This document shows, one piece after another, positions 1-64,000 of a DNA stretch of 64,000 nucleotides. Under the pieces are notes generated by a model, which searched no databases, was not told the DNA's origin, and was given only the letters and a program-made list of their open reading frames with translations. Source of the DNA: Actinomucor elegans (Eukaryota > Mucoromycota > Mucoromycetes > Mucorales > Mucoraceae); assembly GCA_026027325.1 (NCBI GenBank), contig JAMSLZ010000006.1, positions 186,001-250,000 of the forward strand. Reading direction: 5' to 3'. Position numbers and translations under genes: made by a program. Position 1 is the first letter of the stretch; every line of letters begins with the position of its first letter.

Positions 1-1048
1 AATACAACAATATTATTCCTTACAATCCAAAATGTCTCTTTTTTTTTTTTTTTTTTTTGTTATAAAATATGTTGTTGATGACGGAATACAAGAAGGTAGG
101 GCAGATGTGGAACGGATAACTAGTCATCCATATTTAGATGTCAGTGACTGCGAACTAGTTGAATATTACTCGAATGACGTTATAGTTGTTGATAGTAATC
201 CATCGCCCTTACATCTTTTAGTATGTTCCGAAAGCACAATAACCAAGCACTCGTGTAGATTTTCGCTCGATAGATCCTCGTGCTCGTCGCTGTACTCAGA
301 AGTTTTTTTTTTTTGAGTTTTCAGTGCTTAGCCGAAAAAGCGTGCACGATTTCCACTTGAGACTAATGCAAGCTGGCGAGAGCATCAGTTGACTAACTAA
401 ATATTTCAACCATAGAGCCATGATTGATATAGTCTGTAAAGTACATCCTATGGGTATGCAGCATGCTCTTGATTTCATTGGAGTTCCTACTACCAAGCGC
501 TGAGCTCTACAAAGTAAAGATGATAGTAAATAATGTTACATTGAGTATTTTTATCTTTATCTTTATTTTTATTTTTGCAAAGTGATGCACTGACTTATTA
601 CCCCTATCAAACCGTTCAATAATATGCGCTTGCTCCTTTTTGTAAAGTAGCTATATCTTCTCCCTAATGTAACTGTATAGAACCTGTATCGCAAGGACAT
701 TGTCAGATCAATTAGCGGCGCTTTAATTCAACTGATTGGTAGTGAATAAAAACGAAGCTCATCTTCTGTAGACAAAATCAAATATATAGGTGTTTACAAA
801 GAGATCTGCAAGAGAAAAAGGTGCATATAGCTCCGATGTTATGAATAGGTATTTAATATATGAAACAAATTCTTTCATTTATATTCTCTACAAAACCTAT
901 ATCATTCGAAAGAGAATCAAAATTGCAAGATTCAATTATGTACTAGTCATTCCGTAACTGCTATGGCATTTTTTTTTTTTTTTTTGAATCCAGATGTCTA
1001 TTTCTGAGTCTCAATTGCTTTTGGTGATTTAGAGCATGGCGATCTATT

Positions 1049-1125
1049 TGACGCGCGCGATCTCGCGCGATCTCAGTCAAATGTCACATCAGATGAGTAG
1101 TCCATCTTTAGAATGAGTTTTCTAT
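1049..1125 (+). repeat. Dispersed short repeat, copy a
   Basis: The core reads GATCTCNNTCNAATGTCACAT, followed by AGATGAGTAG and then an AGAATGAG block. The same order of blocks recurs at about 4941, 9147, 37861, 41681, 50468 and 53991, and inverted at about 25172 and 30903. This copy carries a duplicated GCGCGATCTC unit. Confidence 0.55.
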
Positions 1126-2284
1126 CTATGAAGGTCTCCATTTTATTTAAAATACACTTCGTGTTCTATCTCTTCACCTTAATAGCCAAACGGTTGTGTT
1201 TTTATTTACTGGATATATATATATATATATATATATAAACTCGACCACTATCAATTTAGAGAGCAGCAGTAATGAATAGATTTAAAGTATCATTAGACAC
1301 TGATTTTGCACTGTTATTGTGAATGAATAGATCTACATCAGACTGCGAATGAAATTAAAAGCATGTGTACTGATAAAGAACAAGCAATTTTATTTTTATT
1401 TTTTTATTTTTTTACACACGCACAAGCATCAAAGTTCAAAAAGATCAAAGTTTGTTTTGCGTCAACCTTAATTACATCGACCCCAATAATAGCTTGGATG
1501 GTGATCTCACCAGTTTCCAGTTTGATAAGCCTTATCAGACAAACAAAGCCTTGTGATGTACCTATGAAATTCTGCCATTGACTTCATATATATAGAGTTA
1601 GAGTCAGGTACCCCATATTGATTACTGTTCAGCTGAAATAACAGCGTGATTGATCGAGGTACCACCAATCAAATTATAACAACTAAAATTTAAAGCGTGA
1701 CTCACGCAAACATTAAACTTCGTATTCTTCATGCTAAACCTCCTCAAAAAACCAGCTTTCTTTTTTAGCGGGATGAAAGCTTAATGAAATTCAAACGGAT
1801 GAATAAGAAAACAGAAATATTTAATTGCTGTCATAAAAGGCAATAAACATTGAACCACTCAGTCAGTCAGTCAGTCAAAGAGGATTTGATTTCCCACTGC
1901 TCAGCCCATCTCAAACTCGCAGTAACAAAAGGGAAGCTTTCTTGTCACACCATGATAGACACAAAACTTGCTAATCAGCAGTTAGAACAAGGCAGTTTTC
2001 AATTATTGGGATAGTCAAATAGCTGCCCTGAATAAAAACATAAAACCTGTCAATCGATTAAGACTGCATTGTCAAATAGTCATAGAACCAAAACAACAAG
2101 TAAATAGTGGAAGGTAACACACAAAACATCCCCACAATCTCCAATCTAATACATAGAATACTTACAAGAGCGAGCCAATAAGAATCAAACCAGACGATTA
2201 ATACAACAGACCACACGCTTTAGTGTTGTTTAAAGGTCACTTAACTCTGTGTTCTTTCCCACCAGAAATTGAGATAAAGTAATC

Positions 2285-2345
2285 ATTTTATTTTTACTTT
2301 TCCTTTCCTCTTTTTTTTTTCACTTTACAAGTTTCTAACAAAAAT
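2285..2345 (+). promoter_or_regulatory. Pyrimidine-rich leader of the methyltransferase gene
   Basis: A nearly pure T/C tract (TTTTCCTTTCCTC followed by a T-run) ends a few bases before the ATG at 2346. Similar tracts precede other plus-strand genes in the window (MIT protein, ETF-QO, GATA factor, F-box protein). CT-rich core promoters or leaders are common in filamentous fungi; its role here is inferred. Confidence 0.5.
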
Positions 2346-4017
2346 ATGGGCAACCAACCAAGTAAAGATGAATTCAATGATAGCCAACGTGGAATTCTAA
2401 GCAGTAATGGAAAACAGTTGGATAACAGTCGCGTCTCTACTACTTCCAAGTCCTCAAGACTTGCTACGAATAAAAAGCAAAAAGAAATCCAAAAGAATAC
2501 GATAAGTCGGCCTGTCCTTGTCAGTCCAGTGCGACATCAACTGGTACTCACTGATCATGTTATGCCTCTGGTATCATTATCCGCGGCTAGCTCTTTTGGA
2601 GTATACCAACGTCGATCCTCTTCTACGCCTTATCGCGACACGCGCAGTATGTCTTCTTCGTCTGTAACAAGTGAAGAATGGGAACCAAACACGCCAACGA
2701 CTTATTATTCAAGGTCTTCTTATGATGACTACGCGCACTCATTTATGAATGATGTGCAACAAAAGAAGCTGTCAAGCTCATTACCTGTAAAACATTCAGA
2801 TGGATTCATTGTCAGCACAGTACCTTTTACTGAAACATCATCGCATTCTAATAAAAGAGACAGTCGAGAAGTTTGGGTATATGAATATGGTGCTGAAAAA
2901 GAACGCGATAGGTAACAATGCAACGTGTTGCATAATACACAAGACTCACTTTTTCATTTTTTTTGTACCATGTTAGACAAACAAGACAGGTAAGGAAATG
3001 GTCTTGAAACGAGTATGTTCAAATAGCTAACAAGATTATTAATTAGCACTATGTACTGAAGCAAGTATTTAAAGGGAATATTCATATCGATTTGAACGAA
3101 CCAGCAAAGATATTAGACAGTGCATGTGGAGTAGGTTGGTATTTCACCACAAAAAAAAACCAAAAAAAAAAAACCTAATGTATATATTCATACAGGTCTC
3201 TGGTCACTCGAAATGGCTCATGATTACCCTAAATGTCAAGTCATTGGAATTGACGTCGTACCCCCATCCGAGAAAGAAGGCTGGAACCTAACTGGCAATC
3301 ATATACCACCCTCATCTGCTGGACAGAATGAAAAACGCAATATACAGTTCCAATATGGAGACATCCTCCAACCAACCCTTATGTTTCCAGATAACCATTT
3401 TGATTTCATTTATCAACGAGACGTCGCCACTGTATTACCATTCCAACACTGGCCCACCTTGATTGCCGAGTTTTATCGAATTACAAAGTCAGGCGGACAG
3501 ATCCAATTAGTGGAATATGGTAAGTCCATTGTTGTCTTTTCTAGTGCTACATCAGTTGACCAATGGTCTGTTCATAGACTTGCTTTTCAAAAACCCTGGT
3601 CCAGTATTGACTCAAATTAATGAATGGTATCAATCCGCGGCTGCAACAATAGGAGTGAATCCAGAATATACTCACCATCTAACAGAATACTTGAAGGATG
3701 CAGGTTTCGTAAATGTGGATGTTACTGTGTATGATATACCTATTGGCGAATGGCCTACTTCAGAATGTAAGTTGATGTGGACAGTCTCTGAAAAAAAAAA
3801 GTTTTTACTCATGATGTTTGTTATAGTGCAAAAGCAACATGGCTATTTGTATAAAGAACAAATGAGAGCGCTCTTTAAATCAATGAAGCGATGGTGGTGT
3901 TCAGAAATCAAGGTATCCCAACAAGAATACGATCGTGTTTGTGCTGAAGCTTTGGAAGAGTTTGAAGAGTTTCAAAGCTCTGCCCATTGGAAGATCTTTA
4001 CTGCTAAAAAGCCCTAA
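2346..4017 (+). CDS. SAM-dependent methyltransferase (TAM/UbiE-like) with Ser-rich N-terminus
   Basis: Six exons (2346-2911, 2977-2989, 3047-3134, 3196-3519, 3578-3766, 3827-4017) join in frame to 456 residues. Residues 1-190 are Ser/Thr-rich and low in complexity. The start, MGNQPSK, fits an N-myristoylation signal, so membrane anchoring is plausible. A class I methyltransferase fold follows: motif I reads ILDSACGVGLWSLEMA and is split by an intron, an acidic residue ends the next strand (VIGIDVV), and YGDILQ and FDFIYQRDV come after. The C-terminus carries helices with RWWCSEIKVS. Fungal relatives of this architecture are usually listed as TAM-domain methyltransferases with unknown substrate, and I cannot name one. 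The second exon is only 13 nt. A pyrimidine-rich tract precedes the ATG. Confidence 0.85.
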
Positions 4018-4243
4018 TTAAAATTTATTGCATAAAACAATAATCTATCTATTATATACCCTTTACACTACTATTGTATTATGCCTACTATCACTTTCTC
4101 TTATACTTTTTTCACATCAATTCACTTTCCTTTACCTTCACCATTACACTCCTTTACATTCTTCGCAGTTGTAAATATGCTTTTATATATTCATCAAGTT
4201 CATTCATGTCTTTGAAACCATTCCTTTTTTTCTTGAAATATAC

Positions 4244-4280
<37 letters not shown>

Positions 4281-4618
4281 ATACTACCTACGAAAATTTA
4301 GAAACCGTCATATTTTTCGCCATACCGAACTCAATATTATTAGATGCATGGATTTACTCGTTCTGAAGTTACTAGTACTCGACTACCAGTCATAATCGTA
4401 TATTATTTAAATCCCGTGGGTGAATGTTGTATTGGCTTGCGGTAGCTCATTAACCTTTTACTTTGAATTTGACGGTCATTCTTGGGCGTTACGATCAGCT
4501 GAAACCAATCAGACTCATTCAGTAATTACACAAAACCATACGACTGCTATTCGAATAAAAGTATCTTGTCCAAATTGATTTTCGATACTGGCGTAATTTG
4601 TAGAGTCACTCAATGAAG

Positions 4619-4620
<2 letters not shown>

Positions 4621-4654
<34 letters not shown>
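4621..4654. repeat. Poly(T) run of 34
   Basis: An uninterrupted T-run, the longest homopolymer I see in the window. Others of 20 to 32 bases lie at 4248-4279 (T), 22009-22038 (A), 25400-25423 (A) and 26223-26251 (T). They could be tails of old retroposed copies or simple slippage tracts. Confidence 0.9.
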
Positions 4655-4656
<2 letters not shown>

Positions 4657-4940
4657 TATTGTTAGGGTTAACTGGGCACTTTTCCTCCATAGGAAAGTAT
4701 CATGGTGAGGATTTCCAGACTACTGAAATTGATATCTTCTTTCTGTGGGGCATATTTGAGCTAAAGGAACTCTTATTAGAGGGTATGCTATAATAACAAT
4801 TGTTTTCAGTTTCAAACTGAATGATATTTATCAGATCATAAATATCCAAGCGCATGAATCCTATATGTGCTATTACTTGGAGAATTTACAAGCTATTTAT
4901 TATGTGCAATATCGAATGTTCTCTATTCGATCAGTACACA

Positions 4941-4994
4941 CTTGATGTCACATCTGATTACTTCTTCATGATTAGAATATGCTACTGTATCTAC
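4941..4994 (+). repeat. Dispersed short repeat, copy b (partial)
   Basis: Carries the core CTTGATGTCACATCTGATTA, a GATTAGAAT block and GCTACTGTATCTAC, in the same order as the copy near 50468. The GATCTCGATC segment at its start is missing. Confidence 0.45.
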
Positions 4995-6997
4995 AAAAAC
5001 CTATATTTTGCCTAATTGGTTTGAGTGCTTAATATGGCGCAGAGTATACAGAAATGCAAGAATTACAGCTTTATTTAGATACATAATAAACCTTCTGAGA
5101 CATTGTACATGCCGGATATAGCGGCCAAGTAATTGCATCTCGCATGTTGTGGATGATATTGTTCACTACTATTATACTTTATGCCTTTTTTTTCCTATAT
5201 GAAGTAAACTGGTCTACATTATTTTCCAATATTAAGCATTGACAATCTTTTTAATGAGAGTCGCGGAAACAAAAACAAAAAAAGAGTACTATTATGTGAA
5301 ATTCGAACCTAAGAGAATACCTTTGGCATTTTCTGAAATTGAGTAGATTTTTAACGTTGCTCCATTTCTTGGCCGATTCCGGTTTAATACCACATTCGTT
5401 GGCTAATACGTGTACAAAATAAGGTATTGTATCTAGTAAAACCATTATATAACCAAAGCGTTATGAATATATTCTACTTTGATGATTGACTGCAAAACCA
5501 ATACATTTCCTATGAATCTGCTCAAAGAGTCCGCAGATCAGTTGCCAGATCTTGACTTCATGTCGCAATTGAAGATTTCAAAGCTCAAAATAAACTGCTG
5601 CGTTGATTACAGTTCGTTGGTTAATTAACAATCAAGCTTTATTCTGTTTAAATTTTAAGCACATGTAGAAATATGTACTTTCATCTTGAATTTCCTTACG
5701 CACATACCTTTTATCGCCTTGATCTTGTTACCAATCAAATGCAGCATTATTTAAACCCCATCGCCTTTTGTGTCTTGTGTATTAAGGTTAGCCTTTATCT
5801 ATCTATCAATTTACTCATGCATCTAAAAGAATGATTCATAATATGGTATAAATATGTTTCTATGAATAGCTTGATTGTGTTTCTATGATATGAGGGCTTT
5901 CAAAAAAAAAAAAAAAAAAAAAACTAAATTCGGATAGTGTACACATAATCTTCCGACTAAACTAGGTATGTTAAGTTCTTGTGATTTAGAGAGAGAGAGA
6001 GAGAGAGAGAAAGAAACGTGGCTTTCAATTAATGGTTCTATCCAACACAGGCTTGTTCTTTCTACCATCTATGATTGGATTCAAAGAAGAAGAGCTTATC
6101 ATCCATCTTCAAAGAACATGCAGCTGTTATTATCGCACAACAAAGGACTTTTTGTTATTCAAGACACGTCCTACTTTCTTATTGGGTCATGCTCCAAATA
6201 CTTCTTCTGTCCTTTGGTCCTTAAAAGCATGTGCCTAGATATGCTGGCAATCAAATTCCATACTTGTCCTTCATATATATTACATATGTCATATCCACAT
6301 GGAAAAGCATTGCAGGCAAAAAAAAAAAGAAAAAGAATACAAAAAACAAAATAAAAATAGCGTATACAAGATGTCAAGTTTTGAAGTATCAATTACTGTT
6401 CTGTAAGATACATGTGTTTATAATATCCTTTCTTTCTGAGCATGCAATAGTGTACACAATCAAGAATATCATGATAGTGTATCACAAGAATGGATTTTTT
6501 TTGTTGGGCAAAGTTTGGGGGAAAGGCCTATTCTACGCCTCATGTTTCTTTGCATTTAAAATACAGATAAGGGTGCATTTGGACTATATATGTTTACCAA
6601 TATATACTTCTATCCATTTGCTTCAAATGAAAAAAATGGTGTAACATTATACTGGTTGTTATTGGGTGGCTTTGCGAATTCAAACAAGTTATCTTTTGAC
6701 AATATAAGCCAGTTGAAGCTACTTGAAGTATGTTTCATATAGTAAACTTCACATGAATGCTTCGATTGTGACACTTTCTTGTCACACTTCACGTGGAAAC
6801 TGTATAAAACCCAAATATCTGAAGGTAAACTTCTTTTTCTTTTTTGTTGCTACTGTTTTATACACTACAAAGCATATGTTATTAAATCATCATCATATTA
6901 ATAATAAACTTTAAAAAAAAGAGATAAAAACTAACCATTGAACTCTTCCTTTTTCTTCTTTAATATACCCCTCCTTTTTTTTTTCCTTTACACAACA

Positions 6998-8110
6998 ATG
7001 TCGACACTTGTTTCTAGAGTGCTATCTCACACTGATAAACTAGCAATCATCAACAACGCTTCTTCTTGGTTGCCTTACTCGAGTAAAAAAGAAGAAGCAA
7101 TGCTTGAAAGAAGATCATCGATGGAAGATTACACTTATACATCTTCTGAACTATACAACTCTCAACAACGCTTTACTCCTCCAGGCTCACCTCGTTACTC
7201 GATGGCACCTCCTCCTTATGAAAACGTCTTGAAAGAGACACAACCACCTATTATCGAAAATAAAAGATTTGGTAATACGCTTTCAACCATCTGGAAACGT
7301 GCTTCTTTTTCGTCTTCGGGTAACACTACCGCCAGTGACATTAAAATCACTCCACAAACAACTCAGATCGATAAAAAGCAAATGGAACACGCCGTCACTC
7401 TCATCAACGTCGCTACTGACATGAACAATTCTGGAAACCAACAAATGGCCATTGATCTTTACATGATGGGCCTTGATAAGCTCATCTCTGCCTTACCTAG
7501 TAAGTTTTTTTTTTCTATTAACGCCCATTAGAACTCGTTTTTTATTTATTAACACTCTATAGTGGAATCGGATCCTTCTGTCAAGTCCGCACTTGAACGA
7601 AAGATGGTTGAACTCAAAGAGCGCCACCAATTGAACCTTGTTTCTTTGAATGATCTTATCAAAGAAGAAGAAGAAAATGGTGATCAGGAAACTGCAAGTA
7701 AGCCCATTCGCGCTCAGCTTTCAAACCTGGTCATCAATGCTGCTGTCTTGAGTGCAATCGCTTTAAAAAAGAGCCCTATCCCAGGTATGGTTACAATGCC
7801 ATAAATGATCACAATTGTATTAAATAGATTGACCCTGTTAGACGCTCTTTCCAGTGTCATGAACTATGCTGTTGATAGCATGCAAGTCATTGATGAAAAG
7901 CATCAAATCCGTAAACGCACTTGGGACCTGGCTGCTACTAGCGTTGCAAAGGCAGTAGAAATTGATCGTCAGTTTGAAATTCATCAAATGGTCACTGGCG
8001 CTGTTTACACTGGACTCACTGCTTTTGTCAAGGCTGGCATGGCATATGCTGAAACTCCAGGTCATAATGCTGCTTCTACTACAGCTCCCAGTGGTCCTTC
8101 AAAAGCCTAA
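6998..8110 (+). CDS. MIT-domain protein
   Basis: Three exons (6998-7499, 7563-7784, 7842-8110) give 330 residues. I chose the ATG at 6998 (MSTLVSRVLSHTDK) because the earlier in-frame ATG at 6938 lies in the pyrimidine-rich leader. Residues about 50-100 are Pro/Ser-rich (PPGSPRYSMAPPPYENV). From about residue 125 the repeated helices HAVTLINVATDMNNSGN and MAIDLYMMGLDKLISALP fit the MIT (microtubule-interacting and trafficking) domain, which binds ESCRT-III tails. A later SPIPDALSSVMNYAVDSM segment and an Ala-rich helical C-terminus follow. Fungal proteins of this build are usually annotated simply as MIT-domain proteins. A role in endosomal sorting is inferred from the domain only. Confidence 0.8.
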
Positions 8111-8586
8111 TCTACTATCGGATATACAAAAAAAAATAATAATAGTTTTTTTTGTCAAATATAAACATACTATATCTCCTTCTTTTATCGATTATTAAAA
8201 GTGATACTTCTTCTCTACTTTGATGAATGTTGAAGAAATTATATAATACCACTGTCTGTTCTTTTGGTCATACCAAGAGAATTTTTATTTTTTTTTGTAG
8301 GTTATTAATTCAGTTATACAGCCCATGTATCGAGCTCTATGTCTTTATGCGATTGATTTTTGCATTGTGTCGGCCTATACTATTCATCATCCCATAGTAC
8401 TTGTATCATACCATCTCTACAAAGGGTCTCTGTTTATAAACTTGTGCTTATATAGGTCATTGAAAAGCCATGAAACTTTGATTCTCGGATTAAAGATGCT
8501 CATTCAGATGAATGCTATTGTTAATTATGAGCTAATTTACAAAACCACTAAACAACTTCAGCAATATGGCATGTTTGTGTCTTTAA

Positions 8587-8630
<44 letters not shown>

Positions 8631-9531
8631 ATTCTATTATTATGGCTGTTTACAAGCTAGCATGGTTCTAAAGAAAGTTCAATTCTCTAACGGTGCTAAT
8701 AAGCGCAAACATCTGAATTATGTTCAGACATGATTTTTTTTTTTTTTTTTTTTTAGCTCTAGGCCAAAATTTCAAATAGGCGAATGCACACATCCTATGC
8801 AAGGTCGATGATTCTTTAGTATTCAACAATTTCGCCTCAAACAACTGGAAGCTACAATAAAAGTATTGACCTTCAGGAAATAGTCAGACACGAGTGCTTG
8901 TTTTACGTCGAATTAATTCCAAGAGTAATGCAGTTGCTATGAAAAGCATGATAAAGTTTCGTGCAAATGTCATTCTTACCTTCTGACACTGTATATTTTC
9001 TTAAAAAAAACGTATTATAGCATTTAAAAGAAAATGGAATTATCAAGTTTATAAAGCACAAATATGTACTTGACCTAAAATCCGTTGATTTCTGAGTCTT
9101 AAAAGGTGTTGTAGTAGTAGTAGTAATTCAAAAGTTGGACAGTTATTTGACGTGTCTGATCTCGCTCGATCTCGCTCCAATGTCACATGCGATGGGGGAT
9201 CCATATTCAGAATGGATCACTGTACCGAATGATACCCTGTAAACGCAGCAGTACTTTTATTTGTTATTAGTTGTTGTTTGTAACTTTTTTTTTTTTTTTT
9301 TTTTTTTGATTTAGCTTACTGATCTTTATCCACAGAGTAGATTTTACAGAGCATTGATGGTTACACGACTCCATCAGCAAAACCGATGAGTCACGTGTGC
9401 TGACTTGAAGCAAGTAGCCAGTCAGTTTACTCATGTGAAGATTCATCATAAAAATCAGCTTGATTATCTCTTTTCCCCACTTTTTTTTCTTCTTCTCTTC
9501 TTTACTTTCTTACAATACTATTTTTCTTTCT
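8111..9531. other. Intergenic, simple repeats
   Basis: No gene is supported. The stretch holds a GA microsatellite (about 8595-8628), T-runs (about 8732-8754 and 9284-9307), a short GTA repeat near 9112 and a dispersed-repeat copy (about 9147-9220). From about 9470 it becomes a CT-rich leader for the ETF-QO gene. Confidence 0.6.
9147..9220 (+). repeat. Dispersed short repeat, copy c
   Basis: Has TGATCTCGCTCGATCTCGCT, then CAATGTCACATGCGATG and a CCATATTCAGAATGGATCACTG block. Like the copy near 1049, it carries two GATCTCG units. Confidence 0.55.
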
Positions 9532-11555
9532 ATGTTGAGAAATACAGTCACTCACCGTATCAAAGCGGTCTTACCACGCGTTGCAACAGGCATTGCAACC
9601 AAGAAGGTGATTCAACCTTCTATGGCTATTCGTTTGACAAATGCTCGTTTTATCTCAAGCTCAACAAGCCACCCCATTTGGCTTCCTTTTGATAGAAACT
9701 CATTGCCTGAAGACGATCCCCGTCGTGGTGAGCAATTCGAAGACGAAACTGATGTCGTCATTGTCGGTGGTGGTCCTTCTGGTTTAGCTGCTGCTATTCG
9801 TTTCAAGCAGTTGGCCAACGAACAAGGTAAAGAATGCCGCGTCATGGTCATCGAAAAGGCTGGTGAAGTAGGTGCTCATACATTGAGTGGTGCTGTATTG
9901 GAACCTAGAGCTTTGAATGAATTGATCCCTGATTGGAAAGAAAAGGGCGCTCCCTTAAACACGCCTGTCACTAAGGATTCCATGCGTCTTTTGACCAAAT
10001 CATTGTCTATTCCTTTGCCTCATCCACCTCAAATGAACAACAAGGGAAATTATATTGTCTCTTTAAGTAACTTTGTCAAGTGGTTGGGCGAACAAGCTGA
10101 AGAATTGGGTGTAGAAATCTATCCTGGTTTTGCTGCTAGTGAAGTCCTCTACAATGAGGATGGCAGCGTTCGTGGTGTTACACTCAATGATGTTGGTTTG
10201 GATAAAAACTTTGAGCCGAAGGTAAATTCCCACGATAATTCATTCTCGATTGCTAATATAAGATGTAGGACACTTATGAAAGAGGCATGGCTGTAAACGC
10301 TAAAGTCACTCTTTTTGCTGAAGGCTGCCATGGTTCTCTTACAAAGACATTAACCAAGAAATTCGGTCTTAGAGATGAAAGTGGTCCTCAAAAATACGGC
10401 ATTGGCCTCAAGGAAGTATGGGAAGTTTTGCCTGAAAAACACCAATCTGGATCTGTTACACACACACTTGGCTGGCCTGTCGATATTCATACCTATTCCG
10501 GTAGTTTCATCTATCATTTTGAGCCTGAACGTCACTTGGTAGCTCTTGGTTTAGTCGTTGGTTTGGATTATAGCAACCCTTACATGAATCCTTACAAGAC
10601 ATTCCAACAATTCAAGCATCATCCTTCTGTCAAGAGTTTATTGGAAGGCGGTAAATGTATTTCGTATGGTGCCAGAGCTATTAACGAAGGTGGTTATCAA
10701 GCAATTCCCAAGCTAGTCTTCCCTGGTGGCGCCTTGATTGGTTGTACTGCTGGTTTCTTGAACGTAGCCAAGATCAAGGGTACTCACACTGCCATGAAGT
10801 CAGGTATGCTTGCCGCTGAATCTGCTTATGGCAAGTTGTTTGGTGGTGAGGAAGAAACCGAGTTGGAAGGCCCTGTTTTGCTTGATGATTATGAAGAAAA
10901 TATCAAAAACTCTTGGGTTTATGAGGAACTTTATCAAGTCCGTAATGTCCAACCCTCTTTCCACGGTCCTTTAGGTCTTTGGGGTGGTATGATGTATTCT
11001 GGTCTTGATACTTTGATCTTAAAGGGTCGTACACCTTGGACTTTTAAGCATACAAAGGCCGATTGGGAATGCATGAAGACTGCTGCGTAAGTTTAAAAAA
11101 AACAAAGAAGGTGTGGGTTTCTTTCTCACGCTCCATTTTTAATCTAGCGAATCTAAACCTATTGAATACCCCAAACCTGATGGAGTAATCTCATTCGATT
11201 TGCTAGACAATGTATCACGTACTGGTACTAATCACGCCGAAAACCAACCTATTCATTTACGTATTCGTGATAAGGATATCCCTGTTGAGAGAAACTTGGG
11301 AGTATTCGATGGTCCTGAGAATAGATTCTGTCCTGGTAAGTAACACATAGCAAACCGATCGACTATGACTGATACAGTTCATTAGCTGGCGTGTACGAAT
11401 ATGTTGATGACGAGAGCAAGCCCGGAGAGAAGCGTCTTCAAATCAACTCTCAAAACTGTATTCATTGCAAGACTTGCGATATCAAGGATCCTTCACAGAA
11501 CATTGATTGGACTGTTCCCGAGGGTGGCGGAGGACCTCAATATGTCTGGACCTAA
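9532..11555 (+). CDS. Electron transfer flavoprotein:ubiquinone oxidoreductase (ETF-QO), mitochondrial
   Basis: Four exons (9532-10221, 10269-11086, 11148-11335, 11386-11555) give 621 residues, the usual ETF-QO length. The protein moves electrons from reduced ETF, loaded by fatty-acid and amino-acid dehydrogenases, to ubiquinone at the inner mitochondrial membrane. The first 45 residues are basic and Ser/Thr-rich without acids, as in a mitochondrial presequence ([20 protein letters not shown]). The FAD-binding motif [13 protein letters not shown] follows near residue 75. [12 protein letters not shown] and [18 protein letters not shown] are typical family blocks. The C-terminal 4Fe-4S cluster cysteines are seen in RFCPAGVYE and [13 protein letters not shown]. 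The last two introns fall in the Fe-S part. An upstream in-frame ATG at 9460 lies in the CT-rich leader and was not used. Confidence 0.96.
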
Positions 11556-12005
11556 TTAATGAATGCTACTTTTATGTATATGAACCCAAACACGAAAGAA
11601 AAAAAAAAAAAAAAAAAAAGAAATCCTTATCCATCTTGCTTTTTTTTTTAATACTATCTCCCTTTATTTTTCATAGAACGAGAAATATTATATATATTAC
11701 TTTCTTTTTTTTTTTTAAAAAAAAAAATAAGTCTACATTTATCAACTGCATTTCAATTGATAATTTTCGTATTATAATTGCAACGCTTAATCTATTATGG
11801 AAGTTACTGACGTTGACGCTAATCATCATCATACTGTTTGTGCTTCGGTTACTAAACACAAAATTTTAATCGTGTGTACATTTAACGTCAGAACCAACCA
11901 AATGCATCATAAAGAATGAAATGTTCAGCCAAGGCATATAAATGTGCTCGCAACTATGAAAACCTTGTCCATAAATTATATGAGGAAGCTTCTTTTATGA
12001 TTTAT
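11556..12005. other. Intergenic between converging genes
   Basis: Holds A- and T-runs (about 11600-11620 and 11700-11728) and no coding signal. The ETF-QO and RING genes converge here, so it should contain both 3' ends. Confidence 0.6.
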
Positions 12006-12981
12006 TTAAAGAGAACATGAAGTATCTTTGATCGAAGACTTTTGGGAACTCTTGGCCTTGTTAAGCTTTTTCTTATGATGGGGTATCTTGTTGCTTTCTT
12101 GCACCTTCATTTCCATCATCTGTTTTACAATATTTCGGACATGTTGCTCCGTCATCGTCTCGACTGATTCTACTTTCTCAGTAACGTCAACAGGCTTCGT
12201 TTTCTCTGTATTCAATTTCTTTGAAATTATAGAACTAGTATAAAAGCTGTTTTTTATGAATCCAACACTATCTAATTTACTCGTGGTAGCAGAAAATCTC
12301 TTATTTCGATCATTCGCATTCAAAAGTTGCTTCTCTTTGATGTTGATCTTTTTGTATAAGCCCTTGATGATATTGCGATGAATCTCGCTGATGTTCTCCT
12401 TTTCTAGATCAAATTGGACTATCATCTTTTTGCATTCCTCAACTTGTTTCTCTTTGATCGATTTGAGCGCTTCCTCCAAAGAAGCATTGGCTGCTTTCAA
12501 GAGCAGGTTTTCTTTTTTCTCTTCAATGCACTAATCCAACGTTTGTTGGTGGAGAGTTTCCATTTCAATGCAGCTACTCTCGGCCAATGCTAAAGCCTCT
12601 TTCAAATCCTGACATAATGAGCGAGATACGCCAAGCTCGGGCGTTATGGCTTCCATTGTTTGCTTTAGCTCATTGTTGGCATCATCATCTTGTTCATGCT
12701 GGCCATTAGATGAGAAATACAGCCGCCGCGTTTCATGTAGAAAAGTCAGTTGGTTGCAATTTGGGCAGTTTCTTCTGATGGTCTCATTGAAGTAGTGTTC
12801 GATGCTGTTTTGTATATTACAAGAATGGTTAACAACTAGTAAGCAGAGGCTGAGCTGCGTCACAAACTTACCACGCGCGATCAAATACATGGCCGCAACC
12901 AAGAGCGACTGGTTCAGTGTCGGATTCATTCAGATTATTCAAGCAGATGGTGCATATGATACCTATGGAGGAGGAAGTCAT
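12006..12981 (-). pseudogene. TRAIP-like RING/coiled-coil paralogue A with in-frame stop
   Basis: Exon 1 (12872-12981) and exon 2 (12006-12804) join at the same intron position and phase as the two paralogues upstream. The RING starts at once (ICTICLNN, then GCGHVFDRAC, then CPNC), followed by RRLYFSSN, a hallmark-like position in TRAIP/NOPO ligases, and then a long coiled coil. An in-frame TAG at 12531-12533 (about codon 128) breaks the coiled coil, which then continues in the same frame to 12006. The fifth zinc ligand, normally His, is Asp here. Options are a nonsense mutation in a decaying copy, a 99-nt phase-0 intron (GTATCT near 12631 to TTAG at 12531) that would remove the stop, or a truncated 127-residue product. 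The stop aligns inside a stretch that is coding in both paralogues, so I prefer decay. Confidence 0.65.
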
Positions 12982-13191
12982 GGTTCGAGATAAAAGAAAG
13001 AGTAAAAACATTTCAATATATCCGGTTTACAAGCTACTCGGTACGCTTAGTTGACAACCAATAATGATATATTGCTGCATTGATACAAGACTGGATCACA
13101 CTCATGACAAATAACTAAACGAGTTTACGCAAAAAATGGAACAGGTAGATACAGATAAATTTATAGATAAAATAGATGGATAGTAAATGCT

Positions 13192-14315
13192 TCAAGTTAA
13201 GCTTGAGCTATTGTTATTTAATGCAGGTTGATGATTTGCTCGTGCCTGGTTCCTGGAAGAGCTAGGTCGGTCCAATATATGTAACCCCCCTTTCTCTATA
13301 AGCGTATCAAGTATGTCAATGATTTGGGTCATTTCTTCCGTCTGTTTCTCAAGAGCGTCGACCCTCTTTTTCTGCTTAGTTACTTCTCTATGATGTCTGT
13401 TCCTTTGTCTTTTGATAGATACTAGTTCAGTTTCGAGTGCTAGGATTTCAAGCTCGTGTACTGTTTGTTGATTGGTATCGACAAGTCTTCCAGAAAGCGA
13501 AGAGGTGAGAAGTGTGTTTTGTACACGCACTTGATTGTATTTGCTAGCAAGAACTTTACATTCTGCTTCCAGATCAGTAATTCTCGCCTTGTGAGCAGTA
13601 AGCTCTTCTTCAGCTTTAGCGAGTTGGAGAGTAACTTGCTGTTCTTTTCGAACTAAATTCGCGTTTTGCGTGTTATTTAGAGAACGCATATGTTCGTAGC
13701 TCATCATAGGATCACTGTTACTTTTTGTTAGTTGGCCTAGGGCTTTATTGAGCAGTCCCTCCAAACTCTCTTTCGCTCTTTGTATACGAACTATTTCGAT
13801 ACGCGTTTGGGATAGGCTCGCTTGCAAAGCCAAGTTAGCTTCCTCCAATTTTTTGTTGGCAACTGTAGCCAAAGACAGGTTCGAGACAGCTTCGATCAGC
13901 TCACTGTCTTTTGCTTCATAATCCAAGGATAACTCGATGTATTGGCTAGACAGTTCAGGAGAAGATTGAGAAAGCGCGCAGTTTCTCAAATTTGTTTCTA
14001 GTCGCTCTACTTTATCCTTTAGCGATTGAATGAGGGCATGATCAGCTTCACTTCTGCCCTCATCAATGTTGGAAAAAAACAATCGACGGTACAGCTGAGA
14101 GCTTCTTTCATTGTGCTGTCTTTTGCAAATGGGACACTTTTCCGATCTCTGATAACATTCAAGAATGCTATAAAATAAAACCATTATTATGCGTAATCAT
14201 AAAAAGCACTTGGCTCATTGTACCACTGCTCATCGAATACATGACCGCAAGGCAAGGCAATCATGGTACTATTATGAGTCAAATCTTCTAAACAAATACT
14301 GCATTGAGCCTTCAT
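13192..14315 (-). CDS. TRAIP/NOPO-like RING coiled-coil protein, paralogue B
   Basis: Exon 1 (14224-14315) and exon 2 (13192-14167), with a 56-nt intron, give 355 residues. The N-terminal RING shows QCSICLED, PCGHVFDEQC and KCPICKRQ, then LYRRLFFSN. The rest is nearly all coiled coil (Leu/Glu/Lys heptads) with a basic C-terminal segment near KKRVDALEKQ. RING followed at once by a coiled coil is the layout of TRAIP, a replication-linked E3 ubiquitin ligase. The call is family-level only. The fifth RING ligand is Asp (HVFDEQC) instead of the His found in paralogue C. An ACGCGT box lies 57 bp upstream of the start. It is the middle member of three tandem copies. Confidence 0.75.
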
Positions 14316-14371
14316 GTTTGAGAGTAAAGATAAATATAATCGCAAAAAGATACGGCTAATGGTTACTTGAA

Positions 14372-14377
14372 ACGCGT
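14372..14377. promoter_or_regulatory. ACGCGT (MCB-like) site upstream of RING paralogue B
   Basis: The palindrome ACGCGT lies 57 bp before the paralogue B start codon. In yeasts this MluI cell-cycle box is bound by MBF and drives G1/S genes. A hexamer like this should occur several times by chance in 64 kb, so only its position argues for function. A site at almost the same distance precedes Mcm4. Confidence 0.35.
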
Positions 14378-14530
14378 TGTTATATACATAGCAACCAACC
14401 TCCTAATTGGTGCACAGGGAAAGCCTCAGCTGTGCTACTGTAAACATGAATCATGTATCAAAAGTTCGCCGAGTAAACACCCACAAAATTATTCATAACA
14501 GCAATAGCTAATAAGTAAATAGCCTTTGTT

Positions 14531-15006
14531 TTATCGGATGGCGATGTATCTGTCTATTGTGTGATGCATTCTCTCCATAAAGACCATGGCTGCTCCAACC
14601 ACGTAATTCTATAGTTTTGAGAAGCATACACTTGTATATTTCTATACAATTAAAAATAGCAATTACCATATATTCATTAGCTTGAATAGTGCCCTTATAG
14701 ACAAAGTAGTAGGCACCAGGCGCACTATTTCTTGCTTGTTTGAGCGCTCCTATCAAGTCTACAGGTGTAGGGAGAGCATGAGAATATCTGATTATTTTTC
14801 GCAAATTTGATTAAACAAGACTTGTTTTTTCCTTGGCGTCTTCTTAATTGAAGTTAATCGCGTTTGATGCAGCTCTTCAGGCTCCACTTTCCTTTCAGCT
14901 AAACTTTCTCAATACCACCATCGAGTAATGTTTGATTCTTTGTAATTCCTAAACCTAGTAATGCTGTATTGAAACTGACAGTTTTTCTGAAAAGTTTTTT
15001 GGTCAT
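14531..15006 (-). pseudogene. Small unknown gene broken by two apparent one-base losses
   Basis: Three coding-looking pieces follow each other on the minus strand. Piece 1 runs from an ATG at 15006 (MTKKLFRKTVSFNTALLG) to a TAG. Piece 2, one frame over, continues with LAERKVEPEELHQTRLTS to a TAA at 14792. Piece 3 continues with IIRYSHALPTPVDLIGALKQ and, after an intron starting GTAATTGC and ending CTATAG, finishes with GAAMVFMERMHHTIDRYI at 14531. Adding one T to the TTT near the first break and one A to the A-run near the second would join all three pieces into one frame. I do not recognise the protein. It may be a pseudogene, a gene with sequence errors, or two separate small genes. Confidence 0.35.
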
Positions 15007-16520
15007 AAGTGAGACGAGGATGAAATAGATATCTGTTACTTCAAACGTAATCTCGAAAATGCATAGTCAAAGCTGGTCCAGACATTTTTTTTTTCTGTAG
15101 TTGTCATACAAGTATAAGAAGTGAGATGTTTATGCAGTAGATGAAATTGTCTTTTTGTTATATGTGTATAAATCCTGGTTAATTGAATCGTCTATTAGTG
15201 ATCAGCAATGCATACCAATGAATACTATTAATTAGTATACTAATCTACCTATCACCTACTATACCTCTATCATTCATAGCAACTACTATTTGTTGCGGAC
15301 TATTATTAGGTATGGCCTTATTCTGCATTTAAAAGTCGCTTATGCATATATATTCTGTTATGCAGATATCGTTGTTCGTTACATTGTAATTAGTAATAGC
15401 TGCAGAAATATAATAAAAAAAAGGCCTTTAGAAGGAAAACAAAGAGATTATAATAAAGAACATTCTGAAGCTATCAAAGATACCAATTAAAATATTTAAT
15501 CATGTCCATTTGGCTGAATTAAAATGAAATCATTGTAATTCAATTAAACGATGGTTCTAATAGATGCAGTAGCTTATTTTAAACATGTATATACTACCAA
15601 TAAAAAGTGACATTAAGCCATCAATAGTTGAGAAATGTAAAAATCTTTAAATTTAGTTTTAAGTGAGATTCATGTAGTTTATATAGAGTTTTTCCTAAAA
15701 TGCAATAGATCTGTCATACTTTAGTTCAATTATTCTTCTAGTATCTACATCGTTCGAGGAATATAAAGATGTTGAAAATGGCTCAATGTTGGAAAAATCT
15801 CAAGGGTATCCCCTTGGGGACCCAATTTTTATTGAATGTAAACTATTGAAGCTATGGTGATTGTATTTTTTTTTTTTTAAAAAAAAAAAAAACGCTGAAA
15901 GGCCCATTATATCTGCAGTAATTCTATGGAACAGACGAAGTCTCCAGTATACTTTATGTTCTTTGACGTATAGCCAAATTTTACATATCCTTTATTAAAA
16001 ACAACTTTTGAGTTTTGATAGTCTTTTTGTCAAAAAACAAGATTAAATTTCGAACCTTTGTTCTAAGTGAGACCCCTCAAGGAAACATAGTCAATAAAGC
16101 TTCATAATGTGATACTTTACTTGGATTTTTGACGATACTAGAAACATAATTAATTATGATAGAATCAACTATATGCTAGTCTTTTGTTTTGTTGTATACA
16201 TTAAAAAGAGACCGACTAGCAAATGAAAACGACAGCCCAACAGCCAGATGTTTAACTAGCCATAACGGTACTTCATTTGTTCTTTTCGGTTTTATAACAC
16301 TTCTAGTCGTTGATAGTGATACCTTAACCCTTTTTTTTTTACAAGGTCATTTTTGAAGCATATACTAGCGCCGGATTGGTAAAATAATGAACTAGGCATA
16401 CACATACTACTTTATTCTTAATCATCTAGTGGCAATATACCACCGATTTAAAATATTAACTACTAAATACTAAAGGCTGTCGATTATTAAATATACAGTT
16501 GCGTATAGACGGCTTATGTT
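15007..16520. other. Intergenic between RING paralogues
   Basis: AT-rich with no supported gene. A T-run meets an A-run at about 15867-15891, giving a near-perfect A/T hairpin. A 66-codon plus-strand frame near 15290 has no domain. Confidence 0.55.
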
Positions 16521-17629
16521 TCAAGAGCAAAATACAACTACAGAGATACTATCCGATCTACGTCGTACTCTTGGTATTTTTGCTGTCTGATCATTTCTGT
16601 TTGCTATAGTATTAAAAGCGTCCATTTTCTGCTGCATCTCTTCATGCACACTGCGCGTCTTTTGCACTGCATTATGGAATTTGACTATTCTTTTATCAAG
16701 GTCATTACATTTTGCGACGACGCAGTCTAACTCTTTCTTGACGTGATTGTAACTATTAGCCATTTCTTCAAACTCCTCTTCAACTTGGTTCCAAGAGCTT
16801 TTTAATGTCTTGATGCTGCCCTTCACTGTTGATTTTGTCGAGCGGAGATCATTCGGTTTGTCTCTGCTCTTGGTCGCATTTTCCTTTAGTATTTCTTTGT
16901 TTTTTGCAATACTGTCATTAACCAACGCTTGTAGCCCATGGTAAGTGAGTTTTCTCTTCTTTTGTTCCTGTTTTTGTTTCGACACAAATCTATTCATTTC
17001 AGTCTCCAAACCGTCATCCTTTTCTTCTTTCAGTTGTTTCCACCATTGATCCTGAGAGGAGGACCGAGCAGTTTCTTCAAGGTCACTCAATTTGCGATTG
17101 CATTGCCTGTTTTCTTCCAACAAATCCTTGTACGCAAGTTGGTTGTTCCTGTTGATCTCTGTCAATTGAGTGATTCTCTCAACTGCTTTGTATAACTCGG
17201 TGTCTTTTCTTTGATGATCGCGTTCTAGAATTTGGCATTTGTCTTGTAGCTTTCGCAAGCTTGTTTTACTTGATACAAGACTATTATTAGCCTGATCTAA
17301 CGCCTTGCAGAGTTCGTTAATTTTGTCTTGCAGGCCCTGAACCAAATCGCTTTGCTCAAACGCGTTGTTATTACAATTCTCTGCTGAAAGATATAGAGGG
17401 CGCACTTGGACATTAGAACAACTTTGTTTGCAGATCGGACAAGCTTTTACTGTCTGTAAGCATTGCAGTATACTTTGATCATAAATATGTCTTAGCATGT
17501 TGGTCATTATGACAGATTAGGATTGAAATGTTACCAGTTACGATGAAATACATGGGCACAAGGTAAAAAACCTGAATCACCTTCACTCAAGCTATCGATA
17601 CAAATACTACAAATGACTGTCGTCCCCAT
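16521..17629 (-). CDS. TRAIP/NOPO-like RING coiled-coil protein, paralogue C
   Basis: Exon 1 (17535-17629) and exon 2 (16521-17472), with a 62-nt intron, give 348 residues. I chose the ATG at 17629 (MGTTVICSICIDSL) because the longer frame upstream is a low-complexity TG/Phe tract. The RING is canonical: ICSIC, PCAHVFHRNC with His as fifth ligand, and ACPICKQSC, followed by VRPLYLS. The rest is coiled coil (DLVQGLQDKINELCKALDQ and on). The single intron falls at the same codon (TG/C of the sixth ligand Cys) as in the other two copies, which shows common descent. It is probably the least changed member. A ubiquitin-ligase role is inferred from the RING. Confidence 0.78.
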
Positions 17630-19170
17630 TGTTCGATCTATGAAGAGGGTAGAAAAAATAAAGTGTGTGTGTGTGTGTATGTGTATATATAAAAAGAAAA
17701 AGAAAGAGAATAGTTCCAGAGAGGTAACACAAGTTGAGGTTACATTTTCAGTCATTTTGCATATAGGCGTTCTTTAGAGCACTCTACAAAATACTTGGTA
17801 TCATATTGTAATGTTAGTCTTTGATCATCTAGCAAGTGACTGAAAGTTATTGTTTCTCAAAAGTATACCATTAACAATTTGCAACATTGATGCCTGTTTA
17901 AAGCCTTGATCAAGCATATAAAAGGGAACTATAGCCAAGCCCATATTAATGGCACCTAATTATAGAGGAGTTATTAATAATCTCCAAGCCTATTCGCTTC
18001 AAGGAGCTTTGTATCAACTTGCCAAGAACACGAAACAAAAAGTGGATCAAATATAAGATATTCTCTCATATGTTAATGACAAACATAATAGCTGTATACA
18101 TATCACTTGGACAAGCTTCATTAATGCAAAAAAAAAAAAAAAAAAGGCTCTACATAATTCCGATGACCCCCTCCGGAGAACAAGTTTTCTATTCGATTTT
18201 CTCCAAACTCTATACTTGTAAAAAGAGCTTCACATTTCATTTAGATCTCTCTAAGTAAATAATGCACTAATTTACGTTGATTCTCCTGTACGTTTTTTTG
18301 ATTGTCTCAGCTGCATGAAAGTCAATAGTTGGAAATCGAACTTGATTGGTCGGCGAAATGCCGAAAACATATTTTTTTTTTCCGTACTGGATTATAGGTT
18401 TCGATAGTATTTTGAAGTGCTTTTCATACAGGAGAAAGGTCCAAATAACCGTAAAGCTTTCTGACAAAAATTATAGAAAATATTATTGCGTATCAAATGG
18501 AATTATATGCTATGGATCTAAATGAAATGTCTCTAGCTAAAAATTAAAAATCGATTTAAACCTTGGGTCGCTGCAATAATTGAATGCAAGTGAACTCAAA
18601 ACTACCTCTCATTGGATGTAGGTATGAAAACGTAATAAGAGAGAGGAAGTAAGGTAATTGAATGATTTCATGTTCGATTTCGTCAAAATGCCACATTTGA
18701 TTAGCAGTGCACTTTCAAAACGAATTGCAGCAACTATTCACATTGTTTACGCAAATTTAACAAATGTCTTGGCCGCATTGGCTAATCATTAATTCAGCAG
18801 CATTTTATTCTTTTGTCAAAACTATTATCCCACACAGAGTGCAGGCGAATTCTTCATTTTTGATAGTAGAAGATGAGGGTACCGTAGCACAAGGCACCCT
18901 AAAGAGGCGCGAAACCAAGACATTTGAAGCGGCGCAGTTATTTTGCGAATTGCAAATACTCAATGTTAGCCAATGAAAACAGTGGACGATTTCGCCATCT
19001 TCCTGCTATTCAAGTGGATAGCGAAAGGAAGCTATTCATTGTAAAGAGAAGGAGGAAGTGCAAACGGTTTCTTTTTCGTTTTCTTTCCCTCTTTACTTTC
19101 TTACTTTTTCACTTTTTGTATATTTGATGATATGAACATTTTATTAAATATGATGGATGAATGGTTTTAG
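17630..19170. other. Intergenic, no gene seen
   Basis: Contains a TG/CA repeat (about 17660-17690), A-runs near 18128-18144 and short frames without domains. Nothing coding is supported. Confidence 0.55.
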
Positions 19171-20086
19171 TTACTTGTTATCAGCTTGAATACGGTTTCC
19201 TCCGATAGAGTAGAACGAACAAATACCGCTACTTCTGGCTCTGCCTGTGGTTTCCTCAAATGTTTTGCACATCTTGTATGGAGGTGTGTATAGATGTAGA
19301 GAGACCGCCCCTCTTTCTTTACTTGGATTAGAGATACGATGCAAACCTATTTTATCTACAAGGTATAATTACTATACATTATTTGGCAAACGATGATTGG
19401 CTAATAATCATTACCATGTACATAGGTGACTTGGTTTGGCTGATAAACGGTATCTCTTGATACAGCCAATGGTTGACCATTTAACTCATTATGAGTCGGT
19501 GATGCTGCCTCTGTAATGTCTGCAATAACTTCCTCTTGCTCATCAGCTGATGATGTAGGCCAATCAAATAGTGTTTCCTGCAATTCTCCGTCAAGGATTT
19601 TCATTACACAATGTGAACCCGCATGGTCGTGAATTGGACTAGACGCTATTAGTACACCAAACAAGGCTAAATTAACGAGGATGCTCACCTTTTCTGGCCT
19701 TTACTCCAAGCCAAGATCATTAGGTTAAACTATACGTATATTTAGTATTTTTGCGACTACAACACCCGGTCACGCCGCGTGTGATTTACCTTTCCGTTGC
19801 CGTCATCAATCAAGTTTCGAGTATATGCTCTAGAATGATCAAACAGCGTGTACTTGTTCCAATCAGCAGAGTTGGAACTATATCGCGTCATCAATTGAAT
19901 AATTTGTTCAGCGTCTATCTTTTCAGAATCAAGACCTTCATCACCCAGAACATGATGAATAGATTTTACAAGGTCACTCAGTTTAAAGTCATTTGAAGAG
20001 GATGATGGATCATAGGGAGCCAAATTATTTGGACAATCAGAAGCGTTCAAGGGTTCAAGCAAAAGAGGTTCTTGTGGAGGTGCCAT
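19171..20086 (-). CDS. Cysteine dioxygenase
   Basis: Four exons (19790-20086, 19689-19729, 19415-19638, 19171-19355) give 248 residues. The enzyme oxidises L-cysteine with O2 to cysteine sulfinate, the first step of cysteine breakdown to taurine/sulfate. The cupin signature is clear: YTRNLIDDGNGKFNLMIL, then PIHDHAGSHCVMKILDGEL with the first two iron-binding His, ETLFDWP, and IGLHRISN with the third His. The Cys of SHCVMK and the Tyr of HLYTPPY match the pair that forms the thioether crosslink in mammalian CDO, so the cofactor is probably made here too. The intron before PIHDH needs the second of two AG acceptors (CGTCTAG), because the first would bring in a stop. A TATATAAA box sits about 52 bp upstream. 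Confidence 0.95.
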
Positions 20087-20136
20087 AGTGAATAGTGTTA
20101 AAGAAAAAGAAGAAATGGGCAAGGAGAATGCAATAG

Positions 20137-20145
20137 CTTTATATA
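20137..20145 (-). promoter_or_regulatory. TATA box of cysteine dioxygenase gene
   Basis: TATATAAAG on the minus strand, about 51 bp before the chosen ATG, which is a good distance for a short leader. Confidence 0.5.
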
Positions 20146-20744
20146 CACCCCCACTGCATCATTACAATGTGACGATGATTGCATTTCTAAAGGAACCGCA
20201 CCAATGGAGAAGGTACTAGACAATGGTTCATATCTTCCCGAATAGGTCATATCAATCCAACTTTTCCCACCCTACTTCAACTAAAAGGATGCATTACTAG
20301 GAGTCACAGTTCGGTTAAAGGTAAGCGCTGAAACAAAAAGAAATTTGGAGCGAGTTTTGCCTTTTACGTCAATAATTTCTCTATTGATAAAATAAACTTC
20401 CTTGCATTTCGCGGCATTTAGAGTGTAACTGTACTATTTTGAAGGAAGTAGTGGAAAAACATCTTGCTACAATAGCCGGATCGGATTAAATCCTCCACTG
20501 ACAGTAGTTTATTCAAAATACGGCGAAAAGTGATAGTAATCTATGCACCGAGCACCTCATTCAAACTGTATTACTAGTCACTTGATGCACAATAGCGAAT
20601 ATTTGACCGCATTTGATAATACTAGACTTATCTGTTACTTGCATTACAATATCCAAAGTCAATGATTGTAACCTAAGATGAAACGAGTAAACACTTGCCC
20701 AATACCAAGCCAAATAATCGCATACCATTGAATCTGATCTGGCT
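20146..20744. other. Intergenic
   Basis: Between the cysteine dioxygenase promoter and the 3' end of the next minus-strand gene. I see nothing coding. Confidence 0.55.
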
Positions 20745-21540
20745 CTAGGTAGACAGTATCCTGTTTAGTAGCGAGCTTAATTTCATCGAATCGCTGTTCA
20801 ATTCTGGCTTTATAACTGATGAAAGGAATGCCTTGTCGATTAATGCATTGCTAATAGAATATATATCAATAACCCCTTCTTGAGAAACAACTAGCACAAC
20901 AAATCTTACATAAAGCAAAGCTAGCTGATAAGCAATGTATTTATGGTTCGTTAAATTCAAATCATGATAAAGTCGACATGCTGTAACATAAAGCTGGTCT
21001 AGATGAGCCAGCTCGTAGACCTGCTGCTCTTCCGATTGGAGCGTAATTCCCGCTTCATTGAACAGGAACCGGGTAGCCTTGGAGAATAGCTTTTGGGCTC
21101 GGATAGATTCCAACAGATTATTCTTTGTTGGATTCTTTCTAATGTCTAGTTGAATATTCAATGCTACTTCATGTAATTTCTATCAAATTCATTTTAGTCA
21201 ATCTAAAAAACAAAACAAAACAAAATAAAATAAAACAAAAGCACTTGCCTTGAGTGTTGCATCTGCAATCCTCAATCCTCCCTTTGTTTTCCAAAGTTCT
21301 AATCTGTCCATCTTTTCAAGAATAAGCTCCAAATGACTCAATTGCTTCAACAATTGCAACTCTTGACACGCCTTTCTGTTTTCTTTTTTCACTAAAAGTG
21401 GCTCACGCACACGGATTCGAACTGTTTCTTTTGAATTAGGTCATTGGCTTCGATCGAAGCTTCAATATATTTGAATTACCCTGACTTATTGTATTGGTTT
21501 GAACAGTTTTTAAAGGTAATGTTTGTGATAATTTGCTCAT
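20745..21540 (-). CDS. Unknown helical protein
   Basis: Three exons (21480-21540, 21249-21427, 20745-21179) give 224 residues. I do not recognise a family. It begins MSKLSQTLPLKTVQTN, then has a basic stretch (VRIRVREPLLVKKENRKA). Amphipathic helices follow for the rest of the protein (LKQLSHLELILEKMDRLELW, ESIRAQKLFSKATRFLF, YQLALLYVRFVVLVV). No signal peptide or metal-binding motif is seen. The second intron uses a GC donor (AAG/GCAAGT at 21248), a rare but accepted class. With it the frame is continuous; without it the frame ends in a T-rich intron. The family and role stay open. Confidence 0.65.
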
Positions 21541-22005
21541 TGCACTGATAAGAGTAGACCTGAAAATCCTCCTTTTACTCTAGTGCGTTGATAATACCCT
21601 GAAACAGGTGACCAGCTTATAGTGTAACAAACGATTCGTGATATGTACTATCTGTGAAGCCAGCCCAGATGCTTATTCTGTTTAAAAAATGCGTTCATGA
21701 CGTTTGAACTTTTTTAAAAATAAAGATAAAAATTGAAAACAAGGGGGGGGACAAAAGTATATCAGACTTCATTATTATGCCATGATAGGATATTACAAAC
21801 TTCTGCCTTCCCCATTTAACTGGTACCTGAATTGTCTGATATCTTGATTGGCTGACGGAGGATATATATACGTCATGCAGAAACTCTGATTGGGCAAAAG
21901 GAAAAGAAATTTTCGGATTATATAGACTACTAACGTTGCTTTTCGCTTAATAAAAGATTGTGTATCATTTCAATCTATAGGTTGCGTTCACAAGTCTTTC
22001 ATAAG

Positions 22006-22040
<35 letters not shown>

Positions 22041-22141
22041 GCTCAAATCCAATGTGTTCTATTTAATTGACCCTACAATGCACTGGCGTTTTTTTTTTTC
22101 AAAGCAAAATTGTTCCAAGTGTCTCCATCCATGAAAATACT
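21541..22141. other. Intergenic with 30-base A-run
   Basis: Contains a G-run near 21743-21751, the A-run at 22009-22038 and a possible TATA-like segment near 21865. It is probably promoter for the unknown helical protein plus the 3' end of the TBC gene. Confidence 0.5.
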
Positions 22142-24157
22142 TTATTTTTGACTGCTTATTGGTCTTTTAGATTGATTCTGGTGCTTAAATCTTTCTTTGA
22201 AATAAGCTCTCTTATGCGCTATATCTTTTGGATCAACAAAAGCATACAAGCTCTGAGAAGAAAACACGTACTACAAATAGCAGAAAATGGTTAATATATT
22301 TTGAAATCAGCCTATATGTATATGCAACATACATCCATGAACTGATGGCAATCTATCAATCTTCTTGGCATATTCTGCAAGATTTGGAATATTTCTATAG
22401 GATCTTGAAGTTGTGCTATCCTCTCTTGATTCATCTCAATGATTGTGAGCGCTACTTGGAACATGATTGTATAGCCTTCCCTATATTCAAGCAAATGTCA
22501 GTACATAAACCAGTAAATATAAATTATATACTTTACACAAAGAAACAGTCCCAGATACGAAGTACTGTCTATATAAAGGACGGTATACTGAGTTAAAAAA
22601 AAAGGGATCAAACTAGACTGCTTTATCTTACCTCGATTGGCAATATATTAATAAACATAGTCAAGAACCAATGACTAGTTACCAATGTCATGGGCGGTAA
22701 TCCTTCCATCTGATCTCCTTCCCAAAAGCACTTTCCATTAGGCGCTATTTTATCCCATATCCCAGGCATCTTTTCATTAGCACCGATTGATCAATGTTGG
22801 CTCCTTCCATTGTCACATCGTACACGTTTTCGGGCATAAAATCGTGCACAGTGGTGACTAGCATCCAAAATGCTTCCTCTTCACTATCAACGAATAGCAA
22901 AAAGAACCCAGCAAGGTAATTGAGCGATTGACAGTAGCCGATTTGAGGTGAATGGATACTAAATGCCAGCAAAATACGGCGCAGCGATTGTAACTTGGTA
23001 TTTGTTTCTGGTTCTATTGAAATACAACCTTCAGAGTCTGTGTAATGGTCGCAGGCAAATTTCAAATTGTCTGGAAACGTACGGTGTAGATCTTTGTTAT
23101 GGAACATTAGTATATAGGTAGCTAGTATAATTGTCTATGGGTACCTCTTTGAATGATTTCTGCATGCTCGTTATGCTCCCCCATGAGAATGGCTGTATTC
23201 ACCAAAGATTGATATAGTTCTGGATTGGCTTCCATTTTGGATTTAGCGCCACTATAGTGCATCCAAACCTATCACTGAACTTGAGTTATACGTTCAAATT
23301 ACTCTTTGTAATGACGAAGAAAAACTTACTTTGCCTCGTAGCTCACGAGGAACACCTTTGCGCACACACTCTTGCACTAGAACGAGAATATATGCATAAG
23401 TCGTGGTACCTCAAAATCAAGCTATACCTACATTGTAATGAGTTGACGGGTGGCCATTGCTCGCCTTGAGATAGTAGTGTCATCCAATTGACTTTTTGCT
23501 CCGTCAAGATGGGCTGGTAATAGCTGTCAAATTGGTGCAAATGCTTGATTTGAATCCATTGTGTAGGGCGCTTAAAGCCATATGAATCTCTAAAAAAGCC
23601 ATGAATACTTGTGATATAGCTTTAAAAGATTTATACCTTTCTATATCTAAATGGAAATGCTGGGTATCTTCACTCTTTTCATCCCGATCCATAAAAAAAT
23701 ATTCACATTGTTTACTACTATATTTGATAGTAGGATCCAAGCGCCACGGTTCATCTTTATCCTCTCCTAGTTCATTAATCGATATCCGGCACATTGTGCT
23801 ACCATCCCGTGTGTTATTGTTATTCTGCAAATGAATCGGATATGCCGACGCTGAAAGCGTGGTGGTAGAGTTGGATGGTGTAGGTAGTATGTCGTCGTTG
23901 ATACTGATGTCACTGCTATGACTGAGCGTGCTGAGGGTCATTTCTGAAACTGATCTAGTTAGCAGAGAAACTGCTGTTGAATTTGTGGATACATGTATCG
24001 TTGGTTGACTATGACAAACGATTAATTCATTCTTCTTTGTTTTACGTGAAACATCTTTTTTCCCGAAAAAGATGTTATTGGCTGATAAAGAAAGGTATTG
24101 GAACGCTTGTTGGAAGCTACTGTGTTGGCGTTCTTTTGTAAAATGAGAGGAAGGCAT
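22142..24157 (-). CDS. TBC-domain Rab GTPase-activating protein, one-base frame break
   Basis: Eight exons (23637-24157, 23432-23589, 23330-23376, 23145-23268, 22632-23091, 22537-22568, 22333-22480, 22142-22270). Residues 1-170 are Ser/Thr-rich and unstructured. The TBC domain follows, with both catalytic fingers: IIQRDLHRTFPDN (Arg) and YCQSLNYLAG (Gln). Later blocks TLVTSHWFLTMFINILPIE, RIWDCFFVEGYTIMFQVAL and a basic tail also fit. Such proteins switch off Rab GTPases in membrane traffic. Summed exons are one base short of 540 codons. Near 22769-22772 the frame goes from SVLMK to a stop, while the homologous MPGIWDKIAPNGKCFWEG starts one frame over at an AAAA run. One extra A would restore the frame. 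It may be an assembly error, an allele or early decay. An alternative 56-nt intron (GTGTAC...AAAAG) would delete the conserved GANIDQSVL block. Confidence 0.85.
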
Positions 24158-25751
24158 AATATGTATTGACGTGCAAAAAAAAGAGAGAGAGAAAGAAAGA
24201 CGCAAAAATAGCAAAGTGTCTTTCTTCGCGACCTTTTTTTTTATGCATTCATATCACAATGAAGGGGTTCTTTAGTATTAGGGGAAAGATGGAGAGGGGG
24301 GGGGGGGGGAGAATACTATAGGTTACCAGGTATGAACCAACCCAATTCGCGTATTTCCGAATAAATTGTATACTCCAGAAACGCGTGTTTTTTTGTCATA
24401 TAGTTAATAACTTGCTCCTTTTGATTTTCAGATGATGATTCACTTTGCATGATATATAGATCAATCTTGCTAATTCAGTATTCTACTTAATTTTCATATA
24501 TACTATTTTGCCGTTTATTATTTTATTATAAAACGCGTGTAAAAACAACCGTGTAACATAATCAAGCTGCATTGTTTGCTATTCCTGGAGTTAAATAATG
24601 TACGGCTGCGATTACTGAAAATGCCAGTAATTAATATACTTGAAGTAATCATGGTATATTACAACGCAATTATCACCCAGTATTGACAAATCAGTGTCAA
24701 GCACACGCATCAAATGCTTTTGGTCATATTGAAATGATGAACGGGTTGTCCAATCTCGATCGGCGAAACCCATTAGTCACGCTTTTTTGCAGGAAAAAAA
24801 AAGCAACAATGCACTTGGGTAGTGGGCGTTGTATCAATGAGATATGGGAAAATCCAAATAGGGTGTTTTGCTGATCATTCAAGGATACTCAAAGCGCATG
24901 ATGGCGTAATTTATCAGAAGTTTTGGGTAGCTACATATATGCACACCACAAGTGTTGTTCAATTTCCGGAACAACATATTTAATAAAAGGCTTAGTCTTA
25001 TGCTTCAACGCTTTTCAGTGTGAATTACTCTTCAAATGTGACATCAAATCGAGATCGACTGCAGGATCTATGAATTGCTTGTTCTTGTATATAAAACATG
25101 TTTGTAATGTACTGACAATCTGTGAATAACAGAATGTATTCACTGTAATTTAGTCAAAATGATTGTTATGATAGATGTAGCCATTCCTCCTGAGAAAAAT
25201 ATATTAAACAGATGCGACATTAAACTGTGATCAATCGAGAAATTTATGAGCATTAGATTTGGTCAGCCATTAATATAAAGCATATGCATCGTAATCTACT
25301 TGACTAACAGTTATAATAGTACTCCAATCTAAACTAATACTAATAGTCAGAGGTGGTATTAACTTGAGATCAGTTGAGGAACGTAAAGTCATAAAATCCA
25401 AAAAAAAAAAAAAAAAAAAAAAAGTAACAGTACACCGTTAGGCTAAAATTTCCGTGGTTGTGCCTTTGTTTATTTTATTTTTTATTTTTGGATTTATAAC
25501 TCTCTTTAAAACTCATATCAATGGCTAATAAATGAAAAATGACATCAGGCGCATAGATTAGTATGCATGTGTTCTTTGTTTATCTGTAATCAATTTCGCA
25601 CAGAGAGTGGAGTCCATATACATATACCAAGCATTCTGCTTGAACTAACAGTGAGAAAGTCTAGGTTGTTCAAACACTGATATTCCTTACAAGTAGCAGA
25701 CGCAGTAGAGAAAAGCTCTGTTGCTAAACTAGCAGGATATGTTTATTGATA
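24158..25751. other. Intergenic
   Basis: Holds a 14-base G-run (24296-24309), an A-run (25400-25423), an inverted copy of the dispersed repeat (about 25172-25241) and perhaps a second partial one near 25325-25375. Small frames near 24683-25129 show no domain. Confidence 0.55.
25172..25241 (-). repeat. Dispersed short repeat, copy d (inverted)
   Basis: Reads as the reverse complement of the family: GATGTAGCCATTC, a spacer, CAGATGCGACATTAAACTG and TGATCAATCGAGA. Confidence 0.45.
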
Positions 25752-26219
25752 CTATTTTACTTTTGGTACTTCTAAAACATGGCCTGGCATAACATATTTG
25801 AATTCGTTATTGTCATCTTCGAACTGGACCTTGTAATTACCAGCATAGCTGATATCCCTATTCTAGATGATATTGGAAATCAGCAAGACAAACAGATAAC
25901 AAATTCAAGTGAATACCTTTGACGGAGGTGATATGACTTTGGCTCTGTAAAAACAAGTAGTTCCGGGATAAAGAGCCAATACATCTTGGCCTGGGTTTAA
26001 CTCCAATAGACCTTTAGCTTCATCTACATGAGGAATTGGTATAACGTTGCGAGGTTGTAACGAGTATTGTCTACGCAAAAAACAAAAGATTCAGAAAGTT
26101 GTAAATCAAAGAGCAATAGCTTGTACATACTGTCTCTTGCCATATTCATCCTGATCTACATCTTCTACTTGATATCTAACAGAGATGAAAGGTCAAATGG
26201 AGGAGCACTAATTTCTGAA

Positions 26220-26255
<36 letters not shown>

Positions 26256-27022
26256 GTTTCTTTCTGTATTATAACCGATCACCACAGCAAGTATCCATTC
26301 TTCATTTTTGTCTTTTTGCTTTGGCTGTTTCGCTGCAACGGATGTGCCGAGCGGCAAGATACCACTGTTATTAATGCTGTGATGGGTCAATAGACGTATA
26401 CGATAGCAATATACAAACTTACATTTTGGTTCTTTTCGAAGGTGTCTTTGAAGAAGACGAAGAAGTAGTTTCATCTTGTTCTGATTTACGTTTCTTTCTC
26501 TTTTGATCAATGACTATAGTCATTGCTTTGTTAAAAAAATATGTATATATATATATATATATAGCAGCAAGCACTTTATAACATTACCGTTGCTATATTC
26601 AGATGCATCTCTTAAAGCAACAAGTACTGAAAGCTTTTCAATAATATCATGTATAGTTCTATATCGTTCATGCTTTTCTGAGATGAGGCTGTCTCCGCCA
26701 TTGTATAGGTTGACTTACTTTGATTCATTGCTTGATAGCTCAATCCCTCCTCTATAATACTCCATGAGTCTCGAACTTATTGAAGAAGGCACGCCTGTAC
26801 GTGTTCAGTTATGGGACATAAATGATATATGCATAAATACCATATACCTTGATCAAAGTTGACTGCAGTATGGATATGATTGATATTTGTCACTACATTG
26901 GCTGTATCTTTCTGTATATTTTCAAGTTTCGCAAACGCAATACATATTTGTTTCCATAGGCTAACTTCTTCATTAGTACTGTCCAATGTAGCTGAACGAG
27001 ATGTACGGGATTTACGATCCAT
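25752..27022 (-). CDS. SGF29: SAGA-associated factor 29 homologue (tandem Tudor)
   Basis: Eight exons (26848-27022, 26719-26794, 26588-26658, 26423-26525, 26254-26376, 26131-26175, 25917-26070, 25752-25862) give 285 residues. The N-terminal third is helical (SLWKQICIAFAKLENIQKD, TIHDIIEKLSVLVALRDASE). A basic, Ser-rich linker follows (KRKKRKSEQDE), and the C-terminal half is the SGF29 tandem Tudor domain: LPLGTSVAAKQPK, EEWILAVVIGYN, VEDVDQDEYGK, VIPIPHVDEA, VLALYPGTTCFYRAKV and YKVQFEDDN. In known SGF29 proteins this domain reads H3K4me2/3 and helps direct SAGA acetylation. The start at 27022 (MDRKSRTSRS) is chosen over a longer frame with a hydrophobic leader, which does not suit a nuclear protein. 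Many introns for so small a gene. Confidence 0.9.
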
Positions 27023-27649
27023 ATTGTTCAAGGTCAAAAGAAGCGAGATCAATAAAAGGGCAGTGATTAGTATTGGTTTAAAACAAGTGGGTAACAATAG
27101 TATAACAAAGAAACTCGACGGGTATAAACAAGCTTTACTGTGTTTCTGAATGAAAGAACAATGAATGTCTAGTATTGTAACAAAAAAAAACTTATTATCT
27201 TTTAATTGTTTCTATTGGAGAGCTCCAGTATCAGCTCGTAATTTAGAATTTAGGTCATTAAATGCCCGTTTTAGAATTAAAGAGATAAAATAATTGAGAC
27301 TGTGTAGATCTTATGTTTCTTGTACCAATGGCTTTATGATCAACATTTGGTCAGAAATAAGTACATTGCATTAAATCGTACAAAGCTTCTTTTTAAAACT
27401 TTTGAACAAACTATTCCTTGTAGAACAAAGGATGCCTGGGATTTTGACAGCGATAGTGGTTGTTAGGGCACGTTCATATTAATAGCTCAGATTGCTAGAG
27501 TGATATCACAGTGAACGACTTCTATAAGATTGATAAAAGAGGAAATCAAATAGTTGGATATCTCTACTATAGCAATTGTCGGGCTTCGATAGATTATACA
27601 AAATAAGTGTATATATTGCAATACATCAAGTTACTGCTTCTATTTATTA
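27023..27649. other. Intergenic
   Basis: Sgf29 promoter region and the 3' side of the mannosyltransferase gene. I see no gene or repeat of note. Confidence 0.5.
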
Positions 27650-28990
27650 CTATGAAGTTTCTACCCATCGACGCATACAAGAATTTGGTGTTAAGTCTAA
27701 AGTGAAAAAGGAAACCAGTTAGCAGTAGTTTAAATTACTATGAACTTGATACTTACCAAAATTATCTTCTGCATTACAGTGACATTTTTTCTGTAATTCA
27801 CGCGCTACTGGACAGTGTATGAATGGCTCGTGTTTATATCCAATATCATTAAAGAAATGAACTTCTGATTTGTTTAAGAACAAGCCTACAGCAATGGAAT
27901 GTACTGGCGCATCACCCCATCTGAATACATACAAATCAATATATGTGTGTATTTGGAAATAATCTAGTATACCTTTCATAAAAGAAGCCACCGGATCTGT
28001 CTAGATAATCAAAGAACGCAGTGTACTCAGGACTCCGTAAAAACTTGAGGTCCGCAATCTCAAAATTGCTCCAAAAGTGACATAGGTTGTAATTATTACC
28101 ACCGTCGTTTGATATAAAGTCTATAAGGTTGGTTTTAGGGATCATATGTGAGTTCTCTCGTATGAATGCCTTTGTTGTTTCCCATAGAGTAGGAATCGTC
28201 GACTCGAATTCTATCAATGATATAGTCCAACCATATTTCTTGTTGTTTTCTTTCATATACAAGAAAGGGTCGTAATCAATATCACACGAGAACTCAACGC
28301 TTGGTTCTACACGCCAGTAGTATTCATAATCTGTCATCAGAGGATGTCTGTAAAAGAAGCCACTTTCGAATCTATATTAATCTATTAGCTATACAGCTCA
28401 ACTGCAAAATAATAATAAGCTAACCTGCACATGTGTCTATACGATAGACTACCACCATAAATAACTCCTTCGCTCTCCATCTTGTTACGCAGTCTATCCG
28501 CTTTTTCAACATCAATCCAGTCTGGGTAACTCCAATGTTCCTTCGGAATGATACCTATAAATCCCAATTTCTTTTTTTAGTGCCTGTGTGTCACAATTTA
28601 CTAGCAAGATCTACCATAATTTGTTTCAGCGTTTGTCAAACTCGAAGTCAGATCTTTGAATTCTTGTGTAAACTCCTCGTCGTTCAAAAAGACATATGGA
28701 TAATTGAATTTGTGATTAAATCTCGCTTCCAGTTGCTGCATAGTATATCGAAGAGCTTTCAATTCATTATTTCGTGTCAAAATAACAAAAGCTGCTTTTA
28801 CTCGTGTCGTGTTGTGCCAGGCTGGTGGTAAGTTAGGATCGCGTAAGTTGGGATGGTCTATAAGCGAAATGGAAGATACTTGTTGTTTATTCAGTATTCG
28901 CTGAGGCCACAGAAAGAAAGCCAAACAGAACAAGAAAAGTACTGTGGTTAATAATATGGGTTTCCTTTGATTCGAGTTGATGATTATCAT
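27650..28990 (-). CDS. KRE2/MNT1-type alpha-1,2-mannosyltransferase (GT15)
   Basis: A type II Golgi membrane protein that adds mannose from GDP-mannose to O- or N-glycans. At the N-terminus, a short basic tail ([11 protein letters not shown]) leads into one membrane anchor ([17 protein letters not shown]) and then the lumenal catalytic domain. Family blocks are plain: [72 protein letters not shown] with the expected catalytic Glu, [28 protein letters not shown], and [15 protein letters not shown]. It has several short introns; the last exon (about 27650-27694) ends in MRRWVETS. The ATG at 28990 was chosen because the codon two triplets earlier is TTG. Confidence 0.95.
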
Positions 28991-29118
28991 TGTCAAAAGG
29001 AATCGAGGAGGAAATAAAAAATAATAAAAAAAGGGAAGAGAAACTCCTATTTGAGAAATTGGCTAGAACCTTTTAATGGGCTATACAAAAATCGATTTTA
29101 TTATATATTTATTGTAGA

Positions 29119-30643
29119 TCAAATAGATCCTTGGGCACTTGGATTTTGACTAGGATACTTTTGTTTTTCGTTTCCATTCATTGAAGGTGGAGCAGGCACC
29201 TTTAAGGTGTTTAAATCTATGGGCTCTATAGAAAAGGGTCAGAATATGTATACAGCTTATTTCATCATTATCTTACTTGTCTTATTATTGTCGCTTTGGT
29301 TGGATTGAGGTTTAGGTCTAGCCCAAACTACACGAAGCGCATGTCCTTTCAAGTTTAATCCAACTTCTGCTACTTTATTTGCTGCAAGTTCTGCTGATGT
29401 TCTTGTAGTAAAATTGATAAATGCACATTTGGTCTTATGAGCAACAATCACCGATTTGATATCGCCAAACACGTAAAAGAAACCCCTATCATAATCAATG
29501 GTTACTATATAAACCTTTTCCAAGAGTAAACGCCTTACTTTAAGTCTTCTTGACTGATATCCTCTTCAACGCCAGTAACAAACAATGTAGTCTATCAAAA
29601 AGTCTTTAATATATCTATTGATCATTCATCCTATAGAAAAAAAAACCTACCACGTTCTTATCATTGGGTGCTACTAAAGATCCGGAATTGCCTCCACGTA
29701 CACGATTCAGCATCTTGCTAGCCACAGGATCGTTCATACCATTATAACGGTCGCGAATATTCTGTTTGGAGGTTGTTTCGTTCTCTGAAGGCATTTCATG
29801 TCGGTAAGGACATCCCTCACCACGCTTACACTCACCCTTTAAAAAGAACGAACACAAATGAGCTCTATTTCTTTTGTAATAAGGCTCAGTTCTAGCTAAT
29901 TTGTTTAGAATGTCGCGACTTTCTGGTGTTAATTTACTGGCATCATATACAACTTCTCCTTCCTCTACCTATACATTATATCAGCAAAGCTTACAAGTAT
30001 TCAAAATATAAAAATCGTACCTTATTGGCGAGGTTTTGAGCAAAATATTGTCTGTTGATATCTGTAGAAGGTGCTTCTGATTTCAAGTTCAATGCTTTAT
30101 CTCTCACTTCAACAGGTAAGCCTATATATTCGAGAAAAAAAAACTATTAATAAAGTGATCGTTTAGTTAATCTACTCGACAACTTGCCATATTGTAAATC
30201 CAAAACACAGGTCTGGCATACGTTCTTTACTTTGGCGCAAGTTTGGCAGATCTCGGTCTTCTTGTGTCTACTGTTTGTTCCAGGTAACCAACGGAAAACG
30301 GTATAAGGTCTTTGACAGATCTATAGATTGATGAGCCAAATTAATCAATCTGTTCGCTAAGATCCTATGTAATATATAGCTAGATTACCTTGCATTCTTT
30401 TCCAAAAGGCTGCTTGGTCTATATTAAAAAAGTCTGTCATTAGTAATGCGATAAACTTTTACAACAATTTCCACCATTACCATGCGAACATAAGGGTTAT
30501 CTCCAAGACAGGTTTCGCAAACAATAGGGAATTCCTAATAGATATTATCATTAATAAGAAGAAAAAAACTATTTCTCACAAAATAACGCTCTTACTGAAT
30601 CTTCCCAGCCTTGCTTATTAGGATCAGCCTTTGTTAAACTCAT
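29119..30643 (-). CDS. Pre-mRNA splicing factor RBM22/Slt11 homologue
   Basis: RBM22 (yeast Slt11/Ecm2 and Cwc2 functions in one protein) binds U6 snRNA near the active site of the spliceosome. Starting at [16 protein letters not shown], the N-terminal cysteine-rich zinc region has ICETCLG-type pairs ([48 protein letters not shown]). A linker then includes [11 protein letters not shown], a CCCH zinc finger ([19 protein letters not shown]) and an RRM ([37 protein letters not shown]). The C-terminus is Pro/Asn/Gln-rich and ends QNPSAQGSI. The gene is cut by at least seven short introns, some separating exons of 30 to 60 nt. Its domain order matches human RBM22 closely. Confidence 0.95.
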
Positions 30644-31690
30644 TTTTTTTTTATAATTAGATTTAGATTAAAAAAGCTGCCACTATTTAAAAATGCAATT
30701 TGTATTGTCCAGTCGACGTCACGTCTTCATTTGATTTATTCTCTCCGTTTAAGAGCGGAGATAAGTTGTCAGAAAGAGATTCAGCACTAGGAATGAAGTT
30801 GATTGGATATGCTGAACCAAACATGATATCCAAATACATACACTCCTAACTCTCCACTAACATACAGTATATTCATAACACCGATATTAGGGACAATCTA
30901 ACAGAGATAGCTACTCTTTCTAAACATGAATTAATAATCAGATGTAGCATTCGATCGAGATCGGTCGGGAAATCTATCGACATTTGATTGAAGTTACATA
31001 TGTATGCAATTAATATTGGCTCTATGAGGATAAACCATGAAAGGAATTATTTAAACCAATCTGTGTGAAATTGGATTCTTCGTAATCACTGTTAAGACAC
31101 TGTATATGATCGCATTCTAGGTATTAAAAGGCGGGTTTACTATCTTTTGGTACCTGCATATTTTTGCCTCAGGTACTTTTAAATAGCCTTCTAGTCAATA
31201 AAAATTGGAGAAGCTGCATAGTGATGGGCGGCTGCAACAGTTTTTGAGGGTACTGAAGGTCTTTAGAAGTACAGTTCATTAAATACTATAAATGTATACC
31301 TTTATGCTTTCAACATTGTAAACAAATTACAAAAGATTGGGCTATAATAAATTGAAGTGGTGAGATGGTATGCAGTTTCAACGCATGACCTGCCAGATGT
31401 TTAGCGGGTCATATAATACATAGCCTTTTGAATTATATAATAGCCTCTTTAATCGTTGATAATAATTCGTTAACCTATTTTGTGGCCCTACAATCACTCG
31501 TAATATACACATCAGCATTTAGTGGACCAAACAAGAATAAGGCTACTAATGGTGGTGGCAAATAAACTGACATGCTTGCTCAAATTTGACATTTTTATTG
31601 ATTATTATTATGATGGAAAGATGTATATATAAAAAGAAGTAATAGTGTTTGTATAAAGTAGCGCCTAGAAAGGCTTTGATCATTGGTATT
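30644..31690. other. Intergenic
   Basis: No gene is supported. Contains an inverted dispersed-repeat copy (about 30903-30972). Confidence 0.55.
30903..30972 (-). repeat. Dispersed short repeat, copy e (inverted)
   Basis: Reverse-complement form: GATAGCTACTCTTTCTAAACATG, then AATCAGATGTAGCATTCGAT and CGAGATCGGTCGGG. Confidence 0.5.
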
Positions 31691-34529
31691 TTAAGCATCA
31701 GCACTTGCTGTTAGAATACGAATAATACGCTTACGACCTTCACCAGACATGTTGATTACACCTTGATCTTGTAATGATTTCAAAATATCTTCAAATGTTC
31801 TGTTATCCACAGGCTATATAAAACTATAGTTAGAACAATATACACTTCAAGAATACTAATTTAGCTTACCACTTGACTTTGTTCGTTAAAGTCTTTGAAT
31901 AATTTGGCATAATCAACACGATTGTTTGCATAAGATGATAATTTGGAGAGTAATGCTTCCTTGATACTATTTTGAAGACTACGCTCATGGGAAGCAGTAC
32001 CAGACAAAATGAGATCCATATCAATACGGCCAGTCTTGGGATCTGTAGCGTATTCCTTGATAGCTTCACGCAAAAGTCGAGATGCTTCATTCACATCTAA
32101 AACCTCGACAGTAGGTGACATTCTCATTCTAGCATGTGCTTCAGACATACGGATCATGGATTCCAATTGACGGGTTGTGGCTGTCACACGCTTCTCTGAT
32201 CCACCACGGTCTTGGCCTTGTTTACGCAATTCAACATAATAATCTACCAACTTGGATCCAGCTTCTTCGCTTAATACAGGCTGTATCTTTTCTCTAGCAT
32301 AATTGATATACTTTGTCAAGAGTTCAACACTCACAATATCGTTACCACCGGTTAATGGGTTATCTTCCATATAAAGTGCTACTAAATGTTTAGCAAGACG
32401 GCGATCAGAGTCTTCATCCACACGATCCAGAATCAAATACAATAAATCAAATCTTGATAAGAGAGGAGGAGGTAGATCAAGATTGGCAGGGACTGAGAGG
32501 TTTTTGTTCCACCTTGAGCCGATAGGATTGGCAGAGGCACAAATCGATGTTCTAGCATTTAATGTAGTAATAATACCAGCTTTAGCAACAGAGATTGTTT
32601 GCTGCTCCATCACTTCATGCAAGACAGATCTTGTAGCGTCAGACATTTTATCAAATTCATCAATACAACACACACCACCATCACTCAATACAAGTGCACC
32701 ACTTTCCAGTACCAATTGACGGGAATCAGGATCTCTGGTAATATAGGCAGTAAGACCTACAGCAGAAGAACCCTTACCGGAAGTGTAGACACCACGAGGT
32801 GCAATCTTGTGAACATATTGAAGTAATTGAGATTTACTAGTACCTGGATCACCCACAAGCAAGACATTGATATCGCCTCTGAAGTGAGGTGCACCCGATT
32901 TTTTGAATGTTTTATGAGTACCACCAAATAATTGCAACAAGATACCCTTCTTCACATCGTCTAATTCGTAAATACTGGGGGCGAGCGAACGTGCTAATGT
33001 CTCGTACAAGTTGGAACGTTGCTTCAAAGCCAAAATTTCTTCTTCGTCTGTAGTTGTAACCACTTCAATTTCATCACCTTCCTCATAGCTATTAAATTGT
33101 TAGTATCGTTCCTAGACGCTATACTCTATCATTACTTACGCCTCAGGGCCAAATTCAGATCTGAATGATTTATCGATTTGCATACGTTTCTTATCTGTAC
33201 GCTTAATATGAACAACATCCAAATAGGTTCTAAACAAGGCACGGATCGTTCTTTGCTTGGGATTAACTCTGACAGGAACACCACGGAAAATACCAGTGAC
33301 CTCCAAACGATCACCGGGCTTTCCAATATCGACTAAATCATCATATAAACACATAGTAACTGTCTGAGGCGTTTGACCGTCAGGTACGACATCTGGTGTC
33401 TCTTGAATTCTAGCTACTTGTTTATCAGAAAATGCACAACGGTTATGTACCAAAGTCATTGAATTTTCAGAGTCGCAAGATTCTCTTCCACAACGAGTAG
33501 GTTCCAAAATTCTACCACGATCAACGCTTACAGTGACAGTATAATCACAAATCAAACAACGGAAGAACGCTTCTTTCATGTCAGGGATAATAGGTGAAGC
33601 ACGAATCATTAAACCTTTGATGGTGATAAGCTGATCAACGTCTACAAGAACAAGGTGAGTCTGTGAGTGTATACTAGGAAAGAAAGATCCTTACTCTGAG
33701 GATCCAATTCTCTCATATTCACAGCATTGGACAAGTTGAAAGGACGAACCTAATAGCCGTATTAACTAACCAAGTTTTCAAAGAAAGCCTTTGAACATAC
33801 CTTGAGCTGTAATCCGTTAAAATCCTCTGTTGGGAATTGACTCAAATAGAATTCAGTGATTGTATGATCCATCAAAGGAATGATTTCTTGAGGATACTTG
33901 ACCAATTGATCATAGAGTTTATGTGTTTCTGGATAAGCCTTCAAATTACGGCAATCCAAATTAACACTGGTAGCATTTTTGTCGTAAACATGCGTCAACA
34001 ATAAAGGATAGAAAGGTCTTTTGTCCTCTTCTGTGATAGCTTCGTTGAATTTACGTTTGCGATGTGCCAAGGTAAAGTTATTGAGAAAGTTGCGGAAACT
34101 GGTCATGGCTTCATGGATATTGACTGTAGTACCCCAAATAAGACGGACAGAAAGAGAAGGGTCACTTTCTTGTGTATCCATGTTCTGCAAAGAAGAAAGA
34201 CGATTGCCGGTAGGTGTTTGAGGTACATAAGGCGTACGTACAAATGTAGTATTGGTACGAGGAGTACGAGGTGAGTTGAAACTATCCAATCCTGAACGCA
34301 AAGGTGTAGAAGGATAAGCTAAAGGTGAGGTAGCACCAATATCATCTCCTAATAACGTAGAAGATAACTCTGAACGTCTATTGCGCATACGTGATGGCGA
34401 ACCAGGTGTACGAGCATGATATCCAGGTGAGCTGGGCTCAAGTTGAGAGGAAAGAATTTCAGAGCGACGAGGATAATAGCGGCCTGGTGTATCAGGTATA
34501 ATGTCGGATGGTGGATTATGGCTACTCAT
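31691..34529 (-). CDS. MCM4: DNA replication licensing factor Mcm4
   Basis: A subunit of the Mcm2-7 replicative helicase. Starts MSSHNPPSDIIPDTPGRYYP; the first 150 residues are a Ser/Thr-Pro-rich tail with many SP/TP sites, as in other Mcm4 proteins where CDK and DDK act. Next come the N-terminal domain with a zinc-binding region (FRCLICDYTVTV, EPTRCGRESC) and OB-fold blocks (VRPFNLSNAVNMRELDPQ, FSDKQVARIQETPD, GDRLEVTGIF). The AAA+ core has Walker A (GDPGTSKSQLLQYVHKIAPR), Walker B (CCIDEFDKM), the arginine finger (LSRFDLLYL), and a winged-helix C-terminus ending RIIRILTASADA. At least five introns, 5' biased; the long exon 31869-33063 carries the helicase. An ACGCGT box lies 53-58 bp upstream. 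Confidence 0.97.
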
Positions 34530-34581
34530 GTTACTACGTGTAAAGAACTCGAGAAAAGGGAAACGAAAAAATTGTTTAGAG

Positions 34582-34587
34582 ACGCGT
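34582..34587. promoter_or_regulatory. ACGCGT (MCB-like) site upstream of Mcm4
   Basis: ACGCGT about 53-58 bp before the Mcm4 start, inside the stretch GAGACGCGTTAACG. In yeasts the MBF complex uses this box to time G1/S genes, including MCM genes, so the context fits; binding is inferred. Confidence 0.45.
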
Positions 34588-35537
34588 TAACGTGTTTTTC
34601 CAGATTGCCTTGTGGCTTATGTGGGTGGATCTGTGTTTGATTTCCTACCTGCTGACGCCTAAACTGATTGCATCAAGGCTTCTTTCATATAAAAGTGTCC
34701 ATACACATAAAATCCAGTAAAAGAGCTAATACAGAGCTCGAAAGCCTCAAATGAGTTGAATACCATGTTATATTTCCTTTTAAAACCACAGAGTTTTCCA
34801 CATAAGGTATTGATATATGCTTGACTTGGTTTTTCGTCATCGTTCAAATTTTCATACGTAAAAAGAACACATTAAAAAATATGAATGCATGCTATAAAAT
34901 ACATCGAAAATATCTATATTATAATCATTCCTTTAAAATGGTATTTATACCATTAAAAAAGAAGGATGTAAGGATACAACTTTGCAATTTTTCTGGATTT
35001 TTACTGGATGTCGGGGATTGCACTAATGATTTCTTCAAGAGTTGCTCAGAATCCTTAACTACTATTACAGCTGAAGGATAGTCCTCGCTCAGGCTTAACA
35101 GCTATATATACTAGAATTTTGATTCAATAAGGCACAATAAATCTACTGTACATTAATAACTGACTGTGAATCGCATTTAATTTGTATTAGTAGAATTATA
35201 AAATTATAGATCATTCATCTGATCAGTAGATCTCAATTCGATGTATATTAATTGTAAGATGTTAATGTTGGAGTGCACGCAGTCATTATAGCTGAAAACA
35301 ATATTAAAAAAAAATGCATGTAATTAATCGATATACTTGTTGTTAAATTAATGCAAGAATAAAGCTGCGTTTATTTGAGTATGTAACAATAATTTGGAAA
35401 TGTAGATGCATGGGGAATCCGTTAATTCATACTAGTCTACGGTTATATAGTATATAGCTATAGAATTTGGTAGATTCTTGAAATTATTTCCTTATGCGAA
35501 CAAATATCAGTTGAAAGTATTAGTTGTATGTGTAGTA
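34588..35537. other. Intergenic left of the small secreted protein array
   Basis: A 62-codon minus-strand frame (34659-34847) is open but shows no domain or splice partner. The rest is AT-rich. Confidence 0.5.
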
Positions 35538-36088
35538 TTAATCAAAATGGACTGGCGTCATCATGGGTCTGAAGCTTTCACGGTTGGGAGGCCAGCACAA
35601 TGCATAGTAATTCTTAAGTCCTCCATGAAATGACAGACCCGCGCCCGCATCACAAGCCAGGCGATAAACCATATCATGATGATCAGCTTCGGGAAACTTG
35701 AACCGAACCTGAGGATATCATGACAAGACCATCAATAAAAAAGATTGTATAATATCAAAATACCTAAAGTTCTTATTGACTTACAACAAAGATCATGCGT
35801 GCTCTACTCAATTGGGATGGATTACAATGCGAATTGCTATAATGACAACACTCTTTTGCACCATTGTGAAGCGTCTTCCGGAAAGCACTAGAATTTGTAA
35901 TGTATTAATTATCGACATTTTACTAAAGGCGAGCACAGCATTTACTTGTCGTTGCCCATAAGTGGCTCGTCGTATATATTAAAGAAAGCACCCTCGACCA
36001 AGTTATTGTATATGCAAAAAGCTTGAATTTGAATACAGAAAAGAAGGGTTACTACCAATGGTATGGCATAGTACGACAAGTATCGCAT
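35538..36088 (-). CDS. Small secreted cysteine-rich protein, copy 1
   Basis: Three exons (35946-36088, 35785-35887, 35538-35708) give 138 residues. A signal peptide is evident (MRYLSYYAIPLVVTLLFCIQ, cut near IQA). The mature protein has six conserved cysteines: FCIYN, KECCHYSN, HCNPSQ, LACDAG and ALCWPPN. The start at 36088 is preferred over the in-frame ATG at 36124 because copies 2 and 4 begin at the same place and a TATA box sits 58 bp before it. Introns are in phase 2 and phase 0 at the same codons as in the other copies. I cannot place the family. Its role may be at the cell surface, in defence or in interaction with other organisms; that is inference from secretion and tandem duplication only. 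Confidence 0.8.
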
Positions 36089-36145
36089 GATCGTATTCCA
36101 AACGTTAATATTGAATTTATTCATGGCAAATGTTCGTATATTTCG

Positions 36146-36156
36146 CTTTATATATA
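36146..36156 (-). promoter_or_regulatory. TATA box of secreted-protein copy 1
   Basis: TATATATAAAG on the minus strand, 58 bp before the chosen ATG and only 22 bp before the upstream ATG. It therefore also decides the start. Copy 2 has the identical element at 37660-37670. Confidence 0.6.
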
Positions 36157-37071
36157 GTAAAGGTGCTCTATGTTTTCATTGTGTATAAAATAGAAGTAAC
36201 ATCAATTATATTTCTTTGTTATTTGATCAGATTGCAAAAGAAAGCACCACGCAACATCTTTCTAATAAGACGTTACCGCTAAACGTATACCTATTAAACG
36301 GTACTAGCTGTATTTATGATTATCCGAACATTACAACCCCTCGTTATAATTTGATACTTTACCTTATTTTATTTTAGGCCATTAAGTCAGCATTTACTGT
36401 ACTTTTAAATTGCTTTAATACCATCAACAACCATATAAAAATAAATTGTCAACACTACGTCTCGTACTGATCTGGATTTATACAGTATCTGATAGGAAAT
36501 CCTTGCCCAAAAAGAACGAGTACTTTTACTAACTCTAAATTTTATCTACAGTACAATGAGTATATCATTTTTATTAATAACAAATAAAGAATTATAGATA
36601 TATTTATGTTATAATATTTAATCATGCTAAAATATCTTGGGTAATTTCAGTCAAATGCCGCAAATGTTGAGAATAATATTCCTCTAATGTTCAAGTTCAA
36701 TTGCAAAATTTATAACCCCCGGAATGAACCAGTGAGAGAACTAGAGTACCGAGAAGTGGATATTAAAAGGAGTGAAAGAGTAAAGTCTTTAACCGGCTTC
36801 GTTACATAAGCATGCTATCCGAATAAAAAAAGAATATGATGTATATGTCTAGATAGTTACAAGTTAAAATAAATCTAGAGCTGCTCTTTACCATAGCTTA
36901 ATAAATGTATATGCTTTTTTTTTAATTGATCCCATCCACAATAATTACTTAAGTGTATACAAAAGCTTTTTATAGTCACTATGCATTAAACTGAGATTTA
37001 TTAGAATTTATTGTAACAATCAAGGACTTATTTTATTAAGTTTTATTTCAATTTTTTACCAGTTATTTAGG
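36157..37071. other. Intergenic between copies 1 and 2
   Basis: The part nearest copy 1 (to about 36280) resembles the region upstream of copy 2 and so belongs to the duplicated unit. The remainder is AT-rich with no gene. Confidence 0.5.
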
Positions 37072-37601
37072 TTAGTGTGGCATCAAACGAGTCCTAAAAC
37101 TAGGATGGCCATTGGGAGGCGTACACACTGCATAAAGATCTGAGAGTGTCCCATAAAATGCCAGAGCTCCACCTGCAGCGCAGCCTGCGCGATAAACTAG
37201 ACCAGGATGAGCTTGAGGGAATACAAACCGGACCTGTAGGTATCGAAGTAAAATTATAGATGAAAAGATTGTATAACGTCACGGTACGTGAAGATCATAT
37301 CGACTTACAACGAAGGATATAGCATCTATTTTTGATTGAGATGGGTTACAATCTTTATTGCTATAATGACAGCATTCCTTTGCGCCATTTTCAATTGACT
37401 TTCGGAAAGCACTATGGTTCGATATACATTAATCATATATCCATTTTTTAAAGAGTATAATAGTATTTACCTAGAAGAACCTCGTTCATCATGTATATTA
37501 AATTTACCTTCTTCTAAATAATTGTATATACAATATGCTTGGGTTTGAATACAGAAGAGAAGAACTGCTGGCAATAGTAACGTGTAAAAAAAGTATCGCA
37601 T
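37072..37601 (-). CDS. Small secreted cysteine-rich protein, copy 2
   Basis: Three exons (37471-37601, 37309-37411, 37072-37233) give 131 residues. Signal peptide MRYFFYTLLLPAVLLFCIQT is followed by the mature part: YCIYNYLEEGKFNIHDE, SAFRKSIENGAKECCHYSNK, DCNPSQ, FVVRFVFPQAH, AGCAAGGALAFYGTLS and YAVCTPPN. All six cysteines are kept. Exon 2 has the same length (103 nt) as in copy 1, and both introns are at the same codons. It is the best match to copy 1 and probably the best member for defining the family. Function unknown. Confidence 0.82.
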
Positions 37602-37659
37602 GATTGTACGGAAGTTACTATGTATCCAACTTATATACTGCAAACACTCATATAACTAA

Positions 37660-37670
37660 CTTTATATATA
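37660..37670 (-). promoter_or_regulatory. TATA box of secreted-protein copy 2
   Basis: TATATATAAAG on the minus strand, 59 bp before the ATG, matching copy 1 in sequence and distance. Confidence 0.6.
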
Positions 37671-38300
37671 ACAAAAGTGCTTTTTGTTTTCATTATTCAT
37701 GGAATCAAAGTATTAATAATCATATTTCTTTATTAATTGATTAAGCTGTGAAAGAAAACACAATACAGCACATCCTAACCAGTTGTTGACATTAAGTTTT
37801 AGTGTGTCGAGTCGCATCACTTGTTTTTAAAATGAACAGAGTTTATAAATCTATAAACCTCTCGACTGGTCTCGGTTTAATATCATATCTGACAAGTATT
37901 CTATGCTCAGAATAAGCCACTACATCTAGTGTAGCATTTACTTAACCGTAATACGAATAGTATATTACTCGATCTAATAGAGTTCGGCTCAATTGACAAC
38001 AGTTGTAAAAAGCTTAGTTTATCTGTACCTTGTGTAAGTATAGTATATCAGATCAATAGAAACAAAGAGAATACATAATTAATGCATTAATCAAACTATA
38101 GTATAAAAGTAATCTCCCGTTTATTTGAACTTGTGATAGTCTAGGAATGTAGACACAAAGACACACAATCAATTCATATCAGTGCGCTGTAACATAATAC
38201 ATATCTGGGCGAGATGCTTTTTATTAGGAAATTGTCATCTCTATATACGATTTAAAACACTTTGGGGTTATGCATAAATATCATTTGGTTGGTAATGAGA
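37671..38300. other. Intergenic between copies 2 and 3
   Basis: Upstream region of copy 2 (duplicated promoter unit to about 37790) followed by a dispersed-repeat copy (about 37861-37932). No gene. Confidence 0.5.
37861..37932 (+). repeat. Dispersed short repeat, copy f
   Basis: CTCGACTGGTCTCGGTTTAA, ATATCATATCTGACAAGTAT, TCTATGCTCAGAATAAGCCA and CTACATCTAGT: the full block order of the family. Confidence 0.5.
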
Positions 38301-38816
38301 TCAGATGGGCCGGAAATTTTCGATGGCATAGAAATTTGAAAGCGACACATAAAATCCCAAAGCCTCACTCACAGTACATTCCATATAGTAAGCTAAAGCG
38401 GAGCGAGATTCAGAAAACTTGAACCGTGCTTGTGAATACCAAGGTAATTTAAGATTGTTAATTTAAGGTTGTATAATGTTCAATAAGCCTCAAGACCATA
38501 TCAGCTTACAGCGAAAAATACATGTTCTGTTTTCAATTGAGATGGATTGGAGTCTTTATTATTGCAATAATAGTATTCTTTTTCGCCAACATGTGTTGGC
38601 TTTTGGAAAGCTCTATGGTTTTTTTTCATGTACCATTATAGATCGCGCCCTTAAAAAAACAACTATAGCGTTTACCTATCATTTTCAAGGCCTTTGCCAT
38701 TGTACATACTAAAAAACACTTTGGTCTAAAGTATGGTATACACAAAAGACTTGAAGATTGATGCAGAAAAGAAAGATTGAAACCAAGAGCATAGAGTAAT
38801 AGGAAAAGTATTGTAT
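38301..38816 (-). pseudogene. Small secreted cysteine-rich protein, copy 3 (decayed)
   Basis: Collinear with copies 1, 2 and 4 over all three exons, but dead. The start codon is ATA (38814-38816) where the others have ATG. Exon 1 runs into TAG and TGA stops after the signal peptide and CVYHTLDQSVF. In exon 2 the paired cysteines are Tyr-Tyr (KEYYYCNNKDSNPSQ) and the next Cys is Ser. Exon 3 keeps ARFKFSESRS and LGFYVSLSNFYA but has lost the final Cys. The start loss and both CC changes are G-to-A transitions; other changes are not, so mutation bias of the RIP kind is not supported. Confidence 0.8.
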
Positions 38817-39216
38817 GATCGTTTCTGAGGCGTTATTATTTATCTAATTTATTTACTGCAAATTCTTATTGCTTATAACAGGAATGCTCTTTTTTTTTCA
38901 ATATGTACAAAGCTAGGGAGTGACAATGAAAAGCGCCACATAGCTTTAACAGGACGTTAGCATTAAATTTTTATGTATTAAGTCGTATCGTCTGCTTTTC
39001 TTTGTTGCCATCCGAAAGAAAGGTAAAGTTGAGGCGATTTTACTGATTTTTATACTAACGTTATTCCTGCTGATATTCTTATCAGTCTAAAGGACATACG
39101 GAGTTATATTGTGTGCTTAGCCAGCTTTCAATTTGGTAGATAGTATCCAAGGTATCGAAAAGTTTTTGCGAAATTCTTATGGTAGCAAATACTAACGTTA
39201 AGCTCTAGTAACTCGA
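38817..39216. other. Intergenic between copy 3 and the LINE remnant
   Basis: Contains the decayed promoter of copy 3 (a TTATAAG-like element near 38873-38880 and a T-run) and no gene. Confidence 0.5.
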
Positions 39217-39576
39217 TCACCCAGGAAGCATCTTTTTGATATTCAGTAAAAAAGTTTTAGACTTGTTTATGTTGAATTTTTCGCTGAAAGCGGCTTCATA
39301 TTGCTGTATATAAACCTGTAGGGATTGGAAACTGTTTTGGACTTGTAACAGTACACATATATCATCAGTGTAAGCAAGGAATATGAGACTAGGTTTATTG
39401 TCTTCTAACAGAATTGAAAGAGACATATATCCTCTGAGCTGCTGATCTAGGAGAAGAGAAATGAAGAAAGGTTCCAATGCAGGATTAGACATTAAAGGTG
39501 ACAGTGGATTACCTTGACTTAGACTTCTTTCTTGACTGAGGTCTTGCTGTATCGTATAATACAGACAAGAATTCAC
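39217..39576 (-). mobile_element. LINE-type reverse transcriptase fragment
   Basis: A 119-residue frame matches the palm of non-LTR reverse transcriptases: SQGNPLSPLMSNPALEPFF (the usual QGDPLSPLLFNLALEPL block), then LIFLAYTDDICVLL with YTDD in place of YADD, then a helix ending FNINKSKTFLL. Coding traces continue in shifted frames to about 39650, with stops. The ends, endonuclease and tail are missing, so this is a dead fragment. It lies between copies 3 and 4 of the secreted-protein array, on the same strand. Confidence 0.8.
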
Positions 39577-39700
39577 CTAGCAAAATTCATATGAAGATTA
39601 TACACGAAATCAGTCAGCTTCTCTTGCAGGCTAATATTTTCCTTATTTTCTGTGTAGTACTGGGTGGATTTTTAGTAGTAATATTGTCACTATGAGTTTA

Positions 39701-40236
39701 TTATATTATCAAAGGAGCATCGTAGCTTGGGCCGTCGGGAGGTGAACATATCCCGTAATAATGGCTAGATGATCCATAAAGTGCCAAGGATCCTCCTGCG
39801 GGACAGCCTATACCAAAAACTCGTGAAGGAGATTCATTGAACTTCAATTGGATCTGTACGTCATTTGAGATTAATATAAAACAATGTATCAAAGATGTAT
39901 TACATTCAAGTTACGGACTTACACCGAATATTTTTTCAGTTGTTTTGGATTGGGAAGGGTTGCATTGTTTATTTTGGTAATGACAGCATTCTTTTGCACC
40001 TTTATATTCAAGTTTCTTATGAAAAGCACTATAGTTTGGCACATAAGCAGCTATTAATAATGATGAACCATGTTTGTAAACTAGTACAGCACAACATACT
40101 AGGACTTGGCAACTGTAGAATCATATATAATGAAACTACCGCCATCGTCTAAGAAATTGTATATACAGAATGCTTGAATTCCTACACATAGATGAAGGAT
40201 TATTGCCAGGATAATCCTGTGGAGGAATAGTCGCAT
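39701..40236 (-). CDS. Small secreted cysteine-rich protein, copy 4
   Basis: Three exons (40100-40236, 39923-40028, 39701-39853) give 131 residues. Signal peptide MRLFLHRIILAIILHLCVGI, cut near IQA. The mature part has FCIYNFLDDGGSF, YAFHKKLEYKGAKECCHYQN, QCNPSQSK, a divergent FGIQLKFNESPS segment, GIGCPAGGSLALYGSSS and GICSPPDGP. The six cysteines are conserved although the rest has diverged more than copies 1 and 2. The first donor is GTATGT within CCTAGTATG, which avoids the apparent TAG. Exon 2 is 3 nt longer than in copies 1 and 2, adding one residue. Function unknown. Confidence 0.8.
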
Positions 40237-40290
40237 AATAATTATTCAAGAGGCTATTTTTTATCTTTCTTGAGGGCTTCAAGACTGAGA

Positions 40291-40309
40291 TTTATATTAT
40301 ATACTTTAT
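40291..40309 (-). promoter_or_regulatory. TATA-like element of secreted-protein copy 4
   Basis: The minus-strand A/T box TATAAAGTATATAATATAA starts about 55-73 bp before the ATG, close to the spacing in copies 1 and 2. Confidence 0.45.
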
Positions 40310-43156
40310 AAAATCAGACAACTAATATATATTCTTTGTCAATTTGATTGTGTCGTAAATGAAAACACTGTCAATCAAATATGAAAAAATTAATTACAGA
40401 ATGAATCCGTTGTTTGTACTGCATTTTCTCTTTATGATTGTTTAAAAAAGAAGGCATAACTCTATGGTTTTCTGAATAATATCGTTATTTGTTTTTCAAT
40501 ATCTATTATTGCTAGCCTCCGAAGTAGAGGTAGGAAGGAGTTGATGTACGACTCGTTCTAATTTAGCAATACTATCAGAAGAAGAAGAAGATATGGATAG
40601 TTAGTTTGACATCAGCCTAGTAATTATGTACCGCTTTGTTCTCCTAAAACATATATATTATTATGCATCTGATTTCCATTGCATGCGTGTTATTTTTTAA
40701 CTTACTCATGATTTGTTTTAAAAGTAAAATCTCTAACCAGATAAATGCTTGGTTTTCTGAAAACGTATAGATAAATATGTGTTATATCAAATAAATCTAT
40801 TGTCTTTACATTACACCAGCTTCAGGCGGCGCTAAACAGGCTTAACAAAGCTTCATTTTATTGTTCACTTGTATAGCCGTGGGCTCTCTTGGTCAGTACG
40901 CGAGCTTCTTTACCATAGCAAAAGAAAAATAATAAAAATAAAATAAATAAAAGAAACACAAACTTTGAACAGCTGTTAATTGTGCCACGCTTAATTCTTG
41001 TTGTACTTTTCTGGCTTAATTATTAAACATGGTTTTCTTGCTTGCTATTATATTATAAAAATTATCAACGTAAATGTTCAACCATCAAAAACAAAGTTGC
41101 ATTGTTCTGCACTGTTTTAAATGCCGCCAAAAAGCATAGCAAAGATATATTATTATGCTACTGTCATTATAATCCTTATAGGTGATTGGTGTTTTGACAA
41201 GAAAGCTTTAGTTCACTCAGAGGCAGAAAATGTTTTTAGTTTGAACTATAATGATGCAAATGTTTTCAATATACAAAAAGTAGGTCAATGAAGTTTTGTA
41301 TAGAATTGAATCTAGTATCTAATAATGGTAGATGAAGAATAATATTATTCTTATATCATTCTTGCGGTATTTTATGTTATAATAAATTTCAGCCCTAAGT
41401 GTAAAGAAAAAAAAAAGAAAAAAAAATTACCCGTTTTAAACATCTCCACATTTTTCGACCAATTTTCAATTTGATGTCGCATTTGATGATTGCTACATAT
41501 CCAGAATGAAACCTTATATACTATTACTATTACTAGACTAGAATTCAAACAGGATTTTATACTTTAGAGTATGCGCTGTAAATTACATATATGATCATAG
41601 ATCTGTAGATCCTTTGGCCAATGTTGGTCAAATTTCCCATTAGGTAAATTCTATTTAGAAACATGGAATTGTTTCTACTTTAATGTCGAATATGATTAGT
41701 ATTGTATGCTCATTAAAGTGGGCTGCTACATCTACTACAGCATCAAATGTGTTTCCTGAGGACTTGTTCAAAAGGAAAAATGGATCTATTTATTACTCCT
41801 CTCCTCTTGAATAAATAATCTCTGGATATATCCTTATTTGCTTGCAGAAGGCGTGCATTTATTAAACGATCGCTTTTTTTTAAATGCTTGAATAATCAAG
41901 TGGAAACTGGCTGATCAGTCTGAAGGACTAGGCAAACTAATTAGTCAAGCGGTCGCGCCCTTCAAAATGGAGCGATCCCTTTCGACTTAGTACCTGGAAA
42001 TGTGTAACCATTCCACAATGAGCGGAATAAACCGTAAAACAAGTTAGTCACAAGGTGCTTAATGTTCATTCATCCTCGGATAACTTTATTTTTATTTTAC
42101 TAAAGAAAAAACCGTATTTTGCAATGCTCGATCACCAGTATCCAATTTAACAATAATTGAGAGAGTGCCCTATTGGTTTGCCTAGAATGATTTAATATTC
42201 AAATATACAAGATATCTCTGCTATAGAAATGATGCATCATATACTAATGCGGTTTCACTTCTTTAGAGTTGCCGTTATCCATATTCATTCAAAGGGATTG
42301 AGTGTTCTGCAAACTGAAATTGATCTCAGTAACAACAAAAAAAAAGAGACCAAAGCGCTTATCTTACTTTGCAAATCGATCATAATTCGTCATTATATGA
42401 TATAATGCATACTAGGATGAACCGAGAATGTGTATATGCCTCATTGTAAAGTGTGTATATCGCGCTTTTTCTGTAAAATAAGCACATTATATTGAAAAGA
42501 TGTCCAGAGATAATTCCCTCGAGATATATACCTCGTCTTCACCTTTTATATAAAATGATCGAAACCTACCCTTTTGACAATTTTGCCTTTTGTTTCAGAT
42601 AAGAAACTTATCCTTATCAAGCTTGTACCTATAATAGGTATATGATTGGTTAAAGTAAAGTTTTGAAGCATGTAATCTATATATATAAAAAAAACTCGCC
42701 TGAATAAGCTGGCCGTGGAAAAAGGGATCCTCGTCTGTTTGACGGAGCACAGGCTTACGGGAAAACTCAATTCTGATGTAACATACACCTATTCTCGAAA
42801 ACTAAGACTCCATACATGATTAATTAGCACTCGAATGATCGAGGTCTGGCTAAAAGAAGAGCCTAGAAATCTTTTTTAAAAAAAGAAGCTTTGGCCAATT
42901 TATTAAAGACATTATCTTGGCTAGGCTGTGATTTCTGATACATCATCTTCATATGTGTTCTATCTGAACCAGTGACGAATGAGCGAAAAAAAAAGACAAA
43001 AGGTATTACTATAACAAGTATTTCTATGATCGGTATTTCAACAAGCTCAAGACGCTTAAAGCGTTTTTTTTTTCATATTTTGCGTTTTATCTCTTCTTTC
43101 CTCTATTTACAAACATATACGCAAATAGCACACTTACCTATATAGATATATAAAAA
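40310..43156. other. Gene-poor stretch
   Basis: No gene is supported. Two dispersed-repeat copies are present (about 41468-41513 and 41681-41739). The 80-codon minus frame near 42546-42788 has no domain. From about 43060 it becomes the CT-rich leader of the GATA gene. Confidence 0.55.
41681..41739 (+). repeat. Dispersed short repeat, copy g (partial)
   Basis: TAATGTCGAATATGATTAGT, ATTGTATGCTCATTAAAGTG and GGCTGCTACATCTAC keep the second half of the family block order. A shorter trace lies at about 41468-41513 (TTGATGTCGCATTTGATGAT, then CCAGAATGAAACC). Confidence 0.45.
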
Positions 43157-44738
43157 ATGTTACCAGAAACTAGAAGGAAACCATCTACATCGGCAACTAC
43201 TCGCATGGCAGACCAAGTATTGTCGTGTAGCCTATTCGATCAGCCAATGGAGAACTCTGCTGATCAAGCTGATAAAGACAAGAAAAAAGATCCATTATCA
43301 AGTCAAGTTTGGAGAATGTACACTAAGGCAAAAGATACTCTACCTAATGGCTCAAGACTAGAAAATCTGACTTGGCGTATGATGGCTATGACTTTAAAGA
43401 AGGATATATCGGACCCCACGGATTCGGCACCTGAAAAGAAAGATCCAGTTGTCTCTAAATCACCACCAATGGTATACCTTGAATTGCACGACACATCTTC
43501 ATCAAACCCTATTTACTTACTATTTGCCGTAGGTCATTCAAAACGAAGCAAAAACCAATAGCATCAATATTCCTGCCAATTTTAATGATGATCATAATGA
43601 ATGTACCGCTTCATTCTTGAATACGCCCTCCTATCATTCGCCTTCATCTACCTTTTTCTTTGGCAACGATCCTCCTACCACCACTACATCAAATAATATG
43701 GGAGCAATGAGTTTTGAAGATATGCTGGGCATATATTATAACCCTTCAGCTACAAACGATGGCCAAATGATAGACATGATTTCCTCTAGTGCGCCGTCCG
43801 TCCATACTTTTCATCAAACCCCATTCCAACAGCAAACGTATGCTGATTCTCCATCTTCCTCTGCTTCTTCTGTCGAAGAAGAATTACCTGCTGCCATTCC
43901 ATATACGCAAAAACAATCACAAAAACCTCAACAGAACGGTTTAACTGAATGCTCAAACTGTTCTACCAAAACTACACCATTATGGCGAAGAGACCCTGCA
44001 GGCAACCCACTTTGCAATGCCTGTGGCCTATTTCTGAAACTTCATGGCGTCGTTCGGCCACTTAGCTTGAAGACTGACGTGATCAAAAAGAGAAACAGAA
44101 ATGCTGGTGGAAATACAAACGGCGGAGCTCAACCTAAAAAAGAGCACCAACCCATACTATCTACTTCTCTTCCTAATACTACTCGTATTCAAGCTATACC
44201 TACCCGTCCTTCTCAATCTATAAGCAAGCGTCAGCGCCGCAGTTTTCAAGCTCAAAACGAACAATCGCTATCAAGCTCTGTACCAAATGCAGATCTTACT
44301 TTAGGAGCCAATATGTTTGGTAGCTCATTACCTTCTTCACTTCATACGCCTACTATCCATAATACCATGTCTTCATCCTATTTCAATTTCACACCCTCTT
44401 CTTCCATGATTTCTTCGTCACCACCGCCTCCGCCTGGTCTTGTACATTCATCATCAAATTCTTCATTAGCAAGTCTGAGTCACCATCCGGCTCAGCAGCA
44501 ACAAGGCGATGTCTATTCGATACTGGAAAATATCGGTGTCCAATTGAATAATCTACCGCCTGAATTACTGCCCTTGATTGCTTCTGCTGCTAATTATCAA
44601 GCAATAACTGCTCAGCAGCAAGCTGTGGTGAATAGTAAATCACCTGAAGAACTAATATATCTTCAACAGCAGCAGCAACATCAATCAACTAATACGAACG
44701 ATCTACCCTTGGATCATACTACTACACATTTTTTTTAA
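43157..44738 (+). CDS. GATA zinc-finger transcription factor, AreA/Nit2-like
   Basis: Two exons (43157-43471, 43533-44738), with a 61-nt intron, give 506 residues. Near residues 50-80 is the AreA-type N-terminal motif ([20 protein letters not shown], then [12 protein letters not shown]). The single fungal GATA finger follows near residue 250: [19 protein letters not shown] then [20 protein letters not shown], a CX2CX17CX2C layout, and a basic tail ([11 protein letters not shown]). The remainder is Ser/Gln/Pro-rich. AreA/Nit2/Gaf1 factors switch on genes for poor nitrogen sources, and the pairing of both domains supports that reading. The stop is 13 bp from the stop of the convergent Snapin-like gene. 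A CT-rich tract precedes the ATG. Confidence 0.9.
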
Positions 44739-44751
44739 AATAAAGCCTTTA

Positions 44752-45117
44752 TTATTCTGCATTATTACTGGGATTATTGATGGATTCAAGTTCTTTTTCC
44801 ATTCTTTGCACTCTTTCATTTGTTTTCATCATCATTTTATTGGTTGATATCAATCTCTTTTTTGCATCTAGCAATTTTTCTAGGCTTGATTGCAGCTTGG
44901 GCGGTTCTGCTATATCTCTAAAAAGTTCTAGTTCTAATATCGAGTTAGTGCAGTTTATGAGTTTTGTAGGTGATTTTACTATACCTGCAACTAATCGCTC
45001 AATCTCTTTTCCTAATTCAGCTTGACTCTTTTGAACAGACATCATGGCTTTGTCTATCTCGAGCACCGCAGGCCCTAGTATCGAGTTGAATCCTTGTGCT
45101 AATGGTATTTCATTCAT
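44752..45117 (-). CDS. Snapin-like BLOC-1 subunit
   Basis: Two exons (44985-45117, 44752-44933), with a 51-nt intron, give 104 residues. The helices LAQGFNSILGPAVLEIDKAM, SVQKSQAELGKEIERLVAEL and LEKLLDAKKRLISTNKMMM, ending ERVQRMEKELESI, follow the Snapin/Snn1 pattern, where S/ESQxxLxxxIxxL and LLxAxxRLxxxN are characteristic. BLOC-1 acts in endosomal sorting and SNARE-related traffic. The start at 45117 (MNEIPLAQG) is chosen because the upstream part of the frame begins with TTG and lacks helix propensity. It is short, so the call rests on pattern rather than a hallmark motif. Its stop faces the GATA factor stop 13 bp away. Confidence 0.65.
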   Translation of the reverse strand: MNEIPLAQGFNSILGPAVLEIDKAMMSVQKSQAELGKEIERLVAGIVKSPTKLINCTNSILELELFRDIAEPPKLQSSLEKLLDAKKRLISTNKMMMKTNERVQRMEKELESINNPSNNAE

Positions 45118-46799
45118 TTGGGAATTGACGGTATACAGTAAAAAAGAGTGTTTGTACGCGCGCAAATACGCTTACAGTTTAAGAGGAGTTGAAATTTATT
45201 GTTTCTCTAGACCTTTCGTATTTCAAATTTTGGCTATATTGTTACGATGATTTATCACCAAAAGGCGTTTTGTATCTCTGACACTATATGCTATTTTTTT
45301 TTATTGTTTTCACACAAAGGATCCAGTTTATCAATATAAAGCTCAAAATATAGAAAGACATGTAGATCATATATATTTCAAATACTTGACACAGATATCA
45401 ATATAACTTCAACATTCTAAGTGAGACACTATTTTTTTTTACGATATTTGCTAAGAAACTATAGATGATAATCGTATTAAAGTAATAAAAACATACAATA
45501 CTTGACGGTTTAAACAAATGCTGGTTGGCGAGGACATACAAATCAATTCTTGTCCCTCCTGCAAATTTAGCTCGGAATGTCCAAAAGTAATTTGATCATT
45601 ACAAAGATACTAAAGCCTTAAACAAAGCGATTTATAGATTTCAAACTGCAGAGATATAAACCTGCCAAACCATTGCTATAAATAAGGTAGGCAGAATGAT
45701 TCAACATGTCCCAATATCAATGAATTGAAAATGATTGCACTTGATGTCGATAATAAAAGTCAAGGAGATTAATGTCATAATAAAGCTATTATACACCAGT
45801 TTTATTTTTTTACTTGTAATGACATTACTACCTCTACTGTTACTACTTTAAATGTTAGTATCAGTTGTCATAATTGCAAATAGTACTACTACGTATTCGT
45901 TTGAATTTGTTTTATTCACTTAATTCACTTAATTCGCCAAATCATTAATCTTTTGTCAAATCGACTAATTGCAGGAAACCAAGGACTTTGTTTTTTTTAA
46001 TATCCTTGATTGAGGAGGGAAAGGTATAAGATTTGATGCTATTAGCTGCATATAGATCTTGAGAAACATTTGAAATTAACAATTGTTGTGCTTCCAAACT
46101 TAGCAATGGCATAGGCGATTAGCGATTTTGGGCAGTATTTAGACAATCATATTAACTCATACCTATTATCTGCGTGTTTACCACATTTAAATTATTCGCT
46201 TTACCCTCCTTCAAATCAAGCCCAATGATGGAGCCGTAAATAACCTTTGATTTTATCAGTAACTTACTACAACCAATTGGTAACTAATATATAGACCAGT
46301 GCTAATGAAGAAGACCTCCAACAAGCCACACCATACTTTGACCATAGTATCTGCTTCCGACAGTACAGGCAAATTCAAGCAGAAAATTATAGGGCGCATG
46401 ACTATATCATCCTTATGTTAAAAAAGTTAGTCGATAGTAAGATTATGCTTATAAAATAAAAGCTTCATACAGCGTGCTAATAGTGTTGGGAACAAGTTTG
46501 GATGCAAATTTTAGAGCTTTTACTGAAGTTTCTTAACTTCCTAATAGCAGGTTTCAAGGTCTTTATGATTTAACGCTTGCTGTGGCCTCTTAATAAAGGG
46601 CTTTGGGAGCGAACAGATTTTCGGAGGATGCCAATACGGGTAGGAACACTTGCTTAAGAGATTTTCTATGCGTTTTTATAAATTTGTCGTGATCACGTTC
46701 TTACGTATCTCTTATTATGCCTCTAGATGGAGTGTTGGTTTAACAGCCTCATTGACAAACTTGAACTTTTTGTCAATCTTTTTCATGACAACTTATTCT
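45118..46799. other. Gene-poor stretch
   Basis: AT-rich sequence with no supported gene, containing the promoter of the Snapin-like gene. The right part (from about 46600) may already belong to the retroelement remnant. Confidence 0.5.
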
Positions 46800-47118
46800 A
46801 GTTGTTGTACAGATTTAATATCTGAATAATTATTAAAGCCATTTAGCTGGCTGTTGAAGAGCATTGCACAAGGACAAGGCTTATACCATCGTGCGCATTT
46901 ACAGTTTATAGTACTTTGTCAGTAATCCAAATAATTATCTCAGTCGGCGTCTTTACCATGTAGTTATTTGACTATAGTGCATTTTGTTAGGCCAACATAT
47001 GCTTCATTTACCAAGTTGCCCCTATGAAAGTATGGTAATGAAAGCCTTCTATCAACGCTACTCATCTCAATCGCCTTTGCGATATTATCAACTGTGAATT
47101 CTGTACTATTATCTAAAT

Positions 47119-47388
47119 TCAAGATCTTTGAGAAACAATAATGAATGTAAATAAAAGTTCAGCAACGATAGTCATCCTATGTTTATAGGGTAATACTCTA
47201 AGAATGGTGAGCCTTGAGTAGTAATCTACTATGACTAACATAAGGTTATTGCTACGAGAAGAGGTGATGTCAAAAATGCCTAAATTTATATACCAGTGAT
47301 CAAGCAGTTGATCAGCTAATACAGACATTGGTAGATGATAACCAACTTTGGATAGGTTGAGTTTATTACATTTGGTATATTCTCTCAA
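47119..47388 (-). mobile_element. Ty3/gypsy-like integrase fragment
   Basis: An 89-residue frame reads like the integrase zinc-region end and core start: YTKCNKLNLSKVGYHLP, then DHWYINLGIFDITSS, then NLMLVIVDYYSRLTILRVLP. This is the usual W-x-D-x-x-G ... VDYFSR order. The first catalytic Asp position is Asn (WYIN), and the frame stops before the later Asp and Glu. Traces of pol-like sequence may extend from about 46600 to 47720, but I cannot define ends or LTRs. A dead remnant. Confidence 0.6.
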
Positions 47389-48106
47389 GATTTGCTCGAT
47401 ACCTTTATGTATGCTTGTTCAGCGGTGTAATTGGTTCCCTATGCTTTGTAACCCATAGTGACCTAAAAGATGCACAAAGATAATTTCGCCACGCTGATCT
47501 TTGGGTGGTGTATTATATTTAGCAAACGTTAATACTCAAAGCGACAAGCTTTTATTAACAGTTTGTGAAGATAAAGCAGTATTGTAGTTACTATTAGAAG
47601 TAAGCAACGTTGGATTATTGGAGAAAAGGTATCCAAAGGTAACTAGCATGATTCGCGCTTGCATTGTTACTATAGTTACTCTATGACTGATTCGAAGTAA
47701 TAATATTTGACTAGAGCTTAGAATTTGAATTGATGCTTAAACCTGAAGAACAAAATAAGAAGGTTATTAAGCTAGAATCCTCTTTATTAATTTCGAATAT
47801 AAAATGTTTAATGTTTTGTAGCTCGATCAGAAAAAGAAAAAACGTGAGAAGCTAGTTCTATTTGCTTCAAGTCCGTCCAATCAGCTAGATAACTTGTGCT
47901 GAGTTTTGCCTCACAACTAGAGACACCCGCCTTGGCCTCTCAAGGCGTCGTCACACGAAATACAATCGAAAAAAGTTTTTTTACTGATCAATCTCTTTCA
48001 TTTCTTAAATCAGGTAAAAAGAAACAGACACAGATCTACCTTATCAGCTTCAACAATCTAAAACTCAACCATCGATTCATCTATACTAGATTTTAAATTC
48101 GTTATA
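47389..48106. other. Intergenic upstream of eIF3d
   Basis: Possible retroelement remnant on the left, eIF3d promoter and leader on the right (T/C-rich near 47960-48010). No other gene. Confidence 0.5.
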
Positions 48107-49868
48107 ATGACTGATTCTAATAAGCCTCATTTCTTCCTTCCTACTATCAACGACAGCGAATGTGGCTGGGGACCCGCTAGCAATGTCATTCCTGAGCAAT
48201 TCCGTGACATTCCTTATGCACCTTACAGCAAGGCCGACAAGTTGGGTCGTGTCGCTGACTGGACCAACCCTGATGGTCAAAAGCAAGATAACAGAGAAAC
48301 CGCTGGCCGTCAAGGCAGAACTGGTTTCAACCGTTTCAACAGAGGTAAGGCAGTAATCATCCATAGGGTCACTTTGACAAACTAACAGTATTGTAGATCA
48401 ACATCAAGCTTATGGTGCTTCTTTTGCTTCTGCTTTTGCTTACACTCATAACGAAGATGAATCCTCTTTCTCAGTTGTCGACAACAGATCTGCAGGTACC
48501 AAGAAGCAAGCCATGAAATCTGTCACTGGCGGTAATGTCCGCAGCAACCGCGTTCAAAACACCAAGCAAGCTGGTGGTTACCGTACCGTCAACCAACGCC
48601 CTACTGGCGGCCGTTATCAACAACAAAACAGAGGAGGTCGTAGATATGGTTACAAGGATTACGATAAGCCTCAACGCGTTCGCAACGCTTCTATCAACAT
48701 TGGTGCTGATTGGAAGGTTTTGGATGAAATTGAATTCAGTCGTTTGAGCAAGTTGAAGTTTGGCATTCCCCAAGCTGTCGATGTTGCTAACTACGGTAGC
48801 GTCAATGTCTACAACAAGGCTTACGATCGCGTGAATACCAAGAATGAAAAGATGTTGACACATATTGACCGCGTCAAGTTTGATACAACTACTTCTGAAG
48901 ATCCTATCATTCAACAATACATTCAAGAGAACAAGGCTACTGTCTTTGCTACTGATGCTGTTCTCTCTCTCTTGATGTGTGCTACCCGTACCGTCTATCC
49001 TTGGGATATTGTTGTAAAGAAGACTGCTGATGGTAAGGTGATTTTGGATAAGCGTCCCGGAGGTGTCTTTGATTTCGTTACTGTCAACGAGAACTCATAC
49101 GATCCTCCTGCTGAAAGCGAGAAGGACACAATCAACTCTTGGTCTGCTCTTTGCAACGAAGCTACTTATATCAACCAAAACTTCTCTCGTCAAGTTCTCG
49201 ATAAATCCTCTATCAAGTTTGAAAAGCCTAATCCTTTCACTACATCTGAAACTGAAGAAGAATTGGCTTCTTGCGGTTACCGTTACAGAGAATTTGATTT
49301 AAGCAATGCTGATGCCCCTGAAGATGCCGAAAAGATTCAAATGATTGTGCGTACTGAAGTAGATGCTGCTGTCAAGACTGCTAATGGTACAAGCTACGTC
49401 ACTGTTCGTGCCTTGAACGAATTTGATCCTACTGCTCAAGGTGCTGGTGGTGCTCTTCCTTGGAAGAAGAGTTTAGATTCTCAACGTGGTGCTGTTGTTG
49501 CTACTGAAATGAGAAACAATGCTGCCAAGTTAGCTCGTTGGGCCGTTCAAGCTCTTTTGGCTGATGCTGAGCAACTCAAGTTAGGTTATGTTGCTCGTTA
49601 CAATCCTAAGGATAACTCCCGTCATGTCATCTTGGGTACTCAAGCCTACAAGCCTCGCGACTTTGCTGCTCAAATGAACTTGTCTTTGGACAATGGTTGG
49701 GGTATTGTCAAGGCTGTTGTTGATATGTGCTTGCAATTGCCTGAAGGCACTTATATCATGATGAAGGATCCTAACAGACCTATCCTCCGTATCTATGCTG
49801 TTCCCTCTGAAGAAGACTTGGATGATTTTGAAGATGAAGAGGAAGAGGATGAAGAAGAGCAAAAATAA
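48107..49868 (+). CDS. Translation initiation factor eIF3 subunit D
   Basis: Two exons (48107-48344, 48397-49868), with a 52-nt intron, give 569 residues, as usual for eIF3d. This peripheral eIF3 subunit binds mRNA at the 40S exit channel, and its C-terminal domain can act as a cap-binding module. N-terminal FFLPTINDSECGWGPAS and PYAPYSKADKLGRVADWT are family hallmarks. An Arg/Gly/Gln-rich RNA-binding stretch follows (GGRYQQQNRGGRRYGYKDY). The globular domain includes WKVLDEIEFSRLSKL, DAVLSLLMCATRTVYPWDIV, ATYINQNFSRQVL, LPWKKSLDSQRGAVVATEMR, LARWAVQALLADA and KLGYVARYNPKD. The tail is strongly acidic (EDEEEEDEEEQK). Codon choice is C/T-ending biased, as for a highly expressed gene. Confidence 0.98.
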
Positions 49869-51449
49869 ATAATACAATGATGTAGTACTTTTTACATAAC
49901 ATTAAAAAAAGTAGACTATTAGTTTTAATACTTCTAATATACGAATTCAATGTAATGATGGATTGATAGGGCATCTTTTGAAAACCCATAGAGAAATCTG
50001 AGCTTTTCATATATAGATACTGGCTAGACTTGCCATTAATGCTATTTATAAATACGTTAATACCGTCGATTTATGATTGGGTTACATCGGCGATCATGAA
50101 AACACTACTGCCATAATCACTTCTGGTATTTAGGCTTTTTTTTAATATGATTATAACTAGTACATTTTTAATGATACAAATACTGTATAAATATGTATGT
50201 ATATTCTCAAGAAAAATAAGCCTAGCATGTTTACTTGAAGGTCATTATTATGATGCTCCCAAAGCACATGAGTAAAGTCTAGAAATTTTTAGTTTTTTTT
50301 TTCTCGCTTACATCTCTCAATAATTTTTGGTCGAGTATCGTGTTTGAATAATAAGCCATTTATTAGAACCTTAATCTTGCTAAGTTTCAAACTGCATACA
50401 TATTATGACTGTGGATAAATACCGTGTAAATTATATAAAATGTATATGGCATGCTCTATTCTAGAACTCTCAACTGATCTCGATCTGATGTCACATCTGA
50501 TTAGTACTTTGTACTCAGTATGGATAGCTGCATCTATTAAGAGTTTTACTTTACGAAAGTAAAATGAGTATACTATTGTTAGTTGCTAATCAACGATAGA
50601 TTATGCATATTTCGATCGGGTCACAATTCAAAAACTTAATCTATTCGTTGTAGGCGTCCAATTAAGTTCGTACTTAGAGCTAAGTATTCTCCAATTATGT
50701 TATCCTCACCCATAGATTACATCTTGACGCAAATAAGTACTTTTTCAATGCAATAAGACTGAATTGATATAGATAGTATTCTTGATGCGAACTAGAAACA
50801 ATTTAAGGTAAAACATGTATGTAGATAAACTAATGCAACATGTTGCGTAAAGTCTGATACTGCATCCGTGTTTTAGCGGTGTTATCAGCCGGGCTCTGCA
50901 TCGAGAACGGGATGCATTGCTCACAGACACAATTTATACAACAAGATAGTCTGGAACTCATATCTATTTATATAGCGCATATCGATGTAAAGGGATGATC
51001 CTACTAAAGGCTTGGCAGTGTATCTAAGTATTAATAATCAACTTGGGTATCCGAGGCTTCATTGTTCCTTTGTGTGCAGATTCAGAGGGAACTTTGTTGT
51101 GCAAATAAGCGATTAAATGAAAAATAAAATAAAACAGAGTTTTTAGTGCGTTCAGCAGGTCTAGTCAAACGAAACCTGCAGCTTTGTACGGCGCCGCAGA
51201 TGGCAGTTGACGGGATTTCAAATACAATCAGTGGTTTACTATTGGTTTGAGTACGTTGTTTGACCTCCCGTCAATTGGCATTGGGAGTGCTGTACGATGC
51301 AAGATCAGCGCAGTCTATGGAATGCATACCAGGACATAAACAGTATGTAACACCAACTGCTACTCTATAGTTGCAATGTATATAAGTCACTTAAGTTTTT
51401 CTCTTTTCCTCTTCTCTTTCTACTTTATACCCATCTCATTTACTTTTAT
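49869..51449. other. Intergenic
   Basis: No gene is supported. Holds the best-preserved copy of the dispersed repeat (about 50468-50540). The last 60 bases are CT-rich leader for the F-box gene. Confidence 0.55.
50468..50540 (+). repeat. Dispersed short repeat, copy h (reference-like)
   Basis: CTCAACTGATCTCGATCTGA, TGTCACATCTGATTAGTACT, TTGTACTCAGTATGGATAGC and TGCATCTATTAA. All blocks are present, so I used it as the reference for the family. Confidence 0.55.
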
Positions 51450-52849
51450 ATGCGACAGAATCCTATTCTCATTCCCGAGATTACTCGCATCGTGTGTCAA
51501 TTTGTAGATGCAAAAGACTTACTTAATCTCGCTTTAACCTGTAGACTATTATACCACGCGTCTTGTTTTCGACTATGGAACACCTTGAACCCTAAATCAC
51601 ATCGAATATTACGCAAGATCAAGCATACACTAGATAATACCACAGAATATAACAAGCACGTCTGGAAGTTTTGCTTATCTGCCAAAGAAGACTCGCATCA
51701 ATTAGAGCGATTTTTTTTCAACTCATTTCTGTTTCCTAACCTTCGAGAACTTGAATTCTCAAACGCTGCAGCACAGGACTACATCGTTTATCCAATGATT
51801 GCAGCAGCTCAAAAATCATTACATTCAGTAAATTTATCTCAATGCTATTGTCTTTCAACGACAGCTATCAAACCTTTACTAGCGATACTACCCAATCAAT
51901 TAAAGTCGCTTGTATTATATGGGTGCGGAAATATAGATTCCAAAGTATTAGCAGCCATTATTCATAGACATGCCAATAGTCTGACACGTCTAAGATTGAC
52001 TGACATCGATGATACCATACTTGAAGCAATACAGACTTGTAAAAGGCTGAACGATCTTGGATTAGAGCACTGTAGTGACACAACGCTATCCAGTTCAGCA
52101 TTAAACCGTTTTTTTTTGGCCCTAAGCCGTAATCAGGTACAGCTTACCCACCTTAGATTACGCGATATCGATAACCTCTCTTCAAGCCATCTTCAAATTA
52201 TATCAAAATCTGATACTCGGATATCCCTTGTTCATTTTGATATGAGTGAATGCCATCGAGTTCAATCTGACGGTGTGTCCTGGTTAGCGAAGGAATGTTC
52301 AAATATCACCACTCTTTCATTAGCTTATCAAGCAGGTGTTACAGATCGAGCTATTCGGGTAAGTAAACAGGCTTGTGCGTGAGTGTTTAGATACTTATTG
52401 TTCTATAGTTATTTATTACCAACTGTCACCAACTAGTACACGTGGATGTTTCTGGCTGTCGACTTCTGACTGATCATGCGTTCACGCCTCTGTTTTATGA
52501 TAACCTGATGAAAATAACACTTGAAACACTCAACATTAGTGGATTAGACTTGTTATCTGCAACTTTGATACATGAATTACTGCACAAGATTACTACATTA
52601 CAAGAGTTGTGTTTGGGTGTTACATACGATCTAGATGAAGCCTATAGTATACTAGAAGTAATCAATAGTGGTAATATTCGTTTTTATATTGATATAGACA
52701 AATACTATACAATATGTAGAATACCTCCTACAGCCGTATATTTTTACAAGACTCAGCAAAGAAGAAGAATAATCCCCACAGATAATAACACTACATTTTC
52801 ATTACCATCCGCTTCCACTTGGTCATTACCACCTATCCTTCAACTATAA
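51450..52849 (+). CDS. F-box / leucine-rich repeat protein
   Basis: Two exons (51450-52358, 52409-52849), with a 50-nt intron, give 449 residues. An F-box-like N-terminus is seen in ILIPEITRIVCQFVDAKDLL and LNLALTCRLLYHASCFRLWN. Cys-containing LRRs of the AMN1/Fbxl class follow (LHSVNLSQCYCLSTTAI, LKSLVLYGCGNIDSKVL, LTRLRLTDIDDTILEA, LVHFDMSECHRVQSDGV, LVHVDVSGCRLLTDHAF). Such proteins usually select substrates for SCF ubiquitin ligases through the LRRs, with the F-box binding Skp1. The C-terminal 60 residues are Ser/Thr-rich without repeats. The target is unknown. A long CT-rich tract lies just before the ATG. Confidence 0.85.
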
Positions 52850-54614
52850 TATTTAGGAGCAGAACAATCGATCACATGTATACAATAGAGATTGATTTCC
52901 TAAGTATACGGCTTTCTCTGTTTCGTAGTGTCGTATAGACAGACCTATTATATAAAACTAATTCTTTACCATTGAAAAAAAAAAAACTACGTAAAACCAT
53001 TTGAAAGCCATCATAGGTGAACTATGACTATTAACAGTAACGCTTGCATGCTACAATATAGCAGTTCATCTCTATGATGTTTGTACGATGTCCTTGTGTT
53101 ATTGAATATATCTGCTGATATTCAGGCACACTGTTTTTATTGGATAGCTGGGATCGAATATATTGTCCCCCCCATTTTTTTTACTACCGCACTACTACTA
53201 TTGCGGCACTGAAAGAATAAATAACAGCAAGTATATCAATAAAAACGTAATAAAAGACGACCTTCAATTACAGGAAATACATTAGACTTAATACATTCTT
53301 TTTAGTTAACTGGCTTTTGTAAGTATAAATTAAGGTTACCAAGTGCTAAATAACTTTAAAAATGAATCATTTTCCTCTGTAATAGTATACTCAATTTTTT
53401 TAAGATAAGATGCACTGTCCAACACATCACTGTAGTCTACTCAAAGTTTGTTAATAAAGGAAAGCTCCAATACAAAGTATTTGCTTTCTATAATCGGAAT
53501 ACCTGAAAACCGGTATTCTGAGCTGAAAATTTAACTGATAGACTTACTGTATTGACCAGCGCTAATCAAATAAGATCATCACCACCATCTTGGATGCCTC
53601 GATAAAATTCTTGGACACCTGAAAATACAATAACCAGCAAAGGTCGAGTATTGAAGTCCGGAGAATAAATAAAACGAAGCACGTTCTTTTGAATAAACTA
53701 CATGCCCTAGTTATACAGGCGCATAGACTTGCGCTAGGAAGCTCCGACTAAATATATTTATATATATGTTTTTTTGCTTTTTGGAACACAATGTTTCTTT
53801 TTGATTTTCTCTGAAACGCGTATCATTCGAACAAGAACAAGGCATTTTTCCAATTCTATTTTATAAAAAAAAAGTGCAAAATTGCATTTGTGGCCTTCTA
53901 TCTTGCGATTTCTACTAAAATTTCAATTAAATTTTTCGGAAAATCACAACTTCAGAGATTGGTATAGCGCTTTCACTAAACACAGGTGATTTCGGTTGAT
54001 CTCGGTTCGATGTCGCATCAGATTAATTGTTCATGCTTAGAGTAAACCCATTCATCTGTTGACATATTCTTTAAGCTCCTAGTACTGTTTAAGTTATTCA
54101 AGAGTACGTTATTTTATAATCTTTTTAATTTAAATGTTCATTCTATTCGCTTAGTTGAACTGCTTCGTTTCACAGAACAGGGGTTTATAGTGGATAATAG
54201 GATAACCAAATAGAGAATAGATGCAGTGTAAATCGAGAGCAACAGTATTAGAGTTTATATACACGTTCTATTGTAGTGGTCCATGCTTGATTAAAGATAT
54301 CATTAGAGAAATAGACACTTTATTAATTTATATACGTAAAAATATGAATATTTCAAGAGAGTTGGGGTGTAAATCATTAAATTATAAAGTACATGTAGTA
54401 GTAAAGGAATATAGAACGCTTTGGTTGTTTCTACATTGAATTTCAAACAGCCAGTGTTAAAGAAAGGGAGGGGGGATAAGTTTAAATGGACAATTGAGTC
54501 ATTTTATGAGTGTAAATCAATGTAGTAATAGTAATGCAAATAAGTAAATAGTTTTGTTATAATATGTATAGATAGTAGTAGAGGTTGGTCTGAAAGATAT
54601 TAGTAGAGACCAAT
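52850..54614. other. Intergenic
   Basis: Contains a dispersed-repeat copy (about 53991-54062) and a short plus-strand frame (54221-54439) without a domain. No gene is supported. Confidence 0.55.
53991..54062 (+). repeat. Dispersed short repeat, copy i
   Basis: TTCGGTTGATCTCGGTTCGA, TGTCGCATCAGATTAATTGT and TCATGCTTAGAGTAAACCCA, then TTCATCTGTTGA: full block order. Confidence 0.5.
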
Positions 54615-56298
54615 TTACTCGCCCTTGTGGATAGAGTACACAAAGAAGAGCACCCAAGCAACGAGAAGACAGGCAGTGTAGAAACCGACAATGGGATAGT
54701 TACCCTTTCTAATGGGAGTTTCGGTGTAAGGATCCTTACCCTTGGAGGTAAATTCGAGTTCCTTGTCGTTGATTTCTTGCATACGAATGGTACGCTTAGC
54801 ACGGCCCATTTCCAAGAGATTACCCCAGAAGGCATATTGGTTCCACCAGAGCAAACAAATGCCAACGAAACCGATACCAGCCAAGATAATGAACACCAAC
54901 ATGACGTTGATATAGGATTGACCGGCAGTTTTATCTTGAACGACACCAATAGAAACATCGAGAATAGCAGTACCAATGTTATTAGAAGCCTTGTAGATAC
55001 CTAAACCAGTACCAATGTACTCGGAAGGCAAAATCATACCGATAGCAGTAATCATGGCAATAGGACCGAATGCAAGCGAGATAGAGTAGAAGACCATACC
55101 AGCAACGGGGTCAATGTAAGTCCAGCCCAAGAAACCAGAACTGAGAATCAAGAAAACGGCAGAAATGAGCAAAATAAGAACACGGAAACCGTAGAAGTCC
55201 ATAATGAAACCAAGAATGGGAGTAGCGACGATAGGTACTACTTGAGAGGCACTAGCCTTGTAACCAGCCAAGACTGCATTGGTACCAAAGTGCTTTTGAA
55301 CAAGATCAGTAGAGATAGTTTGGAAGGATGACCAGACAGCAGCATAGATGAATTCAATGGTAATGATGTGCCAGAAGATATAAGGGAACTTGAAGATAGA
55401 ACGCCACTTGAAGGTCTTCTTCTTCTTCAATAACTCTCTTTCCTTTTCGGTCAAAACAACGCGACCTTGAAGATGCTTGACTACAAGGGCATAGATCAAG
55501 TTAGCAGCAATGGAAACACAACAAAGACCAAAAGACAACCAGAAAGGTGAAACCCAATTTCCAGTGCCTACATCAACAGCATTGGCTACAAGTGTACCCA
55601 AGAAGGTAGAAAGACGACTGATAGAGAGTTGAAGACCAATAGCGATGGAAAGATGTCTGGTACGGAACCATTTGGAAAGCAAAGATTCTTGCATGGTGAC
55701 AATCAAACCACTACCAATACCAAAGACAACACGAGCAACAACCAAAAGAGCATAGGATTCAATCTTACAAGCAATAGCTGTAAGAAGAGAACCAAGAATG
55801 ATCATAAAGTTAACAGCAAGAGTACCCCAGACCGAACCAAAAATATCAATAAAGATACCACCAGCAATAGGGAAAATAGTATTAATAATCGAAACACCAG
55901 CAGAAACAACACCATATTGTGTATTTGTCATAGCAAGGTTCTATGTAAAGTGTTTAGTTTTTGTATTAAAAGAGTGCTGCAACCCTATACTTACAACAAT
56001 GAGCTTCTTTTTCATGGCATTAAGGGCACTGTTTGAGAAATGGGAACCGACTATCAAATTAAATCAGAAAACCAAAACCACTACACTATTGAGTATACTT
56101 ACAAGGAAACAAAAGGGCAGTACACAAGGCAATGACCTTGAATTTCCAAGGTGCATTGGCAAAGGCAGTATCACCACCATGGGTATGTAATTCTTCGCTC
56201 TTCTTGTCTTCCTCGACACTGTCAGTATCTTTCAAGTACTTTTCAGATGTCTCGGTTTGCACCTTTTCGGTACCAACTAATTCTTGTTTATTATCCAT
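54615..56298 (-). CDS. Major facilitator superfamily transporter (MFSD1-like)
   Basis: Three exons: an N-terminal one (about 56106-56298), a short middle one (about 55995-56048) and a large one (about 54615-55940). The soluble, acidic N-tail (MDNKQELVGTEKVQTETSEK) leads to twelve predicted membrane segments. Segment 2 follows NLAMTNTQYGVVSAGVSIIN, and the loop 2-3 motif is FIDIFGSVWGTL. RVVFGIGSGLIVTMQESLLS and KWFRTRHLSIAIGLQLSISR resemble MFSD1/lysosomal dipeptide-type transporters more than sugar porters. A long basic central loop (LLKKKKTFKWRSIF) separates the halves. Substrate is not readable from sequence. Codon use is biased, suggesting fair expression. Confidence 0.85.
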
Positions 56299-59200
56299 TA
56301 AAAAGATTAAGAAAAGATAGATGATAAAAAAAAAACCCCCCAGAAAGAAACAAAACAGATGGGCCTATTTAAATGAATGAAAAATCCCGGGAATCGCAGA
56401 GCATTCAGATGGATTACACAAAGCACACAGTTTGTACTGGGATTATCTGATCCAATACGCTTTCTTCCTTTGGAGTATACAGTGGCGACTCCGATTGTCA
56501 CACGGCAGTAAAGTTTTATCTGATCTATACCTTATTCCATCTCGCATCTGGACTTCAATGAGATGCTTCGCACGCATTACCTGTTTGTCTTGGGTGTACG
56601 ATGATGTATTCTCCGCTATTCTCAGCAGATATTCTTTGTTTTCGTGGTTATACACCTCTTAAATGACAAGTAAAGAAACAAACACGACATATTACTAATG
56701 ACATATAGTAGCTGTCTTTGATTCCAGTGTCTCATTAGATTGTTACAACGCATTCTCAATGTTTCTTCTTTTCCTAATACCCTTTTTCCGTGTAATTATA
56801 TATATTTATATATAATATATATCAGTTTAGTTTACTCAAGCGTTTGTCATCATTAGTCTGACTAGGTAACCATGTATCAAATCGCAGTTTTGTTTGGAGT
56901 TTTAACCTTAGTAGCACCAGGCCACTTGTTTAAACTCTTTGTAGCAAGAAAAAAGATGGGTAACCTATCATATTTTGATAGACATCTTAGACTGATTTTT
57001 TCGGCCGAAAATGGAGTTTTGTGTGTGCTTTTAGATATAGTATGCTTCAAAATTATAACACTCTAGTATTCATACAAGATCTACCTATGTTAGCAATAGC
57101 TATTCGAACAAAAAGATCTGCAGTATATATTAGCTCAAATTGTATATATTAATACAGTATAAATTCGACTTATATGGTTATCAGCTGTTTGCGCGAAAGA
57201 TGCCTAATAGAAATCTCAGAAAACACTGTGTCAAGTGTAACCTTGCAAAAGAGATCTTATTTTTTTTAAATGAACGATTACAGTTTCTCGTTTGGGATTG
57301 ATCATGCTGTAATTCCCTTTAATCATTTTGAACTCTTACACAACAGTATTGAATCAAGAAGAAAAAGAGTCTAAATTCTTTTAAACGAAACAAAACCAAT
57401 AATTGAAAGTTTTTATCGGAAAATCGTAGATGGGTCTTATCAGATCGAGAACATGGTTATATTAAAAGATTGGATTCTTCCTTGCATTCTATTAGAGTCG
57501 AATTTTTTTAATCTATTAAATTATGCTGGCAATGATCATTGGTGAGCTAACTGCTAGGGTAAAATATCCCATGCAGAAGCATACCTAGATTTAAGGTAAC
57601 AGAATCCAAAGAAGCTACAGGACATCATAAGATAGAAGTATCAAAACGTGATTCACCCATTTTCCAGTTTTCCTATGTAACAATAGGGCATTATTCTAAT
57701 CATAATTACTGTACAAATAAAAACAAAAGCGTGAATCAAAAAGTACAAACTTATATTTTGATTTCAACTTTGCAGATGGAAACAGAAAAAGAGTCAAGTA
57801 CGCGATGGTTTTTTTGATTTGTCATCAAGCTCATTAAAGGCTGTTTTATCATACTGTATATTAACAAAATTTGAGTAATACAATAATGTGTTAAGCAAAA
57901 TATATATTTTATATATCATGAACAAAGTACATTAAAATTTCAGGAACTCCTACATACTACACAAGATAACGGTCAGGGTTCTGAGCAAAATAAACTTGAG
58001 ATTTTTACCTTTCATTTTCTCGCTAACTAACGACACAAATGTTTAGCATATACCCGCAACGATAGTTTCTCTTTAACCTAAATGTTTCGAATTTTTTGTA
58101 AACTAGGTATAGTCGAAAAATTGTAAAATTCACTAATAACATTAGTAATAAGCTGCCCGTTTGATCTGCAAACACGCGAGTTTACAAATTGTTTCCATTT
58201 ATGAGTTTGAAGGTTTCCAAACATCTGATGCAAGTCGGCTTGTTTCATCAGAATTATTTCCATCTGTCCATTATTGCTTTTTTCATGCGAAAGAGGCGTA
58301 TATGTATAAAAACCGGTTTTTAATAAACGGACGTGACAAGAGGGTTTCGTGCGTGACAAACAAGGATTGTTTAAATAAAACAACTTTATTCACAGAACTT
58401 ATTCTTTATTAAACGTCCTCATATATAGATGGCACTGTTCAGTTTGAACATATACATGTGATCCGATTTGACATGAAGCCAAGATCATTCGAGAAATCTA
58501 ACGACATATAGATGTAACTTATGAAATACACATAGTTTACAATTAATTATCGAATTTATCGACTGTGTTTCAGTTAAATAAACATTTTATAAAGTGAAGC
58601 AGCTCATTTTGTATATAGACTGCTAATTAGATGAGACGATTGATCGAGATTGGCTCCAAGATCTATTGATCTATCGTTTTTTCTATATGAAATAGATGTT
58701 TTCCAGCCAGTCATTAATGTATAGTTTACTCATTTTGCTTTAGCTAAATACTAATTATAGGGGATGAAGAAACTTATTTTAAACATAGACTACTGATCAA
58801 TTGCGACATTTAGTTTGGATTGTCCGAGAGATCTAATGTTGAAAATAAACTGTTTCTAAAAATTGGCATTATGTTATCCCTCTGGATACATTTTAAATCG
58901 ACATACTTTCAGTTTTTTGATTTTGAGTCTATAAACTTGATGCTCGAGATATAGCTTACAAATAGCATAGATGTAATAACAATAGGAATACACATACATG
59001 TATATATATATATATGCTGAGCGTATTTTTATTAATACGGTATACTTGAATTGTAATTGCAGATCTAAGACATCCAAAAAAAATTTTTTTACCAGAAGCC
59101 CTTCAATAAATGAAAATACAAAATAATACTTGTACCATTAAATGTGTTATTCAATTTTACAGAAACTTTATTAGACTAATAAAAGTTTTACTATAAAAAA

Positions 59201-60865
59201 AAGGCCTTAATGAGCGACAAACTTTATTAATACAGTTATCAAACAATGAATTAGTCTAAATCAAATTTTTTTTTTTTTTTTTAGAAATGGCTGCTCAATC
59301 TTTAACACAATAAAATGGGAAAATTCCTTAGTAGCCATATCATCTGCACATCATTTTTGACAGCATTAAATACGTTTTAGAGGCGTGCTTCTTAATTCAA
59401 CTTAGTTTCTTACAACTTAATATCACTAATAGTATAGAAGCTAATAGGGCCCGAGTTGGACGTTTTAAGCGGAGATATATTTTATACAACCTAACTACCC
59501 AATGCTTAATGAGCCATTAAGACGTTTTTTTTTGAGTCCTATTCATTAGTTGCAGCATTAAGCCGAAATCGATCAAGAGATTTATTAATCATTAGATCTA
59601 GACTGCGCGTAATACACGCATTTTAGAATCAATCGTTAAAATAATATAAACTTGTTAAATGATGGTTCTAATCGATGAAAGTTCATTCTATACATGTATT
59701 AGTCATCATATACGACATTAACTGAAGCCGATTGACATGTCTCCCGCCTTAATCCCAAATTTTTAAGATATGCTTTTACTTTATAGAACATAAAATATGC
59801 TTATTCGAGGTTCAGAATATTAATAATACAGGTTCAATGTATCGAAAAAGTACACCATGTATTATATTTGGATTTTATTATATATGACTGCATTACTGAA
59901 GTCCTTAAAAAATGCCGTTTATCAAGAATAATTCGATCAATTGAAGAAAACATCAAATGGTTTAATCTGTTCACTACGTCATTCAATTCTACACAAACTT
60001 GGTTATAACACGTTTTGTATATCGATAATTTGTAGCTTTAAACCTGGATTAACGTTCATGTCCAGTTAAGGAGCGAACCCTTGAGGAGGGGGGGGGGGTT
60101 TGAACCGCTCACCAATAAAAGCCAAGATAGCCGTGTGGTAGGTAGTCATGGCAAAACATTTTGGAAGTATAAAAGGAACTATTGAATAATGGCTTATAAC
60201 ATAACTGTGTATATTTCTAAGCATGTATCTGCCCCATCAATATGAGCCAAGTAATCAAACTAAAATGCTAGATTATGCGGGCAAAGATTCTCCAAAGTGT
60301 TAATCTTTTGAAAAAGCGCTAATATACTCTAGACCGCATTGTAACATCGAAGAAACAGTTCAGGTGATAATAACGCGTAGATGGTATTCTTTGTCTGATA
60401 ATGAATATCACCCCTTTGTTTCTTTGTTACTTTAAGGACCAACTTTACCGTGATACAAGAATACACCGATTCCATTAAATGGCGTAGTATGAATTATGTT
60501 TCACGCCACCGTGTACCCTTAACATCTACTATAGACCATATATAGAGACAAAGATCGAATAGCCTTTTTAAAAATTTTACGCAGCTCGAAATAGTAGCTG
60601 TGAATAATATCAGCTGCAAATAACACAAAGCTTAGACATACTTTTATTACATTTTTTTTCCCTTATGAATAACCATAGATCTTAACAAAAGAAGCTGAAA
60701 GAGGCACTATGCTGGAAAAAAAAACGTGATTGAACAGCAGTTTTCGATGATTGAGTAAAGTGTAACCTTCAAATTTATCTTACGATCAAAGTCTGGTCTG
60801 ATTAGGATTACTACATGTCAAAGTATTATAGGAATTGCAGCAGTTTATTGTACAGTCATGGTTAT
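56299..60865. other. Long gene-poor AT-rich stretch
   Basis: I find no supported gene in over 4.5 kb. The frames at 58078-58383 (minus) and 56872-57066 (plus) are open but have no domain. There are AT repeats (about 56800-56822 and 58998-59014), a G-run (about 60089-60098), a T-run (about 59265-59282) and weak inverted traces of the dispersed repeat (about 58614-58660, 58789-58840 and 59550-59585). Confidence 0.55.
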
Positions 60866-63800
60866 TTAAGCAGCGCCTGTTCGTTTGGCATGTTCTAAAT
60901 AATCAGCAAGTGGCTTAATCTTTATTGGTAGCCACTCACTATTATAAATACATAGAACACGCATGCGTTCATTGTAGTATAAATCAGGCAGTAACTTGGG
61001 CGTGATTAAAAAGTACCTAAACCAAGTAATAAACATTAGTCCGTAGCACTAATCCAGTATATGAAACTTACTGGGATGTTCCCGGTCGACTAGCTCCTTG
61101 TACGATCTGTTCGTGAATCATACGTTCATTCCTAGGATCCATACCTTGATTGATCTCATCCACCACACGGAAAGGTGATTTTGCAAGATCTTGAAGGGAC
61201 ATCAAGAACAGAATAGTAGTAACGGATCGTTCACCACCAGATTGACGTTGACCAGTCAAGAGCTGCAGCTTTTCATTATCTCTAAACTTAACGTAAATAT
61301 TGATGCCCCATTTGTCAAAATCTTCTGATTCATCTACTGCGACTTCACCCACGCAATGAATACCTAAAATCACTAAATGAGTCCATAGTTCGATCAAAAA
61401 GAGCGTAGAAACGTTACGTTGAAAAGCAGCAGAAAATTTTTCATTAATATCGCTAACAAGCTTTCTAATCAAAGGAGCCCACTTGTCCTATATAAGAAAG
61501 TAAGGTTGGCTGCTATAGACGGTATAATTGAAACGTACCCTGAGTGTTGTGATCTTTTGTTCCAACTTGTCCAGTTTACTTCTGTTTTGCTCGATCTTGC
61601 TTTCCAGGTTTTCGATCTATCAAACGAATAAGAACGTGTCACGCTACAACCCCTTTTTTTGGCAGGTTACCTCTGCTTTTCTACCAGCGTAATCTCTCAT
61701 AGCATCTGGGTTAGCAAACCGAATCGCTTCTGCTCTTCCTTCTTCTTCCGCAATTGTTTCTTCCAGTTGATCTAGTGTTGTGTTTAAACCTTCCTGTTTC
61801 CATCGAGATACAATCTCTTTGTAGCGTGCATCAAGATGCTCGGGAAGATCGTGACCAGCCCTTGAGCAGTCTTCCATATATCGTTTTGTAGCTCTTTCAG
61901 CAATTGCATGCTCTCGTTTAGCTGAAACCATACCCGCTTCAGCTGCCTCTAATCCTGATGTATGCTGTCGGGCATAATGGGTAACAGCAATGTATCGAGC
62001 TTCAGTATGAACATAGCCCAAAATTGAAAGATTACGTTTCTCATACAAGTCTACACATTTCTCCAAAGCTCTACCATACTTTTCAAATAATTCATCCTCT
62101 TTTTCTGCGAAATGTCTCATCGATACTTCCAGTTCTGTTATTTTTTCCTTGTCTAGTTCTGGTTTCTTTCTTAATTCTTCCAGCTCCTTTTTCATCCTTT
62201 CCAGATTATGTAATTTGGTTTTATATCTTTGAGCTTTGAGCTGAATGTCTCTCTTTTGAGCTTGCAAGTCTTCTTTTGCATGTTTCTTTTCGTCTATGAG
62301 CCTTTTGATTTGATCGTGCTTAGTACCAAATTCTTTAATGATATTGTCTGCTTCTTGTAAACTAGCTTGAATGTGTCGGATTTGTTGTTGTAAATTGGAG
62401 ATGGCTTCAGAATCAACTGAATTACCGAGATACATTGCCTTACGAACGGCAGTGGTGATAGTTTGCTTAGACTGTTTTCCATATGCACTTGATTTGACAT
62501 TGTAAAAAGTAGAACCAATACCAAACTTTTTGAACAAACCGCTTTCAACAAGCTGTCTTTCTTTCGAACTTTTGATTGCTACAGGAAGCCTATTGATATT
62601 GGCCTCAAGGCAAAGAGCTCGGAGGATGAATTCAGGACCTTCAAGCAGATCACTCACAAAATAATCCATGCCAAATTTTGTTCTCAAATCTTCTGTTGAG
62701 CAAGGCGTTTTACGAAGAGAATCTGGCAGTTCACCAGGCCAAGAAATGGACACTTTCCACTTCATTTCATCAGTAGCATATGCAGTAAATTTGTGGTAAT
62801 CTTCTTTCTTTTCGCAAATAAAAGTCTATAGACGTGTCAATAAGCAAGTTTCAGATGCATAAATACTACTTGCCCTAAAATGACTACTTCTAGCACCACC
62901 TAGAGCATTTTCGACAAGATCAGCATATTTACTATCCTTGAGATTCAAATGGTATAGAACAGGCTCATACACTCTGCCAGAGAAAGTATTTTTGTTTTCT
63001 TTTAGCCATCTGTAAGCCTTTACGGTATCAGGGTATTCTCTATTGAGTTTGTTCAGTCGAACGTTCATTACATTCCTTAGTTCTTTTAGCCTATAAAATA
63101 TCAATTAGTTCAATATATTTGTGCAAATCTGAATATTCAATTTACTCGCGATCTTTTATCGAGAGTGATGTGACAAGTTCGCCCTTCTTTTTGTTTTCTT
63201 CTCTCACTTGAAGATCAATATCGGTGACTTGTGCATGTAATTCACTAGTCTCTTTATTCACTTCGGCCTAAGTTGGATTAGTAATAGTACCGCTTGATCC
63301 AATGTCATACTTACAATAGCTGCTTCTAGTTCAGAGGTATCGTTAGATGGTGGCTCTTTTAATTCTTCTTCTGTGGCAGTGATCCTGTTCTCGGCATATT
63401 TGATCTGCTTCTCCCTTTCAGGGATCTTTCTTTTGATTGAATCGATTTCTTTTTACTAATATTCATTTCACTTCTCTAAAAAAACAACAATAATAATAAT
63501 AAGCTGCTGTATCTATTTCTAGTATTCTCTTACCTGTTCTTCAATTTTCTTGGAAATATCTTTAGCTAGAGCGAGTGATTGTTGGTATTTCCGTTCTTGT
63601 TCAGCTTTTTTCTTTTTAGATTCATTATTCTCACTCTCGCACAATCTATGCTGACTTTTAGCACACGCAACAGCCAAATTAACTGCAGAAATACCTTAAT
63701 TCATCGCGAATAGGTGCCACTTCGGCTTTTGCTTTTCGCACCTTTTCCTTTTCGACATTGTATAGCTCTGCCAACCTATTTAATTCAGCCTTGGACTCAG

Positions 63801-64000
63801 AATATTTAACCAAAGGAATCTGTGCTTTCAGTAGTTTGATATCATCCTCAATCTTTTGTTTAGCTTGCATTCTCAAAACGTCTCTTTCCACATCGGCATT
63901 ACGCTGATTCAAAGTCTTCAGGTGTTCCACGTCAGAGTGGTTGGACTATGATGATAATAAGTACAAACTATAGAAAGCCATATGGCTTCAACTCACTCTC
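60866..64000 (-). CDS. SMC5: Smc5 (SMC5/6 complex), N-terminus beyond window
   Basis: The hinge and C-terminal ATPase half are here; the N-terminal Walker A part lies past the right edge. From right to left: coiled coil (VERDVLRMQAKQKIEDDIKL and on); the hinge, with EPVLYHLNLKDSKYADLVEN, FGMDYFVSDLLEGPEF and LVESGLFKKFGIGSTFYNVK; then a second coiled coil (LHNLERMKKELEELRK). The C-terminal head reads FDKWGINIYVKFRDNEKLQL, the ABC signature LLTGQRQSGGERSVTTILFL, and Walker B/D-loop PFRVVDEINQGMDPRNERM, with the end at AKRTGAA. The Smc5-specific DEINQGMDP separates it from the other SMCs. Smc5/6 acts in recombination repair and chromosome segregation. At least seven short introns are needed. 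Confidence 0.95.

What the first reader, a model, noticed from the sequence alone, without database searches (positions are those of the whole stretch)
35538..40236. Tandem array of four related small secreted cysteine-rich protein genes of unknown family
Seen: four units on the same strand (35538-36088, 37072-37601, 38301-38816, 39701-40236), each with a signal peptide, two introns at the same codons (phase 2, then phase 0) and a mature part with six cysteines in the order C-IYN, KECC-HY, CNPS, C-AG, C-PP. Copies 1, 2 and 4 are intact; copy 3 is decayed. Known: tandem small secreted cysteine-rich proteins in fungi often act at the cell surface or against other organisms. Inference: a fast-turning family with birth and death of copies, perhaps in interaction or defence. 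I cannot match it to a named family.
Basis: partly seen in the sequence, partly recalled or inferred. Interest (0 to 1): 0.85.

Follow-up and report, generated by a model that had tools for sequence, protein, structure and literature searches.

The report
Undescribed Mucorales secreted cysteine-rich protein family
A mould carries a row of related genes for small, probably secreted, disulfide-rich proteins that belong to an unnamed family found across the pin-mould order and may act outside the cell on other organisms.

Summary
Copies 1, 2 and 4 are open three-exon genes (138, 131, 131 aa; GT-AG introns, phases 2 and 0); copy 3 is a relic. The array is part of a dispersed family of at least 15 loci in this genome: 11 open, 4 decayed. 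Profile searches found 29 database proteins at E up to 1; the 23 with a species name (16 species) are Mucorales and are called hypothetical, uncharacterized or unnamed. No credible Pfam family fits. Four cysteines are invariant in 34 of 34 aligned proteins; cysteines 5 and 6 mark one supported group. A relative is predicted as a confident nine-strand beta-sandwich (pLDDT 87.5) without a distinctive PDB match. All 21 pairs of seven open copies show dN/dS below 1. Four copies share a 35-base TATA-containing box with no other match in the genome at up to 3 mismatches. So it is a real, maintained, probably co-regulated secreted family with birth, death and exchange of copies, though not shown to be fast. 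A secreted binding protein used towards other organisms is my likeliest reading; function is inferred only.

The parts
35946..36088 (-). copy 1 exon 1 (start codon, signal peptide, first mature Cys)
35785..35887 (-). copy 1 exon 2 (KECCHY, HCNPS)
35538..35708 (-). copy 1 exon 3 (C-AG, C-PP, stop)
37471..37601 (-). copy 2 exon 1
37309..37411 (-). copy 2 exon 2
37072..37233 (-). copy 2 exon 3
38301..38816 (-). copy 3, decayed relic (no start codon, stop in exon 1, CC pair and fourth Cys changed)
   Evidence: read only frame by frame, not joined
40100..40236 (-). copy 4 exon 1
39923..40028 (-). copy 4 exon 2
39701..39853 (-). copy 4 exon 3
36146..36180 (-). copy 1 proximal upstream box with TATA element; 57 bases lie between it and the ATG
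   Evidence: C24:222146-222180
37660..37694 (-). copy 2 proximal upstream box; 58 bases lie between it and the ATG
   Evidence: C24:223660-223694
36245..36275 (-). copy 1 distal upstream box shared with the two C6 copies
   Evidence: C24:222245-222275
39220..39576 (-). reverse transcriptase fragment (decayed retroelement) between copies 3 and 4; neighbour, not part of the family
   Evidence: RVT_1 E 1.3e-6, 28.7 bits against a cut-off of 29.6

Best explanation
The array is the local part of an unnamed family of small (mature about 12-14.5 kDa in the open copies) proteins, found so far in Mucorales and a few unidentified sources. Each consists of a signal peptide and one beta-sandwich domain held by two or three disulfides. 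Several copies share upstream boxes and are probably switched on together. The most likely action is as an extracellular binding protein (binding a surface glycan or protein) used in contact with other organisms, competing microbes first, with copy number and loop sequences varied by duplication, exchange and loss. Shown: gene structure, family, cysteine pattern, purifying selection, shared upstream boxes. Predicted: secretion, fold. Inferred: disulfide pairing, co-expression, binding activity, antagonistic role.
For: Signal-peptide-like N-termini, and no second strongly hydrophobic segment in the mature array proteins. Four invariant cysteines in 34 of 34 aligned proteins; C5 and C6 both present in 14, both absent in 18, C5 alone in 2. 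Confident beta-sandwich model of relative P0002 (pLDDT 87.5, pTM 0.77). dN/dS 0.18-0.69 in 21 of 21 pairs. A 35-base box with four matches in 36.5 Mb at up to 3 mismatches, all upstream of open family genes, none for the reversed control; the pattern was written from those four. Eleven open and four decayed loci, an exchange tract. No enzyme family match. All 23 species-named homologues are from Mucorales genera.
Confidence: 0.45

Rival explanations
1. A cell-wall, spore-surface or developmental (for example mating or sporangium) protein family: secreted, disulfide-bonded, acting on the fungus itself rather than on others.
For: Presence in 16 named species of the order, purifying selection and shared upstream boxes fit a stage-specific structural protein as well.
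Against: Decayed copies and copy exchange and length-variable loops are less expected for a wall component; no known wall-binding domain in Pfam scans. None of this is decisive.
Confidence: 0.3
2. A secreted inhibitor or ligand scavenger (for example of proteases or of a small molecule), since some beta-sandwiches of this arrangement bind small ligands or proteins.
For: Transthyretin, PepT2 extracellular domain and HGSNAT lumenal domain among structural neighbours.
Confidence: 0.12
3. Relics of duplicates without a present role.
For: Four of 15 loci are decayed and a retroelement fragment lies in the array.
Against: Eleven open copies, dN/dS below 1 in 21 of 21 pairs of seven of them, kept splice sites and upstream boxes, and homologues over the order.
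Confidence: 0.05

Closest known systems
Uncharacterised Mucorales proteins such as Thamnidium elegans INT48_002919 (P0002), Mucor ambiguus MAM1_0007d00899 (P0001) and the Pilaira anomala proteins
   Same: Similar length, signal peptide, six-cysteine order and core motifs; profile E-values down to 3.3e-27. P0002 is 47% identical to copy 2 over 88% of it.
   Different: They are named only hypothetical, uncharacterized or unnamed; the seven closest copies of this genome form their own group (100/98).
[quoted passage not shown]
   Same: Mature length under 300 aa, at least four cysteines, at least 5% cysteine in copies 1, 2 and 4.
   Different: SSCP is a size-and-cysteine class, not a family of common descent; some relatives (C5, C21a, C21b) fall under 5% cysteine.
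Beta-sandwiches of similar arrangement (PepT2 extracellular domain, HGSNAT lumenal domain, domain 4 of cholesterol-dependent cytolysins, PUD-1, transthyretin)
   Different: Sequence identity 2-12% in those rows, several unrelated families tie; no membership implied.
Unnamed metagenome or draft-genome proteins P0015, P0027-P0029
   Same: YC-YN motif, G-KACC motif and the fourth cysteine; hhalign probability 99.5% (P0015) and 98.2% (P0027-29) to a profile of 19 Mucorales proteins.
   Different: P0027-29 have 11-14 mature cysteines and were weak hits (E 2e-3 to 5e-2); organism and gene structure unknown.

Membership tests
SSCP class (definition from PMC4161775) | mature length at most 300 aa, at least 4 Cys, Cys at least 5% | tested here: met
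   copies 1, 2, 4: 115, 109, 109 aa; 6 Cys; 5.2, 5.5, 5.5%
SSCP class (definition from PMC4161775) | secreted (signal peptide, no transmembrane domain) | tested here: inconclusive
   hydropathy supports it; no signal-peptide predictor or proteomics available
The Mucorales hypothetical family found here | C-x-Y-N, CC and fourth Cys in a shared profile | tested here: met
   four Cys in 34 of 34 rows; profile-profile E 1e-39 between nine paralogues of the genome and 19 database members
The Mucorales hypothetical family, six-Cys group | Cys 5 and 6 present, and one side of a branch in the tree | tested here: met
   14 six-Cys rows of 33 on one side of a branch, support 98/94 (midpoint root, some long branches)
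Any Pfam family (thaumatin, aegerolysin, hydrophobin, CFEM, cerato-platanin, S1 self-incompatibility and others; that Pfam holds these is recalled) | match to the family's profile | tested here: not met
   0 families at E up to 10 for copies 1, 2, 4; one family in 2 of 9 paralogues (best E 0.042); six families in one each of 17 database members, best E 0.0031 (GON) and 0.007 (DUF7282), cut-offs not shown there
Hydrophobins | eight-cysteine pattern (recalled) | tested here: not met
   six mature cysteines in copies 1, 2, 4
Antifungal proteins of the AFP type (start of abstract of PMC3197501 seen in the listing) | low mass, cationic, high cysteine content | tested here: inconclusive
   array copies 12.0-13.3 kDa, pI 7.2-8.3, 5.2-5.5% Cys; no Pfam match
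Transthyretin-like fold | clear structural match standing above unrelated rows | tested here: inconclusive
Antimicrobial or antagonistic function | inhibits or binds another organism | not testable with these tools
   needs an assay

The most novel reading that the evidence does not exclude
An undescribed order-wide arsenal: a new secreted beta-sandwich family that Mucorales share with unidentified microbes (possibly through horizontal transfer), co-expressed from family-specific upstream boxes and used against competitors, with copies born, exchanged and lost at several loci.
Probability: 0.15. Interest if true: 0.65.

Novelty: new member of a known kind. Interest (0 to 1): 0.42.

Why it matters
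Early-diverging fungi have few characterised secreted protein families (general knowledge, not from a call). This one is present in 16 named species of Mucorales and had no Pfam domain in any of the 29 database proteins found. A cysteine signature, a confident fold model and family-specific upstream boxes make it easy to add to annotation libraries and to test by expression and deletion in a laboratory Mucor strain.

Tried and rejected

Literature: no description of this family was seen in the listings (no paper; no paper), 77, 89, 90, 111 and 112, which cover open-licence PMC full text only. Of PMC7011435, PMC4759460, PMC4161775 and PMC5238444 I saw passages; term look-ups in PMC13301921 and PMC9816061 found none of the terms.

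Full report
What is there. The stretch 35538-40236 holds four related genes on the minus strand. Copy 3 has ATA in place of the start codon, a stop in exon 1, and a changed CC pair and fourth cysteine, and was read only in pieces. Mature parts of copies 1, 2 and 4 are 109-115 residues with six cysteines; the highest mean hydropathy over 19 residues is 0.7-1.1. The array lies between a gene with MCM domains including an MCM4 one (31861-34586, minus) and one with GATA and AreA-type domains (43154-44738, plus), among recognisable housekeeping genes. A reverse transcriptase fragment lies between copies 3 and 4.

The family in this genome. The window is C24:186001-250000 of an unnamed 36.5 Mb assembly in 27 contigs. 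Searches with several members, the upstream pattern and reading of the fetched stretches give at least 15 loci. Eleven are open: copies 1, 2, 4; C6a and C6b; C23; C24 at 499 kb; C4; C5; C21a and C21b. Four are decayed: copy 3; C2 at 1349 kb (frame break in exon 1 and one residue of the CC pair changed); C22 at 1341 kb; C6 at 129 kb. Ten of the 11 open copies have both introns at phase 2 and phase 0; C4 lacks the first. Splice sites were chosen by hand. Counts are lower bounds, since the tool scores only the best candidates; the C6 129 kb relic was missed by the protein searches.

Relatives elsewhere. Copy 2 alone found nothing. A profile of nine paralogues found 17 proteins at E up to 1 and a second profile 23, together 29 different ones. 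Of these, 23 carry a species name, from 16 species, all of genera of Mucorales; the order was looked up for Fennellomyces, Phascolomyces, Benjaminiella, Cokeromyces and Backusella and is recalled for the others. All are called hypothetical, uncharacterized or unnamed. Six carry no species name: P0006 is an unspliced reading of the C4 copy, P0015 comes from JGI data, P0026 is a 49-residue fragment, and P0027-29 are weak hits with extra cysteines. Profile comparison supports P0015 (probability 99.5%) and P0027-29 (98.2%) as relatives; their organisms are unknown. Pfam and NCBIfam give no credible family for the members scanned; the best scattered Pfam hits are E 0.0027-0.042, each in one or two proteins.

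Cysteines and tree. In an alignment of 34 proteins the first four mature cysteines are present in 34 of 34. Cysteines 5 and 6 are both present in 14, both absent in 18, and only the fifth is present in 2. The 14 six-cysteine proteins lie on one side of a branch with support 98/94 in a tree of 33 rows. Seven copies of this genome (1, 2, 4, C6a, C6b, C23, C24 at 499 kb) form a group of their own (100/98). Copy 4 is sister to the C24 499 kb copy (98/91) and copy 1 joins these two (96/76), so the array is not simply a set of recent neighbours. I infer that cysteines 1-4 make two disulfides and 5-6 a third; this was not measured.

Selection and exchange. In 21 of 21 pairs of those seven copies dN/dS of the mature part is below 1 (0.18-0.69), with dS 0.63-1.96 by a simple counting method that is near saturation. 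C6a and C6b are identical over 106 bases before the start codon and 87 bases from it on, while their mature parts differ with dS 0.69: a recent conversion-like exchange of promoter and signal-peptide exon.

Upstream boxes. Copies 1, 2, C6a and C6b share a 35-base box ending in TATATATAAAG, with 57-60 bases between it and the ATG. Written as a pattern from these four, it occurs at exactly these four places in the genome at up to 3 mismatches, with none for the reversed control. C23 has a version one base shorter; the search for that version also hit the decayed C6 129 kb copy and one place on C12 that I did not follow. A distal box, likewise written from the copies, matches only copy 1, C6a and C6b. 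Copy 4, C24 at 499 kb, C4 and C5 do not show the proximal box in this form. This suggests shared control of some copies; it is not a test of expression.

How it may work. A secreted, disulfide-held sandwich without enzyme motifs is most simply a binding protein. Copy birth, loss and exchange, variable loops and shared upstream boxes fit a role towards other organisms; the weak charge, purifying selection and wide presence fit a wall or developmental role almost as well. I put the first at 0.45 and the second at 0.3.

Verdict. It is a new family of a known broad kind (small secreted cysteine-rich proteins; the size and cysteine definition of PMC4161775 is met by copies 1, 2 and 4).

Noticed in passing
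window 39220-39576 (-): Fragment of a reverse transcriptase (RVT_1 E 1.3e-6, just under the cut-off), a decayed retroelement between copies 3 and 4.
   Followed up: partly
L021 3468-3660 and 7274-7466 (C6:675467-675659 and 679273-679465): The two C6 copies are identical over 106 bases upstream and 87 bases from the ATG on, although the whole aligned 1.09 kb, tract included, is 74.7% identical: a recent conversion-like tract over promoter and signal peptide.
   Followed up: yes
L021 8085-8249 (-), L022 2032-2169 (+), L029 1071-1244 (+): A short stretch encoding a variant of LDSM..DCE has three matches in the genome, each within about 1.2 kb of a family copy, with a doubtful remnant at window 35226-35267 (E 0.67); it may be a duplicated flank or a lost neighbour gene.
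   Followed up: partly
P0027, P0028, P0029: Weak relatives with 11-14 mature cysteines; P0027 and P0028 come from contigs of equal length (39141), perhaps one contig. Organism unknown.
   Followed up: partly
L023 about 3881-3991 (C2:1349380-1349490): A paralogue with a frame break in exon 1 near a run of T and one residue of the CC pair changed: decay more likely than a sequencing error; left as it is.
   Followed up: no
P0011 (Rhizopus delemar RO3G_09573): The database protein lacks the signal peptide and first cysteine; its annotated start or first exon may be wrong.
   Followed up: no
window 31861-34586 (-) and 43154-44738 (+): The array sits between MCM4-type and AreA/GATA-type genes, with mannosyltransferase, Snapin/Pallidin and eIF3 zeta genes further out.
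   Followed up: partly
G000:C12:2987255-2987288 (-): One match with 3 mismatches to the 34-base upstream pattern, not near a known family copy; possibly chance.
   Followed up: no
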